A stretch of 64,000 bases of DNA from Burkholderiales bacterium (GCA_022843925.1 JALHMS010000008.1:62001-126000); one strand, 5' to 3'; counted from the first letter of the stretch, positions 1 through 64,000 are shown. Made by a program: numbers and translations. Notes: generated by a model not told the origin, from the letters alone.

Positions 1-213
1 CGCAGCGAACAACCCTCCGGAGGCGGAGACGTTGACGGACATCACCGCGGATGGACTTCTCTCTTGCGCCCCCGCAGCCAGCGGTGCGCACGCACCGTCG
101 CGCAACGTGATGCAGTCGTGACGCTCGGCGTACATGTTTGCCGAATCACAAGCGGGACTGCCGCATCGCAAGCGCCGGCCAACCGCCATGCCCGCCGGTC
201 CGGCCCACGATGC

Positions 214-1209
214 CTACTTCTGGCCGAAGCCGAGTCCGGCGATCGGACCTTCCTCACGCAAAGTGGCGAGCAGCGCCTGGACGGCATTCTGGCGTGCTGC
301 CTTGTAGTCGTAACGGGACGTGCCCGAGACCTCGTGGTCGCGGCTGGCAAGCGATTGGCCGCGATCGTCACGGATGTTCACGTTCACGTTGAGCTTGACC
401 ACCTTGCTGCCGTAGATCTCGTCCTCGCGGTTGACGGCCGTCACCACGAGTACGTTTCCAGCGCTGCCGGCGGTGCTCACGGCCCGCATGCCGTTCTCGT
501 TCACGAACGTGCCGATCGCAGCGGCGACGTCGGCGTCCTGTGGTTTGGCCTGCAACTGGAACACGAGTCCGGCAGAGGACTCGTCGACCTTCTGCTGCAC
601 GGCCTGGTAGCGCTTCAGCTTCGCAAGGCCCGCTCCACCGTTCTCGGCGCCCACGAGGAGTTGTGCCTGCGCGCTGGCGCTGTCGATCGTGGGCAGCAAT
701 CGGCGCAGACCGATGAAGCGCTCGAGCGGAGAAGCCTTCTCTAGCGACGCGACAGTCTGCTCGATGGTGGCGTCCAGCGGATCCAGCTTCGCCCGGATGT
801 CGCCCATGAATGCCTGGCGGTCCACCTTCACCAGCACGAAGTAGCCTTTGCCACCCTGGGCGGTCTGTTCGATGGAGAAGTTGCGGAACTCGGTCTTCTG
901 CACTTCCTCCGACAAGCGGCTGCGCGCCTGCCGGTCCACCTTCCCGTTGGTGTCGGTGACCTGGCTGTCGATGCGGCCGGAGATGCTGACGCGCAACTTC
1001 GTCGCCACATCCTTCAGCGCTGCGCGGCGGGCAGTCTCGCGGTCGATGCCCTCTCCGACGCCGTACCAGGCAGTGGCGGAATCGGGCGGTGGGTTGAGGA
1101 CCCAATCCGGCGCAGGACCGGCGTCCCGCGTGGAGCCCATGGAGAGGCAGCCACCCAGGAGTCCGAGGACGCCGATTGCAAAGCCAAGTGCTGCCAGTGC
1201 TCGAGTCAT
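214..1209 (-). CDS. LPP20-family outer-membrane lipoprotein (331 aa)
   Basis: Predicted lipoprotein. The ATG at 1209 has a GGGAGG ribosome site about 9 bases upstream and begins a short signal peptide with lipobox LGGC (Cys21). Longer in-frame starts lack a signal sequence, so this start is preferred. Residues about 35-150 have the LPP20 layout: a PDWVLNPP opening, a YGVGEG strand, a long helix with ETARRAALKDVATKL, then a GYFVLVKVDRQAF strand. The C-terminal half (about 200-331) is a second alpha/beta region that I do not recognise. LPP20 proteins are surface or envelope lipoproteins of poorly defined role; some, such as FlgP, belong to flagellar outer rings, but no flagellar gene is near. 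It diverges from two further LPP20-like genes, which suggests one envelope locus. Family is fairly sure, function is not. Confidence 0.82.
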   Translation of the reverse strand: MTRALAALGFAIGVLGLLGGCLSMGSTRDAGPAPDWVLNPPPDSATAWYGVGEGIDRETARRAALKDVATKLRVSISGRIDSQVTDTNGKVDRQARSRLSEEVQKTEFRNFSIEQTAQGGKGYFVLVKVDRQAFMGDIRAKLDPLDATIEQTVASLEKASPLERFIGLRRLLPTIDSASAQAQLLVGAENGGAGLAKLKRYQAVQQKVDESSAGLVFQLQAKPQDADVAAAIGTFVNENGMRAVSTAGSAGNVLVVTAVNREDEIYGSKVVKLNVNVNIRDDRGQSLASRDHEVSGTSRYDYKAARQNAVQALLATLREEGPIAGLGFGQK

Positions 1210-1603
1210 GCTGACGTGGCCTCCCGACCACTGCCGCGTTCGCGGCGGAAGATGAGTGCAGTGCCGGGGACCCTCGCCCGTCTCGAAGACGGCTGACGCG
1301 CCGACGTGCCGCAGCCCGTTCGTCCCCGCGCGAGGGTAGCAAGCCGCGCCGTGCGCCACAATCTGCGTCGCGCGTGATTTTCTGGCGACCGACATTGTGC
1401 GAGTCTCGCCGAGACTGGTTGCCTCACCTTTGCCGTTCTGCTAAAAAAGCCCGTGACATCGAGCATGAAGATTGCAGGACGCGAGATCGATGCGACCTTT
1501 CTTCCCTTGGCCTGCAGCATCGACTGCAAGGTTGCTGCAACCGAGCGGTGCGGCCGTAAGACGACGATTTGCAGACATCACTGACACTCCAGGAGATTCG
1601 CCC
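1210..1603. promoter_or_regulatory. Divergent intergenic region with palindromes
   Basis: This 394-base gap separates two divergent lipoprotein genes and must contain both their promoters, but I find no convincing -35/-10 pair. It holds a perfect 7+1+7 palindrome at 1402-1416 (AGTCTCG-C-CGAGACT) and a 6+1+6 palindrome at 1530-1542 (GGTTGC-T-GCAACC), each a plausible operator or hairpin. The AGGAG at 1591-1595 serves the rightward gene. Confidence 0.4.
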
Positions 1604-2218
1604 ATGCGTCCCATCCGTATCCAAAGCTTTCTGATCGCGTCCGCAGCTGCTGCTGTTCTGGCTGGCTGTTCATCGACCCCGAAGAAGGACACCGTGGCGC
1701 TGCCGCCCTTGGAGTGCGTGTATCCCGACTCACCGAAGGACGCCGCGCCGCTCTGGATCTGCGACGCGCCCGTGGAAGGCGTGGCTGTGTCGGCGGTCGG
1801 CGTGCACGAGAAGTCTGCCGCCGGTGCAGCCTTCATGAAGGATCAAGCCGCCGCCGATGCCCGCGTGAAGCTCGCGCAGCAGATGAAGGTGCACGTCAAC
1901 AACATGATCAAGCAGTACGTCGAGACCACCGGTGCGGGTTCTGCCGAAACGGTCGACAAGGTCAACACGAGCGTCTCGAAGCTGATCACCTCCGAGACCA
2001 TCACCGGGTCCCGCATCTACCGCAGCCAGACGAGCCCGAAGGGCGGCATCTACGTGCTCGTCGGTCTCGACCCGACCGTCACGAAGGAAGCCACCGAGAA
2101 GATCCTGAAGACGAGCATGAACAACGAGCGTGCGTTGTGGCAGCAGTTCAAGGCCGCCAAGGGGCAGGACGAAATGGCCGCCGAGATCGCCAAGATGGCC
2201 GCGGAAGGCCGTCAGTAA
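1604..2218 (+). CDS. LPP20-like lipoprotein (204 aa)
   Basis: Predicted outer-membrane lipoprotein. The ATG at 1604 follows AGGAG by 8 bases and opens a signal peptide with lipobox LAGC and an SSTPKK tether. The mature part has the LPP20 pattern: PLWICDAP, an SAVGV strand, a helix rich in Ala, Asp and Lys (AAADARVKLAQQMK), then GGIYVLVGLDP, and a helical tail ending MAAEGRQ. It is a diverged paralogue of its divergent neighbour rather than a copy. A related C-terminal segment is found as a decayed fragment at 2821-2928. It probably forms an operon with the next four ORFs. The molecular role is unknown. Confidence 0.82.
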   Translation: MRPIRIQSFLIASAAAAVLAGCSSTPKKDTVALPPLECVYPDSPKDAAPLWICDAPVEGVAVSAVGVHEKSAAGAAFMKDQAAADARVKLAQQMKVHVNNMIKQYVETTGAGSAETVDKVNTSVSKLITSETITGSRIYRSQTSPKGGIYVLVGLDPTVTKEATEKILKTSMNNERALWQQFKAAKGQDEMAAEIAKMAAEGRQ

Positions 2219-2321
2219 AGGGTTGTGCGTGGAGGCCGGTCCGGCAATGTCTCGAGCCGGCCGGTGCTCCGCTGGTGCATCGGATGCGTCGGATTCAAAT
2301 GGTCTTCAGCCTGGACACCCC

Positions 2322-2726
2322 ATGCGACTCGTGAAGATTCTCGGTTTTGCGGCATTGGTGTTCATCGCGGCCTGCGCCACCCGGCATCCGGGGGCGGACG
2401 GTCTTGCACAACCGCCGCGTCCGGCATGGATCGAGAACCCGGGCGACGGCGTGTCGTCGTCGGCAGCCTTCCATGTGCGAGGCAAGCAGGCGCAGGAGGA
2501 GTTGGCGATCTCCCGAGCGCGCGAGGAGTTCGCCAAGCGCTACGGCGTCACGATCAGCAGCGATCACGACATCGCGCAGACCACCGTGAACGACCGCATG
2601 AGTTCCGTCTCGGAGAAGGCCATCCGGGAGGAGGTCCGCGATCGCGAGGTGAAGGCGCAGGTGAAAGAAAAGTGGCTGGACCCGGTCACCGGTGCGCTCT
2701 GGGTCTGGCTGGTTCCCTCCGACTGA
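2322..2726 (+). CDS. Small LPP20-like lipoprotein (134 aa)
   Basis: Short lipoprotein. The ATG at 2322 starts MRLVKILGFAALVFIAAC, with a lipobox ending at Cys18. The mature chain starts with PAWIENPGDG and has the single alpha/beta unit of the LPP20 fold (a helix with EELAISRAREEFAKRYG, then ALWVWLV at the end). At 134 residues it is a minimal version of its neighbours. The ribosome site is weak. It lies 103 bases after the previous gene in the same direction, so co-transcription is likely. The assignment rests on the fold pattern and context; the function is unknown. Confidence 0.75.
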   Translation: MRLVKILGFAALVFIAACATRHPGADGLAQPPRPAWIENPGDGVSSSAAFHVRGKQAQEELAISRAREEFAKRYGVTISSDHDIAQTTVNDRMSSVSEKAIREEVRDREVKAQVKEKWLDPVTGALWVWLVPSD

Positions 2727-2820
2727 TTCCTTCGCGACGGTGCCGGTCCCGGCCGGTCGGCACGCGTGGCACGCGATGCTTCTATCCAGCCTGCGTGAAG
2801 TCCCGATGCGGTCTCGATGA

Positions 2821-2928
2821 GACCCGCACAAGGAGAAGATCGTGAAGACGAGCATGAACGAGGATCGCCCACTCCGGCCGCGGTTCGTGGCCACCGGGTT
2901 CACCATGATGGCGGCGGAGGTCGGGTGA
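2821..2928 (+). pseudogene. Decayed C-terminal remnant of an LPP20-type lipoprotein
   Basis: The frame from 2821 to the TGA at 2926-2928 reads KEKIVKTSMNEDR and ends in MMAAEVG. The lipoprotein at 1604-2218 has TEKILKTSMNNER and MAAEIAKMAAEGRQ at its C-terminus. At DNA level 2833-2867 matches 2096-2130 at 31 of 35 bases. A TGA at 2818-2820 closes the frame upstream, so only the tail survives. Its stop overlaps the GTG of the next gene, as in a translationally coupled pair. This looks like the end of a lost fifth paralogue or of a partial duplication. Confidence 0.6.
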
Positions 2929-4706
2929 GCGCGCGGCGGGTGGGTGCATCGTGGCTGGCGCCGACGGGTCGATGGATCGGGCGGGTCGTCGGCGCATGCG
3001 TCGCAGCGGCATGGCTTCTATCGCGGCCGGCGGTGGCCGATGACGAGTTCGAGAAGTTCAAGCGCGCCGCCGAGGAAGGCGTCGCCGACATCCGGCAGGA
3101 GTTTCGCAACGCCGTGGCGGCGCAGGACCGCGAGTTCGCCGACCACCTGCGGACCCAATGGGCGGAGTTCGAGGCCTTCGCTGCGCGCAAGCCCGAGATA
3201 GGGCCCAAGCCCCGTGCGCTTCCCGTGGCCCCGCGCCGCACGGCGAGTCCCACCGTCATGCCGCGCTCCGGATCGAAGTCCTCCGCCGCTGCCCAGCCGC
3301 GCTCCGATCTGATCGTCAAGGCGCCTGGCGTCGCAGTGCCCCCGACGAAACCGGTCGAGTTTCCGGCGCAGCGGGCCGCGGATCGCCCGCCGGCACCAGG
3401 GGTGCCGGTTCCCGAGCAGGGGCCGGCTGTCCCGGGTCGGATCACGGATGCGCCCCGAGCCACCCCCGACATTCCTCCGGTCATGCCCGAGACGAGGCCC
3501 GACGTCGCAGTGGCCCCTGCGCCGCCGCCCGTTCCCGCGGCGCGGCCGGTGCCCGCACCGCCCGCGCCCGGGACGCTGGAACGCACGCCCCCGCCATGCG
3601 TTGCCACGCAGACGCTTGCCATCGATTTCTTCGGCGCGCCGGTGAAGGTGGTGATCGATCCGGCGTGGCGGACGCTTCCGCCGGTGCCGACGAATCCCGA
3701 CGGGTTGGCGAATTTCTGGGATCGCATGAGCGGGACACGCTTCCAGCCCACGCTGGATGCGGTCGAGGCTGCGCGGCGGGCGATGGCGCTCGATGACTGG
3801 GGGCACGCGTTGCTCTGGCAGGAAGTGACGAAGGCACTGCGTCCGACGGCGCCCCGCGAGCAGTTGCTGCTCCAATGGTTCTTCCTGGTGAAATCAGGAT
3901 TCGACGCGCGTCCGGGTTACAGCGCGCAGCGATTGCTGCTGCTGGTCAACGTTCGGCAGTCCGTGTACGGCGTCAGCTACATCAAGGTCGACGACAAGCC
4001 CTACTACGAGCTCTTCGGCGTCGATCCGGCGACGGCGGCCGGACGCTACGCCGCCTATTCGGGCCGATACCCGACCGCCCTGCGGGCGATGGACATCCGC
4101 GTGGCAGCCACGGGGTTCGCCGCGGGTACCGTGAGTCGTCGCGCCCTGGAGTTCGACAATCGTGGCAAGCGGGTCCGGGTCGATCTTGCCTACGAGCGTC
4201 CGGTCACGCGCTATCTCGATCGGTTCCCGCAACTCGACTTCGAGCTCTACTTCGCCACGCCGCCCAGTCCCGCGGCAAGGCGATCCCTCGCGGAAGCGCT
4301 CGGTCCCCACCTCAAGGGACTCTCGCAGGAGGAGGGTGTCGATTTCCTGCTCGCGTTCGTTCAGAAGGCGTTCGAGTACAAGACCGACAAGGACCAGTTC
4401 GGTCGCGAGAAGTACTTCTTCGTCGAGGAGGTGCTGCACTTCCCGTACTCGGACTGCGAAGATCGCTCGGCCATCTTCTCGTGGCTGGTCCGGGAGCTTC
4501 TGGGCATCGATACGGTGGGCCTGCACTACCCCGGGCACATGACGACAGCGGTCGCGCTCACGTCGGTGCGTGCCGATTGGCAGACGGTCGAGTGGCGCAA
4601 CAAGCGCTACGTGATCGCCGACCCGACATACATCAACGCCTCCGTCGGCATGGCCATGCCCAGCTACCGAGGCCAGAAGCCGCTGCGTGTCGTCGAGCTG
4701 TACTGA
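2925..4706 (+). CDS. Exported transglutaminase-like cysteine peptidase-fold protein (593 aa)
   Basis: Predicted periplasmic protein. The GTG at 2925 follows GGAGG and gives an N-terminal signal sequence ending near VADD at about residue 40. Next come a charged helical segment (EFEKFKRAAEEG), a Pro-rich linker of about 150 residues, a mixed domain, and a C-terminal transglutaminase-like domain. The triad is readable: Cys511 in SDCEDRS, His538 in YPGHMTTA and Asp566 in VIADPTYI. Such folds in bacteria usually act as peptidases or amidases rather than cross-linkers. It sits among LPP20-like lipoproteins, so one of these or a cell wall peptide may be its substrate; that is inference. An in-frame ATG-type start further upstream at 2817 would add 36 residues without a signal sequence and is less likely. 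Confidence 0.8.
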   Translation: MSARRVGASWLAPTGRWIGRVVGACVAAAWLLSRPAVADDEFEKFKRAAEEGVADIRQEFRNAVAAQDREFADHLRTQWAEFEAFAARKPEIGPKPRALPVAPRRTASPTVMPRSGSKSSAAAQPRSDLIVKAPGVAVPPTKPVEFPAQRAADRPPAPGVPVPEQGPAVPGRITDAPRATPDIPPVMPETRPDVAVAPAPPPVPAARPVPAPPAPGTLERTPPPCVATQTLAIDFFGAPVKVVIDPAWRTLPPVPTNPDGLANFWDRMSGTRFQPTLDAVEAARRAMALDDWGHALLWQEVTKALRPTAPREQLLLQWFFLVKSGFDARPGYSAQRLLLLVNVRQSVYGVSYIKVDDKPYYELFGVDPATAAGRYAAYSGRYPTALRAMDIRVAATGFAAGTVSRRALEFDNRGKRVRVDLAYERPVTRYLDRFPQLDFELYFATPPSPAARRSLAEALGPHLKGLSQEEGVDFLLAFVQKAFEYKTDKDQFGREKYFFVEEVLHFPYSDCEDRSAIFSWLVRELLGIDTVGLHYPGHMTTAVALTSVRADWQTVEWRNKRYVIADPTYINASVGMAMPSYRGQKPLRVVELY

Positions 4707-4752
4707 CGGACCGTAGCGGATCCGTCGCCGCCCTCTCGATCAAAGGTCATCC

Positions 4753-5274
4753 ATGCTCGAATCCCTTGCTTTCGCGCTCGTCCGGACCTTCATCACCTTC
4801 ATGTTCGAGCAGCACCTCGAGCGCATGGAGTCGGTACGGATCGAAGGCGCGCCCGGCTGGTACTACCAGCAGACGCGGAACCACATCTGCGATTCGGGGC
4901 TGGCGCGAGGGCCGCAGGAGGTCATCGAGACGGCCAAGGCGAACGCCCGGTCGGCGATGGTTGCGCGTCTGGAGGGCGCGATGCGCACGGTGGCCTACGA
5001 GAAGTTCCGGGACCGTACGGATCCCGCGGAGAAGGCCCTGATCCAGCGCATGGTGCGCGACGAGGATCTGCCGGTCTTCGTGGAGTCCGCCGTCATCTAC
5101 GAAAACCTCGAGTACCTGAAGAAGACGACCACGGCGTACTCCCGGGTCTGCATTCCCAAGGAGCGTCTGGTCGCGTATCAGAACGAGCGCGCCGGCAAGC
5201 TCGCGAAGGCTGTCACCGTGCACCGCCGCGACAAGGCGTTCGACGAGATGGATACCGAGGAAGGCGCGCGCTAG
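4753..5274 (+). CDS. Uncharacterised LPP20-like partner protein (173 aa)
   Basis: No clear family recognised. The N-terminus (MLESLAFALVRTFITFMF) is hydrophobic enough for a signal anchor but has no lipobox. The body resembles the LPP20 layout loosely: an aromatic opening (GWYYQQTRNHICDSG), a helix (EVIETAKANARSAM), a long charged helix and then YSRVCIPKERLVAYQ, which corresponds to the last strand. It has two cysteines in the body (in ICDSG and RVCIP) that could pair in the periplasm. It follows the transglutaminase-like gene by 46 bases in the same direction and closes the locus. Role unknown; the LPP20 link is tentative. Confidence 0.68.
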   Translation: MLESLAFALVRTFITFMFEQHLERMESVRIEGAPGWYYQQTRNHICDSGLARGPQEVIETAKANARSAMVARLEGAMRTVAYEKFRDRTDPAEKALIQRMVRDEDLPVFVESAVIYENLEYLKKTTTAYSRVCIPKERLVAYQNERAGKLAKAVTVHRRDKAFDEMDTEEGAR

Positions 5275-5340
5275 TGAGACTCTGATCCGTTCGCGCGACC
5301 GGTGTTGCAATGACTTCCTGAAGATCCGGGAAATCCTTCC

Positions 5341-6393
5341 TCACCAGTCGCTGCTGAACGCCCGGATGATGACGCCGCCTGATTTCTCGTCGTGTTCCAG
5401 CGTCAGCAGCTTTCGTGCTTCCGCCTCGTCGAGCAGGCGCGAGAACGAACTGAAGCCGTAGTAGTTCTCGTTGAAGCCCGGGCGCCGGCGCTTCAACGCC
5501 TGCTTCACCATCGAACCCCAGATCTTGTCTTCCGCACCGCGTTCCGTCGCCATGGCCTCGATGGTCTCCATCACCAGTTCGATGGCTTCCACCTTCTTCT
5601 GCTCCTCGGTCTTCACGAACGCCTCGGCGCCGTTGCCCGGTCCGGCCTCGACGGCGTCCGACGTCTCCGCTGACGTTGTCGCCTCGGCGGGAGCCTCCAG
5701 GCGCTCGGCGGCCGCGTCCTGCTTCGCCGTCGTAGCCTTCGTGGTGCGACGCCCCCGCGCGGCCGGTTTGCGCTTCGGCTTCTCGGCCGCGACGTCCTCC
5801 TGGGCCACGTCGGCGACGGGATCGGGCGGCACCGGTGCCGCCGCGGTAACCGCTTCGGCGATCTCCCGCGCCGGCGTCCTGGATGCCGGCTTCGGCCGCG
5901 GTGTCGCCGCGCGCTTCGGCTTCTCCCGGACCAGGTCGTCGTAGTAGATGAATTCGTCGCAGTTGGCGATCAGAAGGTCCGACGTCGACTTCTTGACGCC
6001 GACGCCGATCACCGTCTTGTTGTTCTCGCGCAGCTTCGATACGAGCGGCGAGAAATCGGAGTCGCCGGTGATGAGCACGAACGTGTCGACATGGGACTTC
6101 GTGTAGCAGAGGTCCAGCGCGTCGACGACCATGCGGATGTCCGCGGAGTTCTTGCCGGACTGGCGCACGTGGGGGATCTCGATCAGTTCGAAGGATGCCT
6201 CGTGCATGGGCGCCTTGAAGCCCTTGTAGCGCTCCCAGTCGCAGTACGCCTTCTTCACGACGATGCTGCCCTTCAGCAGCAGCCGCTCCAGCACCTTCTT
6301 GATGTCGAACTTCTCGTACTTGGCGTCACGGACGCCGAGCGCGACGTTCTCGAAGTCGCAGAACAGCGCCATGCTTTGGATTTCGTTGGCCAA
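5341..6393 (-). CDS. NYN-domain RNase-like protein with C-terminal OST-HTH (LOTUS) domain
   Basis: Probable RNA-processing or RNA-binding protein. The N-terminal 150 residues are a NYN (LabA/DUF88, PIN-like) domain with the acidic residues in CDFENV, NSADIRMVVDAL and LITGDSDF, expected to bind metal for nuclease activity. A low-complexity Ala/Lys/Pro linker (about 155-265) leads to an OST-HTH/LOTUS domain (about 270-345, with IWGSMVKQALKRRRPGFNE), which in related proteins binds RNA. I chose the TTG at 6393 because AGGAGA lies about 6 bases upstream, whereas the internal ATG at 6372 has no ribosome site. It is last in a leftward group, 148 bases after the acyltransferase gene. Confidence 0.88.
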   Translation of the reverse strand: MANEIQSMALFCDFENVALGVRDAKYEKFDIKKVLERLLLKGSIVVKKAYCDWERYKGFKAPMHEASFELIEIPHVRQSGKNSADIRMVVDALDLCYTKSHVDTFVLITGDSDFSPLVSKLRENNKTVIGVGVKKSTSDLLIANCDEFIYYDDLVREKPKRAATPRPKPASRTPAREIAEAVTAAAPVPPDPVADVAQEDVAAEKPKRKPAARGRRTTKATTAKQDAAAERLEAPAEATTSAETSDAVEAGPGNGAEAFVKTEEQKKVEAIELVMETIEAMATERGAEDKIWGSMVKQALKRRRPGFNENYYGFSSFSRLLDEAEARKLLTLEHDEKSGGVIIRAFSSDW

Positions 6394-6541
6394 CGACGTC
6401 TCCTGGGGAGGTGCTGAGGATGGGGCTGCGCCTGGGGATCGGGGAGCGGGCATGGCGCACGTTCCCGGGGCCATGCCGGATGGAAGCCGGCGCGCATGGG
6501 ATGGTCGAGTATAGCCCTCGACCCGCGTCAGCCTCCCGGGA

Positions 6542-7333
6542 TCAGCGTTCCATGGTCCGCGGAGAGATGGAGTCGGCTGCAGAAGCAGGGCGGTGGGCGG
6601 CTCCGTCGGCGGTCGAAGGCGAGCGTCCGTGGCCGGGCCAAGGTCGATGCGAAGCGCCATCCAGCAGAGGTGGCGCCGCAACCGGGCCATCCACCGATCG
6701 ACGCAATCGCGCCACCTCGGCGCCCAACGCCGCGGGGAGGCGATCGACATCGATCCGCATCAGCACGGCGCCGGCGTTCACGTCGCCGTGGGCGACCCGG
6801 GTCTGACGGGCGAGCGAGGTGGCAGCAAGCATGCGGCGATACACGGTTTCGTGCTTCGGGTTGAACGTGCAAAGCATGGTCTCGAAGCGGTAGGCCTCGG
6901 ACGCCACGACGAGGGTCCACTTCACGAGATCGAGGATCAGCGCGTATCCGAGACGATTCTGCACCGTCGGTGCCGTCGCGATGCGGAACGACGATACGAG
7001 ACGTCGTCGATCGCGCCGGACTGCGTTCGTCTCCGTCGGAAAGTAGAGGTCGGTGTGGAGACCGAGCGGGCCGTCCGCCGTGAGCGAGTTGGTGCCGATG
7101 ATCGTGCCATCACGCACGGCGACGAGGACGGTGGTGAACGGGGATGCGTCCAGCGCCGGGTACGAGTCCAGGCGTCCGTCCGGCGTTGCGGACATGTATC
7201 CGGCCGCGACGATCGAGTCGTGCGTGAGGCGGTGAACGGCGTCCAGTTCGGCGCGCCCCTGCGCGGGACGGACGACGTAGGGACGACCCTCCGGGCGAAA
7301 CTCGATGCAACGGACGGGCTCGGGCTTGCTCAT
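6542..7333 (-). CDS. FeeM-like N-acyl amino acid synthase (GNAT fold)
   Basis: Predicted cytoplasmic acyltransferase of the FeeM/N-acyl amino acid synthase type, which transfers an acyl chain from acyl carrier protein to an amino acid amine. Diagnostic stretches are VRPAQGRAELDAVHRLTHDS, GYMSATPDGRLDSYP, TTVLVAVRDGTIIGTNSLT and FNPKHETVYRRML. The first about 215 residues carry the fold; the last about 45 are a low-complexity tail. The ATG at 7333 has GAGGTGA upstream. It begins 6 bases after the end of the E1-like/nitroreductase gene, so the two are almost certainly one transcript. FeeM relatives in proteobacteria are often tied to exosortase or lipid-signal clusters, but no exosortase or acyl carrier protein gene is in this window. 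Substrate unknown. Confidence 0.78.
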   Translation of the reverse strand: MSKPEPVRCIEFRPEGRPYVVRPAQGRAELDAVHRLTHDSIVAAGYMSATPDGRLDSYPALDASPFTTVLVAVRDGTIIGTNSLTADGPLGLHTDLYFPTETNAVRRDRRRLVSSFRIATAPTVQNRLGYALILDLVKWTLVVASEAYRFETMLCTFNPKHETVYRRMLAATSLARQTRVAHGDVNAGAVLMRIDVDRLPAALGAEVARLRRSVDGPVAAPPLLDGASHRPWPGHGRSPSTADGAAHRPASAADSISPRTMER

Positions 7334-7339
7334 GGGCAG

Positions 7340-9652
7340 TCACCTCGAGAACGTGAGCACGTCATCGACCGGGCGGCGAAGAGCGCGGACGGAGGGGGCG
7401 TCCACACGGGCGAGCCGGAAGAGCAGGACATCCGCGTGACCTTCCGGTACGCCGGTCAGGGAGCGATACGCCGGTCGCAGGTCCAGAAGCCGTTTCGTCT
7501 CGGCAGTCGAAAGCCCCGCGCCACCGGCCTCCGCCCGCATGAACAGATAGGGCAGGGCGGCGAGCGGCTGGAAGGCGATGTCCAGAGCGGTTGCAGTGAG
7601 CCAGACGCGCTGGAGGGCGCGACCACCCTCGAAGAATGCCGCCGCGTCGTCGCCCGGGAAGGAAAGCGATCCGAAGGCCGACGAGCCCTTTGCGGCGCGA
7701 CGACCGAACGCCTCGAGATTGCCGCCCCCTCCGACATGACCGAGCAGTTCCATCACCCGCCAGCGGGCGGTGAGGCGCAGCGCAGCGAGATCCGTCGCGT
7801 CGAGTTCGAGCGTGCGCAGGTCGATCCCGTCTCGGGTGTGCAGGGCTTCGTCGGCGGACCAGCGCAATTCCGACATCAGTTCCGCGTGCAGGGTCCGGGA
7901 GAGAAACCGGATCCGGTCTCCGGCGCCCAGGATCTTCCCGAGCGCGTCCATGTCGGCATCCGCGTCGATGAGCCGCAGTGAGGCGCCTCGGGCATCGGCC
8001 GCTGCATCGAGGGCCGACGTCGCCGCCGGTGCCAGTGGATCGCGCCGGCCGAGCCGTCGATTCGTGCATCGTCGCAGGATCTGTTCGGCGAGGGGGTCTG
8101 GAGAGCGTGCGGGGGTGTCCCGGTCGAGATCGATGGCGCAGACGACGGACGCGTCCTCGCCGTCTGGAAACCTTCGCACCGATGCCACCAGTCCGATGGC
8201 CGTGGCGGCGAGGACGATGTTCTCGGCCATGGCGCCGAACGCGACCCAGGTGGCGCGGTGCGCATGGTCGAGCATCGAACCGCTTCGCTTCGGGTCCCGG
8301 CGACAGTGCAACGTCGTCCCGTCCCAGTCGAACAGCCATGGTTGCGCGTTCCCGCCGGAGGGCGCCGAGATTCCGTGTTCGACGAGAGACCGGACGAGAT
8401 CGCGCTGCGGGTCCGGTCGGTGTCGCCCGCGCGTCGCCGAGGTTCGGACGGGCGCGGGAGCGTCGGTCGGCGGCTCCACCGCCGCTGTCGGGTCGCAGAC
8501 GATGCGATCGAGATCGACGTAGTAGCGGCCCGATCCTCGGAACTCGTCCAAGGCGATGCGCCGCACCGTGTCGGTCACGACGGCCGCGCCGAGCGACACC
8601 GCGGAGGCGAGCTGCGGCCATGACCGGAGCGTCGTTCCGATCTCGACCGCCGATGCCGCCAGGCGCGGCGACACCGTGTCGATCCCCACGATGGCCATCG
8701 CGGTCTGCAGCTTCCGCGCAGGGGTCGCGTCCCGCAGGTCCGCGCCCGAGGTGTGCGCCGCCAGACCGTGGAAGATCGCCCGATCCGGCTCGAGGTCGAA
8801 ACGCTCGACATCGAGCATGCCGCGATCGCTGGTTTCCATCACGACCGGGATGCCGGCCTGCCTCGCCGCCTCCCGGACGAGCAGTTTCATCGGTATGTCG
8901 TCGCACTCCTCGACGATGACATCGGGCGGCGGCGCGGACAGGAATGTCGCGATGTTGCCGTCGCGCAGTCCGAGTGCCTCGACGCGGATGCGCAGGTACG
9001 GATCGATCTCCAGCATGGCCCGGGCGGTGAGCACCGCCTTGTTGATGCCGATGTCCGTCACGCTTGCCCGCAGGCGGTTCAGGTTCGACAAGGACAGGAC
9101 ATCGAAGTCCGCCAGCGCGAAGCTCCGGCCGATCCCTTCCATCGCGAGCGTCACCGCGGTGGCCTGTCCCACCGACAGGCCGACGATCGCGATGTGCAGT
9201 GCGCGAAGCCGGGCCTGTTCCGCGGCGGTGATCTTGTTTCGATTTCGCGCGAGCCTGAGTTCCGTGAACTCGTCCTCGGGGAGCAGATGGACGAGCTGGC
9301 GCCGCCAGGGATAGTGGACCCAGTTGCCGTAGCGTTCCGGCGGCACGCCGGCGAGGTGGGCTTGCACCGCCCGTTCGATTCCTGCGCCGTCCAGCGTCGG
9401 GGCCCGTGTCTCCATAAGTTCCGCGAGCTGTGCCATCAGGGTGTCGGTGCAGACGGACAGGCCATGACCCGCTTCCAGCAGCGCGGCCGTCATGGCCTCG
9501 GCCTCCGGTGTGCCGGCCGGGATGATCGAGACGCCCCAGCCGTGGGGATCGTCGTCCGCGAGTCGCGCGTCTCCCCGGGTCGAGGAGGGCAGGGTCTCCG
9601 GCGAAGCGCCCCGGGCATGGCGTTGAGGTGCAAGATCGTGAACTGACTGCAT
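7340..9652 (-). CDS. Rv1355c-type fusion: E1-like ThiF domain plus nitroreductase-like domain (770 aa)
   Basis: Two-domain enzyme. Residues about 130-390 are an E1/ThiF-like adenylation domain with a nucleotide loop GLSVGQA (158-164), the ADFDVLSLSNLNR motif (181-193) and VEECDD (248-252); the paired zinc CxxC motifs of ThiF/MoeB are absent. Residues about 415-765 are a nitroreductase-like flavin domain opening with GISAPSGGNAQPW. ThiF-nitroreductase fusions are known as the Rv1355c family, whose reaction is not established; ThiF enzymes adenylate C-termini or carboxylates. The tight coupling to a FeeM-like acyltransferase suggests a pathway that activates, oxidises or acylates an amino acid or small peptide; this is inference. 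The start ATG at 9652 has only a weak GGAAG upstream, and it diverges from rnpB. Confidence 0.82.
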   Translation of the reverse strand: MQSVHDLAPQRHARGASPETLPSSTRGDARLADDDPHGWGVSIIPAGTPEAEAMTAALLEAGHGLSVCTDTLMAQLAELMETRAPTLDGAGIERAVQAHLAGVPPERYGNWVHYPWRRQLVHLLPEDEFTELRLARNRNKITAAEQARLRALHIAIVGLSVGQATAVTLAMEGIGRSFALADFDVLSLSNLNRLRASVTDIGINKAVLTARAMLEIDPYLRIRVEALGLRDGNIATFLSAPPPDVIVEECDDIPMKLLVREAARQAGIPVVMETSDRGMLDVERFDLEPDRAIFHGLAAHTSGADLRDATPARKLQTAMAIVGIDTVSPRLAASAVEIGTTLRSWPQLASAVSLGAAVVTDTVRRIALDEFRGSGRYYVDLDRIVCDPTAAVEPPTDAPAPVRTSATRGRHRPDPQRDLVRSLVEHGISAPSGGNAQPWLFDWDGTTLHCRRDPKRSGSMLDHAHRATWVAFGAMAENIVLAATAIGLVASVRRFPDGEDASVVCAIDLDRDTPARSPDPLAEQILRRCTNRRLGRRDPLAPAATSALDAAADARGASLRLIDADADMDALGKILGAGDRIRFLSRTLHAELMSELRWSADEALHTRDGIDLRTLELDATDLAALRLTARWRVMELLGHVGGGGNLEAFGRRAAKGSSAFGSLSFPGDDAAAFFEGGRALQRVWLTATALDIAFQPLAALPYLFMRAEAGGAGLSTAETKRLLDLRPAYRSLTGVPEGHADVLLFRLARVDAPSVRALRRPVDDVLTFSR

Positions 9653-9786
9653 GAGCCGCTGCTTCCCATGTCGGTTGGTCCCCCGGGCGGGGCATGGGAA
9701 AAATGTAGGGGGGGTGCGGCTACGGATCGCTTACCGCTGCCGGATGGTCGCGGTCGTATCTGCTGGCTCACCCGAGCGGTCGCGCC

Positions 9787-9792
9787 CATAAT
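9787..9792 (+). promoter_or_regulatory. rnpB promoter -10 element
   Basis: CATAAT matches five of six bases of the sigma-70 -10 consensus and ends 8 bases before the predicted 5' end of RNase P RNA at 9801. The matching -35 region near 9764 (TGGCTC) is poor. Confidence 0.55.
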
Positions 9793-9800
9793 CCGCCCCG

Positions 9801-10269
9801 GCGAAGCAGGCCGGGCAGTCGCTGCGGGTTCGTCCCGCAGAGGAAAGTCCGGGCACCACAGGGCAGGATGCCGGCTAACGGCCGGGCGTCGCGAGGCGAC
9901 GGATCAGTGCAACAGAAAGTACACCGCCATCGACTGCTGACCGTTGCGACCCGCGCAAGCGGGTGGCTTCAGGTCACCTCGCGGAGGGCAGTTCTCCGAG
10001 CGGTCGGCGGCAAGGTTGAAAAAGTGCCGTGCGTCGATGGACGTGCGGACGGCGCGATGAGGCGCGTCGTCGGTAAGAGCGCACTACCCCGGCGGTGACG
10101 TCCGGGGTCGGCAAACCCCATCCGGTGCAAGACCAAATAGGGGGGCGATGGCGTGGCCCGCGCCGCTCCCGGGTAGGTTGCTAGAGGCCGCAGGCAACTG
10201 CGGTCCCAGAGGAATGACTGTCGCGGGGCGCAAGCGCCGAACAGAACCCGGCTTACAGGCCTGCTTCGC
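9801..10269 (+). ncRNA. rnpB: RNase P RNA (class A)
   Basis: Catalytic RNA of ribonuclease P, which removes 5' leaders from tRNA precursors. The ends pair perfectly as helix P1 (9801-9812 with 10258-10269). The universally conserved 5' segment AGGAAAGTCCGGGC begins at 9841, and the 3' partner AGAACCCGGCTTACAGGCC precedes the P1 3' strand. The core GGTAAGAGCGCAC and GCAAGACCAAATAG segments are also present. Total length of about 470 bases is larger than the E. coli RNA (377) but within reach of GC-rich forms with extended helices. It lies directly upstream of the dcw cluster, an arrangement seen in other betaproteobacteria. No T-rich terminator follows. Confidence 0.95.
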
Positions 10270-10628
10270 CAACTTCCTTCTCCACCTGCGACCTGTTCCC
10301 ACTGCGGATACCCGTGCGTCCGTGGCGTGAACTGCCCTGGGCGCCGATCGGAGTGCTCCGCGAATCCCGCTGCCGGCGCCGCGAGCATCCGCCAGGTGGG
10401 AATCCGCGCCGTGATCTGCCCGTGGCCAGGTCTTCCGGTGGGGGCGCGCCGCGATTTTTTCGCCAGGAGTGCCACTCGGCGCTCCATGCGGACCTGCCCC
10501 GAACTTGAGATTTCACCTTAAGTTCAGGGCGTGAATCCTTCAATCGATTGAATTCCCCTAGCTGTCCTGTGCGTGAAGACTCACGCATAAGTCTTTGTCA
10601 CGCCTAGAAATTCCCCTTTACCCGTCCC
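10270..10628. other. Intergenic region between rnpB and the dcw promoter
   Basis: No gene is supported here. The second half is clearly more AT-rich than the surroundings. It contains a perfect 14-base palindrome TTCAATCGATTGAA at 10539-10552 and a 7-bp hairpin TGCGTGA/TCACGCA at 10570-10587, either of which could be a regulator site or RNA structure. Short ORFs across it have no ribosome sites. Confidence 0.5.
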
Positions 10629-10657
10629 TTGACCCTGCCAATTCTTTCCAATAGAGT
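10629..10657 (+). promoter_or_regulatory. Sigma-70 promoter of the dcw cluster (Pmra)
   Basis: TTGACC at 10629-10634 and TAGAGT at 10652-10657 are separated by exactly 17 bases. The position, just upstream of mraZ and overlapping the first MraZ box, matches the mra promoter of other proteobacteria. Confidence 0.72.
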
Positions 10658-10681
10658 GGGAAAAAGTTGGCGAAAGTGGGT
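10656..10681 (+). promoter_or_regulatory. MraZ operator: three TGGG-type boxes at 10-base spacing
   Basis: GTGGG at 10656-10660, TTGG at 10667-10670 and GTGGG at 10676-10680 repeat with a 10-base period and A-rich spacers (AAAAA, CGAAA). MraZ is known to bind tandem TGGG(N) repeats separated by 5 bases in its own promoter, so this is the likely autoregulatory site. It starts at the -10 element, consistent with repression. Confidence 0.75.
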
Positions 10682-10719
10682 TTTTCTGTTTATTTCTGTG
10701 TCGGCGGGGTTATATCACG

Positions 10720-11196
10720 GTGTTCCAGGGCGCGGCACAACTCAGTCTCGATGCGAAGGGTCGGCTCGCCGTCCCCACGCGGCATCGCGACGGCCTGCAG
10801 CGCGGCTTCGGACCTGGTGATGGTCAGGAACAACAAGGCTCAAACGGTAAGTTGGTACTAACCGCGCATCCGCATCGTTGCCTGCTCTTGTATCCCGCCC
10901 CGGCCTGGGGGCCGATTCGCGACCGGATCATGGGGTTCTCGAGCTTCGACCCCCAGACCAGCCTGTGGAAGCGGCTCCTCGTGGGTTTTGCCGAGGAAGT
11001 GGATCTCGACAACAGCGGGCGGGTGCTGGTCTCGCCCGAGCTGCGGAAATTCGCTGGCATCGACAAGCAGGTGATGATGGTCGGTCAGGGTTCGCACTTC
11101 GAGGTCTGGAGCGTCGAGGCCTGGGAAGCGCAGCTCGCGCAGTTGGACCGGGGTGACGGCAAGCCGCCGCCCGGTTTGGAGAATTTCGCCCTGTGA
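10720..11196 (+). CDS. mraZ: Transcriptional regulator MraZ
   Basis: DNA-binding regulator of the dcw operon, made of two SpoVT/AbrB-like halves that assemble into a ring. First half: [17 protein letters not shown]; second half: [20 protein letters not shown] with [13 protein letters not shown]. The GTG at 10720 fits the family start (normally MFRG, here VFQG); there is no strong ribosome site, only GGGG 13 bases upstream. Compared with E. coli MraZ, the loop between TRHRD and CLLLYP is about 10 residues longer (contains [10 protein letters not shown]), an unusual insertion. Its operator lies at 10656-10681, and it overlaps rsmH by 4 bases. Confidence 0.93.
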
Positions 11197-12146
11197 CCGA
11201 AGCGGCCCCGGCCGCCGGTGGCGGCGGGGCACGACCGCATCTGCCCGTGATGGGGGTGGAGGCGGTGGAAGCCCTGGCGGTACGACCGGACGGCGTCTAC
11301 GTGGACGGCACCTTCGGGCGCGGCGGGCACAGTCGGCTGATCCTGGATCGGCTCGGGCCGTCCGGCCGGCTGATCGCGATCGACCGTGATCCCGAAGCCG
11401 TGGCGGTCGCGGCGACGTGGAGCGATCCGCGATTCCGCTGCGTGCACGAGCGGCTCAGCCGGATCGGCATGGTGCTGGACGAATTGCAGGTGGCAGTCGC
11501 TGACGGGGTGTTGCTGGACGTGGGTGTGTCTTCACCCCAACTGGACGATGCGGCGCGGGGTTTCAGCTTCCGGCGCGACGGACCGCTCGACATGCGGATG
11601 GATCCGTCGAGCGGGGAGCCGGCGTCCGAATGGCTCGCGCGGGCATCGGAGAAGGACATTGCGGAGGTCATCTGGCGCTATGGCGAAGAACGGTTTGCTC
11701 AACAGATTGCAAGAGCGGTTGTTGCGGCTCGGTCCGGAGACGCTCTCCGGACGACACGGCAACTTGCCGCGCTCGTGGCAGCCGCTGTCCGTACGCGCGA
11801 GCCAGGCCAGGACCCGGCGACGCGCACCTTTCAAGCTCTACGGATTCACGTCAATCAGGAGCTTGAAGAGCTGGAAGTAGGGTTGGCCGCCGCGTGCGCG
11901 CGGCTTGGGGCAGGGGGGCGCCTGGTGGTGATCGCATTTCATTCGCTGGAGGACCGGATCGTGAAGCGCTTCATGCGTGATCGCGCCTCGTCGCCGTCCT
12001 TCCCTGCGCGCCTCCCGATCCGCGCCGCGGAGATCCCCGCCCCCGGGATGCGGCTGATCGGCAAGGCCGTCCGGGCCACGCCCGCCGAGATCGCCGCCAA
12101 CCCGCGCGCCCGCAGCGCGATCATGCGAGTGCTGGAGAAGCGATGA
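11193..12146 (+). CDS. rsmH: 16S rRNA m4C1402 methyltransferase
   Basis: S-adenosylmethionine-dependent N4-methyltransferase for C1402 of 16S rRNA (formerly MraW). Recognised from [13 protein letters not shown], the SAM loop [51 protein letters not shown] and [13 protein letters not shown]. The GTG at 11193 overlaps the mraZ stop (GTGA), indicating translational coupling. At 317 residues the length is normal. Like elsewhere it is the second gene of the dcw cluster, although its product acts on the ribosome. Confidence 0.96.
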
Positions 12147-12424
12147 TCCGCCTCGACCTCGTCCTGCTCGCCGTCGTGGTGCTCTGCGCACTCGGCACCG
12201 TCGCCGCCCAGCATCGCGCCCGCAGCCTCTTCGTGGAACTGCAGAAGGAGCAGGCCAGCGCCCGCATGCTCGACGAGGAATGGGGTCAGCTGCAGCTCGA
12301 ACAGAGCACCTGGGCGATGCACTCCCGCATCGAGAGCGTCGCGACTTCCCGGTTGCGCATGCGCGTGCCGCCGACGGAGCGCATCCAGATGATCCCGGCT
12401 TCGCCGCCGGTGGGGGCGCCGTGA
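12143..12424 (+). CDS. ftsL: Cell division protein FtsL
   Basis: Small bitopic membrane protein of the divisome; it forms the FtsQLB subcomplex that activates FtsWI. The 93 residues have an N-terminal membrane segment ([19 protein letters not shown]) followed by a periplasmic coiled coil ([20 protein letters not shown]) and end in a basic/Pro tail. The ATG at 12143 overlaps the rsmH stop, and its own TGA overlaps the ftsI GTG. Sequence conservation of FtsL is low, so the name rests on topology, size and position between rsmH and ftsI. Confidence 0.92.
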
Positions 12425-14151
12425 ATCCCGCCCACCATCCGCTCCTGTCGCTCCGGCTGCCGGTCTGGCGCACGCGCTTCGTCCTCACCCTGCTGATCGC
12501 GAGCTTCGCCGGTCTTGCCGTGCGTGCGCTCTGGCTGCAGGGCATGCAGCGCGACTTCCTCCAGGCGAAGGGTGAGTCGCGCTACGGCCGCACGCTGGAA
12601 ATGTCGGCCCACCGCGGCATGATCACCGACCGCCACGGCGAACCCCTCGCCGTGTCGACCCCGGTGGAATCCGTGTGGGCCAGCCCGTCATCCACCGAGA
12701 TCCCCGCGGACAAGCGCGCCGCGCTGGCCAAGGCGCTCGGTCTCACGCTCGCCGAACTGGACCAGAAACTCGGCGCCCGAGACCGCGACTTCGTGTGGCT
12801 GAAGCGCCAGCTCACGCCCGAGAAGGCGCGGGACGTGATGCGTCTTGCCGTGCCCGGGGTGTTCGTCGACAAGGAATACCGCCGCTATTACCCGGCGGGG
12901 GACGTTGCCTCGCATCTCATCGGGTTCACCGATCTGGACGACCGCGGGCGCGAAGGCATCGAACTCGCCTTCCAGGAGCATCTCGCCGGCAAGACGGGCA
13001 GCCGCCGTGTGATCCGCGACCGGAAGGGGCGCGTCATCGAGGACGTCGAGGGCGTGCGCGCCCCGCGGCAGGGGCGCGACATCGCGCTCTCGATCGACCT
13101 GAAGCTGCAGTATCTCGCCTATCGCGAGCTGAAGAACGCCGTGGCGATGCATCGCGCGCGCGCCGGCAGCATCGTGGTGCTCGACGTGCGGACGGGCGAG
13201 GTGCTGGCGCTCGCGAACGTGCCCACGTACAACCCGAACAACCGCGCGCAGTACGACACCGAGCACGCGCGCAACCGGGCGCTCGTCGATCTCTTCGAAC
13301 CCGGTTCCACGCTGAAGCCCTTCACGGTCGCTGCGGCCCTGCAGGACGGGCTCGTGCGGCCCGACTCCGTCATCCAGACCGCCGGCGGCGCGCTCACCAT
13401 CGGATCCCGCACGATCCACGACGCGCACGCGGCCGGCAATCTCACCGTATCGCAGATCATCCAGAAGTCCTCCAATGTCGGCACGGCGCGCATGGCGCTT
13501 TCGATGGAGCCCAAGCGCATGTGGGAGGCGCTCTCCGCGGCCGGCTTCGGCACCGTCCCCCAGCTCGGATTTCCCGGCGAGGCCGGTGGCCGTCTGCGCG
13601 ACCATCGCACCTGGAAGCCCATCGAGCAGGCCACCATGAGCTACGGCCACGGCATCTCGGTGAGTCTCATGCAGCTTGCCCGTGCGTACACGGTGTTCTG
13701 CACCGATGGCGAGCTTCTGCCGCTCACGCTCGTGCGCCGCACCGAGCCGGTGGTCGGCGTGCCGGTCCTCGCGCCGGAGACCGCGCGCCAGCTCCGCGAG
13801 ATGCTGCAGCTCGTCACGCAGACCGGCGGGACGGCGCCGCGTGCCCAGGTCGTCGGCTACAGCGTCGGCGGCAAGACCGGCACCGCACACAAGCTCGTGA
13901 ACGGGCGCTATGCGCCGGACCGCTACGCGTCGTCGTTCATCGGTTTCGCTCCGGTGTCCGCCCCGCGTCTCATCGTCGCAGTGATGATCGACGAGCCGAG
14001 CGCAGGGCACCACTACGGCGGCACCGTGGCGGCGCCGGTGGTGTCGTCCGTGCTGTCCGGTGCGCTGCGGGTGCTCGCCGTGCCGCCCGACCTCCCGATC
14101 CCGCGCGTGCCGATGCCCGAAATGGTCGACGTGCCCGCGGAGGAGGTATGA
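12421..14151 (+). CDS. ftsI: Penicillin-binding protein 3, septal transpeptidase FtsI
   Basis: Class B penicillin-binding protein that cross-links septal peptidoglycan with FtsW. One N-terminal membrane segment (RTRFVLTLLIASFAGLAVRAL), a pedestal domain (MITDRHGEPLAVSTPVES), then the transpeptidase domain with catalytic Ser296 in GSTLKP, S350-S-N352 and K485-T-G. The GTG at 12421 overlaps the ftsL stop; the frame is open much further upstream but that part lies inside ftsL. 576 residues is normal. Ends overlapping murE by 4 bases. Confidence 0.96.
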   Translation: MNPAHHPLLSLRLPVWRTRFVLTLLIASFAGLAVRALWLQGMQRDFLQAKGESRYGRTLEMSAHRGMITDRHGEPLAVSTPVESVWASPSSTEIPADKRAALAKALGLTLAELDQKLGARDRDFVWLKRQLTPEKARDVMRLAVPGVFVDKEYRRYYPAGDVASHLIGFTDLDDRGREGIELAFQEHLAGKTGSRRVIRDRKGRVIEDVEGVRAPRQGRDIALSIDLKLQYLAYRELKNAVAMHRARAGSIVVLDVRTGEVLALANVPTYNPNNRAQYDTEHARNRALVDLFEPGSTLKPFTVAAALQDGLVRPDSVIQTAGGALTIGSRTIHDAHAAGNLTVSQIIQKSSNVGTARMALSMEPKRMWEALSAAGFGTVPQLGFPGEAGGRLRDHRTWKPIEQATMSYGHGISVSLMQLARAYTVFCTDGELLPLTLVRRTEPVVGVPVLAPETARQLREMLQLVTQTGGTAPRAQVVGYSVGGKTGTAHKLVNGRYAPDRYASSFIGFAPVSAPRLIVAVMIDEPSAGHHYGGTVAAPVVSSVLSGALRVLAVPPDLPIPRVPMPEMVDVPAEEV

Positions 14152-15626
14152 CCGTGCACGCCTTCGACCCCGCACTGCTCGCGACGCTGGGCGTTCCGGT
14201 CCGTCACGTCACCCAGGATTCCCGCAGCGTCGCGCCGGGCGATGTCTTCCTCGCGTTCCCCGGCGATCGCACGGACGGCCGCGCCCACATCGATCAGGCC
14301 GTGGCCCGCGGCGCGGCGGGCGTCCTCTGGGAGACCGACGGCTTCCGCTGGCCGGCGCACCTCGCTGTGCCCCAGCGCGGTGTGGGCGGTCTGCGGGGGC
14401 TCGCGCCGGCGATCGCGGCACACGTCTACGATGATCCATCCCGGTCGCTGTGGATCGCGGGCGTCACGGGGACGAACGGCAAGACCTCGTGCTCCCACTG
14501 GATCGCGCAGGCGCTCGGTCACAGCGGTCGACGCACTGCCGTCATCGGTACGCTGGGCAACGGATTCCCCGGCCAGCTGAAGCCCGCGACGCACACCACA
14601 CCCGATGCCGTCACGCTCCAGCGCGAACTCCGCGCGTTGTGCGACGCCGGCGCGGACGCGGTGGCGATGGAGGTGTCGTCCCACGCGCTCGACCAGGGGC
14701 GCGTGACGGGGGTGAAGTTCGACACCGCGCTCTTCACGAACCTCACGCGCGACCATCTCGACTACCACGGCGACATGGCTTCGTACGGCGCGGCGAAGGA
14801 GAAGCTCTTCACCTGGCCCGGACTCGGTCACGCCGTCATCAACCTCGACGACGAGTTCGGCCGCGGCCTGGCCGAGCGCATCGACGGCGCCGGCGTTCCG
14901 GTCCTGCGCTACGGCATCGGCCGCGGCGACATCGCAGCGCATCGCGTCGATCTCTCCACGCGCGGTCTGCAACTGGAGATCCGCACGCCGTGGGGCCCTG
15001 CCGAACTGCAGAGCCGCATGATCGGCGGCTTCAACGTGAGCAATCTGCTGGGCACGCTCGGCGTCCTGCTGACCTCCGGTGTGCCGCTCGCGCCCGCGGT
15101 GCAGGCGCTCGCCCGCATCGAACCGGTGCGCGGCCGCCTGGAGATGCTGCGCCTTCCGGGCCGGCCACTCGTCGTCGTGGATTACGCCCACACGCCGGAC
15201 GCGCTCGAGAAGGCGCTCGGGACGCTGCGCGAACTCGTCGGCCACGAACCCGGCGCGCGGCTGCTCTGCGTGTTCGGCTGCGGTGGCGACCGCGATCCCG
15301 GCAAGCGTCCGCTCATGGGTGAGGTCGCGACCCGCCTCGCCGATATCGCCATCGTCACCAGCGACAACCCGCGCTCGGAGGATCCGCGCGCCATCGTCGA
15401 TCAGATCGTGGCCGGTGCGCGTTCCAATCACCAGGTCGAGATCGATCGTGCCGACGCGATCCGGTCTGCACTGCATCTCGCGACGCCCGCCGACATCGTG
15501 CTGATCGCCGGCAAGGGTCATGAGACCACGCAGGAGATCGCCGGCCGCCGCCTCCCCTTCGACGATCTGCTGGTCGCGCGCGCCGTACTCGAATCGGACC
15601 ATGCCTCCGGAGCTGCGCATGTTTAG
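14148..15626 (+). CDS. murE: UDP-MurNAc-L-Ala-D-Glu:meso-diaminopimelate ligase MurE
   Basis: Cytoplasmic ATP-dependent ligase that adds the third residue to the peptidoglycan stem peptide. It has the substrate-binding opening VTQDSRSVAPGDVFLAFPG, the ATP loop VTGTNGKTS, THTTPDAVTLQREL, the DYAHTPDALEKAL region and the DNPRSEDP motif that marks meso-diaminopimelate specificity, as expected for a Gram-negative. The ATG at 14148 sits 1 base after AGGAGG-T, a very short spacing; the next in-frame choices would remove conserved sequence. 492 residues. Overlaps ftsI by 4 bases and murF by 8. Confidence 0.96.
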   Translation: MTVHAFDPALLATLGVPVRHVTQDSRSVAPGDVFLAFPGDRTDGRAHIDQAVARGAAGVLWETDGFRWPAHLAVPQRGVGGLRGLAPAIAAHVYDDPSRSLWIAGVTGTNGKTSCSHWIAQALGHSGRRTAVIGTLGNGFPGQLKPATHTTPDAVTLQRELRALCDAGADAVAMEVSSHALDQGRVTGVKFDTALFTNLTRDHLDYHGDMASYGAAKEKLFTWPGLGHAVINLDDEFGRGLAERIDGAGVPVLRYGIGRGDIAAHRVDLSTRGLQLEIRTPWGPAELQSRMIGGFNVSNLLGTLGVLLTSGVPLAPAVQALARIEPVRGRLEMLRLPGRPLVVVDYAHTPDALEKALGTLRELVGHEPGARLLCVFGCGGDRDPGKRPLMGEVATRLADIAIVTSDNPRSEDPRAIVDQIVAGARSNHQVEIDRADAIRSALHLATPADIVLIAGKGHETTQEIAGRRLPFDDLLVARAVLESDHASGAAHV

Positions 15627-16992
15627 TCTCGACGATGCCGCCCGCGCGCTCGACGTCCGCCGTGTTGGACCCGACGCCGGGGTGCGCCGCGTCGTCATCG
15701 ACAGCCGCCGTGTCCAGGCGGGCGACCTGTTCGTCGCGCTGCCCGGTGAGCGGGTCGATGGTCACGACTACGTGGATGGCGCACTCGCCGCCGGCGCCGC
15801 CGGCGCGATCGTGCGCGATCCCGCGCGCGTGAAGACACCGGGTGCGCCGCTTCTCGTGGTCGCGGATCCGCGCCTGGCGCTCGGACGTCTCGGCGCCTGG
15901 TGGCGCGGGCGCCTGGCGCCCGTCGTCGTCGGCGTGACCGGCAGCAACGGCAAGACGACGCTGAAGGAGATGCTCGCGGCCGTCCTCCGGGCGCACGTCG
16001 GTGCCGACGCCGTCCTCGCGACCGAGGGCAATCTGAACAACGATCTCGGCGTACCGCTGATGCTGCTGCGGCTCACCGAAAGGCATCGCTACGCGGTCCT
16101 CGAGATGGGCATGAACCACCTCGGCGAGATCCGGTACCTGACCGGGCTTGCACGGCCCCACGTGGCCGTGATCAACAACGCCGGCACCGCCCACATCGGC
16201 GAACTCGGCTCGCGCGAGAACATCGCCCGCGCCAAGGGCGAGATCTTCGAGGGTCTGGGTGCCGATGGCGTGAAGGTCATCAACGCGGACGACGACTTCC
16301 GCGACTTCTGGCTGGGGCTCGCAACCGAGTGCCGCACCGTGACGTTCGGCATGGATCGTCCCGCCGATCTCGGTGCCCGATGGGAACCGACCTCCGAAGG
16401 CAGTCTCGTCACGCTGCTCGCATCGGGGGCAACTGCCGTCGCCCGGTTGCAGGTTCCCGGCTTGCACAACGTCCGCACGGCACTCGCGGCGGCCGCCGTC
16501 GCCCACACGCTCGGCGTGTCCCTCGAGACCATCGCGGCGGGGCTTTCCGTCTACAGCGGCACGAAGGGACGCATGCAGCGCTGCGTCGGCCCGGCCGGCT
16601 GCGTCGTGGTCGACGACACGTACAACGCGAATCCCGACTCCATGAAGGCCGCCCTCGACTGGCTCGCCACGCAGCCCGGTCGCCGCTTCCTCGTCATGGG
16701 CGACATGGGCGAGCTGGGGGACGGGGCGGACGGGATGCATGCCGAGATCGGTCGCCATGCGGCCGAGGCACGGATCGACGGCCTCTTCGCGCTCGGCGAC
16801 GCCGCTACGCACACCGTGGCGGCCTTCGGTGTCGGCGCCGCGCATTTCACGCAACTGGAGTCGCTGGTGGCCGCGGTGGCCGCCGAGTGCGGCCCCGGGA
16901 CCACCATCCTCGTCAAGGGATCACGCTTCATGCAGATGGAAAGAGTCGTCGCCCGTCTGGTCGACGACAAGCCGGCGATGGGGAGCCGCTGA
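15619..16992 (+). CDS. murF: UDP-MurNAc-tripeptide:D-Ala-D-Ala ligase MurF
   Basis: Adds D-alanyl-D-alanine to the UDP-MurNAc tripeptide. Visible features are the [20 protein letters not shown] opening, the ATP loop [48 protein letters not shown] and [15 protein letters not shown]. The ATG at 15619 has GGAG 7 bases upstream; an ATG at 15601 (6 residues longer) lacks one. The 457 residues are typical. It overlaps the murE end by 8 bases and its TGA shares one base with the mraY ATG. Confidence 0.96.
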
Positions 16993-18074
16993 TGTTCCTC
17001 CTCCTCGCCAACTGGCTCGCCTCCGATGTGCGCGCGTTCAACGTGCTGAACTACATCACGCTGCGGGCCGTGTTCGCCACCATGACCGCGCTGCTCATCT
17101 CGTTCCTGGTGGGCCCCGCGATGATCCGCAAGCTGACGATCTACAAGATCGGCCAGTCCGTCCGCGACGACGGTCCGCAGACGCATCTCGCGAAGGCCGG
17201 CACGCCGACGATGGGAGGCGCACTGATCCTGGTGGCCATAGGCGTCACGACGTTGCTGTGGGCCGACCTCACGAATCGCCTGGTCTGGGTCGTACTGACG
17301 GTCACCCTCGGTTTCGGTGTGATCGGCTGGGTGGACGACTACCGCAAGGTGGTCTTCCGGAATCCGAAGGGGTTGCCCAGCCGCTGGAAGTACTTCTGGC
17401 AATCGGTGCTGGGCCTCGCCGCCGCGTTGTACCTCGGAGGCTCGTCGCTGCCGGCGCAGACCGAGTTCATCGTCCCTTTCTTCAAGCAGGTGGCCTATCC
17501 GCTGGGCGTCATCGGGTTCGTCGTGCTGACCTACTTCGTGATCGTCGGCACCTCCAACGCCGTGAACCTCACCGACGGTCTGGACGGCCTCGCAATCCTG
17601 CCCACGGTGATGGTCGGCAGCGCCCTCGGCGTGTTCGCCTACGTGGCCGGCAATGCGGTGTTCTCGAAGTACCTCGGGTTCCCGTACATCCCGGGGGCCG
17701 GTGAACTGACCGTTTTCTGCGCGGCGCTGGCCGGCGCGGGGTTGGGCTTTCTCTGGTTCAACGCCTATCCCGCGGAAGTCTTCATGGGCGACGTCGGCGC
17801 GCTCGCGCTCGGCGCAGCCCTCGGCACCGTCGCGGTGATCGTCCGCCAGGAGATCGTGCTCTTCATCATGGGCGGCGTCTTCGTCGTCGAGACGCTGTCG
17901 GTGATGCTGCAGGTGGCGTCGTTCAAGCTGACCGGGAAGCGCATCTTCCGAATGGCGCCGCTGCACCACCACTACGAACTCAAGGGCTGGAAAGAGAATC
18001 AGGTCGTGGTGCGGTTCTGGATCATCACGATGCTGCTCGTTCTGTTCGGGCTCTCGACACTCAAACTCCGCTGA
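16992..18074 (+). CDS. mraY: Phospho-MurNAc-pentapeptide transferase MraY
   Basis: Integral membrane enzyme that links phospho-MurNAc-pentapeptide to undecaprenyl phosphate, giving lipid I. About ten hydrophobic segments are visible, with the family signatures [59 protein letters not shown] and [12 protein letters not shown] with the histidine cluster. 360 residues, as usual. The ATG at 16992 overlaps the murF stop. Its last 66 bases plus the stop recur in diverged form at 18172-18242. Confidence 0.97.
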
Positions 18075-18075
18075 C

Positions 18076-18242
18076 ATGATCGAAGAACCGCACCACGGGA
18101 CGCGTTCGGGCGAGGCTCACAGGGCCCTGGCCCTGTTAAGCGCAAAGCGCGGCCGAGACCACAACCGCCCCGTGCGGTTCCGGATCATCACGATGCTGCT
18201 CGTTCCGTTCGGGCTCTCGACCTTGAAGCTGCGCTGACATGA
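18076..18242 (+). repeat. Tandem insertion carrying a diverged second copy of the mraY 3' end
   Basis: The mraY-murD gap is 164 bases in a cluster where other genes overlap. Bases 18172-18242 repeat 18009-18079 (offset 163) with 64 of 71 identical. The copied frame reads [21 protein letters not shown] and stops; the original has W and L at the two changed positions. The five differences in the last codons are all synonymous, as if the copy came from a diverged mraY allele rather than recent slippage. A 53-codon frame runs open from ATG 18076 through the copy to TGA 18235-18237; I regard it as a by-product. Recombinational allele replacement leaving the old 3' end is the simplest reading. Confidence 0.85.
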
Positions 18243-19639
18243 ACGTCACCGGCAAGCGCGTCCTCGTCCTCGGCCTCGGTGCCACCGGTCTGTCCATGGC
18301 CCGGTGGCTGCGCGCACACGGGGCTTCGGTGCGCATCGCCGACTCGCGGGTCGCGCCGCCGAACGTCGATGCGATCCGTGCCGAGATGCCGGATGTCGCC
18401 ATCGACCTCGGGTCCTTCCGGCGGGAGAGCTTCGATGCCGTCGACCTCATGGCGGCGAGCCCGGGCGTGCCCCTCGCGGAACCCGAGGTGGCTGCAGCAA
18501 TCTCGCGCGGTGTGCCCGTCGCGGGAGACGTCGAACTGTTCGCGCAGTCGATCGACGCACTGTGCGCCACGCGCGGCGTGGTTCGTCCGCCCGTCATCGC
18601 GATCACCGGGTCCAACGGCAAGAGCACCGTCACCGAGATGGCCGGCTGCCTCTGCCGCGCGGCCGGTCTCGAGACGCTCGTGGCCGGCAACATCGGTCTG
18701 CCGGTCCTCGATGCGCTGCGGGCCATGGAGCAGGGTGTCCGTCCCCTGCCGGAGGCCATCGTGCTGGAGCTTTCCAGCTTCCAGCTCGAGACCACGGCCT
18801 CGCTGCGGGCGGATGCCGCGGCGGTGCTCAATCTCTCCGAGGATCATCTCGATCGCTACGCGGGCATGGCCGAGTACGGTCAGGCCAAGGCGCGCATCTT
18901 TCTCGGTGCGCGGGTGGCCATCGTCAATCGCGAAGATGCAGCGACGCTCGCGATGCCGCCGGCAGGGCTGACCGTCCGGACGTTCGGCACCACGGCACCA
19001 GCCGGAGATCGGGACTGGGGCCTCGTCCCCGATGGCGGCGATGCCTGGCTCGCGGAAGGCACGCGGCGTGTCATGAAGGCCTCGACGCTCGTCGTGGCCG
19101 GAAAGCACAACGCGGCCAACGCGCTTGCCGCGCTCGCGCTCGTCCGCGCGGCGGGCATCGACGACCCGCGGATGATCGCCGCCCTCGCCCGGTTCCCCGG
19201 GCTGCCCCATCGCGTGGAGTTCGTCGCCGAGATCGACGGGCGGCGCTTCTACGACGACTCGAAGGGCACGAACGTCGGTGCCACGGTCGCCGCGCTCTCC
19301 GGGATGCGGGAGCCTGTCGTCCTGATCGCCGGTGGCGACGGAAAGGGGCAGGACTTCTCGCCGCTCGGACCCGCTGCTGCCGCCCACGCGCGCGCCGTGG
19401 TGCTGATCGGCCGTGACCGCGACCTCATCGCCGCGCCGCTCGCCGCCCACGGCGTCCGGCACGAGCGCGCCGACGACATGGACGACGCGGTGCACCGCGC
19501 CTTCGACGTGTCGGAGACGGGCGATGCCGTGCTGCTCTCGCCCGCGTGCGCGAGCTTCGACATGTTCCGCAACTACGAGCATCGCGCGCAGGTGTTCCGC
19601 GACGCGGTGGTCCAGCTCGGCGGGCGGTCGGCATGCTAG
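18239..19639 (+). CDS. murD: UDP-MurNAc-L-alanine:D-glutamate ligase MurD
   Basis: Cytoplasmic ligase for the second residue of the stem peptide. Features: the [13 protein letters not shown] Rossmann start, MAASPGVPL, the ATP loop [64 protein letters not shown] and [12 protein letters not shown]. 466 residues. The ATG at 18239 lies at the end of the duplicated mraY fragment, so its translation signals come from that repeat. Overlaps ftsW by 7 bases. Confidence 0.96.
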
Positions 19640-20793
19640 CCGACGCGCTGAAGCGCCCCACCATCATGCCGGCGCTGGACGGCTCGCTCCTGTGGTCGGT
19701 GATCCTGCTGCTCGCGATCGGTCTCGTGATGGTGTATTCGGCGTCCATCGCCACGGCGGAGGCCGGTCGTCTCACCAACTTCCAGCCGACCTACTACCTC
19801 ACCCGCCACGGCATCTTTCTCGCGCTGGGCATCGTCGCCGGATTCGTGGTCTTCCAGGTCCCGGTGCACGTGTGGCAGAAGGCTGCGCCGTATCTCTTCG
19901 TGGCCGCCGCCATCCTGCTGATCGCCGTGCTGATCCCGGGCATCGGTCGCATGGTGAACGGCAGTCAGCGATGGCTGCGGCTGGCGGGCATCAATCTCCA
20001 GCCGTCCGAACTGGCCAAGCTCGCCGTCGTGCTATACGCCGCGGACTACACGGTCCGCAAGGCCGCGTTCATGGGCAGCTTCCGCAAGGGTTTCCTGCCG
20101 ATGGCCGGGGTGATGCTGTTCGCCGGCACGCTGCTCCTGCTCGAACCCGACTACGGGGCCTTCGCCGTCATCACCATCATCGCGATGGGCGTGCTCTTCC
20201 TCGGGGGGATGAACTGGCGGCTCTTCGTGGCGCTGGTGATCGTTCTCGTCATCGCGTTCGTCGCGCTCATCTGGATCGCCCCGTACCGCATGGAGCGCGT
20301 CGCGGGCTTCCTCAACCCGTGGGCCGACCCCTTCGACACCGGATACCAGTTGTCGCACGCGCTGATCGCGTTCGGTCGCGGCGAATGGCTGGGCGTCGGT
20401 CTCGGCGCGAGTGTCGAGAAGCTCTTCTACCTGCCGGAGGCGCACACCGACTTCCTGCTCGCCGTGATCGGGGAGGAACTGGGTTTCGCCGGTGTCATCG
20501 TGGTCCTCGCCCTCTTCGCCTGGCTGGTGACGCGCGCCTTCGCCATCGGCAAGCAGGCGGTGCGTCTCGAGCGCTACTACGCCGCGCTCGTCGCGCAGGG
20601 CATCGGTCTCTGGCTGGGCGCCCAGGCGCTCATCAACATGGGCGTGAACCTGGGCGTGCTGCCGACCAAGGGCCTGACGCTCCCGCTGCTGTCGTTCGGT
20701 GGCAGCGGGCTCGTCGCGAACATCGCGGCCGTGGCCATCCTCCTGCGCGTGGACTTCGAATCCCGCCAGCTGATGCTCGGGAGGGCCGCATGA
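19633..20793 (+). CDS. ftsW: Septal peptidoglycan polymerase FtsW
   Basis: SEDS-family glycosyltransferase that polymerises lipid II at the septum with FtsI. About ten membrane segments; signatures [65 protein letters not shown] and [25 protein letters not shown]. The ATG at 19633 overlaps the murD stop and gives 386 residues; the frame remains open upstream inside murD but that part is not FtsW-like. Overlaps murG by 4 bases. Confidence 0.95.
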
Positions 20794-21887
20794 CCGGTGC
20801 GACGACCGATGCGGTGAACGTCGCGGCGCGGACCATGCTCGTCATGGCCGGAGGTACCGGCGGACACATCATGCCGGCGCTCGCCGTGGCGGACGTCCTG
20901 CGCGAGCGCGGCTGGCGCATCGTCTGGCTCGGTTCGCGCCAGGGCATGGAGGCCGACCTCGTGCCGAAGCGCGGGTATCCGGTCGAGTACATCCGCTTCG
21001 CGGGGTTGCGCGGCAAGGGGCTCGTCCGCAAGGCGCTGCTGCCGCTCAATCTGCTGATCGCGTTCTGGCAGTGCGCGCGCGTGATCTTCCGCGTGCGGCC
21101 CGATGTGGTGCTCGGCCTCGGCGGGTACATCTCGTTCCCCGGCGGGATGATGGCGGCGCTGCTCGGCCGTCCGCTGGTGCTGCACGAACAGAACGCCATC
21201 GCCGGTCTCGCCAACAAGGTCCTCGCTCGGGTGGCGGACCGGCGGCTCGCGGGTTTCCCGAAGGTGCTCGCGAAGGCGGCGTGGGTGGGCAATCCGGTGC
21301 GCGCCGCGATCGTCGCGCTGCCTGCGCCTGACGCGCGCTTCGCCAGGCGTGCCGGACGGCTTCGCCTGCTGGTGGTGGGTGGCAGCCTCGGGGCGCAGGC
21401 GCTGAACGAAGTCGTGCCGGCGGCCCTCGCGACTCTGGCCCCCGATGCACGGCCGGCGGTGCGTCATCAGGCCGGCACGCGCCACATCGAGGCACTGCGA
21501 GCGAACTACGCGCATGCCGGGGTGGACGGCGAGTGCGTCGCCTTCATCGACGACATGGCGGCGGCGCTCGGCGAGGCCGACTGCGTGATCTGCCGTTCGG
21601 GCGCGCTCACGGTCGCCGAGGTGGCCGCCGCAGGGGTCGCCGCGATCTTCGTGCCTTTCCCGTTTGCGGTGGACGATCACCAGAGCGCCAATGCGCGATT
21701 CCTCTCGGACCAGGGCGCGGCCCTGCTCGTCCCGCAGAAGGAACTGACCCCCCAGCGACTCGCCGAGACCCTCGCCGGGTTCACGCGCGAGAAGCTGCTC
21801 GAGATGGCCCGCCGCGCCCGTGCGCTGGCGAAGCCCGATGCCGCGGTGGCCGTGGCCGATGTCTGTGTGGAGCTTGCAGGCGCATGA
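20790..21887 (+). CDS. murG: Lipid II synthase MurG
   Basis: Peripheral membrane GT28 glycosyltransferase that adds GlcNAc to lipid I. Motifs: [85 protein letters not shown] and [15 protein letters not shown]. The ATG at 20790 has GGGAGG about 5 bases upstream. 365 residues, with a short N-terminal extension before the first strand. Overlaps murC by 4 bases. Confidence 0.96.
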
Positions 21888-23299
21888 AGCACAAGGTGAA
21901 GCGCGTGCATTTCGTCGGGATCGGCGGCGCCGGCATGAGCGGTATCGCCGAGGTGATGCTGAACCTCGGGTATCAGGTGAGCGGTTCCGACCTCGCCGAT
22001 GGCGCCATGACCCAGCGCCTGCGCGCGGGCGGCGCCGAGATCTTCATCGGGCACGACGCCGCCCACGTCGCGGGCGCCGACGCGATCGTCGTCTCCACCG
22101 CCGTGAAGGCCGAGAACGTCGAAGTCGCCGCGGCGCGTGCGCGCCGTGTGCCGGTGGTGCCGCGCGCGCTGATGCTCGCGGAACTGATGCGCCTCAAGCA
22201 GGGTATCGCCGTCGCCGGCACGCACGGCAAGACGACGACCACCTCGCTCGTCGCAAGCGTGCTCGCGGAGGCGGGCATGGATCCGACCTTCGTGATCGGC
22301 GGGCGGCTCGAGGCGGCCGGCTCCAACGCGAAGCTGGGCACCGGCGAGTTCATCGTGGTCGAGGCGGACGAATCGGACGCGTCGTTCCTGTATCTGCAGC
22401 CCGTGCTCGCCGTCGTGACGAACATCGACGCCGACCACATGGAGACCTACGGCCACGACTTCGCGAAGTTGCGTCAGGCCTTCCTGGACTTCCTCCAGCA
22501 CCTGCCCTTCTACGGCATGGCGATGTTGTGCGTCGACGATCCGAACGTGCGCTCGATCCTGCCGATCGTGTCGAAGCCGGTCACCACGTACGGACTCTCC
22601 GAGGATGCCCAGGTCCGCGCAGTCGACGTGCGTGCCGAGAGCGGTCGCATGCGGTTCCGCGTGCAGCGCGCCGCGAACGGTACCCCGGCCCGCGAGCTGG
22701 ACGTCGTCCTGAATCTCCCCGGCATCCACAACGTCCAGAACGCGCTGGCCGCCATCGCGGTCGGGATCGAGGTCGGCGCCTCGGATGCCGCGATCGTGCG
22801 CGCGCTCGCCGAGTTCCGCGGTGTCGGGCGACGCTTCCAGCACTACGGCGAGATCCCGGCGGCCAACGGCGGCACGTTCACGCTCGTCGACGACTACGGC
22901 CATCATCCGGTGGAGATGTCGGCCACGCTCGCCGCGGCACGCGGTGCGTATCCGGGACGCCGCCTCGTCCTCGTGTTCCAGCCGCACCGCTACACCCGCA
23001 CGCGCGACGTGTTCGAGGATTTCGTGAAGGTGCTGTCCTCCGTCGATGTTCTTCTGCTGACCGAGGTCTACGCCGCGGGCGAGCAGCCGATCGTGGCCGC
23101 GGACGGACGCTCGCTCGCGCGCGCCGTGCGCGTGCAGGGCAAGGTCGAACCCGTCTTCGTCGAGCAGTGGAAGGATCTCCCCGCGGCCGTCCTCGATCTG
23201 GCGCGCGATGGCGATGTGGTCGTGACCATGGGTGCGGGCTCCATCGGCCAGGTGCCGGGTCTCGTGCACGCCGCAGCGGCGGAGCGCGTGGAGCAATGA
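21884..23299 (+). CDS. murC: UDP-MurNAc:L-alanine ligase MurC
   Basis: Cytoplasmic ligase that attaches the first amino acid of the stem peptide. Signatures: [35 protein letters not shown], the ATP loop [57 protein letters not shown] and [10 protein letters not shown]. 471 residues. Starts inside the murG stop and ends overlapping murB by 4 bases, so the block is translationally coupled. Confidence 0.97.
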
Positions 23300-24228
23300 A
23301 CATGGTCGACGCCCTCACGCTCCTCACCGATGGCCTGCGCGGCGTGCTGCGGTTCGGCGAACCGATGCATCGCCACACGAGCTGGCGCGCCGGCGGGGCG
23401 GCCGACCGCGCGTACACGCCGGCCGACGCGGAAGACCTTGCCGTCTTCCTCGCGCGCCTGCCTGCCGACGAACCACTGCTCTTCGCAGGGCTCGGGAGCA
23501 ATCTGCTCGTGCGTGACGGCGGCTTCCGCGGCACGGTCGTGTTCCTGCACGGCGCCCTGGGGCGCATCGAGATGCGCGGAGATGGTCTCGTGTTCGCGGA
23601 GGCCGGTGTGGCGAGTCCGAAGGTGGCGCGCTTCGCCTCGATGCACGCGTTCGAAGGTGCGGAGTTTCTCGCAGGCATCCCCGGCACGGTGGGCGGAGCA
23701 CTGGCGATGAACGCAGGCTGCTACGGCAGCGAGACGTGGGAGCGGGTCGCCAAGGTGCTGGTCATCGATCGGCGGGGTGCGTCGCGGGAACGTACACCGG
23801 ACGCGTACGACATCGGCTACCGCCACTGCACCCTGCGCGACGCATCGACCGGAGACGAATGGTTCCTCGGCGCATGGTTCCGGTTCGTGCCGGGCGATGG
23901 CGATGCCGCCCGGGGGCGAATCAAGGAGTTCCTGTCCCGTCGCATCGCGACGCAGCCCCTCGGACAGCCGAACGCGGGCTCGGTGTTCCGCAATCCGCCC
24001 GGCGACCACGCGGCGCGGCTCATCCAGTCGTGCGGGTTGAAGGGTCACCGCATCGGTGGCGCCGAGGTCTCGACCAAGCACGCGAACTTCATCGTCAACA
24101 CCGGCGCCGCCACCGCGGCGGACATCGAACAACTCATCCAGCGCGTGCGCGAGACGGTGTGGCGCGAGTGCGCCGTGCGCCTCGAGCCCGAGGTGCGGAT
24201 CGTGGGGCAGGCGGAGGACATGCAGTGA
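23296..24228 (+). CDS. murB: UDP-N-acetylenolpyruvoylglucosamine reductase MurB
   Basis: FAD/NADPH enzyme that reduces UDP-GlcNAc-enolpyruvate to UDP-MurNAc. Signatures: [57 protein letters not shown] (start of the substrate loop), [11 protein letters not shown] and [20 protein letters not shown]. 310 residues places it in the shorter type II MurB group. Overlaps murC and ddl by 4 bases each. Confidence 0.96.
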
Positions 24229-25139
24229 CGACGGAATTCGGCAAGGTGGCGGTGCTCTTCGGCGGGCGTTCCGCCGAGCGCGAGATCTCGCTGCTGTCCG
24301 GCAATGCGGTGCTGGAGGCGTTGTTGCGCTCGGGTGTCGACGCGCAAGCCTTCGACCCGGCCACGCGTCCGCTGCACGAACTGCAGCGCGAAGGTTTCTC
24401 CCGCGTGTTCATCGCCCTGCATGGCCGATACGGCGAGGACGGCACGGTGCAGGGTGCGCTGGAACTGATGGGGATTCCGTACACCGGCAGCGGCGTGATG
24501 GCGTCCGCACTCTGCATGGACAAGGTCCGCACGAAGATGGTCTGGGTGGCCGCGGGCCTGCCGACGCCGCGCTGGCAGACGCTCCACGCCGACACCGACT
24601 GGGCCGCGGTCGTGGAGAAGCTCGGACTTCCGCTCATCGTGAAGCCGGCGCGCGAGGGATCCACGCTCGGCCTGACCAAGGTGATGCGCGCGGAACAGCT
24701 CCCCGAGGCCTACGCACTCGCCTTGAAGTTCGACCGGATGATCCTCGCCGAGGAGTTCGTCGCCGGGCAGGAGTTGACGGCGGCGTTCCTGGGCACGCGG
24801 GCCCTGCCGCTGGTGCGCATCGAGGCGCCGCAGGGCAACTACGACTACCGGAACAAGTACTTCAGCGACGAGACCCGCTACTACTGCCCGAGCGGGTTGC
24901 CGGAGGCCGTCGAGGCTGAGCTGAAGGCGCTGGTGATGCGTTCCGTGGCCGCGCTGGGCTGCGAAGGATGGGGCCGTGCGGACCTCATCCGACGCGCCGA
25001 CGGCAGCGTGTCGCTGCTCGAGATGAACACGTCGCCGGGCATGACCGGGCACAGCCTCGTGCCGATGGCAGCGCGCGCGGCCGGCATCGAGTTCGATCGG
25101 CTGGTGCTGTCGATCCTGGAGCTGGCCCATGTGGGATAG
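24225..25139 (+). CDS. ddl: D-alanine:D-alanine ligase
   Basis: ATP-grasp ligase making the D-Ala-D-Ala dipeptide used by MurF. Signatures: [90 protein letters not shown] and [18 protein letters not shown]. The GTG at 24225 overlaps the murB stop. 304 residues matches the DdlB form found in dcw clusters. Overlaps ftsQ by 11 bases. Confidence 0.96.
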
Positions 25140-25839
25140 ACCCGAGATCCTGACCGCGGTGGCGAACTTCCTCTACGGAATCGCCGCGGTCGCGCTCATG
25201 TACATCCTGCTGCTCACGGCGATCCACCTCCCGGTGTTTCCCGTGCGCGAGGTGGAGGTCGTGGGCAGCATCTCGAAGGTCACGAGGCCGCAGATCGATG
25301 CGGTCGTGCATCGGGATCTCCGCGGCAATTTCTTCACGATCCGGCTCGACGCCTCTCGCGGCGCGTTCGAGAAGCTTCCGTGGGTGCGCAGCGTGCAGGT
25401 GCGGCGCCAGTGGCCGGACCGGCTCGAGGTGGCACTCGAGGAGCACGAGGCCATCGCGCGATGGGGCACCGACGAACTCGTGAATACGCACGGCGAAATC
25501 TTCGCTGCCGCCTCGGACGCGAAGCTGCCGGTGTTCCAGGGGCCGCGGGAAGTGGCGGCGGACATCGCGGTGAACTACCGGAAGTTCGGCGAGCTGCTCG
25601 CACCGCTGCAGCTGCACGTGGCGGAGGTGGAAGTGTCGGATCGCCGCGCATGGCGCGTCCGGCTGGAGGAAGGGATGACGCTCGAACTGGGACGCGACCA
25701 GCTGACCGCGCGGCTCGGCAAGTTCGTCTCCGCGTACGCGGAAAGCGTGGGTCGCATGAATGAACGGCCGCAGATCGTGGATCTGCGCTATCCGAACGGC
25801 TTCGCGGTGCGGATGAAGGCCATGGGCAACGGGGCTTGA
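25129..25839 (+). CDS. ftsQ: Cell division protein FtsQ
   Basis: Bitopic divisome protein that recruits FtsL and FtsB. One membrane helix ([19 protein letters not shown]), then a POTRA domain starting [20 protein letters not shown] and a beta domain with [21 protein letters not shown]-type sequence. 236 residues. The ATG at 25129 lies within the ddl 3' end. Followed after 16 bases by ftsA. Confidence 0.95.
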
Positions 25840-25855
25840 AGAGGAGAAGCACGCG

Positions 25856-27127
25856 ATGGATCTCGCCGAACACAAACGCATGACGCTGTCGACCAAGGGC
25901 AAGGAAGCCCGCAACCTCATGGTGGGTCTGGACATCGGCACGTCCAAGATCATCGCCATCGTCGCCGAGGCGAAGCCCGACGGCGGCTTCGAGATCGTCG
26001 GGACGGGCACCCATCCGTCGCGCGGCCTGAAGAAAGGCGTGGTGGTGAACATCGAGTCCACCGTGAACGCCATCCAGCGCGCGCTGGAGGAGGCGGAGCT
26101 GATGGCCGACTGCAAGATCAAGGAGGTCTACACCGGCATCGCGGGGAGCCACATCAAGAGCTTCAACTCCCACGGCATGGTGGCGATCAAGGACCGCGAG
26201 GTGACGCAGCAGGACGTCGACCGCGTCATCGAGACGGCGAAGGCCGTGAACATCCCGACCGATCAGCAGATCCTCCACGTGCTCAACCAGGAGTTCGTGA
26301 TCGACGGCCAGGAGGACGTCCGCGAGCCGATCGGGATGGCCGGCGTGCGACTCGAGGTGAAGGTGCACATCGTGACCGGCGCGGTGTCGGCGGCACAGAA
26401 CATCCTGAAGTGCGTGCGGCGCTGCGGTCTCGAGGTGCGCGACCTCATCCTGCAGCCGCTCGCCTCCGCCAGCGCGACGCTCTCCGAGGACGAGAAGGAT
26501 CTCGGCGTCGCCCTGGTCGACATCGGCGGTGGGACAGCCGACATCGCGGTGTTCACGCACGGCGCGATCCGCCACACGGCGGTGATCCCGATCGCCGGTG
26601 ACCAGATCACGAACGACATCGCGATGGCGCTGCGCACGCCCACGAAGGACGCCGAGGAGATCAAGCGCAAGTACGGCTGCGCGCTCCGGCAGCTGGCGGA
26701 TCCGGCGGAGATGGTCGAGGTCCCCGGCGTCGGCGATCGCGATCCGCGACTGCTGTCGCGCCAGACGCTCGCCGAAGTGATCGAGCCGCGCGTCGAGGAG
26801 CTGTACTCGCTGGTCCAGGCGGAGTTGCGACGGAGCGGGTACGAGGATCTCCTGTCGTCCGGCATCGTCATCACGGGCGGCAGCGCGGGCATGCAAGGCA
26901 TGGTCGAGCTCGGCGAGGAGGTCTTCCACATGCCGGTCCGCCTCGGCGTGCCGAACTACGTGGGTCCGCTGGCCGAGGTGGTGCGCGGGCCCAGGAACTC
27001 CACCGGCATCGGGCTGCTGATGGCGGCGCACGAACAACAGAAGAGAAGAGATCTGGTGAAGCTGTCGAGCGGCAGCTTCCAGCAGGTGTTCACACGCATG
27101 AAGGAATGGTTCGCGGTCAATTTCTGA
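25856..27127 (+). CDS. ftsA: Cell division protein FtsA
   Basis: Actin-like ATPase that tethers FtsZ to the membrane. Motifs: VGLDIGTSKIIAIVAE (phosphate 1), GLKKGVVVNIESTV, VDIGGGTADIAVF (phosphate 2), IPIAGDQITNDIA and IVITGGSAGMQGMVE. The C-terminal amphipathic helix QVFTRMKEWFAVNF is the membrane anchor. 423 residues; the ATG at 25856 follows AGGAGA by 10 bases. A later ATG (MTLSTKGKEAR) is possible but less supported. Confidence 0.96.
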   Translation: MDLAEHKRMTLSTKGKEARNLMVGLDIGTSKIIAIVAEAKPDGGFEIVGTGTHPSRGLKKGVVVNIESTVNAIQRALEEAELMADCKIKEVYTGIAGSHIKSFNSHGMVAIKDREVTQQDVDRVIETAKAVNIPTDQQILHVLNQEFVIDGQEDVREPIGMAGVRLEVKVHIVTGAVSAAQNILKCVRRCGLEVRDLILQPLASASATLSEDEKDLGVALVDIGGGTADIAVFTHGAIRHTAVIPIAGDQITNDIAMALRTPTKDAEEIKRKYGCALRQLADPAEMVEVPGVGDRDPRLLSRQTLAEVIEPRVEELYSLVQAELRRSGYEDLLSSGIVITGGSAGMQGMVELGEEVFHMPVRLGVPNYVGPLAEVVRGPRNSTGIGLLMAAHEQQKRRDLVKLSSGSFQQVFTRMKEWFAVNF

Positions 27128-27190
27128 CGCGTCACGGGCAACGCAGTTCCACTTTCGATTCGCACCCACCCAGCACGAGGAGCCACAACA

Positions 27191-28348
27191 ATGTTCGAGA
27201 TCATCGATACCCAACCCCAGGAAGCTGTCATCAAGGTGATCGGCGTGGGCGGCTGCGGCGGCAACGCCGTGGACCACATGATCGACCGCGGCGTCGACGG
27301 CGTGGAGTTCATCTGCCTGAACACCGACGCGCAGGCGTTGAAGCGCAATCGCGCGAATCGCGTTCTGCAACTCGGTGGCGATGTCACGAAGGGTCTCGGT
27401 GCGGGTGCCAACCCCGAAGTGGGCAAGCGGGCCGCCATGGAGGACCGCGAGCGCATCGTCGAACTGATCGAAGGCGCGGACATGCTGTTCCTGACGGCCG
27501 GCATGGGTGGCGGGACGGGCACCGGCGCGGCGCCGATCGTGGCCGAGGTGGCCCGTGAGCTGGGGATTCTCACGGTGGCCGTGGTGACCAAGCCGTTCTC
27601 GTTCGAAGGCAAGCGGCTGCGCGTCGCCCAACAGGGCCTCGAGGAACTCGGCCGCCACGTCGATTCGCTCATCGTGATTCCGAACGACAAGCTGATGGCC
27701 GTGCTCGGCGAGGACATCTCGATGCTCGACGCCTTCAAGGCCGCGAACAGCGTCCTGCACGGCGCGGTCGCCGGCATCGCCGAAGTGATCAAGTGCCCGG
27801 GCCTGGTGAACGTCGACTTCGCCGACGTCCGCACGGTGATGTCCGAGATGGGCATGGCCATGATGGGTTCGGCGATGGCCTCCGGACCGCACCGCGCCGC
27901 CGAGGCGGCGGAGCAGGCCGTCGCGAGCCCGCTGCTCGAGGATGTCAACCTGGCGGGTGCCCGGGGCGTGCTGGTCAACATCACGGCCAGCACCAATCTG
28001 AAGATGAAGGAAGTGCACGAGGTGATGAACACCATCAAGGGATTCACGGCCGAGGACGCGACCGTGATCGTCGGCACGGTCATCGACGAGACGCTCGGCG
28101 AGAACCTCCGCGTGACGATGGTGGCCACCGGTCTCGGTTCCCCGGTCACCCGCCAGCAGGCGAAGCCGTTGCAGGTCATCCGGACCGGTACCGATCCGTC
28201 GCCCCTCGTGTCGGAGCCGAACTACGGGGATCTCGACACCCCCGCAGTGATCCGCCGGCGCAACCGCGACGCGACGATCGAAGCCATGAAGCAATCCGGC
28301 ATCGAGACGCTCGACATCCCGGCCTTCCTGCGGAAGCAGGCCGACTGA
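27191..28348 (+). CDS. ftsZ: Cell division GTPase FtsZ
   Basis: Tubulin-like GTPase that forms the Z ring. Features: [16 protein letters not shown], the GTP signature GGGTGTG (106-112), [11 protein letters not shown], the T7 loop region [11 protein letters not shown] with synergy residues, a linker of about 50 residues, and the C-terminal peptide [12 protein letters not shown] that binds FtsA and ZapD (zapD is also in this window). 385 residues. The ATG has GAGGAG 9 bases upstream. Confidence 0.98.
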
Positions 28349-28458
28349 GATCGGTGATGCCGTCGTCAGGGGCGCCGGTCTTCGCCGATCGGCGCTGTGA
28401 TACCCTTTTCGCCCCTGTGATCAACGACATGTCCGACTCCCCCCACGTGCCCTCCGAG

Positions 28459-29370
28459 ATGCTCCGCCAGAGAACCCTGAAGAATGTCGTACGCGCCACC
28501 GGCGTAGGCCTGCACACCGGCGAGAAGGTGGTGCTCACGCTGCGGCCGGCAGCGCCGTCGACCGGTATCGTCTTCCATCGCGTCGATCTGCCGGTGACCG
28601 TGGACATCGCGGCGGAACCCTACGCGGTGAAGGACACGCGGTTGTCATCCTGCCTGGAGCAGGACGGCGCCAGGGTGTCGACGGTGGAGCACCTGATGTC
28701 TGCCCTGGCGGGTCTGGGCATCGACAACGTCCATATCGACCTGACCTCGGCCGAGGTGCCGATCATGGACGGGAGCGCGGCACCCTTCGTGTTCCTCATC
28801 CAGTCGGCGGGGGTCGAGGAGCAGAACGTCCCGAAGAAGTTCATCCGCGTCCGCGAATCGGTCGAGGTGCGTCACGGCGACAAATGGGCGCGGCTCGATC
28901 CCCACGACGGTTTCCGGCTCGAGTTCTCGATCGACTTCCGGCACCCCGCCTTCGACGTGACGGGCAACCGTGTCGTGGTGGACTTCGCGACGAGTTCCTA
29001 TGTGAAGGAAGTGAGCCGTGCCCGGACGTTCGGGTTCATGCACGAGGTCGAGAGCATGCGCGCCCAGGGTCTGGCGCTCGGCGGCAGCCTCGACAACGCG
29101 ATCGTGATGGACGAATACCGGGTGCTGAACGCGGACGGTCTTCGCTACGAGGATGAGTTCGTGAAGCACAAGGTCCTCGACGCCATCGGCGACCTGTACC
29201 TCCTCGGCCACCCGCTGATCGGCGCTTTCAGCGCGCACAAGTCCGGTCATGCCCTGAACAACGCGCTGCTTCGACGTCTGCTGGAGGATGAGCGGGCGTG
29301 GGAATTCGCGGAGTTCCCTGAAAGCGCGGCCGCTCCGGTGTTCGCGCAACTCCAGGCCCAGGCGGTCTGA
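28459..29370 (+). CDS. lpxC: UDP-3-O-acyl-N-acetylglucosamine deacetylase LpxC
   Basis: Zinc enzyme catalysing the committed step of lipid A synthesis. With the start at ATG 28459 (MLRQRTLKN), zinc ligands fall at His78, His237 and Asp241 and the catalytic His at 264, one less than the E. coli numbers, which supports this start. There is no good ribosome site there; ATG 28429 would add 10 residues. Other motifs: [33 protein letters not shown] and [11 protein letters not shown]. It closes the dcw cluster, as in most proteobacteria. Confidence 0.95.
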
Positions 29371-29404
29371 CGGCGGCCGGAGTCGTCGCGACCCGCGGCT
29401 TCCG

Positions 29405-29590
29405 ATGTTGATCATCCGGATCGCCGGTTTTCTCGTGCTGCTGTCCATCGGCATCGCGCTCGCCTTCTACGCCTTCACCCGCGACCCTCGCTATCTCGCG
29501 TTGGCCGGGCGCATCTTCCGTGTGTCCCTCTACTTCGCCGCCGCCTTCATGGCCTTCTACGTGCTCGAGCGCGTCATCCTCGTGGTTTGA
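29405..29590 (+). CDS. Small two-helix membrane protein (61 aa)
   Basis: The ATG at 29405 opens a 61-residue protein made of two hydrophobic helices (IIRIAGFLVLLSIGIALAFY and VSLYFAAAFMAFYVLERVIL) joined by a loop with TRDPRYL. No family name is recognised. It follows lpxC by 34 bases and probably shares its transcript. Its last 17 bases overlap the convergent dciA gene. Supported by coherent topology and position rather than by a known motif. Confidence 0.65.
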   Translation: MLIIRIAGFLVLLSIGIALAFYAFTRDPRYLALAGRIFRVSLYFAAAFMAFYVLERVILVV

Positions 29591-30047
29591 GGGGGGCTCC
29601 GCGTTGACGGCCGAGCATCCGTTCCAGGGCGCTTCGCAAGGGGGACGGCGGGATGTCCGCAGCGAGATGGCTGAGTGCCTCGCGGGCCGCGGGACTCACG
29701 ACGGCCTGCTTCTCGTGGGCCGCGGTCCGCGGGGCGGGCGGCCGTGTCAGGACGCGCAGCTCGGAGACGTCGAGCCCCTTGGCGCGCAGCGCCGTCAGGA
29801 GGCTCGGTCCCATGAGTCTCAGGCGGTGCGCGGCCGGCCCCGACAGTGCCGAGACGAAGACGATGCCCTCCCGGACGTTCACGAGGTCGGTGGTTCCTGC
29901 CATGCCGGCCGGCAGGCAGCGCCGGTACACCGCCTGCAGCCGAAGGAGCTCCTCCGCGTGAACCGCGATCGCGTTCGACCGGGCAAGATTGTTCACCCAC
30001 TCGGCCACGGTCTTGCCGCCGGTCGGACGTCCGCTCGTTCGGTGCAT
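29574..30047 (-). CDS. dciA: DciA-family (DUF721) replicative helicase loader/operator
   Basis: DUF721 protein; in bacteria without DnaC/DnaI, DciA assists loading of the DnaB helicase. The KH-like domain spans about residues 12-105 (LARSNAIAVHAEELLRLQAV, CLPAGMAGTTDLVNVREGIV, SGPAAHRLRLMGPSLLTALR, LDVSELRVLTRP). A disordered tail of about 50 residues follows, ending in a short helix (ALERMLG). The ATG at 30047 gives 157 residues; longer frames add only low-complexity sequence. It is divergent from secA, a linkage seen in other proteobacteria. Family sure; role inherited from the family. Confidence 0.85.
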   Translation of the reverse strand: MHRTSGRPTGGKTVAEWVNNLARSNAIAVHAEELLRLQAVYRRCLPAGMAGTTDLVNVREGIVFVSALSGPAAHRLRLMGPSLLTALRAKGLDVSELRVLTRPPAPRTAAHEKQAVVSPAAREALSHLAADIPPSPLRSALERMLGRQRGAPLKPRG

Positions 30048-30144
30048 TGTTGACTCGTCTGGAGGCGTGGAGAAAGGGGGAGCCAAGACCGGGAGCAGGG
30101 GAGAAAACGCCCCCCGCCGGGACGGCAGGTTCGCAAGGTCGGTA

Positions 30145-30153
30145 TGGTATATT
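30145..30153 (+). promoter_or_regulatory. Extended -10 promoter of the secA leader
   Basis: TGGTATATT is an extended -10 (TGN plus TATATT at 30148-30153). No good -35 is present 17 bases upstream, as is common for extended -10 promoters. Transcription from about 30160 would give a leader of about 300 bases before secA. Confidence 0.5.
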
Positions 30154-30300
30154 CGGCCGCTTCGATCGTGGTCCCCGCCCGACGTCATTGGTGTGAGCGC
30201 GCGGGATATCAAGGGTTGCCAGGGTGCCGGAGCCCCGGTTCTGGCGACAGGTCCGACGGCCTGATCGAGGTCGGGTTTGCGGGTGGTTCAGGAGCCTCCG

Positions 30301-30462
30301 ATGTCCTCCTCCACCCGATCGATCCGCCCCGGGATCCTCTGGCCCAGGCTTGTGGGTGTCCAGGAAACCGGAGGCGGCCGAATTCCAGCATCGAGGGGTG
30401 AGACAGGAGTGCTCACCCCTCGATGCGTTTTCAAGGCGTCCAACGCTCGTCATTGCTCATGA
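30301..30462 (+). CDS. Candidate secA leader ORF (53 codons), coupled to secA
   Basis: The ATG at 30301 has an ideal AGGAG with a 6-base spacer (30290-30294). The frame runs 53 codons, starting [19 protein letters not shown], and its TGA (30460-30462) overlaps the secA ATG (30459-30461). secA itself has no ribosome site within 20 bases, so its translation may depend on ribosomes finishing this ORF. The peptide has no signal sequence or known SecM, VemP or RAPP-type arrest motif. It could be a regulatory leader peptide or chance; ribosome-site quality and the ATGA junction favour the former. Confidence 0.45.
30388..30431 (+). terminator. 15-bp hairpin plus TTTT in the secA leader (attenuator or terminator)
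   Basis: Arms 30388-30402 and 30412-30426 pair perfectly over 15 bases around a 9-base loop (ACAGGAGTG), followed by GTTTT at 30427-30431. The form is that of an intrinsic terminator with a short U run. It lies inside the leader ORF, 33 bases before secA, so translation of that ORF would disrupt it. The loop itself carries AGGAG. Confidence 0.65.
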
Positions 30463-33179
30463 TCGCCAATCTGCTCAAGAAGGTGTTCGGCAGTCGCAAC
30501 GATCGTCTGATCAAGAAGTACATGCAGACCGTGCGCGCCATCAACGCACTGGAACCGTCGCTCGAGAAGTTGAGCGACGACGCGCTGCGGGGTCGGACGG
30601 AAGAATTCAAGGCTCGCCTCGCGAAGGGGGAGACGCTCGACCAGATCCTCCCGGAGGCGTTTGCCACCGTGCGCGAGGCCAGTCGTCGCGTGCTCGGCAT
30701 GCGGCACTTCGACGTCCAGCTCGTCGGCGGCATGGTGCTCCACGAGGGCAAGATCGCCGAGATGCGGACCGGCGAGGGCAAGACACTCGTCGCGACGCTG
30801 CCCGCCTACCTCAACGCGCTCGCCGGGACGGGCGTCCATGTGGTGACGGTCAACGACTACCTCGCCAGCCGGGACGCGGCCTGGATGGGCAAGCTGTACG
30901 GTTTCCTCGGCATGAAGGTCGGGGTCAACCTTTCGCAGATGGAGCACGGCCTCAAACAGGAGGCCTACGCCGCGGACATCACGTACGGCACGAACAACGA
31001 GTTCGGGTTCGACTATCTCCGCGACAACATGGTGTACCACACGTCTGAGCGTGTGCAGCGCACCCTCGTGTTCGCGATCGTCGACGAGGTGGACTCGATC
31101 CTCATCGACGAGGCGCGCACCCCGCTCATCATTTCCGGTCAGGCGGAAGACACGGGTGACCTGTACGTCCGCGTGAACCGCATCGTCCCGTCGCTCACCC
31201 GCGTGAAGGAAGAGGACGGCCCCGGCGACTTCACGGTCGACGAGAAGGCGCACCAGGTGCTGCTGACCGAGGCAGGGCACGAGAACGCCGAACGCCTGCT
31301 GACCGAAGCCGGCCTCCTGGCGGAGGGCAGCAGCCTGTACGACGCGGTGAACATCGGTCTGATGCACCACGTGTACGCGGCCCTGCGCGCCCACGCCCTG
31401 TTCCACCGCGACCAGCACTACGTGGTGCAGGATGGCGAAGTCATCATCGTCGACGAGTTCACGGGCCGTCTGATGTCGGGGCGCCGTTGGTCGGACGGTC
31501 TCCACCAGGCCGTCGAGGCCAAGGAAAGCGTCGCCATCCAGCGCGAGAGCCAGACGCTCGCCTCCATCACGTTCCAGAACTACTTCCGCATGTACCGCAA
31601 GCTCGCGGGCATGACCGGAACGGCCGACACCGAGGCCTTCGAGTTCCAGCACATCTACGGTCTCGAGACGGTGATCGTCCCGACGCATCGGCCCATGGTC
31701 CGCCAGGACCGCATGGACCAGGTCTTCCAGACCAACAAGGAAAAGAACGACGCGATCGTCAAGGACATCCGGGAATGCTACGACCGCGGGCAGCCCGTGC
31801 TCGTCGGCACCACGTCCATCGAGGCGTCGGAGATCCTCTCCGAGCTGCTCACCCGCGAGAAGCTGCCGCATCAGGTCCTGAACGCCAAGCAGCACGCGCG
31901 GGAAGCGGAGATCGTGGTCCAGGCCGGTCGCCCGAAGATGATCACGATCGCGACGAACATGGCGGGTCGCGGCACCGACATCGTGCTGGGCGGCAATCCG
32001 GAACCGGACATCCAGAAAGTGATGGCTGATCCGAACCTGGACGACGCTGCGAAGCAGGCGCAGGTCGCCAGGATCCGCGCCGACTGGCAGGTGGTGCACG
32101 ATCAGGTGCTTGCCCTGGGCGGTCTCCACATCGTGGGTACCGAGCGTCACGAATCCCGGCGGGTCGACAACCAGTTGCGCGGCCGTTCGGGCCGACAGGG
32201 TGACCCGGGTTCCAGCCGGTTCTTCCTGTCGCTCCAGGATCCGCTGCTGCGCATCTTCGCGTCCGATCGCGTCGCGTGGATCATGCAGAAGCTGAAGATG
32301 CCGGAGGGGGAGGCGATCGAGTCACCCCTGGTCACCCGGGCCATCGAGAATGCGCAGCGCAAGGTCGAGGCGCGCAACTTCGACATCCGCAAGCAGCTGC
32401 TCGAGTACGACGACGTCTCGAACGATCAGCGCAAGGTCATCTACCAGCAGCGGAACGAGTTGCTGGAGAGCGCCGATGTGACCGAGACGATCGTCGCGCT
32501 GCGCGAGGGTGCCGTGTCCGACATCGTCGCCGCCCACGTGCCGCCCGAGAGCGTCGAGGAGCAGTGGGACATCCCGGGGCTCGAAGCGGCACTCGAAGCC
32601 GAACTGGGGGTGAAGATTCCCGTCGCCCAGTGGACCGCCAGCGACGACAAGATGGACGAGCAGGACATCAAGACCCGGGTGCTGGCGGAGATCGGCGCTG
32701 CATACTCGGCCAAGATCGCGGCGGTCGACCAGGAGAGCTGGCACCAGTACGAGCGTGGCGTGATGCTGCAGAGCCTCGACACGCACTGGCGCGAGCATCT
32801 GTCCGCGCTCGACCATCTCCGGCAGGGCATCCACCTCCGCGGCTATGCGCAGAAGAACCCGAAGCAGGAGTACAAGCGCGAGGCCTTCGAGCTGTTCTCG
32901 ATGCTGCTGGAGACGGTGCGCAACGAGGTCACGCGCCTGCTGATGATGGTGCAGATCCGCAGCGAGGCCGATGTGGCGCAGGCGCAGGCGATCGCCGAGG
33001 AGCCCGTGCATCTCGAGAACGTGCGTTACCAGCACGCCGACTTCGACGAAGCCCTCGCGGCAGCCCCGGGCGACGACAAGCAGGAGCCGACCCGGGCACC
33101 GCTCAAGGTCGGGCGCAATGATCCGTGCCCGTGCGGCTCGGGCAAGAAGTACAAGCAATGCCACGGGAAGCTCGCCTGA
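30459..33179 (+). CDS. secA: Preprotein translocase ATPase SecA
   Basis: Motor ATPase that drives proteins through SecYEG. The start at ATG 30459 ([16 protein letters not shown]) matches the family N-terminus; ATG 30423 would add 12 residues and lies in the hairpin arm. Walker [12 protein letters not shown] is at about residue 102, followed by [49 protein letters not shown] and the [16 protein letters not shown] helix-scaffold region. The C-terminal zinc site [14 protein letters not shown], which binds SecB, is intact. 906 residues. Confidence 0.97.
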
Positions 33180-33198
33180 CCCGTTGATCCAGCCGGGC

Positions 33199-33217
33199 GA
33201 CCACCGCGCCGGTGGTC
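33199..33217 (+). other. Hairpin downstream of secA
   Basis: An 8-bp stem GACCACCG/CGGTGGTC with a 3-base loop lies 20 bases after the secA stop. No T run follows, so it is at best a stabilising or Rho-assisted end; argJ may be read through from secA. Confidence 0.35.
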
Positions 33218-33304
33218 GTGCCGGTGGTTGGTGCCGGCCACTGCCGATCATCGCTGCGTGCCGTGGCCCGGATGTTCATTCCTCGTTCACGGACCTTCAC
33301 GCGC

Positions 33305-34534
33305 ATGGCCGTCAACCTCGTGCCTCCCCGCAATGAAGACCTGCATCCCGTGGCCGGCGTCGAGCTGGGTTTCGCGGAGGCGGGCATCCGCAAGGCGAAT
33401 CGCCGCGATCTGATGCTCATGCGCTTCGCGCCGGGTACACGCATCGCAGGCGTGTTCACGCAGAACAGCTTTGCAGCGGCCCCGGTACAGACCTGTCGCC
33501 GCCACCTCGAAGCGCGGGAAGCCTTCCGCGGGCTGGTCGTGAACGCCGGCAACGCGAATTGCGGCACCGGCGAAGCGGGGCTTCGGGCGTCGCGGATCAC
33601 CTGCGAGGCCGCGGCACGGCTCCTCGGCTGCGCGCCCGAGGAGATCCTGCCGTTCTCCACCGGCGTCATCCTTGAGCCTCTGCCCGTCGACCGCATCGAG
33701 CGGGCGCTGCCCGACTGCGTCGCGTCGCTGGGCGCCGACCGCTGGGCCGATGCCGCCTCCGCGATCATGACGACGGACACGGTCCCCAAGGGTGTCTCCG
33801 CGCAGGCCGACGTCGGCGGCCGCACCGTGACCGTCACCGGCATCGCGAAGGGCGTCGGCATGCTGCAGCCGAACATGGCGACCATGCTCGCCTTCGTCGC
33901 GACGGATGCCGCGGTGAGCCGTCCGATGCTCGACCGGCTGGTGCGCGAGGTCGCCGATGCGTCCTTCAACCGCGTGACCGTGGACGGTGACACCTCCACG
34001 AACGATTCCTTCGTGCTCGTTGCCACCGGTCATGCGGGCGGCAGCGAGATCGTCTCGGCCGACTCCCCGGCCTACGCTGCCCTGCGCGGTGCGCTCGTGC
34101 AGGTGGCGGCCCCGCTCGCGCAGGCCATCGCCCGCGACGGTGAGGGCGCGACGAAGTTCATCACGGTCAGCGTCGAGGGTGGACGCGATGAGGCCGAGGC
34201 GCTGCGCGTGGCGCGATCGATCGCGAATTCGCCGCTCGTGAAGACGGCGTTCTTCGCATCCGACCCGAATCTCGGACGCCTGCTGATGGCCATCGGCAAT
34301 GCCGGCGTGGACGATCTCGACACGGCAGGCGTAGACCTCTGGCTGGGCGACGTCCGGGTGATCGACCGCGGCGGGCGTGCAGCGTCCTACCGGGAGGAGG
34401 ACGGCGCCCGCGTGATGAAACCGGCGGAGATCACCGTCCGGGTCGCCCTGGGCCGGGGCAGTGTGTCCACCACGGTGTGGACCTGCGACTATTCCTACGA
34501 CTACGTGAAGATCAATGCCGAGTACCGCACCTGA
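33305..34534 (+). CDS. argJ: Bifunctional ornithine acetyltransferase / N-acetylglutamate synthase ArgJ
   Basis: Arginine pathway enzyme that recycles the acetyl group from N-acetylornithine to glutamate. It is made as a precursor that cleaves itself before Thr in the [16 protein letters not shown] motif; Thr is the nucleophile. Other motifs: [49 protein letters not shown]. The ATG at 33305 gives 409 residues; no clear ribosome site, and ATG 33272 is an alternative start. Overlaps the next gene by 20 bases. Confidence 0.95.
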
Positions 34535-35426
34535 CAGCGCCGGTTTCGCCGCGCTCATCGCCCGCGCCGAAAGTCTCCTCGGCCGTCTCGAGGCGTTCCT
34601 GCCCCGCGAGGCGCCGCTGCCGGACCTCGAGGAGTCCATCGCCTTCCGATGGCGCCGCCGCGGCAACCACGGTGCGCTCGTGCCGGTCTCGCACCCGCAC
34701 CACATCACGCTCGAGGATCTCCAGGGCGTCGAAACCCAGGCTGCCCTGATCGATGCGAACACGCGGCAGTTCGTCGCGGGCCTCACCGCCAACAACGTCC
34801 TGCTGACAGGGGCGCGCGGCACCGGCAAGTCCTCGCTCGTGAAGGCCGTCCTCAACCGGTATGCACCGCAGGGGCTGCGCCTCATCGAGGTCGAGAAGTC
34901 CGACCTCGTGGATCTTCCCGAGATCGTCGAGATGGTCGGTGCGAAGCCGCAGCGGTTCGTGGTGTTCTGCGATGACCTCTCGTTCGAGTCCGATGAGCCC
35001 GGCTACAAGGCGCTGAAGGCGATCCTCGACGGCTCCATCGCGGCCACGTCCGAGAACGTGCTGATCTACGCCACGTCGAACCGCCGCCACCTGATGCCCG
35101 AGTACATGCACGAGAACCTCGAGACGAAGTACGTCGGCGAGGAGGTGCATCCGGGGGAGACCGTGGAGGAGAAGATCTCGCTGTCCGAGCGCTTCGGGTT
35201 GTGGGTGTCGTTCTATCCGTTCGATCAGGATCACTATCTGTCGATCGCCCGGTACTGGGTCGAGCGCCTCGGCGTCACGCCTTCCAGCGAGGAGGAGCTG
35301 CGCCGCGAAGCCCTCCAGTGGGCGCTCTCGCGCGGATCACGCAGCGGCCGTGTGGCCTGGCACTTCGCCCGGGACTACGTCGGTCGGCAGCAGCTCGCGA
35401 AACTCGACGCCACGCCAGCGCCGTGA
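34515..35426 (+). CDS. DUF815-family AAA+ ATPase (303 aa)
   Basis: Predicted cytoplasmic ATPase of unknown task. Walker A is [15 protein letters not shown] (about residue 98), preceded by [22 protein letters not shown]; Walker B is [11 protein letters not shown]; a sensor-like [16 protein letters not shown] follows. These are the hallmarks of DUF815. The arrangement argJ-DUF815-Nudix is recurrent in betaproteobacteria. It overlaps argJ by 20 bases and the Nudix gene by 4, so expression is coupled. Confidence 0.9.
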
Positions 35427-36388
35427 CGGGCGACGCTCCCGGCGAACGCTGGATCGAGGTGGCGGCAGCCGTCATCGAACGTGACGACGGAAGCTTCCTC
35501 CTCGCGCAGCGACCTGCCGGGAAAGTCTACGAGGGTTGGTGGGAGTTTCCCGGCGGGAAGGTGGAATCCGGCGAGGCTGTGGCGCACGCACTCGGCCGCG
35601 AATTGGAGGAGGAACTCGGCGTCGAGGTCCACTCGGCCTACCCCTGGATCTGCCGCACGTTCCGTTATCCGCATGGCAACGTGCGGCTCCACTTCTTCCG
35701 CGTGACGCAGTGGCGCGGCGAGCCGCTGTCGCGGGAAGGTCAGGCCTTCGCGTGGCAGACGCTGCCCGATCTCACCGTGTCGCCCATCCTGCCGGCGAAC
35801 GGTCCGATCCTGGCTTCCCTTGCCTTGCCGCTGGTGATGGGCATCACGCCGGCGGGCGCACACGATCCCGCTGCAGGGTTTCCGGACGTTCTCGATGCTG
35901 CGCTGCAGCGGGGGCTCCGGCTCGTGCAGATCCGGATCCATGGAGCTTCGTCCGAAGAGCGGATCGAGTTCGCTCGCGCAGTGCTGAACCGGGCGCGCGC
36001 GGCCGGCGCCAAGGGGATTCTGAACGGCACTGCGGACGAGGCGCTGGCCACCGGTGCGGACGGCCTTCACCTCACGGCGCGCGCCCTGCGGAACCTGGAG
36101 GTGCGCCCCGACCTGGCGCTCGTCGGCGCTTCCTGCCACGACGCCGCCGAGCTGGACCGCGCGGAGTCCCTCGGGCTCGACTATGCGTTGCTGGGGGCCG
36201 TACGGCCGACCGCGACCCACCCGGATGGTGAGAGCCTGGGCTGGGACAGGTTCGCATCGCTCGTCTCGGGACGCGCCCTGCCGGTGTACGCGATCGGAGG
36301 CCTCGGTCCGGCGGATCTCCACGACGCGCGCACTGCGGGAGCCCACGGCATCGCCTGCATTCGAGGCGCCTGGACCCCGGTGGCCTGA
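35423..36388 (+). CDS. Nudix (MutT-like) hydrolase fused to a ThiE-like domain (321 aa)
   Basis: N-terminal MutT-type Nudix domain (about 8-135) with an intact Nudix box, GKVESGEAVAHALGRELEEE plus LGV, expected to clear 8-oxo-dGTP or a related nucleotide. The C-terminal half (about 145-320) has the TIM-barrel pattern of thiamin phosphate synthase: LRLVQIRIHG, ILNGTADEALATGADGLHLT, ALVGASCHDAAEL, YALLGAVRPTATHPDG, VYAIGGLGP. Key ThiE positions differ: NDR is NGT and the Lys of the QxRxK segment is missing, so synthase activity is doubtful. MutT-ThiE fusions occur in other proteobacteria (PA4400 type). The GTG start overlaps the ATPase stop. Confidence 0.9.
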   Translation: MTGDAPGERWIEVAAAVIERDDGSFLLAQRPAGKVYEGWWEFPGGKVESGEAVAHALGRELEEELGVEVHSAYPWICRTFRYPHGNVRLHFFRVTQWRGEPLSREGQAFAWQTLPDLTVSPILPANGPILASLALPLVMGITPAGAHDPAAGFPDVLDAALQRGLRLVQIRIHGASSEERIEFARAVLNRARAAGAKGILNGTADEALATGADGLHLTARALRNLEVRPDLALVGASCHDAAELDRAESLGLDYALLGAVRPTATHPDGESLGWDRFASLVSGRALPVYAIGGLGPADLHDARTAGAHGIACIRGAWTPVA

Positions 36389-36409
36389 GGTCCTGCCGAC
36401 CGCCGGACG

Positions 36410-36619
36410 TCAGTCCCCGGACCGATCGAAGGCGTCCGTCATGCCGGAGTCGGGCTCCTCCACGGGAATGCTGTAGGCGTCCGAGGCCCACTGACCGAGA
36501 TCGATCATCTTGCAGCGCTCCGAGCAGAAGGGGCGCCAGCGATTGTCGGGAGAGTAGAGCGAAAGCCCCCCGCACTGCGGGCAGCGGACCTGACGGGGGC
36601 GGGGCGAGGGGGAGGTCAT
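36410..36619 (-). CDS. yacG: Zinc-binding DNA gyrase inhibitor YacG
   Basis: Small zinc protein that binds GyrB in E. coli and inhibits gyrase. The four ligands are in CPQCGG and [14 protein letters not shown], the classical DUF329 layout. 69 residues from ATG 36619, with GGAAA about 11 bases upstream. It is the last gene of the leftward pilDCB-coaE-zapD-yacG series and converges on the Nudix-ThiE gene (21 bases apart). Confidence 0.92.
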
Positions 36620-36705
36620 GCGTTGCGGGTTTCCGGGCGGAGGCGTGAGTCGGGTGCGCGGAATCCTGCCTGGAAATGACGGGGCCGGAGGGCTCGACGA
36701 CGCGA

Positions 36706-37461
36706 CTACAGGTTGCAGTACGTCAGTTCGAAGTCCACGTCGCCCTCGTAGGTGCGGCCGCGCTCGGCGCCCTGGGCCTGGGTGAACCGGATGTTGAGTG
36801 CGTACTTGTTCGCGCTGACCTCGGGCACGCACGGATAGTGAGAATCCACGTTCACCCGGAGCATCTGGGCGAGCTTCCCGCCCATCATCTGCTGGAACAG
36901 GCCCTGGGTCGCGCTGGCCGGGCCGGTCTTGCCGCTCTCGCGCAGCAGGCGCAGCACGATGCGCACGCCTTCCTTCAGCGGCCCGAAGGGTGCCGCCCAT
37001 TTGGCGATGTCCGCACGGCGCGCATCGGCATCGAGGTTCAGCCAGTAGTGATACGACGGCAGGTCGAACTCGCAAACGCCGCCGGGGATCCCGACACGCT
37101 GGCGGATGCCCATCAGCCATTCGTTCTCGCGGAGTTCCTGACCGGTCTTGCCGGACGACTGGAAGAGGCCGGCGTTCGCGTGGTCGATCTCGCCAAGCAC
37201 CTTGTCGAGGGCCTGGGCCGAGATGGCCGGGTTGCTGCGAAGCGCCTCGAGATGCTGCCGCTGTCGCTCGAGCTCCTGCATCATCTCGGACTTGAGATCG
37301 GCCCGACCCGACACTTCCAGGATTTCGAAGAGCGTGACGATCGCTGCGTGGTGTTCACGACCGGCGTCGTGGGCCACGAAGTATTCGAGTTTCTCGTGCA
37401 GGTCTTCGAGACGAAGCAAGGTCCTGACGCGTTCGTTGAGTGGAAACTCGTAGCTGATCAC
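36706..37461 (-). CDS. zapD: Z-ring associated protein ZapD
   Basis: Cytoplasmic FtsZ cross-linker that binds the FtsZ C-terminal peptide. Motifs: [68 protein letters not shown] and [20 protein letters not shown]. 251 residues, with a GTG start at 37461. Position between coaE and yacG is typical. Confidence 0.95.
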
Positions 37462-37530
37462 AGCGCGTCCGGCAGGAAATTATTCCTGCGAGTATCGACC
37501 AAAGGGGGGACGGAAGTAAACATGCGCACG

Positions 37531-38139
37531 TCAACTTTGCCGTGATGATCGTGCGAGGTAGTCGGCGTGGAGTGCTTCGACCTGCGCGCGGAGCGCGGCG
37601 CGTTCCCCGGCGTTGTCGATGACGTCGTCCGCCGCAGCCAGTCTGGCTTCGCGGGATGCCTGCGCGGCGAGGATCTGCACGACCTGATCCCGGTCGAGCC
37701 CGCTGCGCGCCATCGTCCGGGCGATCTGGACGGTCTCGGGCACGTCGACCACGACCACCCGGTCCACCCGGTTCCGGTAGTCGCCGCTTTCGACGAGCAA
37801 TGGCACGACCAGCACGACATAGGGCCCCGGCGCCGCTTCCACGCGTGCCGCGGCGACCTGCCGGATCCTCGGGTGCAGTATCGCCTCGAGCCGTTTGCGG
37901 GCGGTGCCATCGCGGAAGGCCAGATCGCGCATGCGGACCCGGTCGAGACGACCGTCCGCGGTCACCACGTCGGGGCCGAAAACGTCGCGGATGGCGGGCA
38001 TCGCGTCGCCATCGGGGCCGGTGAGTGCGTGGGCGATGACGTCGGTGTCCACGACCGAAGCGCCGCAGGCGGCGAAGGCATCGGACGCCGCCGATTTCCC
38101 CGACCCGATGCCACCGGTCAGACCGACCACGAAGGGCAT
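37531..38139 (-). CDS. coaE: Dephospho-CoA kinase
   Basis: Last step of coenzyme A synthesis. P-loop [11 protein letters not shown] at the N-terminus, then [22 protein letters not shown] and [21 protein letters not shown]. The ATG at 38139 overlaps the pilD stop by one base; 202 residues. Linkage to pilD is general in proteobacteria. Confidence 0.95.
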
Positions 38140-38993
38140 CAGAACGACGACAACCAGTAGTGCACGAGGTCCGACCCCCAGACCATCGCCAGCAACCCGG
38201 CGGCAGCGAGGTACGGACCGAACGGGATCGGAACGCTGCGGCCGTGTCGCGCGAAGACGATCATCGAGATGCCCACGACGGCCCCCACGACCGACGACAG
38301 CAGGATGACGACCGGGAGCAGCTTCCAGCCGAGAAACGCACCGATGGCCCCGAGGAGCTTGAAGTCCCCGAACCCCATGCCTTCCTTGCCGGTGAGCAGC
38401 TTGAAGCCCCAGTACACCGACCAGAGGATCAGATACCCGGCCGCTGCGCCGACGACGGCATCGGCGAGTGGGACGTAGGTGCCCCCGAGGTTGAGCAGCA
38501 GACCGAGCCAAAGCAGCGGAAGCGTGATGTCGTCGGGCAGCAGCGTCGTATCGAGATCGATGAAGGCGGCTGCCACGAGTGCCCAGGCGAAGACGAGGGC
38601 GCCGGCCAGGGCGAGGCCGTAGCCGAAGTGCAGCGCCAGCCCAGCGGAGATCGCACCGGTCAGCGCTTCCACGAGCGGATAGCGGATCGCGATCGGCGTG
38701 CGACAGGCGCTGCACTTGCCGCGCAGGGCGATCCAACTGACCAACGGGATGTTCTGCAGGGCACCGATGCGGTGACCGCAGGCCGGGCAGGCAGAACGGG
38801 GCACGATGAGGTTGTAGGCGTCAGGTGCAGCGACGGCTTCGCCGCGAAGCTCGGCGCACTGGGCGGCCCAGTCCCGTTCCATCATCTTCGGGAGCCGATG
38901 GATGACCACGTTCAGGAAGCTGCCGACGAGCAGGCCGAGGAGCCCCGCCACGACGGCGAGGGAAGCAGGCGAAGACTGGAGGAGTTCGATCAT
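38139..38993 (-). CDS. pilD: Prepilin peptidase / N-methyltransferase PilD
   Basis: Inner-membrane aspartic protease that cleaves and N-methylates type IV pilins and type II secretion pseudopilins. Zinc motif CPACG...CSAC in the first cytoplasmic loop; catalytic aspartates in [12 protein letters not shown] and [13 protein letters not shown]. About eight membrane helices, 284 residues. No pilin gene is in the window, so its substrates are elsewhere. Confidence 0.95.
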
Positions 38994-39063
38994 GCGAGCG
39001 CGCTGCCCGAAGGGACGCGGGCTCCCGGGGGCGCCCGCCTGCCGTGTGCGGATCGGAGCGGGG

Positions 39064-40293
39064 TCAGATCGCCTGACCCATCTTGAAGATGGGCAGGTAC
39101 ATGGCGATCACCATGCCGCCGATCAGCGTGCCCAGCACCACCATGATCATCGGTTCCATCAGGCTGGAGAGGGCATCGACGGCGTCGTCGACCTCGCGCT
39201 CGAAGAAGTCGGCGACCTTCGAGAGCATGGCATCGAGGGAACCGGATTCCTCGCCGATGGCGACCATCTGGACCACCATGTTCGGGAACACGTCCGAGTT
39301 CTGCATGGCAACCGTCAGGCTCGTGCCGGTCGATACCTCGCCCTGGATGCGCTTGGTCGCTTCGAAGTAGACGTAGTTTCCGGCCGCGCCCGCCACGGAA
39401 TCGAGGGCTTCCACGAGGGGCACGCCCGCGGCGAACATGGTCGACAAGGTGCGGCTCCAGCGGGCGATGGTGGCTTTCCGGATGACCTCACCGAAGATCG
39501 GAAGCTTGAGGAACAGGCGATCGAGGGTCCACTGCATCTTCACCGATCGCTTCCAGGTGTAGAAGAAGAACCAGATCGCGCCACCGATCCCGCCGAAGAT
39601 GATGTACCAGTACGCGACGAAGAAATCCGAGACGTTCATCACGAAGATCGTGGGTCCGGGCAGGTCCGCGCCGAAGCTCTTGAAGAGATCCTTGAACGCC
39701 GGGATGACGAAAATCATGATCACCGCGGTGATGATGAAGGCGACGACGAGGATCGAGATCGGGTAGAAGAGGGCAGCTTTGATCTTGCCCTTGATCGCCA
39801 TGATCTTTTCTTTGTAGGTCGCCAGCCGGTCCAGGAGGCTGTCGAGAATACCGGCCTGCTCGCCGGCCTGGACGAGGTTGCAGAACAGCGCGTCGAAGTA
39901 GAGCGGGTACTTGCGGAAGGCGGTGGTCAGGCTGTTGCCGGTCTCGACCTCGCCCTTGATGTCCATGAGCAGTTTGCTGACGGCCGGGTTCGCGTGACCC
40001 TTGCCGACGATGTCGAACGACTGCAGGAGCGGCACACCGGCTTTCATCATCGTCGCGAGCTGGCGGGTGAACAGCGCGATGTCCTTCTCGGTGATCCTGC
40101 CACCCATGCCGGTCCGCTGGCGCTTGACCTTCGTGACCTGGATGCCCTGGCGACGCAGCGTGGAGCGCACCACGGCCTCGCCTCCGGCGCGCAACTCGCC
40201 CTTGACCGTCTTGCCGGTCTTGTCGCGGCCTTCCCAGCTGTAGTTGATTTCCTTGACTTCAGGCTTTCGGGCGCTGGCTGCTGCGGTGGCCAT
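39064..40293 (-). CDS. pilC: Type IV pilus inner-membrane platform protein PilC
   Basis: Platform protein that couples the PilB motor to pilus growth. Two T2SSF repeats (about 75-200 and 280-400) with LFTRQLATMMKAGVPLLQSF and RTLSTMFAAGVPLVEALDSV, and three membrane helices. The ATG at 40293 has GAGGA 5 bases upstream; 409 residues. pilC and pilB are separated by 204 bases occupied by a MITE-like element. Confidence 0.95.
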   Translation of the reverse strand: MATAAASARKPEVKEINYSWEGRDKTGKTVKGELRAGGEAVVRSTLRRQGIQVTKVKRQRTGMGGRITEKDIALFTRQLATMMKAGVPLLQSFDIVGKGHANPAVSKLLMDIKGEVETGNSLTTAFRKYPLYFDALFCNLVQAGEQAGILDSLLDRLATYKEKIMAIKGKIKAALFYPISILVVAFIITAVIMIFVIPAFKDLFKSFGADLPGPTIFVMNVSDFFVAYWYIIFGGIGGAIWFFFYTWKRSVKMQWTLDRLFLKLPIFGEVIRKATIARWSRTLSTMFAAGVPLVEALDSVAGAAGNYVYFEATKRIQGEVSTGTSLTVAMQNSDVFPNMVVQMVAIGEESGSLDAMLSKVADFFEREVDDAVDALSSLMEPMIMVVLGTLIGGMVIAMYLPIFKMGQAI

Positions 40294-40333
40294 GGAGGTC
40301 CTCGGGCGGTCTCGGTGCGATCGGTTGCCGGGG

Positions 40334-40501
40334 CTAGGAGCCTGTCGGACTTGGGATGATTCGGCTGCAACGGTCGCAGAGCGGTCCACATTCAGCCGCC
40401 TTCTCGTCACGTATCTCCGATACGTTCGCCGAAATCGTCAAAATCTGTCCTCGCTCTCGCGCCGCTTCGCTATCGACCACCCAAGCCCGACGGCCTCCTA
40501 G
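40334..40501. mobile_element. MITE-like element with imperfect terminal inverted repeats
   Basis: Bases 40334-40355 are an inverted repeat of 40480-40501 (19 of 22 match; outer end CTAGGAG, inner end CTTGGG). The 168-base body has no ORF of substance and contains a small hairpin CGTATC/GATACG. Outer TA dinucleotides fit insertion at TA, as in Tc1/IS630-type MITEs; this is inference. The right end lies over the 3' end of pilB and supplies its TAG stop (40498-40500), and the element fills the pilB-pilC gap. Confidence 0.7.
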
Positions 40502-42213
40502 GCGTTCGTCACGGCCTCGACCTCTTCCAGCGAGGTGAGGCCTTGTTTGACCTTGAGCAGGCCGGATTGTCTGAGGTCCCGGACGCCTTCGCGTCGGGCC
40601 TGTTGCGCAATGTCTATCGCATCACCGCCCTTCATGATGATGCGATTGATCTCTTCGCTGATGGGCATGACCTGGTAGATGCCGACACGTCCCTTGTAGC
40701 CCGTATTCTTGCATACCTCGCATCCCACGGCATGGTACGGCGTCCAGGTCCCGTCGAGCTCCTCTTCATTGAATCCGGCCTGGAGGAGGGCTTCCCGCGG
40801 TATCTCGATCGGCTGCTTGCACTCCTTGCACAGACGCCGCGCGAGACGCTGCGCGGTGATCAACATAACGCTCGATGCGATGTTGAACGGGGCGATGCCC
40901 ATGTTCAACATCCGGGTGAGTGTCGTCGGTGCATCGTTGGTGTGGAGCGTCGACAGGACGAGGTGGCCGGTCTGGGCCGCCTTGATGGAGATCTCGGCGG
41001 TCTCGGTATCCCGGATCTCGCCCACCATGATGATGTCGGGGTCCTGGCGCAGAAACGACTTCAGCGCCGCGGCGAAGGTGAGGCCGGCCTTGTCGTTCAC
41101 GTTCACCTGGTTGATCCCCGGGAGGTTGATTTCCGCGGGGTCCTCGGCGGTGGAGATGTTGATGCCGGGCTTGTTGAGCAGGTTGAGGCAGGTGTAGAGC
41201 GACACCGTCTTGCCCGAGCCTGTGGGGCCGGTGACCAGCACCATGCCGTAAGGGCGGCCGATCGCATGCAGCAGGGCTTCCTTCTGTTCGGGCTCGTAGC
41301 CGAGGGCTTCGATGCCCAGTGTCGCACTCGACGGATCCAGGATACGCATCACGATCTTCTCGCCGAAGAGCGTCGGGAGCGTCGAGACCCGGAAGTCGAT
41401 CGCCCGCGTCTTCGACAGCACGAGCTTCATCCGGCCGTCCTGGGGGACGCGCTTCTCCGAGATGTCGAGCTTCGAGATGACCTTTATCCGGGACGCGATC
41501 TTCTCCTTGATCGCGAGCGGCGGCTGGGCGACTTCGTACAGGATCCCGTCGGTGCGGTACCGGATCCGATAGAACTTTTCGTAGGGTTCGAAGTGGATGT
41601 CCGAGGCGCCGCCCTGGATGGCGTCGATCAGGATCTTCTGGATGTACTTGACGACGGGGGCGTCGTCGATCTCCATCGTGGCAGGGGCATCCGGCTCGGG
41701 ATCGTTGGATGCCTCGAGGAGGTCTGCCCCGATGTCCTCCGACACCAGCGTGGACATCGACGTGTCGCTGGCCTGCAGGATCTTCCCGATCACCTGCGCG
41801 AGCTTGCCGTCTTCCACGACAACCGGATCCACCATCAGACCGGTCTGGAACTTGATCTCGTCGTACGTCGTGCGGTTCGTCGGGTCGGAGAAGGCGACGA
41901 AGAGCCGGTTGCCCCGCTGCAGCAAGGGCAGGACGCGGCGGGTCGCCATCACCTTGTCGTCGATCAGCTTCTTCGGGAAGAACTCGGGGTCGACGGCCGC
42001 GAGGTCGAGCAGCGGGAATCCGAAGGTCTGGGAGGCGAACTCCGCGACGTCGATGTCGCGCAGCTTGCGGCTCGCGATGATCTGCTCCACGAATCCGACG
42101 CCCGCCGCGGTCGCGTCCGCCTGGATGGCTTCGGCGTCCTTCTCGGTCAGGCGACCTTTCTGGATGAGGGCTCTCGCGAGACCCGACAGGCTGCTCTGGG
42201 GATTTGCTGCCAC
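40498..42213 (-). CDS. pilB: Type IV pilus extension ATPase PilB
   Basis: Hexameric motor for pilus extension. N-terminal T2SSE domain (FGFPLLDLAAVDPEFFPKKL), core ATPase with SDIHFEPYEKFYRIRYRTDG, Walker A VTGPTGSGKTVSLYT, Asp box EDPAEINLPGINQV, Walker B IIMVGEIRDTETAEI and His box LSTLHTNDAPTTLTR, plus the zinc cysteines CKEC and CEVC. The GTG at 42213 gives 571 residues, the normal size; an ATG at 42282 would add 23 Pro/Arg-rich residues. The stop codon is inside the terminal repeat of the neighbouring mobile element. Confidence 0.94.
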   Translation of the reverse strand: MAANPQSSLSGLARALIQKGRLTEKDAEAIQADATAAGVGFVEQIIASRKLRDIDVAEFASQTFGFPLLDLAAVDPEFFPKKLIDDKVMATRRVLPLLQRGNRLFVAFSDPTNRTTYDEIKFQTGLMVDPVVVEDGKLAQVIGKILQASDTSMSTLVSEDIGADLLEASNDPEPDAPATMEIDDAPVVKYIQKILIDAIQGGASDIHFEPYEKFYRIRYRTDGILYEVAQPPLAIKEKIASRIKVISKLDISEKRVPQDGRMKLVLSKTRAIDFRVSTLPTLFGEKIVMRILDPSSATLGIEALGYEPEQKEALLHAIGRPYGMVLVTGPTGSGKTVSLYTCLNLLNKPGINISTAEDPAEINLPGINQVNVNDKAGLTFAAALKSFLRQDPDIIMVGEIRDTETAEISIKAAQTGHLVLSTLHTNDAPTTLTRMLNMGIAPFNIASSVMLITAQRLARRLCKECKQPIEIPREALLQAGFNEEELDGTWTPYHAVGCEVCKNTGYKGRVGIYQVMPISEEINRIIMKGGDAIDIAQQARREGVRDLRQSGLLKVKQGLTSLEEVEAVTNA

Positions 42214-42289
42214 GCTCGTGCCGACTGGTTCCCACCGGGGTCGAGGACGCGGCACTGCGGCCGGCCGACCCCCTCCCGGCATTCGAGGG

Positions 42290-43564
42290 TCAGCCCTCGT
42301 CTTTCGGCAGCAATCGCACGGACTTGACGCTCCGATCCTGGATCTGGACGATCTCCATCGGTTGACCCGCCAGTTTCGTGCTCGTACCCGGCTCGGGGAT
42401 GTCCTCGAAGTGCTCGAGAATGAGTCCGTTCAGCGTCTTGGGGCCACCCAGGGAGAACTGGGTGCCGAAACGCCGGTTGAGGTCGCGGAGCAGCACGCTT
42501 CCCTCCACGATGATGCTGCCGTCGGGTTGCCGAGCCCCCCCGGCCCCGGCCGACGGCGGCGCCTGCGTCGTGAATTCACCGATGATCTCCTCGATGATGT
42601 CCTCGATGGTCACGAGGCCCATCAACTCGCCGTACTCGTCCACGACGAGCGCCAGCCGGTCGCGCTGTTCCTGGAACTGCTGGAGCTGGGTGAGCAGGGG
42701 GGTGCCCAGCGGGATGAAGTACGGCGGTCGCAGTACGGCCGCCAGGCGTTCCCGATCGAGCAGATCCGGGTCGAAGACGTTGAGAATCTTTCGGACGTGA
42801 AGGACGCCGACGATGTTCTCGATACTCCCTTCGTAGACCGGCATCCTCGTGTGGCCGGAAGTGGCCAGGCGCCGGCGCAGCTCGTCCGGGGGGGCATCAA
42901 GATCGAGGGCATCGATGTGGCTTCTCGGCACCATGATGTCGTCGACGGTGGCCGACTCGAGGTCGACGAGATTGAGCAGCATCTTCTGGTGTTGCTTCGG
43001 CAGGAAGTTGCCACCCTCGAGGACCAGGGTCCGCAGTTCCTCCAGCGTGAGCTTCTGGCTGACGGCGTTCTGGCCGGTGTCGAGGCGCGCGATGCGGAGG
43101 ATCGAGCTCACGAACAGGTTCACGAACCACACGATGGGGTAGACGAGCCGCAACATCGGGGTCAGGACGAAGGCGGCGGGGAAGGCGATCTTCTCGGGGT
43201 AGGTCGCACCGATCACCTTGGGCGTGATCTCGCTGAATACCAGGATCGCGAACGTGACCACGATCGTGGCGGCGGTGAGGGCCAGCTCCGATTCCCCGAA
43301 GAACCGGAACGTCAGATACGTCACCAGAGCGGCGGAGGCGGCATTGATCAGGTTGTTGCCGAGCAGCACCACCCCCAGGAGTCGGTCCGGCCGGGCGAGC
43401 AGTTGGGCAGCGAGGCGCGCCCCCCGATGACCGATCTTGACCAGGTGCTTCAGCCGATAGCGGTTCAGCGCCATCATGCTGGTCTCGGCCACCGAGAAGA
43501 AGGCGGACAGGATCAGGAAGACGAACAGCGCCAGGAGCAGCGATTGGGTGGAAATGTCGTCCAC
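42290..43564 (-). CDS. CNNM/CorC-type membrane protein (DUF21, CBS pair, CorC_HlyC)
   Basis: Predicted magnesium/cobalt transport or homeostasis protein of the YfjD/CorB type. N-terminal DUF21 membrane domain (about 1-180; FSVAETSMMALNRYRLKHL, GNNLINAASAALVTYL, FSEITPKVIGATYPEKIA), two CBS domains (about 205-325; MVPRSHIDALD, VVDEYGELMGLVTIEDIIEE) and a C-terminal CorC_HlyC domain. GTG start at 43564; 424 residues. It lies between ccsA-like and pilB genes in one direction; the link to pili is positional only. Confidence 0.9.
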   Translation of the reverse strand: MDDISTQSLLLALFVFLILSAFFSVAETSMMALNRYRLKHLVKIGHRGARLAAQLLARPDRLLGVVLLGNNLINAASAALVTYLTFRFFGESELALTAATIVVTFAILVFSEITPKVIGATYPEKIAFPAAFVLTPMLRLVYPIVWFVNLFVSSILRIARLDTGQNAVSQKLTLEELRTLVLEGGNFLPKQHQKMLLNLVDLESATVDDIMVPRSHIDALDLDAPPDELRRRLATSGHTRMPVYEGSIENIVGVLHVRKILNVFDPDLLDRERLAAVLRPPYFIPLGTPLLTQLQQFQEQRDRLALVVDEYGELMGLVTIEDIIEEIIGEFTTQAPPSAGAGGARQPDGSIIVEGSVLLRDLNRRFGTQFSLGGPKTLNGLILEHFEDIPEPGTSTKLAGQPMEIVQIQDRSVKSVRLLPKDEG

Positions 43565-43606
43565 GATGCGGGTCGGGGTGGCGCCGAGGCGAGGCTCCGC
43601 CCAGGC

Positions 43607-44422
43607 TCAGCGCCCGAGGAGGATCTCGACCACGAACTTGCTCCCGATGTAGGCAAGTACGAGCGTCAGGAAACCGGCGACAGTCCAGCGCAGTGCGAGG
43701 CGGCCCCGCCAGCCGCGAAGCGCGCGGCCGGCGAGCAGGCCTCCGAAGATGAGCCACGACAGGATGCCGAAGACGGTCTTGTGGGTCAGTACCAGTGCCT
43801 GGCCGAAGAGCCCGGCCGAGAAGAGCATCCCGGTGATCAGTGACGCCGTGAGCAGGACAAAGCCCAGGAAGATGATCCGGAACAGCAACTTCTCGAGGGT
43901 CAGCAGGGGCGGAAGGTTGCGCAGTGGGGCCGGCGGCATGCCCCGGTGCAGGCTGCGTTCCAGAACGGCCATCAGGAGGCCGTGCAGGGAGGCGATGGTG
44001 AACAGGCTGTAGGCCAGGATGGAGAGCGTCAGGTGGATGCGGAAGTAGGGCGCATCCACGTGCGTCAGGGGCTTGATGGCCGGGAGGAATGCGGGCATCA
44101 GGGCGGCGACGGCAGCGACCGGCATCACCAGCGCCTGCAGACCGTCCAGCCGGTAGAAGAAGTTCGCTCCCCAGTAGATCAGGAGGGACAGCCAGACGAT
44201 GCTGGCGAGCGCCGTACCGACTCCGAGGTACATCGCGCCCTGTCCGAGCACGTCCTGGTAGAGGATCCACCCCTGGAGCGCGAGGGGTACGAAGAGCGCG
44301 AAGTGCAGCCAGCCCGGTGATGGATCCGGACTGGCGTCTCGCCGCCAGAGGCGCCGGGCAAGCGTGGCGCCGAGCGCTGCGTAGAGGGATGCGTTGATGC
44401 CGTAGGTTAGAATCGAAGCCAT
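43607..44422 (-). CDS. CcsA/YpjD-type cytochrome c assembly membrane protein
   Basis: Polytopic protein with about eight helices of the CcsA/HemX group (YpjD branch). Recognised from FALFVPLALQGWILYQDVL, DAPYFRIHLTLSILAYSLFTIASLHGLLM and ALVLTHKTVFGILSW, which carry the conserved histidines thought to bind haem. The tryptophan-rich WWD motif of true CcsA/CcmC is not evident, so a role in cytochrome c maturation is uncertain. 271 residues, ATG at 44422. Divergent from ffh, a conserved pairing in proteobacteria. Confidence 0.88.
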   Translation of the reverse strand: MASILTYGINASLYAALGATLARRLWRRDASPDPSPGWLHFALFVPLALQGWILYQDVLGQGAMYLGVGTALASIVWLSLLIYWGANFFYRLDGLQALVMPVAAVAALMPAFLPAIKPLTHVDAPYFRIHLTLSILAYSLFTIASLHGLLMAVLERSLHRGMPPAPLRNLPPLLTLEKLLFRIIFLGFVLLTASLITGMLFSAGLFGQALVLTHKTVFGILSWLIFGGLLAGRALRGWRGRLALRWTVAGFLTLVLAYIGSKFVVEILLGR

Positions 44423-44505
44423 GTCGCTTTCGGACGGCCCGGATGGGCCGCTGCATAGTGACGGAGTATACGTCCCCCCGCCTCAACTTCCCGGTTCCCT
44501 CGAGC

Positions 44506-45861
44506 ATGCTAGACGGATTGACCCAACGCCTGTCGGGCGTCATCAAGACCCTGCGTGGTCACGCGCGCCTCACCGAGGAGAACGTCCAGGAGGCGATGCG
44601 AGAGGTCCGGGTGGCGCTGCTCGAGGCCGACGTCGCGCTACCCGTCGTCCGCGATTTCATCGCGCGGGTGAAGGAGAAGGCGCTCGGCCAGGAGGTTGTC
44701 GGGAGCCTCACGCCAGGCCAGGCGCTCGTGGGTGTCGTGCACGACGAACTCACCCGGCTGATGGGTGGTGCCAATGCCCAGTTGAATCTGGCAACGGTGC
44801 CTCCGGCCACCATTCTGATGGCCGGCTTGCAGGGTGCGGGCAAGACCACCACGGTGGGCAAGCTCGCGAAGCTGCTGTCGGAGCAGCACAAGAAGAAGGT
44901 CCTGCTGGTGTCGTGCGACGTGTACCGGCCGGCTGCCATCGCCCAGCTCCAGACGTTGGCGCAGCAGGTCGGTGTCGATTTCTTCCCGTCCGATGTGTCC
45001 CAGAAACCGGTCGACATCGCGCTGGCGGCGCAGGACTGGGGGCGGCGTCACTACCACGATGTGCTCCTCGTCGATACCGCGGGTCGCCTTGCCATCGACG
45101 AGGCGATGATGGCCGAGATCAAGGCGCTCCATGCGGCGACCTCGCCCATCGAGACCTTGTTCGTCGTCGACGCGATGCAGGGTCAGGATGCCGTCAACAC
45201 GGCGAAGGCCTTCTCCGAGGCTCTGCCCCTGACCGGGGTCGTCCTCACGAAGCTGGACGGCGATTCCCGGGGCGGGGCGGCGCTGTCGGTGCGGCATGTC
45301 ACGGGGGCGCCGATCAAGTTCGCGGGCGTCGGCGAGAAGTTGACGGGCCTCGAACCGTTCCACCCCGATCGGATGGCTTCGCGCATTCTCGGGATGGGGG
45401 ATGTCCTGTCCCTCATCGAGGACGCCCGTCGCGAGGTCGACCTCGTCGAGGCCGAGAAGCTCGCGAAGAAGGTCAAGTCGGGCAAGGGCTTCGATCTCGA
45501 GGATTTCCGGAGCCAGCTCATGCAGATGCGGAAGATGGGCGGGCTCTCCGCGCTCATGGACAAGCTGCCGGCGCAGCTTTCCCAGGCCGCCTCGGCGGCT
45601 GGTCAGCAGATGGACGACAAGGTGATCAACCGGACCGTAGGGATCATCGACTCGATGACCCGGCAGGAGCGGCAGAAGCCGGAGATCATCAAGGCCTCGC
45701 GCAAGCGCCGTATCGCGACGGGGGCGGGTGTGACTGTCCAGGAGGTCAATCGCCTCCTGAACCAGTTCGAACAGATGCAGAAGATGATGAAGATGGTGTC
45801 GAAGGGCGGGATGGCCAAGATGATGCGGGGAATGAAAGGCATGCTTCCGGGGATGCGCTGA
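44506..45861 (+). CDS. ffh: Signal recognition particle GTPase Ffh
   Basis: Protein part of the signal recognition particle, which targets nascent membrane proteins to FtsY and SecYEG. N domain, then G domain with GLQGAGKTTTVGKLAK, DVYRPAAIAQLQTL, DTAGRLAID, TKLDGDSRGGAAL, and a Met-rich M domain (about 330-451; FRSQLMQMRKMGG, RIATGAGVTVQEVNRLLNQF). The ATG at 44506 is the family start; an upstream GTG-type start at 44443 adds unrelated residues. 451 residues. Confidence 0.96.
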   Translation: MLDGLTQRLSGVIKTLRGHARLTEENVQEAMREVRVALLEADVALPVVRDFIARVKEKALGQEVVGSLTPGQALVGVVHDELTRLMGGANAQLNLATVPPATILMAGLQGAGKTTTVGKLAKLLSEQHKKKVLLVSCDVYRPAAIAQLQTLAQQVGVDFFPSDVSQKPVDIALAAQDWGRRHYHDVLLVDTAGRLAIDEAMMAEIKALHAATSPIETLFVVDAMQGQDAVNTAKAFSEALPLTGVVLTKLDGDSRGGAALSVRHVTGAPIKFAGVGEKLTGLEPFHPDRMASRILGMGDVLSLIEDARREVDLVEAEKLAKKVKSGKGFDLEDFRSQLMQMRKMGGLSALMDKLPAQLSQAASAAGQQMDDKVINRTVGIIDSMTRQERQKPEIIKASRKRRIATGAGVTVQEVNRLLNQFEQMQKMMKMVSKGGMAKMMRGMKGMLPGMR

Positions 45862-46030
45862 GAGGCCCCGGGGCTCGTCCCCCATGGGGTGCCCGATGCC
45901 GGCGCCGCTGAGGAGAATGTTGCGACGAACCCTGCGTCCTCCAGCGGGTCTCGTCGATGGCTGCAGATGTGGTCGATCGTTCCGGTCGATGCCCGGTTTC
46001 CTATCCTTGTACGAATTGAGGCGGTCCCTG

Positions 46031-46789
46031 ATGCGTTTCCTGTTGCTGTTGGTGTTGACGTTCGTGACCCTGTCCGCGGGAGCGCAGGACTACTACCGGG
46101 AGAAGCGCTGGTCCGACCAGATAGTGCCCGGGCTCGTCGTCGGGGAGGCCGTCTGGATCAAGCAGGCCAACGGCCACGACTTCCTCGCACTCTGGACCGA
46201 GGCCGAGAACGCCCGCGGCGCCATCGTCCTGGGCCACGGGAGAGGCTGGAGCCCTGATTTCGAGTTGTACGGCGTGTTGCGGATCAAGCTGGCCGAACTG
46301 GGATATTCGACGCTTTCGATCCAGCTTCCCGTGTTGGGCGGAGGAGCCAAGATCGGCGACTACATCTCGACGTATCCAGAGGCCGCCGAGCGGTACGATC
46401 TGGCCGCCGAGTGGCTCAAGTCGAAGGGGTTCGAGAACGTGGCGATCGTGTCCCACAGCCTCGGGGCGACGATGGCGAACCAGTACCTCATGAACACGAA
46501 GAAGACGCACGTGAAGGCGTGGGCCTTCATCGGGATCATCAACGGTCTCGAGGAGATGTTCCGGATCAAGATCCCGGTGCTCGACATCTTCGGCAGCAAG
46601 GACTGGGAGATCACCCAGGTCGGTGCCTCCGAGCGCCTGAAGCAGATCTCCAAGATCCGCGGCTCCAGGCAGATCATCGTTCCGGAGGCACTCCACTTCT
46701 TCGAAGGCCGGGAGGATGTCCTCGCGGCAGAGATCGTCAGCTTCCTCGACGAGGTGTTCCGCACCCAGGCGACCCCCGCGCAGAGGTGA
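46031..46789 (+). CDS. Secreted alpha/beta hydrolase (DUF3530-like, 252 aa)
   Basis: Predicted periplasmic hydrolase. The ATG at 46031 starts a clear signal peptide (MRFLLLLVLTFVTLSAGAQ) and has GAGG about 10 bases upstream; an upstream in-frame ATG would bury the signal. The fold is visible from ARGAIVLGHGRGWSPDF (oxyanion region), the nucleophile Ser in VSHSLGATMANQY, the acid in DIFGSKDWE and His in PEALHFFEG. The nucleophile elbow is SHSLG instead of GxSxG. Substrate unknown. It stands alone between ffh and the rpsP promoter. Confidence 0.82.
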   Translation: MRFLLLLVLTFVTLSAGAQDYYREKRWSDQIVPGLVVGEAVWIKQANGHDFLALWTEAENARGAIVLGHGRGWSPDFELYGVLRIKLAELGYSTLSIQLPVLGGGAKIGDYISTYPEAAERYDLAAEWLKSKGFENVAIVSHSLGATMANQYLMNTKKTHVKAWAFIGIINGLEEMFRIKIPVLDIFGSKDWEITQVGASERLKQISKIRGSRQIIVPEALHFFEGREDVLAAEIVSFLDEVFRTQATPAQR

Positions 46790-46814
46790 ACACAGGCCCC
46801 GCGAGGGAATTGCC

Positions 46815-46844
46815 TTGCCAAGGCGAGACGCGCGTGGCTAGAAT
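46815..46844 (+). promoter_or_regulatory. Promoter of the rpsP-rimM-trmD-rplS operon
   Basis: TTGCCA (46815-46820) and TAGAAT (46839-46844), each matching five of six consensus bases, are spaced by 18 bases and lie 35 bases before rpsP. Confidence 0.75.
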
Positions 46845-46878
46845 TCGCCCCTTTTTTGGAAACCGCTAGGAAATTCCA

Positions 46879-47139
46879 ATGGTTGTGATTCGACTTGCCC
46901 GAGGCGGCGCCAAGAAGCGCCCCTTCTACAATCTGGTGGTTGCGGACTCCCGCGACCCTCGCGACGGTCGGTTCATCGAGCGAGTGGGTTTCTACAACCC
47001 GGTGGCCTCGTCCGGGGACGTGAAACTGCGCATCGATCTCGCCCGCCTCTCCCACTGGGAAAGCAAGGGCGCGCAACCGTCCGATACGGTGAAGCGCCTG
47101 GTCAAGCAGTTCAGCAAGACCGCGGTCGCTGCAGCCTGA
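46879..47139 (+). CDS. rpsP: 30S ribosomal protein bS16
   Basis: Small-subunit assembly protein. [20 protein letters not shown] and [17 protein letters not shown] are diagnostic. 86 residues, AGGAA 6 bases before the ATG. First gene of the conserved rpsP-rimM-trmD-rplS operon. Confidence 0.98.
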
Positions 47140-47160
47140 TAGCACTTCCAGGTGCTTGCT

Positions 47161-47709
47161 GTGGCGGGTGAACCGGCATCGACGACGACCGGTGAGTCTG
47201 CGGGAGCGCGGGACGAATGGGTGGTGATGGGGCGAGTGATCGCCCCGTTCGGCGTGAAGGGCTGGCTCAAGATCCGGCCATTCACCGAGAAGCCCGACGG
47301 ACTGCTGGGGCACCCGAGATGGTGGTTGGGCCGTGACGACGGGGAATGGAGAGCCGTGACTCTCCAGGAAGCGACGGTCAACGGCGAGGTGGTGGTGGCC
47401 AAGCTGGAAGGCATCGACACCCCCGAAGCGGCCGCGCAATGGCGACACTGGGATGTCGCAGTGACGCGGTCCGAGTTGCCGCCGCACGAGGTCGGTGAGT
47501 ATTACTGGGTCGATCTGATCGGCCTCGAGGTTTCGAACCTTCAGGGCGAGTCGCTCGGACGCGTGGACCACCTGATGGACAACGGCGCCCAGAGCATTCT
47601 GGTCGTCGCAGGAGACAGGGAACGTCTCATCCCCTTCGTCGACCAGTATGTGCGGGACGTCGACATGGCCGGTGGCACGATCCGAGTCGACTGGGGCTTG
47701 GATTACTGA
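47161..47709 (+). CDS. rimM: Ribosome maturation factor RimM
   Basis: Assists 30S head assembly and binds uS19. Features: VVMGRVIAPFGVKGWLKIRPF (RimM N domain) and the PRC-barrel part EYYWVDLIGLEVSNLQGESLG with ILVV and IPFVDQYVRDVD. I use GTG 47161, which has AGGTG 6 bases upstream; GTG 47152 would add 3 residues. The first about 20 residues are not conserved. Its TGA directly abuts the trmD GTG. Confidence 0.94.
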   Translation: MAGEPASTTTGESAGARDEWVVMGRVIAPFGVKGWLKIRPFTEKPDGLLGHPRWWLGRDDGEWRAVTLQEATVNGEVVVAKLEGIDTPEAAAQWRHWDVAVTRSELPPHEVGEYYWVDLIGLEVSNLQGESLGRVDHLMDNGAQSILVVAGDRERLIPFVDQYVRDVDMAGGTIRVDWGLDY

Positions 47710-48474
47710 GTGAAGCATTTCGACGTCGTGACCTTGTTCCCGGCGATGTTCGATGCCGTGACCCGCTGGGGCGTAACGGGCAGGGCGCGGGAGCTTGGGT
47801 TGTACAGCCTGGTGGCGTGGAACCCGCGGGAGTTCGCGGCGAACGCCTACCGGACAGTGGATGACAGGCCCTACGGTGGCGGCCCTGGCATGGTGATGAT
47901 GGCGGACCCGCTCGCGAAGGCGCTTAAGGCGGCCCGCCAGCGTCAGGCGAGTTGTGGTGTCGGCAGGACGCTGGTGGTGTGCCTCTCTCCGCAGGGGCGC
48001 ACCCTCGATCACCAAGCCGTCATCGAGTTGGCGGCGCTGGAGGGGCTGGTGATGCTGTGCGGGCGGTATGAGGGGATCGACGATCGCCTCATGCAGAACG
48101 CAGTCGACATGGAAATCTCCGTGGGAGACTACGTGTTGTCCGGCGGGGAGTTGCCGGCGATGGTGTTGCTGGATGCCGTCATCCGGCAGTTGCCGGGTGT
48201 GCTCGGAGATGCGGCGTCTGCGGTGGAGGATTCGTTCGTATCGGGGTTGCTGGACTACCCGCACTACACCCGCCCTGAAGTCTACGAGGGCGAGCGCGTA
48301 CCGGCGGTGCTGATGTCCGGACATCATGCGGATATCGAAACATGGCGCCTGAAACAGGCGCTCGGACGTACATGGCTGCGGCGCCCGGATCTGCTGGCGC
48401 GGCGGGAACTGACCACCCGGGAACGGGCACTGCTGGAAGAGTTCCGGCAGGAACACGAGTCGAGCAAGGCTTGA
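47710..48474 (+). CDS. trmD: tRNA (guanine-37 N1)-methyltransferase TrmD
   Basis: SPOUT methyltransferase that modifies G37 next to the anticodon, including the proline tRNA type found in this window. Motifs: [78 protein letters not shown] and [21 protein letters not shown]. 254 residues from GTG 47710. Confidence 0.97.
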
Positions 48475-48524
48475 CGGCCTCGAGGCTGACGGGCTGAAAG
48501 CTTAAGGGCTAAAAGGAGCGCTAC

Positions 48525-48935
48525 ATGGACGTGATCGCACAAATCGAAGCCGAAGAGATCAAGCGGCTCGGCAAGACCATTCCCGCCTTCGGACCCGGTG
48601 ATACCGTCATCGTCGGCGTGAACGTGGTGGAAGGTACCCGCAAGCGCGTCCAGGCCTACGAGGGCGTGGTGATCGCGAAGCGGAATCGTGGACTCAACTC
48701 TTCGTTCATCGTGCGCAAGATCTCGTCCGGTGAGGGCGTCGAGAGGACCTTCCAGACCTACTCGCCGCTGATCGCTTCGATCGAGGTGAAGCGTCGTGGT
48801 GCAGTGCGTCGAGCCAAGCTCTACTACCTGCGTGAGCGCTCCGGAAAGTCCGCGCGGATTCGCGAAAAGCTCGGTCCCTCCGCAGCAGATCGCGCGGCGG
48901 CCGCGGCAGCGGCTGCCGCCAAGGCCCAGGTCTGA
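48525..48935 (+). CDS. rplS: 50S ribosomal protein bL19
   Basis: Large-subunit protein at the interface with 30[56 protein letters not shown] and [13 protein letters not shown] are typical. A perfect AAGGAG precedes the ATG. The C-terminus adds an Ala-rich tail of about 20 residues. An intrinsic terminator follows. Confidence 0.97.
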
Positions 48936-48993
48936 TCCGGCAGCCCTGCAGGGTGCAGGGCGCCGCAGCGAACAACAGGTACGGAAGTGCTCC

Positions 48994-49023
48994 GAGGCGA
49001 CCCAAGGGTCGCCTCTGTTTTTT
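48994..49023 (+). terminator. Intrinsic terminator after rplS
   Basis: A 10-bp stem (48994-49003 with 49006-49015, GAGGCGACCC/GGGTCGCCTC) is followed by TGTTTTTT. It closes the rpsP operon. Confidence 0.9.
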
Positions 49024-49095
49024 CTTGCTGCGTTCTCGTGTTGCCGCGTTCGTTCGATGCGCGGAACCATTTCCATGTTCGACGGGGGGCGTTGC

Positions 49096-49101
49096 TACAA
49101 T
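49096..49101 (+). promoter_or_regulatory. Possible -10 of the TAXI-TRAP operon
   Basis: TACAAT matches five of six consensus bases and lies 32 bases before the receptor gene, just after the rplS terminator. No well-spaced -35 is evident. Confidence 0.45.
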
Positions 49102-49132
49102 CCGGCAGCTTTCGCTCCGTCCGGGATTCCGC

Positions 49133-50086
49133 ATGAAATTTGTTCGTCTCGTCGTTCTTGCCGTGGCATGCATCGTAGGTGGGCATGCACTCGCAGAGTC
49201 CCGCATGCTGTCGATCGGCTCAGGCAACACCGGCGGCGTCTATTACCCGCTCGCGGGCGGCCTCGCACAAGTGCTCTCCCGTCACGTTCCGGGCTGGCAG
49301 GTGACCGCCGAGGTCACCGGCGGCTCCATCGACAACCTCAAGCTCGTCGGTTCCGGTCGCGCCGACATCGGGTTCTCGATGGCCGACGCAGCGTGGGACG
49401 CCTACTCCGGCAACGATCGTTTTTCCGGGAAGAAGCTTCCGCTACGCGCCCTCGTGGTGCTGTATCCGAACCGCATGCACATCGTCACGGTGGACGGCAC
49501 CGGCATCACGTCGTTGAAGGATCTCGACGGCAGGCGCGTCTCGCTCGGATCCCCCGGCGGTGCGACGGAAGTGTGGGCCATGCGAATCCTCGAGGCCCAG
49601 GGGCTGCGGGACCGCATCAAGCGCGAACGCCTATCGGTGAACGAATCCGTCAATGCCATCAAGGATCGCAAGATCGACGCGTTCTTCTGGGGCGGTGGCG
49701 TACCGACTGCCGCGGTCACCGATCTTGCGGCGACGCCCGGCGTGAAGATGCAGTTGCTCGAACACGGCGATGTGGTGGACGCGCTCAACAAGCGATACGG
49801 CCCCCTGTACAGCCGCAGCGTGATCCCGAAGTCGGCGTACCCCGGGATGGCGAAGGATTCGAGCAACGTGAACGTCTGGAACGTGTTGTTCGTCAACGCC
49901 AGCATGCCCGACGACGTCGCGTACGAGATCGTGAAGACCTTGTTCGAGCGCCGCAACGACATGATTGCCGTGCACAAGGAGTTCGCGACCTTGTCGCTCG
50001 ACTATCAGACGGCCGGCGCGGCCGCCATCCCGTTTCACCCCGGTGCCGCCCGCTTCTTCGCCGAGAAAGGGTTGAAGCTCCAGTGA
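49133..50086 (+). CDS. TAXI-family TRAP transporter solute-binding receptor
   Basis: Periplasmic receptor of a TRAP transporter of the TAXI type. Signal peptide VRLVVLAVACIVGGHALA, then the family opening LSIGSGNTGGVYYPLAGGLA, TGGSIDNLKLVGSGRADIGF, LDGRRVSLGSPGGATEV and DAFFWGGGVPTAAVTDLA. 317 residues. TAXI receptors bind dicarboxylates, amino acids or similar solutes; the ligand cannot be read here. The permease gene starts 8 bases after its stop. Confidence 0.93.
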   Translation: MKFVRLVVLAVACIVGGHALAESRMLSIGSGNTGGVYYPLAGGLAQVLSRHVPGWQVTAEVTGGSIDNLKLVGSGRADIGFSMADAAWDAYSGNDRFSGKKLPLRALVVLYPNRMHIVTVDGTGITSLKDLDGRRVSLGSPGGATEVWAMRILEAQGLRDRIKRERLSVNESVNAIKDRKIDAFFWGGGVPTAAVTDLAATPGVKMQLLEHGDVVDALNKRYGPLYSRSVIPKSAYPGMAKDSSNVNVWNVLFVNASMPDDVAYEIVKTLFERRNDMIAVHKEFATLSLDYQTAGAAAIPFHPGAARFFAEKGLKLQ

Positions 50087-50093
50087 GTCCGAT

Positions 50094-52046
50094 GTGAGTT
50101 CCCGCGGGATCGAGCCGGGCGCCGCTGCCGTCGAGGCGGAGCGCCTGGCCGAAGCCGAGCGCTTCGTCGAGCAGGAGGACGGCGCTGCCAACCGCCTTCG
50201 CGGCCCCCTTGCCACCGGACTGACGGTGGCCCTGGCCGGCACGTCGCTCTTCCATCTCTATGCGGCAGTGGACATCGTCAGCGCGCCCTGGTTGCGGGGT
50301 GTCCACGTGGCGCTGATGGTCGGTCTGCTCTTTCTCACGCTTCCGGCAGCGGCCCGTTTCCGTGACCGTGTGATGCCCTGGGACTGGCTGCTCGCCGGCC
50401 TCACCGTTGGCTGCATCGTCTGGTTCCTGCGCGACTGGGACGCCGCGGCGGATCGGGCCATCGAGCCCGAGATCTGGGATGTCGTTGCCGGGACGGTGCT
50501 CATGTTGCTGGTGCTCGAGGCGGTGCGCCGGACCTCCGGATGGGTGTTGCCGATCGTCGTGGCTGCATTCGTCGCGTACGCGTTCGCCGGCCCATGGCTC
50601 CCGCCGCCCTGGACGCACCGGGGCTATCCGCTCGACCGTCTGGTGGGGCACATGACGATGACGATGGAGGGCATCTTCGGCGCACCCATCGACGTCTGCG
50701 CGACCCTCATCGTCCTCTTCACGGTGTACGGCGCGGTCCTGCAGGCGTCGGGTGCGGGGAAGTTCTTCATCGACTTCGCGCTCGCCGTGATGGGCAGAAG
50801 TCGCGCCGCCCCGGGCCGCGCCGTCGTGCTGGGGTCCTTCCTGCTCGGCGGGCCCTCCGGCAGTGGTGTGGCCACGACGGTCACCCTGGGTTCCGTGGCG
50901 TATCCACTGTTGTCGCGGGCCGGGTACACGAAGGAGGCCGCGGGAGGATTGCTCGCTGCGGGCGGACTCGGCGCGATCCTGTCACCGCCCGTGCTCGGTG
51001 CTGCGGCATTCCTGATCGCCGAATTCCTGAAGATCTCGTACCTCGACGTGATCCGCATGGCGGCCATCCCGACGATCCTGTTCTACGCCTCGCTCTTCGT
51101 GATGGTGGAACTCGACTCAAGGCGGTTCCGAGGGGATGCCGTGGCGATCGAATCGCCCGGCGCCTGGCTGCTGGCGAAGCGCCACGGCTACCACTTCCTG
51201 TCGCTCATCACCGTCGTGGTGTTCATGATCGTCGGCTTCTCGCCCATGATGTCCGTCTTCTGGGCGACGGTGCTGGCGGTGCTCACCAGCTGGATCCGCC
51301 GGGACACGGCCATCGGACCCGTCCGACTGGTGGGCGCCCTCGCGGACGGCGCGAAGGGCGTGCTCGGCGTGGCGGCGACCTGTGCAGCCGCCGGCATCAT
51401 CGTCGGCGTCGTGACGCTCACCGGGCTCGGTCTGAAGTTCAGCGGGATCGTCATCGACTACGCGGGCGGGAATCTGGCGCTGACGGCGCTCTACACTGCC
51501 CTGCTCGTCTGGATCGTGGGGCTTGCGGTGCCGGTCACCGCGTCGTACATCATCTGCGCGGTGGTGGCGGCGCCTGCGCTCACCCAGGTGGGTGTTCCGG
51601 ACTTCGCGGCGCATATGTTCATCTTCTACTACGCCGTGCTGTCCGAGGTATCCCCGCCGACGGCGCTGTCCCCGTTCGCTGCGGCGGCGATCACCGGCGG
51701 TGATCCCTATCGAACAACGCTGTCGTCGTGGAAGTACACGCTGCCCGCCTTCGTCACGCCCTTCATGTTCGTGCTCTCACCCGACGGCGTCGGCCTGCTG
51801 CTCGCGGGATCGATGTCCAACATGGTGGTCGTCACGAGCACCGCGCTCGTGGGCATCGTGGCCCTTGCGATCGGCGCCCAGGGATGGTTGGTGGTGCGTC
51901 TCGGGCTCATGGAGCGCGCCGCCTTCGTCCTGGCAGGGCTGCTGCTCGCATGGTCCGCCGCGTGGAGCGACATGACCGGATTTGCTCTGGCGGTGCTCGC
52001 CACCGGCACGCACGTGGTCCGGTCGCGTGGTCTCGCCCGGCACTGA
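50094..52046 (+). CDS. TRAP transporter fused permease (small plus large subunit, 650 aa)
   Basis: Sodium- or proton-driven solute permease with the small (DctQ-like) and large (DctM-like) parts in one chain, as is usual for TAXI systems. A cytosolic N-terminus of about 40 residues precedes four helices of the small part (about 45-160) and about 12 helices of the large part. Signatures: GAVLQASGAGKFFIDFALA, LLGGPSGSGVATTVTLGSVA, AAGGLGAILSPPVLGAAAF, YAVLSEVSPPTALSPFAAAA. GTG start at 50094. It pairs with the receptor upstream. Confidence 0.93.
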   Translation: MSSRGIEPGAAAVEAERLAEAERFVEQEDGAANRLRGPLATGLTVALAGTSLFHLYAAVDIVSAPWLRGVHVALMVGLLFLTLPAAARFRDRVMPWDWLLAGLTVGCIVWFLRDWDAAADRAIEPEIWDVVAGTVLMLLVLEAVRRTSGWVLPIVVAAFVAYAFAGPWLPPPWTHRGYPLDRLVGHMTMTMEGIFGAPIDVCATLIVLFTVYGAVLQASGAGKFFIDFALAVMGRSRAAPGRAVVLGSFLLGGPSGSGVATTVTLGSVAYPLLSRAGYTKEAAGGLLAAGGLGAILSPPVLGAAAFLIAEFLKISYLDVIRMAAIPTILFYASLFVMVELDSRRFRGDAVAIESPGAWLLAKRHGYHFLSLITVVVFMIVGFSPMMSVFWATVLAVLTSWIRRDTAIGPVRLVGALADGAKGVLGVAATCAAAGIIVGVVTLTGLGLKFSGIVIDYAGGNLALTALYTALLVWIVGLAVPVTASYIICAVVAAPALTQVGVPDFAAHMFIFYYAVLSEVSPPTALSPFAAAAITGGDPYRTTLSSWKYTLPAFVTPFMFVLSPDGVGLLLAGSMSNMVVVTSTALVGIVALAIGAQGWLVVRLGLMERAAFVLAGLLLAWSAAWSDMTGFALAVLATGTHVVRSRGLARH

Positions 52047-52175
52047 GATCCAGTCTGCCTGCATCGCGGCGGCCGGCGGTGGCATGGGTGTGCATGCGGT
52101 GGCAGGATGCATCGCGCGGGACGGACGTTGGGATTCCATGAACCGGACCGACGGTTATCCGATGGAGGTGAGGCG

Positions 52176-53108
52176 ATGGCTGCTGGGACACGAGGGCGTC
52201 CTCGCACCGTAGTGCCCGACGCCGATCCGGCGATCGACGCCTTCTGCGACGCACTCTGGCTCGAGGACGGTCTTTCGCAGAACACGCTGGCCGCCTACCG
52301 GAGGGATCTCTCGCAGTTCTCGGCATGGTTGCGACGGGTTCACGGTCGCGCCTTGATCGAGGCGCAGCACGCCGATCTGCTCGGGTATCTCGCGCACCGG
52401 TACGCGATCCGCACCAAGGCTTCCTCGGCCGGCCGTCTCCTTTCCACGCTGAAGCGCTTCTATCGGATGCAGATCCGCGACGGCCGTCTTGTCGCCGATC
52501 CGACGCTGCAGATCGACGCGCCCAAGCTGCCGCGTTCCCTCCCCAAGAGTCTGTCGGAGGACGAGGTCGAGCGTCTGCTGGCGGCACCGGACGCTGCGAT
52601 GCCGCTGGGCCTGCGGGATCGCGCGATGCTGGAGTTGCTCTACGCGACCGGTTTGCGGGTGACCGAACTCGTGACGCTCGAGATCGGTCAGGTGAACCTC
52701 GAGGCGGGGGTCCTGCGCGTGATGGGCAAGGGCTCGAAGGAGCGTCTCGTGCCCATCGGGGAAGTGGCCGTGGGATGGGTGCAGCAGTTCGTGGAGACCG
52801 GGCGACCGGTCGTCCTGGCGGGTCAGGTCACAGCAGACCTCTTTCCGACGGCACGGGGCCGGGCGATGACGCGTCAGATGTTCTGGTCACTGGTGAAGCG
52901 CTACGCCCGGCGGGCCGGCATCGTGAAGCCGATCTCGCCGCACGTGCTGCGGCACGCCTTCGCGACCCACCTCTTGAACCACGGCGCGGACCTTCGCGTC
53001 GTGCAGATGCTGCTGGGGCATGCGGACGTCTCGACGACCCAGATCTACACGCACGTCGCGCGGGAGCGACTCAAGCAACTGCACGCGAAGCATCATCCCC
53101 GCGGTTAG
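52176..53108 (+). CDS. xerD: Site-specific tyrosine recombinase XerD
   Basis: With XerC, resolves chromosome dimers at dif under FtsK control. The catalytic set is complete: Arg161 (ATGLRVTEL), Lys185 (GKGSKER), His256 and Arg259 (HVLRHAFATHLLNHG), His282 (LGHADVSTTQ) and Tyr291 (IYTHVARERL). The N-terminal SAM-like domain (FCDALWLEDGLSQNTLAAYR) and overall sequence fit XerD rather than XerC. ATG 52176 has GGAGG 7 bases upstream; 310 residues. Chromosomal housekeeping gene, not an integrase: no att site or phage genes are adjacent. Confidence 0.95.
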   Translation: MAAGTRGRPRTVVPDADPAIDAFCDALWLEDGLSQNTLAAYRRDLSQFSAWLRRVHGRALIEAQHADLLGYLAHRYAIRTKASSAGRLLSTLKRFYRMQIRDGRLVADPTLQIDAPKLPRSLPKSLSEDEVERLLAAPDAAMPLGLRDRAMLELLYATGLRVTELVTLEIGQVNLEAGVLRVMGKGSKERLVPIGEVAVGWVQQFVETGRPVVLAGQVTADLFPTARGRAMTRQMFWSLVKRYARRAGIVKPISPHVLRHAFATHLLNHGADLRVVQMLLGHADVSTTQIYTHVARERLKQLHAKHHPRG

Positions 53109-53137
53109 CCGATGCGGCCCGACGTCGGCGGTGGACG

Positions 53138-54013
53138 TCAGAGGTCTCGGGCGAGGCGGATCCCGACCTGGTAATTGCGGAACCCCGCCTCCTCGGGATG
53201 TCGATAAGCGGCGCGGGAAGTCGAGGCGCCGTCGATCCAGGCGCCGCCACGCACGATCCGCCTTTCGCAGGCGCTCTCGTCCCAGGCGGACCCGTCCCCG
53301 GGAGCATTCAGGTAGCCCGCATGGTGGCAGTCCTGCACCCACTCGCGCAGATTGCCGAGGATGTCGTGCAGCCCGAAAGGATTCGGCTGGAAACGACCCA
53401 CCGGAGCGACCTCGCCGAAGCCGTCGGTGCACTTGTGATGGGACCAGACGTACATCGGGTGGGCGTCCTTGCTCGTTTCGTCGTGGGTGTTCGCGAACTT
53501 GCAGGCCTTGGTCGAGCCGGCGCTGTCTTCTGCCGGGCCCCAGAACCACGACGTGGTCGTGCCGCCGCGGGCGGCATACTCCCACTCGGCTTCGGTCGGG
53601 AGACGGTACGACTTGCCGGTCTTCGCCGAGAGCCACGCCGCGTAGCTTCGGGCGTCGTTCCAGTCCACGTTGTACACGGGGCGGTCACCGCGGCCGTCAC
53701 CGTCGTCCGAGGCGTTCCGACATCGGTCGTCCGCCACGCATGCATCCCATTCCGCGAACGTGATCTCGAAACGGGAGAGGGCAAAGGGCCGCGGGATCGA
53801 CACCGGATGACGGGGTTTCTCGTCCTGGTGACCGCTCTCTTCCAGGTCGGATCCCATCGAGAAGCTGCCGGCGGGGATCACGACCATCTCGGGGCATGCA
53901 CTGCAGTCCCGGAACGTGCTGCCGGCGTCCGGTTCCGCGACGGCCGGGGTCGGCGACGCGGCAATCCACGCACAACAGACCAAGGCTACGGAACGAACGA
54001 TCGATGCGCGCAT
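53138..54013 (-). CDS. Secreted SUMF1/FGE-fold protein without catalytic cysteines
   Basis: Exported protein with the formylglycine-generating enzyme (SUMF1) fold. Signal peptide RASIVRSVALVCCAWIAASP, then VVIPAGSFSMGSDLEE, RPVYNVDWNDARSYAAWLS, YRLPTEAEWEYAARGG, FGLHDILGNLREWVQD and RIVRGGAWIDGASTSRAAYR. In true FGEs two cysteines follow the RGGS(F/W) motif; here that segment has none, so sulfatase activation is unlikely and no sulfatase gene is nearby. ATG 54013 is 8 bases after GGGAGG; GTG 54019 is an alternative. Possibly a ligand-binding or EgtB/PvdO-like relative. Converges on xerD. Confidence 0.88.
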   Translation of the reverse strand: MRASIVRSVALVCCAWIAASPTPAVAEPDAGSTFRDCSACPEMVVIPAGSFSMGSDLEESGHQDEKPRHPVSIPRPFALSRFEITFAEWDACVADDRCRNASDDGDGRGDRPVYNVDWNDARSYAAWLSAKTGKSYRLPTEAEWEYAARGGTTTSWFWGPAEDSAGSTKACKFANTHDETSKDAHPMYVWSHHKCTDGFGEVAPVGRFQPNPFGLHDILGNLREWVQDCHHAGYLNAPGDGSAWDESACERRIVRGGAWIDGASTSRAAYRHPEEAGFRNYQVGIRLARDL

Positions 54014-54128
54014 CTTCACTGCCTCCCGTGGTGACTGCGCCGTTGCCCGCGAAGGGGCAGCGCGATTTCAACTGGTTCCCGATCGTACCCGCGGGGCGCC
54101 GGCCAGGGGAGTCTTCCGGCCATCGCCG

Positions 54129-55286
54129 TCAGGTGGTCCCGCCCTGGACTTCGGGCACGTGCACGGTGCCGCTCATGAGCCGCCGGGCACTGCGGCTCAT
54201 CAGGGCCCGCGTGACGGACCAGTCGGCACCGTTGCGTCGCACCTCCGCGCCGGCCGTGAGCGTCCCCGCCACGTGGCCGATGCGGATCCGGTCGCTGGAT
54301 CCGCCGCGCGCCGCCCGCGCGACCACCGAGCCGGGGAGTGCGGCCGCGACCGCCAGGGCCACCGCGCCGGTCCCCGTGTACGCGTGATGCAGCGCCCCCA
54401 TCGACAGAATGCGCGCGACCAGGCTGATGTCCTCGCTGCGCACTTCGCGGCCCGACGATGCGACGTAGGTGGCGGGAGCGGCGACGAAGGAGAGCTTGGG
54501 TGTGGCGGGTCGATCGCGCGTGGCCGACGCCGCAGAAACTGCGAGACCCATCGTCACCGCAGCGTGCGAACGGATGGCTTCACAACGCGCGAGGACAGTG
54601 GTGTCCGCGTTCACTGCCGGGGGCATTTCGAGCCCTGTGAGACCGAGTGTCGAGGCGTGCACGAAGACGGTCGGGTTGCCGGCGTTGACGAGCGTTGCTT
54701 CCACTGTACCCACGCCCGGAACGTCAAGGGTGTCCACGACGTTCCCGGTCGGCAGCATCGCACTCTCGCCGCCCCCCGGGTCGAGGAATTCGAGGAGGAT
54801 CTCGGGTGCAGGGAAGGCGACGCCGTCCATCAGGAAGTCGCCTTCCTCGGCCGGCCGACCGTCGATCACAGGCACATGCGCGAGGATGCGCTTGCCGATG
54901 TTGTCCTGCCAGAGGCGCACGACTGTCGTCCCCTCGCTGGCTGCGACGAGTCCGAGCGACAGTGCGAGAGGTCCGACTGCTGTGGTGAGGTTCCCGCAGT
55001 TGCCGGACCAGTCGATGATGGGTCGGTGGATGTCGACGGCGCCGAACAGGTATTCGACATCGCAGTCGGCGCGGGAGGATCGCCGGATCAACACGATCTT
55101 GCTGGTGCTGGAGGTGGCGCCGCCCATGCCGTCGATCTGCTTCCCGTACGGATCCGGGCTCCCGATCATTCTGAGGAGCAGGCGATCCCGATGGGCGGCA
55201 TCGGACGGGAGATCGTGTTCGAGCAGGAAGATGCCCTTGCTAGTACCGCCACGCCAGAACTCCGCGGGAATGCGTCGAATGGTCAT
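54129..55286 (-). CDS. PrpF-family aconitate-type isomerase
   Basis: Cofactor-independent isomerase with the diaminopimelate-epimerase-like fold; PrpF isomerises 2-methylaconitate in the methylcitrate route. MTIRRIPAEFWRGGTSKGIF, IDGMGGATSSTSKIVLI (Lys63) and DWSGNCGNLTTAVGPLAL (Cys97) include the two catalytic positions known from Shewanella PrpF. 385 residues. acnD, prpB and prpC are absent around it, so the substrate may be another unsaturated tricarboxylate or dicarboxylate; hence no gene symbol is given. Confidence 0.88.
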   Translation of the reverse strand: MTIRRIPAEFWRGGTSKGIFLLEHDLPSDAAHRDRLLLRMIGSPDPYGKQIDGMGGATSSTSKIVLIRRSSRADCDVEYLFGAVDIHRPIIDWSGNCGNLTTAVGPLALSLGLVAASEGTTVVRLWQDNIGKRILAHVPVIDGRPAEEGDFLMDGVAFPAPEILLEFLDPGGGESAMLPTGNVVDTLDVPGVGTVEATLVNAGNPTVFVHASTLGLTGLEMPPAVNADTTVLARCEAIRSHAAVTMGLAVSAASATRDRPATPKLSFVAAPATYVASSGREVRSEDISLVARILSMGALHHAYTGTGAVALAVAAALPGSVVARAARGGSSDRIRIGHVAGTLTAGAEVRRNGADWSVTRALMSRSARRLMSGTVHVPEVQGGTT

Positions 55287-55498
55287 CGGTGGCGTCGACT
55301 TCGATGGGGGCTGAAACGGGGAGATGAAACCGGAACGGCTGCGGTATTCGGGAGGGGTAGGGAGGGTGCATCGCGCGAACCGGACGGCTAGCGGTTCCGC
55401 GGCCTGTCTGCCGCGCCATGCCGACTTGCTCGACCATCGCCATCCACGGAACCGCCATCGTCGATCTTCTCCGGACGGGCGTCCGGAAACACGTATCG

Positions 55499-55578
<80 letters not shown>

Positions 55579-55713
55579 AGGATGACATACCTAACTGCAC
55601 AAAGCTTTGGAGGCCCTGCCACTGCGCAATGTCGCGAGCGATCCGGTCATCATCGAACTCCGACTCCGGAACGTCGAGGCCACCTCCGCTCGATGCGGTA
55701 GAGGAGAGGGCCG

Positions 55714-56682
55714 CTACTGCGATCGCGACACTGCAAAGGAGGCCAAGTGTAGCAGGCTCTCTCGATGACGGGAATGCTCCAGCGGGCCGAGCGCATCGGT
55801 TGCGAGCTTCGCTTCGGCCTGCGCGGCGGCTCGTGCATACGCTATCGCACCGGTGTCACGGATGGCCTGCATGACGGGCTCGAAATCGCCGAGCCCTCCT
55901 TCCTCGATCGCGTGGCGGACGACGTCCGCCTGGGCAGACGTGCCCCGCTGCAGCACGTGGATGAGCGGGAGTGTCGCCTTCCCCTCGGCGAGATCATCCC
56001 CCAGGTTCTTGCCCGTCTGCGCAAGATCGCCGGAGTAGTCGAGGACGTCGTCGATCAGCTGGAACGCTGTGCCCAGATGCGTGCCGTAAGCCGCGAGCGC
56101 CTCTTCGACCTCCGCAGGTGCACCCGCGAGCACCGCGCCCAGGCGGCCGGCGGCCTCGAACAGCTTGGCGGTCTTGAAGCGGATCACGTCGAGATAAGCG
56201 GCCTCGGTCACGTCGGGGTCGCCCACGTTCATGAGTTGCAGCACTTCGCCCTCGGCGATGACGTTCGTGGCCTCGGCGAGGACCTCCATGACCCGCATGT
56301 TGCCCACCGCGACCATCATCTGGAAGGCGCGCGAGTAGAGGAAGTCGCCCACGAGCACGGAGGCAGGGTTGCCGAACTGGGCATTCGCGGTCGATCGGCC
56401 ACGGCGCATGTCGGATCCGTCGACCACGTCGTCGTGCAACAGCGTCGCCGTGTGGATGAACTCCACCACCGCCGCCAGTTCGTGCAGGGCCGGTGACACA
56501 TGGCCACACGCGCCCCCGGAGAGCAGCACGAGAAGAGGCCGCAACCGTTTGCCCCCGGCGGATATGATGTACTCGGCCACCTGGCGGACCAGAACGACTT
56601 CCGAATGGAGACGCGCGCGGATGACCGCATCCACGGCCATCAGGTCTGAGGCCACGGGGCTGCGGATGGATTCGATGGACAA
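55714..56682 (-). CDS. ispB: Octaprenyl (polyprenyl) diphosphate synthase
   Basis: Makes the side chain precursor of ubiquinone. The two Asp-rich motifs are LLHDDVVDGSDMRRG and QLIDDVLDYSGD, with GGKRLRPLLVLL and HTATL before the first. Start is TTG 56682; the resulting N-terminus aligns with residue 1 of E. coli IspB, which supports it. 322 residues. Divergent from rplU, the standard arrangement in proteobacteria. Confidence 0.95.
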   Translation of the reverse strand: MSIESIRSPVASDLMAVDAVIRARLHSEVVLVRQVAEYIISAGGKRLRPLLVLLSGGACGHVSPALHELAAVVEFIHTATLLHDDVVDGSDMRRGRSTANAQFGNPASVLVGDFLYSRAFQMMVAVGNMRVMEVLAEATNVIAEGEVLQLMNVGDPDVTEAAYLDVIRFKTAKLFEAAGRLGAVLAGAPAEVEEALAAYGTHLGTAFQLIDDVLDYSGDLAQTGKNLGDDLAEGKATLPLIHVLQRGTSAQADVVRHAIEEGGLGDFEPVMQAIRDTGAIAYARAAAQAEAKLATDALGPLEHSRHRESLLHLASFAVSRSQ

Positions 56683-56786
56683 GGCGCCGTCCGGGGAAGT
56701 AAAGACGAGATGGTAGGAACCCCCCGATCAGGGTGTCAAGGTACGCGCAATCACGTTGTAGAAGGCGCGGCCGAACTTCGAATTCA

Positions 56787-56815
56787 TTGACGTGGCGCGC
56801 GGCATCTCGTAGCAT
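56787..56815 (+). promoter_or_regulatory. Promoter of rplU-rpmA-obgE
   Basis: TTGACG (56787-56792) and TAGCAT (56810-56815) with a 17-base spacer, 37 bases before the rplU ATG. Confidence 0.68.
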
Positions 56816-56852
56816 GCGCGCCTTTTTTCCGGTTCTCGGATTGGAGCAGCCC

Positions 56853-57461
56853 ATGTACGCGGTCATCAAAACCGGCGGCAAGCAATATCGTGTGACCGCA
56901 GGGTCTAAGCTCAAGGTCGAGCAGCTCACTGCCGAGGTTGGCGCCGACGTGGTGATCGATCAGGTGCTCATGGTCGCTGACGGCGTGGCCGTCAAGGTCG
57001 GGACGCCTCTCGTGCAGGGCGCGACGGTCAAGGCCACGGTCCTGTCGCACGGTCGCGGCGACAAGGTCCTCATCTTCAAGCATCGCCGCCGCAAGCACTT
57101 CAAGAAGCAAGGCGGCCACCGCCAGTGGTTCTCGGAGATCTTCATCGCCGGAATCGAAGACGGCGCCGGCGGCAGCAGCACCGCCAAGGCCCCCGAGATC
57201 GTCACGGTCGATGACCTGACGAAGGTCGAAGGGATCGGTCCCAAGATCGCGGCGGTGCTCGTCAAGAACGGCATCACCACCTTCGCGGCGCTCGCAGCGA
57301 TGCAGCCCGAAGCCATCACCGAGATGCTCAAGGCGTCGGGCGGTCGGTTCGGCATGGCGAAGCCGGGCACCTGGCCCCAGCAGGCAGCGCTCGCCGCCGC
57401 CGGCAAGTGGGAAGAATTCGAGCAGCTGACCAAGGAACTGGTCGGCGGCGTCAAGAAGTAA
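56853..57461 (+). CDS. rplU: 50S ribosomal protein bL21 with C-terminal helix-hairpin-helix extension (202 aa)
   Basis: Residues 1-103 are bL21, which binds 23S r[23 protein letters not shown] and [17 protein letters not shown] are diagnostic. After a GGSSTAKAP linker, about 90 extra residues form a helix-hairpin-helix module ([56 protein letters not shown]). E. coli bL21 stops at 103. Similar modules occur in other nucleic-acid-binding proteins, so the extension may make extra rRNA contacts. It is one uninterrupted frame with no frameshift sign. GGAG precedes the ATG. rpmA follows 12 bases on. Confidence 0.95.
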
Positions 57462-57473
57462 GGAGAGCAAGCC

Positions 57474-57740
57474 ATGGCACACAAGAAAGCAGGCGGAAGT
57501 TCACGCAACGGTCGTGACTCCGAGTCGAAGCGACTGGGCGTGAAGCGCTTCGGCGGCCAGTTCGTCCTCGCAGGCAACATCATCGTCCGTCAGCGAGGCA
57601 CGCAGGTGCATCCTGGCGTCAACGTCGGTCTCGGCAAGGATCACACGCTGTTCGCCAAGATCGATGGTCACGTCGAGTTCGCCGTGAAGGGCCCGTTGAA
57701 GCGCAAGACGGTCAGCATCACGCCGGTCGCCGCTGCCTGA
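57474..57740 (+). CDS. rpmA: 50S ribosomal protein bL27
   Basis: Large-subunit protein near the peptidyl transferase centre. [40 protein letters not shown] and [14 protein letters not shown] are diagnostic. The N-terminus is of the uncleaved type. 88 residues, AAGGAG upstream. A hairpin follows before obgE. Confidence 0.98.
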
Positions 57741-57762
57741 CGCGAAGCGCCCCTCCAGGCAC

Positions 57763-58987
<1,225 letters not shown>

Positions 58988-58988
<1 letters not shown>

Positions 58989-60112
58989 TGGACCCGGTCT
59001 CCGTGGTGCGCGAGGCTTCGCGCCTCGTGGTGAAGGTGGGCTCCAGTCTGGTCACCAACGGCGGGCAGGGTCTCGACCAGGCCGCGCTGGCCCAGTGGGC
59101 GGAGCAGATCTCCGCGCTGGCCCGCAGCGGGAAGCAGGTGCTGCTCGTCTCCAGCGGGGCGGTCGCGGAGGGCATGCAACGCCTCGGATGGAAGCGCCGA
59201 CCCAAGGCACTCCACGATCTCCAGGCTGCCGCCGCGGTCGGTCAGATGGGGCTGGTGCAGGCCTACGAGACCTGCTTCCGCAAGCATGAGCTGCAGACCG
59301 CCCAGATCCTGCTGACCCACGAAGACCTCGCAGACCGCAGTCGCTACCTGAATGCCCGGTCGACGCTGCGCACGCTGTTGTCGCTCGCCATCATTCCGAT
59401 CATCAACGAGAACGATACCGTCGCCACCGACGAGATCCGCTTCGGCGACAACGACACGCTCGGCTCGCTCGTCACGAATCTCGTGGAGGCCGAGGTGCTG
59501 ATCATCCTCACCGACCAGCCCGGCCTCTACACGGCGGATCCGCGGAAGGATCCCTCGGCCACCCTCGTGCAGGATGCGCGCGCCGGGGATCCCGCGCTCG
59601 AGGCCATGGCGGGCGGTGCCGGGTCCTCGATCGGCTCCGGCGGCATGCTCACCAAGATCCTCGCAGCCAAGCGCGCTGCCCGCAGCGGCGCGCACACGGT
59701 CATCGCCTCGGGCCGCGAGCCGCAGGTGCTCGTCCGCCTCGCCGCCGGTGAGCGCATCGGCTCCCAGCTCGTCGCCGAGACACCCACGCTCGCCGCCCGC
59801 AAGCAGTGGCTGGCCGACCATCTCCAGCTCCGCGGCAAGCTCTTCCTCGACGCCGGCGCCGTCCGCGCGCTCACGGCCGACGGCAAGAGCCTGCTCCCGA
59901 TCGGCGTCCAGGAGGCCCAGGGCGACTTCGAGCGCGGCGAAGTGGTTGCCTGCGTCGACGCCGACGGGCGCGAGATCGCCCGCGGCCTCGTCAACTACAG
60001 CGCCGCCGAGACCCGTCGCATCCTGCGCACCCCCAGTGCCGAGATCGAGGCCCGCCTGGGCTATGTGGACGAGCCCGAGCTGATCCACCGGGACAACCTG
60101 GTCCTCCTGTAA
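58988..60112 (+). CDS. proB: Glutamate 5-kinase ProB
   Basis: First enzyme of proline synthesis. Amino acid kinase domain (1-260; [71 protein letters not shown]) followed by a PUA domain (about 280-365; [26 protein letters not shown]). 374 residues; the ATG shares a base with the obgE stop. proA is not adjacent. Confidence 0.96.
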
Positions 60113-60282
60113 GCGGCGCCGGATTTCCGATCCGTCGTTCCCTGCCGATCGCCATGCCGCCCCTCCGACGGTAAGCTCCGCCCGGGTCGCTTCGAGCGGA
60201 GATGGGCGTCCCGGAAAACCAGAATGGTCCCGTCCAGTCGATGGCCACGGACCCGGCGACTCGTGCACGGAGGAGATGCAAG

Positions 60283-61419
60283 ATGATTCGGATCAGGCAT
60301 TGGATCGTGGCCCTGCTCGCACTCGCGGGCAGCGCATGCGCGGCGATGGCGGCGGAGCCGATCCGCATCGGTCTCGTGGACGAGACCACCGGCCCGCAGG
60401 CGGAGGCCGGCGTGCTGACGCTGCGCGGTGTCCAGCTCGCGCTCGAGGAGATCAACGGTGCCGGGGGCATTCTCGGTCGTCCGGTCGAACTGATCATCGA
60501 GGACAACCAGAGCACGAACCCCGGGACCGTGCTCGCGTACACCAAGCTCGTCGACCAGAAGGTCGTCGCTGTGATCGGGCCCCTCCGCAGCACCCAGGTG
60601 CAGGCGGCGTCGCCGACGATCGCGAAGGCGAAGCTGCCCGCAGTGATCGGTGGCAGCGATCCCAGCCTCACCCGCGTCAACAACCCGTGGATCTTCCGCG
60701 TGCGTCCCAACGACCTGTATTCGTCCCGGGTCATGGCCGAGTTCGGCACGAAGACGCTCGGCAGGAGGAAGTGGGCCATCATCCACGCCACCGACACCTT
60801 CGGCGCCAACGGCCGCATCGCCCTCACGGACGCCCTCAAGGCCCAGGGCATCGAGCCCGTGCTCACCCAGGGCTACACGAGCAACCAGCAGGACTTCACC
60901 GCCGTCGTCCTGAGCCTGAAGAAATCGGGCGCCGACATCATCGGCTCCTACATGACGGGCTCCGCGGACGTCGGCATCTTCGCGCGGCAGCTCCGGCAGC
61001 TGGGCGTCAACGTCGAGTGGGTGGGGTCCACCTCTCTCGCCACCGAGACCGCGCTGCGGCTGGCCGGCGATGCACTCTGGGGCACCTATGTGGTCACCGA
61101 TTTCTTTCCGGATGCCCATAAGGAGTCGAAGGCGTTCGCCGCGAAATTCAAGGCGAAGCACGGCGCGAATCCCGACCTCTATTCCGCGTGGTCGTACGCG
61201 GGCATGCACCTGCTCAAGCACGCGATCGAGAAGGCCGGGAGCACCGATTCCGAGGCGGTCCGCAAGGCGATCCTCTCTACCCGCGGTCTGAAGGGCATCG
61301 CCGGCGAGTACGCCTTCGATGCCAACGGTGACGGCCTCCACGGGTACAGCATCGTGCGGAACGACAAGGGCACGCTCACGTTCATGCGGCACATCGAGTT
61401 CACGGCCGACGTGAAGTAG
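60283..61419 (+). CDS. Orphan LivJ-like ABC transporter substrate-binding protein
   Basis: Periplasmic type I binding protein of the branched-chain amino acid family. Signal peptide IRIRHWIVALLALAGSACAAMA; then IRIGLVDETTGPQAEAGVLT, NGAGGILGRPVELIIEDNQS, AVIGPLRSTQVQAASPTIAK and SAWSYAGMHLLKHAIEKAGS. ATG 60283 has GGAGGAG upstream, whereas the ORF's earlier ATG at 60202 lacks a signal sequence. 378 residues. No permease or ATPase genes are within reach, so it must work with components elsewhere or as a sensor partner; the kinase gene follows after 270 bases. Ligand unknown. Confidence 0.9.
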   Translation: MIRIRHWIVALLALAGSACAAMAAEPIRIGLVDETTGPQAEAGVLTLRGVQLALEEINGAGGILGRPVELIIEDNQSTNPGTVLAYTKLVDQKVVAVIGPLRSTQVQAASPTIAKAKLPAVIGGSDPSLTRVNNPWIFRVRPNDLYSSRVMAEFGTKTLGRRKWAIIHATDTFGANGRIALTDALKAQGIEPVLTQGYTSNQQDFTAVVLSLKKSGADIIGSYMTGSADVGIFARQLRQLGVNVEWVGSTSLATETALRLAGDALWGTYVVTDFFPDAHKESKAFAAKFKAKHGANPDLYSAWSYAGMHLLKHAIEKAGSTDSEAVRKAILSTRGLKGIAGEYAFDANGDGLHGYSIVRNDKGTLTFMRHIEFTADVK

Positions 61420-61689
61420 CGCCTCGGGCGGGGCGCTTTCGACCTGCATCGGAGTCACTCGCCCCGGGGCGCTCGACCCGCCCATCGTCGGACGGGCGCA
61501 CGTCGGGTCGAACGCGGCGAGCAGCGGTCGACGGTGCCGATCCGACCCGCCGTCGGAAGCGCGGCATCGCGCGCAGGCGCCATGGAGCAGCCCGGACGGG
61601 GCGGGCGCTGCTCAAGTTGCAGGGGTGATCGTCGATACCGGTCGAACGCCAACGGGCCGGCACCTTCGTGTCTGCGGCGGCATCATTCG

Positions 61690-62985
61690 ATGGCTTCGAT
61701 CCTCCTACTCGATTCTTCGGCCACCACGGCCCGACGCACCGGTCGCCTTCTGAGCGCAGCGGGTCACGCCGTCCGGACGACCGGCGATGTGGCGCGGATG
61801 CGGCAGACGGCGGCGAGCGCTCCGTTCGCAATCGTCTTGCGGGATCACGCCGAGTCGCCTGTCGATCCTTCGGTGGTCCGGCGGCTCCGGTCGGCAACGC
61901 ACACCTGCGGCCTGCTGGTGCTCGCCCCGGCCGCGCGCTGGGTCGTGTGGGTCGGTGTGGCCGACCGGGTCCTGCCCGAAGGGGCGTCCCCCGATCTGCT
62001 CCTCGACGCGATCCGGAAGCTGCGGGACGCCGCACCGCCGACGGCCGAGGCGTCCGGCGCGATGTCCGGTCCCACCGACATCGCCGGCACCGCCGATATC
62101 GCCGACGCGGAGTTGTCACGCATCGGCATCGCGGGCTACCGGATCCTGAAACTGATCGGCAACGGCGGCATGTCCGTCGTCTACCTGGCGGCGCACGAGG
62201 CGAGCGGCGAGATCCGCGCGCTCAAGCTGCTGCCCATCAGCGAGCACGACGGCGGCATGCTCGTGCAGCGGCTCATCAACGAGGCGGCGCTGCTGTCCCA
62301 GCTTCGCCACCCCGGCATCGTGCGCATCCACGAGCAGGGCTTCACCGAATGGCACGCATACATCGCCATGGAGTACCTGTCCGGTGGGGAACTCACCGCC
62401 TTGCTCGGGCAGCCGTTGCCTCCACCCTACGTCGTCGAGATCGTCCTGCAGATCGCCGAAGCCCTGGGCGCCATCCATCGGGCCGGCATGGTGCATCGGG
62501 ATCTGAAGCCGGCCAACATCCTGCGCCGCGCGGACGGCACCTTCGTGCTCGCGGACTTCGGGATCGCTCGCAAGAAAGGGGTCGATCTCTCGCGGTCGGG
62601 TCCCGGACACCTCGTGGGTACGGCCGCGTATCTGGCGCCCGAGACCATCGGCAGCGGCCGCATCGATCATCGCAGCGATCTCTACGCCCTGGGCGTCCTG
62701 TTCCACGAGATGCTGACCGGCAGGAAGCCGTTCGAAGCGGCCGGTCCAGTCGAGGTGATGGATCTGCATCTGCATGCCCCGGTGCCCCGCGTCCCCCCGC
62801 CGCTGGATTGGGCCCAGGTGCTGGTCGATGGCCTCCTGGCGAAGCGACCTGAAGATCGGTTCGCCAGCGCCGATAGCCTCATCACCGCTGTGCTCCATGC
62901 CTTGTCGGAGTTGCAGACATCGTCGCCCGGCCGCACCGCCGCCGTCGCCATCGACCCAACCCGGAGTCACGCAAATGCAGGATAG
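61690..62985 (+). CDS. Ser/Thr protein kinase with degenerate N-terminal receiver domain (431 aa)
   Basis: Eukaryotic-type (Hanks) kinase in the cytoplasm. Catalytic elements are complete: Gly loop IGNGGMSVVYLA (156-167), Lys179 in RALKLLP, HRDLKPANI (269-277), DFG (289-291) and APE (316-318). The first about 112 residues look like a receiver domain (ASILLLDSSATTARRTGRLL, FAIVLRDHAES), but the conserved Lys is replaced (VLPEGAS where KPF is expected), so phospho-signalling is doubtful. No membrane segment or extracellular sensor domain. ATG 61690 is the first sensible start; earlier ones add low-complexity sequence. Its end overlaps the two-receiver gene by 11 bases. Confidence 0.9.
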   Translation: MASILLLDSSATTARRTGRLLSAAGHAVRTTGDVARMRQTAASAPFAIVLRDHAESPVDPSVVRRLRSATHTCGLLVLAPAARWVVWVGVADRVLPEGASPDLLLDAIRKLRDAAPPTAEASGAMSGPTDIAGTADIADAELSRIGIAGYRILKLIGNGGMSVVYLAAHEASGEIRALKLLPISEHDGGMLVQRLINEAALLSQLRHPGIVRIHEQGFTEWHAYIAMEYLSGGELTALLGQPLPPPYVVEIVLQIAEALGAIHRAGMVHRDLKPANILRRADGTFVLADFGIARKKGVDLSRSGPGHLVGTAAYLAPETIGSGRIDHRSDLYALGVLFHEMLTGRKPFEAAGPVEVMDLHLHAPVPRVPPPLDWAQVLVDGLLAKRPEDRFASADSLITAVLHALSELQTSSPGRTAAVAIDPTRSHANAG

Positions 62986-63727
62986 CCGTACTGTCGCCGT
63001 CGTCGGATTCAACGCGACCGAGCTCCTCGTGCTGGGCAGCATCTTCGGGCTCGCCGCGAAGCGGATCCCGCGGTTCGTCCGGCACACCGACTCAGCCACA
63101 CAGCCCGATCTCTTCCTGGCCGATGCCGACGATGGCTCCGCGGTCGCCGAGCTGCTAAGACGCAATGCGGACGCGCGGGTGCCGGTGGTCCTCGTGGGGG
63201 CGTCGGATCACGGCACCGGATGGCCCCTCCTGCCCCGGCCGCTCCAGTGGGCCGGCGTGATCGTGGCCTTCGACCACGCCATCCGTGCCACGGGGCCCAA
63301 CGCATCGGCGCCGCTGTCACCGGTCCGTCGTACAGCAAAGCGGACCGAGCCGGACACCATCCTGATCGTCGGCAGCGACCGGGGCTTCAATGCACTGGTC
63401 TTCGACCGCCTCTCCCGGCACGCGGTCGCCATCGAGGATGTCCCCGATGCCGATGCAGCCCTGGCGAGATTCGCCGATGGCCACTATCCCTGCGTGATCA
63501 TCGATAGCGATTCCCGCGGCTCGGAGGGCTTGCGCCTCTGCAAGGCGATCAAGTCGCGCAAGGGTGGCCAACCCACCGCAGTGATCATCGCCAGCAGTGG
63601 CACCGAACAGTTCGATCGTGTCCGCGCGACGATGGCGGGGTGCGACGCGTTCCTCGCCAAACCGGTGTCCGAGCGAAAACTCGACGACGCGATCCAGCGT
63701 TACGTGGCGGCGGCCGCCGCGTACTGA
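62975..63727 (+). CDS. Tandem receiver-domain protein (one degenerate, one canonical; 250 aa)
   Basis: Residues 127-245 are a receiver domain: TILIVGSDRGFNALVF, phospho-acceptor Asp177 in CVIIDSDSRG, Ser207/208 in VIIASSG and Lys229 in FLAKPVSERKLDDAI. Residues 5-105 have the same fold pattern (VAVVGFNATELLVLGSIFG, DLFLADADDG) without a recognisable phosphorylation site. No output domain. It overlaps the kinase gene by 11 bases, so the two are co-translated; the receiver may be a target or regulator of the kinase, or be phosphorylated by an unlinked histidine kinase. No such histidine kinase is in the window. Confidence 0.85.
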   Translation: MQDSRTVAVVGFNATELLVLGSIFGLAAKRIPRFVRHTDSATQPDLFLADADDGSAVAELLRRNADARVPVVLVGASDHGTGWPLLPRPLQWAGVIVAFDHAIRATGPNASAPLSPVRRTAKRTEPDTILIVGSDRGFNALVFDRLSRHAVAIEDVPDADAALARFADGHYPCVIIDSDSRGSEGLRLCKAIKSRKGGQPTAVIIASSGTEQFDRVRATMAGCDAFLAKPVSERKLDDAIQRYVAAAAAY

Positions 63728-63780
63728 GCGCCTCTCGGGCCTCGCGGCCCGCGGCGGGTTGGTCGCAGAGGGTGTACCAA

Positions 63781-63798
63781 CAAGGGGAGGGCCCCTTG
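63781..63798. other. Hairpin downstream of the receiver gene
   Basis: CAAGGGG (63781-63787) pairs with CCCCTTG (63792-63798) around a 4-base loop. No T run follows. It may be a weak end for the kinase-receiver transcript. Confidence 0.4.
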
Positions 63799-63846
63799 TA
63801 TATCCCTCGTCGATGCGCCACCGACCTTTGAAACTGGCACGCTGTT

Positions 63847-63869
63847 GTAGGAGCGGCCCATGGCCGCGA
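63847..63869. repeat. REP-like palindromic unit (GTAGGAGCGGCC type)
   Basis: GTAGGAGCGGCC-CAT-GGCCGCGAG has a 6-bp GC stem (63853-63858 with 63862-63867) and the GTAGGAG head typical of REP elements in GC-rich proteobacteria. One copy seen in the window. Confidence 0.5.
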
Positions 63870-63940
63870 GAGCGTTGGTTCCGGTTGAAGCGTTTCCCTG
63901 CGTCCACCTCGCGCCCTGCATGGCGCTCGGATTCGGGAGG

Positions 63941-63970
63941 CACAAGACAGTGCGCAGGCACTGTCTTGTG
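63941..63970. repeat. Perfect 13-bp inverted repeat
   Basis: CACAAGACAGTGC (63941-63953) pairs exactly with 63958-63970 around GCAG. No T run on either side, and no gene is supported from 63728 to the window end. It may belong to the same repeat array as the REP-like unit or be a bidirectional stem-loop. Confidence 0.55.
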
Positions 63971-64000
63971 TCCACCCTCATCCACTGCTTTCGGGGCCAT

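Follow-up and report, generated by a model that had tools for sequence, protein, structure and literature searches.

Characterised relatives of the locus described here are Rv1356c and Rv1355c, which have been identified as TrzA and TrzS and make N-acyl tryptazolones (PMC12856293, December 2025). TrzA attaches the acyl group to L-tryptophan, for which the TrzAS pathway is specific, with short acyl-CoA. In TrzS the ThiF domain then carries out an ATP-dependent cyclisation of N-acyl-tryptophan to the saturated oxazolone, and the FMN domain an O2-dependent desaturation, which follows cyclisation (PMC12856293). Asp217 in the ATP site of Msmeg TrzS, and Arg540 and Gln651 in its flavin domain, were tested by mutation (PMC12856293). 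TyzACB, an acyl tyrosine oxazolone system of Mycobacterium tuberculosis, was described earlier (PMC10404671), as was OxzAB of Pseudoalteromonas rubra (de Rond 2021, as cited in PMC10404671). The physiological role of the TrzS family is, according to its authors, the main open question (PMC12856293).

The window, by which we mean the whole stretch of 64,000 nucleotides from a Burkholderiales bacterium that was analysed, contains a pair of genes, P0001 and P0002, arranged as follows:

7340..9652, minus strand: P0001, a ThiF-nitroreductase fusion of 770 aa, assigned to the TrzS/Rv1355c type (ThiF-like cyclase plus flavin-dependent oxidase of the nitroreductase superfamily)
8759..9250, minus strand: ThiF-like adenylation/cyclase domain of P0001 (aa 135-298; PF00899), with D182, R193, K205 and D251
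7355..8416, minus strand: flavin-dependent oxidase (FDO) domain of P0001 (aa 413-766; PF00881), with R582 and Q695
6542..7333, minus strand: P0002, a predicted FeeM-type N-acyl amino acid synthase of the GNAT/AHL-synthase superfamily, 263 aa (PF21926)
7334..7346, minus strand: P0001/P0002 junction, a 6-base gap with a GAGG ribosome-binding motif at the TGA stop of the upstream gene
6525..9778, no strand assigned: 3.25-kb segment holding P0001 and P0002 only, replaced by ~90 bp in the sister genome G006

A preliminary description of this DNA had placed the two genes 6 bases apart, which is exact, both being on the minus strand. From P0001 to P0002 the junction reads ...CTCGAGG-TGA-CTGCCC-ATG, so that GAGG abuts or overlaps the P0001 stop. 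No third gene (acyl carrier protein, ubiquitin-like or peptide partner) was found in the 3.25-kb cassette. The RNase P RNA gene (rnpB; 9803-10271, plus strand) adjoins the cassette on one side, with mraZ, mraW and ftsI beyond it, and the other flank is occupied by a gene with an NYN domain and a LOTUS-type domain, the latter below cutoff. This NYN endonuclease-like gene (window 5341-6400, minus strand; weak OST-HTH/LOTUS match) is kept in sister genomes without the cassette. The upstream overlapping part of the ORF 5341-6750 was dropped, as the NYN domain begins only at aa 127, and so was the frame 7362-9695, which overlaps the same stretch as 7340-9652 and has no support. Elsewhere in the window, two neighbouring ORFs on opposite strands, 214-1395 (minus) and 1472-2218 (plus), both match the LPP20 lipoprotein family.

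Profile searches matched P0001 to ThiF (PF00899, E=5.8e-20, aa 135-298) and to Nitroreductase (PF00881, E=9e-10), and no CxxC pair (the zinc motif) was found in its sequence, just as the preliminary description had it. The best family for P0001 was NCBIfam NF005901 (the Rv1355c family), which it matched at full length (aa 43-768, E=5.6e-226) with 752 bits against a curated cutoff of 476; it falls outside the OxzB/TyzB-type ThiF/FDO family. In an alignment of 27 homologues, D182, D184, N190, N192, R193, K205 and D251 of P0001 are invariant. D182, R193, K205 and D251 align to D62, R73, K86 and D130 of MoeB, residues with a role in ATP binding. The residues of Msmeg TrzS were matched to P0001 through the alignment and through residue spacing in two mycobacterial homologues (L166 and L169), in which the Asp of ECD is followed after 323 residues by the second Arg of DRIRFL, and that Arg after 111 residues by the Gln of VQP. 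Since these spacings equal 540-217 and 651-540, the counterparts of TrzS D217, R540 and Q651 are D251, R582 and Q695 of P0001, and all three are kept. Overall, P0001 is 34-36% identical to the aligned mycobacterial and rhodococcal homologues.

An AlphaFold2 model of P0001 had a mean pLDDT of 85; its N-terminus and the linker between the domains are disordered, as has also been reported for TrzS (PMC12856293). The best PDB fold match of the model was 2YMV, the Acg nitroreductase homologue (E=2.8e-14), and its second-best was AclA (9EGB), on which nothing useful was found in the literature. Further E1-like matches were ThiF, MoeB, MccB and TcdA, and PaaA was also among the PDB matches. Judged from conserved residues and fold, the ThiF domain would retain its ATP site within an E1-type structure. 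The preliminary description had held that a ThiF domain without an ATP pocket would speak against it; because the ATP-site residues are kept and the model has an E1-type fold, the comparison with MoeB and ThiF points the other way.

P0002 had been said to resemble N-acyl amino acid synthases, and it matches FeeM (PF21926) over the whole domain with E=5.9e-26, while its alignment profile matches the solved FeeM structure 2G0B with E=6.8e-22. For both P0001 and P0002 the family scores lie far beyond what chance would give. In other groups the partner of the synthase is of the TrzA type: a member of the ~255-aa TrzA family lies directly upstream in 14 of the 20 Mycobacteriales loci, and in Bacteroidota and Nannocystis a ~230-260-aa TrzA homologue lies downstream. 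These two TrzA sets are related to each other (hhalign probability 97.9%), and the FeeM profile has no sequence link to either of the two TrzA profiles (0.9% and 2.3%). The TrzA model shows an acyl-homoserine-lactone-synthase fold, its top PDB matches including MesI, BjaI, RpaI, FeeM and LasI. With a shared AHL-synthase-like fold and unlinked sequence profiles, the FeeM and TrzA types are therefore two families by sequence within a single fold superfamily, and they occupy the same slot.

Full-length NF005901-type synthases are rare in Burkholderiales: they occur in 3 of 399 genomes, each time with an adjacent FeeM-type gene. The adjacency on which the preliminary description leaned is thus conserved, with a FeeM-type partner in every Burkholderiales carrier and the TrzA type elsewhere. 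FeeM-type partners were seen in the window, in Ga0077526 (L037) and in G027; Paenibacillus filicis (L038) has one as well, though its match is weaker. In both other Burkholderiales carriers the FeeM-type gene lies no more than about 30 bases downstream of the synthase; in G027, which belongs to another family of the same order, the start codon of the partner (PF21926, E=4.5e-12) comes ~26 bases after the synthase stop. The G027 partner was found by the Pfam model and missed by our custom FeeM profile. A restriction of the FeeM pairing to a single genus was considered and rejected, as G027 and P. filicis share it.

In five actinomycete MAGs (L096, L097, L098, L099 and L105) a TrzA type is joined, in the same reading frame, to the N-terminal end of the ThiF-FDO fusion, which would place a complete predicted oxazolone pathway on a single chain. 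This fusion gives independent support to the view that acylation belongs to this pathway. Through the same fusions an iterated whole-protein profile absorbed TrzS, and the TrzA survey was scored by domain segment.

Other arrangements were also seen among the relatives. A third type of partner gene, with no Pfam match, lies beside the synthase in a gammaproteobacterial MAG (L045:8160-8879) and a planctomycete MAG (L102:8292-9092). In Nannocystis (L041-L044, L048 and L103) two different synthase copies in tandem flank one TrzA-type gene. On Streptomyces linear plasmids (L119:7830-9628 and L120:7122-10036) a related ThiF gene overlaps a gene for either a GNAT protein or a ketoacyl-ACP synthase III. 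ThiF-only versions, which lack the flavin domain, occur in Bacteroidota (L108, L109, L112, L113, L115 and L116) and Brevibacillus (L111 and L114), and may make the saturated oxazolone as their product; those of Bacteroidota adjoin a TrzA-type acyltransferase, followed in four cases by a 7TM kinase.

How the window pair compares with the described systems can now be stated. Like TrzAS, it combines an NF005901 ThiF-FDO fusion, with counterparts of D217, R540 and Q651, and an adjacent N-acyltransferase of the AHL-synthase fold. It differs in that its acyltransferase is of the FeeM type and lies downstream of the synthase, whereas TrzA lies upstream, in having no c-di-GMP gene beside the pair, and in the position of P0001 on a separate branch of the tree. 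In that maximum-likelihood tree P0001 groups with Ga0077526 (100/99) and then with a Myxococcales MAG (97/97), and the actinobacterial TrzS clade (23 rows, 99/100) leaves it outside. OxzAB is likewise a two-gene system of the Pseudomonadota with an N-acyltransferase and a ThiF-FDO fusion; however, OxzB belongs to another ThiF/FDO subcluster (PMC12856293), and the short ThiF-FDO fusion that a related genome carries (L128), taken here to be of the OxzB kind, is extremely distant from P0001 in the tree. TyzACB has an acyltransferase of FeeM-like fold, a ThiF and an FDO, and its product is an acyl tyrosine oxazolone, but these are three separate genes, and the genome of the window has its own Tyz-like set on C6. 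This second set (C6:40.5-46.5 kb; L121 = G000:C6:34001-53000, 6529-12536) comprises two FeeM-type genes, a TyzB-like ThiF, a PEP-CTERM protein and a separate divergent flavin oxidase. FeeM itself (2G0B, PF21926), an N-acyl tyrosine synthase, is matched by P0002 as a family over the whole domain, but has its own acyl carrier protein, a gene that the cassette lacks.

In the sister genome G006 (flanks 88-92% identical by blastn) only about 90 bp separate the counterparts of window positions 6524 and 9779, and the pair is absent; it is likewise missing at the cassette site in the related genomes G001, G002 and G003. The G+C content of the cassette is in line with that of its flanks, and mobile-element ends or flanking repeats were looked for around the cassette and not found. 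Judged from these genome comparisons, P0001 and P0002 appear to behave as a self-contained cassette of 3.25 kb and to be gained or lost as one. Because the cassette is rare, its gain is the simpler reading; its loss in the sister genomes, instead of gain, is possible.

We consider it probable, at about 0.83, that P0001 and P0002 together make an N-acyl oxazolone (azlactone), as a two-gene biosynthetic unit comparable to TrzAS and OxzAB. P0002 would take a fatty acyl group from either acyl-ACP or acyl-CoA and use it to acylate the amino group of an L-amino acid, which is most likely aromatic. The ThiF domain of P0001 would adenylate the free carboxylate of the N-acyl amino acid with ATP, the amide oxygen would attack the adenylated carboxylate to give a saturated 5(4H)-oxazolone, and the FMN-dependent nitroreductase-type domain would desaturate the alpha-beta bond with O2, yielding an acyl tyrazolone, phenazolone or tryptazolone. 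We infer the three reactions and their order from the characterised relatives; what the present analysis itself shows is that the proteins belong to these families, that their catalytic residues and fold are kept, and that the coupling is conserved and the genes are gained or lost jointly. The partner and the clade differ from those of TrzAS, and at 34-36% identity substrate specificity is not transferable, so tryptophan is not to be assumed. Tyrosine, the substrate of FeeM, would be at least as likely a substrate of P0002 as tryptophan.

The preliminary description had proposed an undescribed acylated amino acid or peptide product, made by linked adenylation, redox and acylation steps, and had regarded the reaction of Rv1355c-type proteins as not known. 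The latter statement is out of date, as the TrzS reaction has been published (PMC12856293). The linked steps and an acylated amino-acid product stand; nothing points to a peptide, and with the TrzS reaction known the product class is not undescribed. The pathway type is thus already known, the pair looks like a functional member of it, and what is new is a FeeM-type, non-orthologous acyltransferase beside a TrzS-type synthase.

An unlikely alternative is that the pair finally yields an open-chain N-acyl dehydroamino acid, comparable to the thalassotalic and kyonggic acids, and that the oxazolone is a transient which hydrolyses. Clusters for N-acyl dehydrotyrosines (thalassotalic and kyonggic acids, stieleriacines) likewise bring together an N-acyl amino acid synthase, a ThiF and a nitroreductase, and their reported product is open chain, with no oxazolone seen (PMC12479983); oxazolones are moreover easily hydrolysed in acid (PMC12856293). 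In those clusters the ThiF and the nitroreductase are separate genes (PMC12479983). In the fused enzyme, however, cyclisation comes before desaturation (PMC12856293), and the oxazolones of TrzS, TyzCB and OxzB are stable enough if extraction avoids acid.

We think it very improbable that what the ThiF domain activates is instead a ribosomal peptide or carrier protein, as with MccB, PaaA or MoeB, so that the pair would serve peptide modification or sulfur transfer. MccB, PaaA and MoeB are all among the PDB fold matches of P0001, but its closest family is of the TrzS type, which acts on a small N-acyl amino acid. Canonical MoeB/ThiF sulfur-carrier activators differ in having a CxxC zinc site and a ubiquitin-like partner, both absent from the window pair, and a ubiquitin-like or peptide partner is rejected because the 3.25-kb segment is without any third gene. 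Least probable of all is that P0002 is a chance neighbour with a separate role, P0001 drawing its N-acyl amino acids from the second genomic cluster, where two more FeeM-type genes lie beside a TyzB-like ThiF and an FDO. The 6-base gap with its ribosome-binding motif at the upstream stop argues against this, as do the downstream FeeM-type gene kept by both other Burkholderiales carriers, one of them from another family, and the joint presence or absence of P0001 and P0002.

If P0001 and P0002 are an oxazolone unit of the TrzAS/OxzAB kind, the neighbours of the synthase in relatives bear on what such a product may do. No signalling gene was seen adjoining the cassette in the window. Among 57 plus-strand TrzA genes of the Bacteroidota type (a few of them from Nannocystis), 53 are directly followed by a kinase with a 7TMR-DISM/DISMED2 sensor half, typically at a spacing of -9 to +8 bases, with a response-regulator kinase next:

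L059:5851-12124, L046:5893-12075 and about 50 similar Bacteroidota loci: synthase, TrzA-type gene, 7TMR-DISM/DISMED2 histidine kinase and response-regulator kinase

These counts are not independent, since 46 of the 53 kinase-linked loci come from Dyadobacter and Algoriphagus; seven are from other Bacteroidota, and in four of these the kinase stands beside a ThiF-only version without the oxidase domain. In Mycobacteriales a GGDEF/EAL gene lies directly 3' of the synthase in 12 of 20 loci (L161, L163-L165, L167, L172-L175 and L177-L179), which extends the c-di-GMP link noted for M. tuberculosis (PMC12856293). The main texts of PMC12856293 and PMC10404671 make no mention of a histidine kinase, and literature searches gave no link between Rv1355c-type enzymes and either 7TM kinases or quorum sensing by azlactones. 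The position of the synthase next to signalling genes in relatives hints at a possible role in signalling, and the Bacteroidota operon resembles a signal synthase accompanied by a receptor of its own. A broader reading, to which we would give somewhat less than even odds, is that Rv1355c-type enzymes are signal synthases and N-acyl oxazolones a widespread, undescribed class of signals with a dedicated receptor, the window cassette being a mobile variant with a swapped acyltransferase.

For the family, the window pair means that the synthase can pair with another type of acyltransferase, and the compact Burkholderiales cassette provides a clean presence/absence pair. The recurring signalling neighbours, of which the membrane receptor kinase of Bacteroidota is the most striking, give a testable lead on function.
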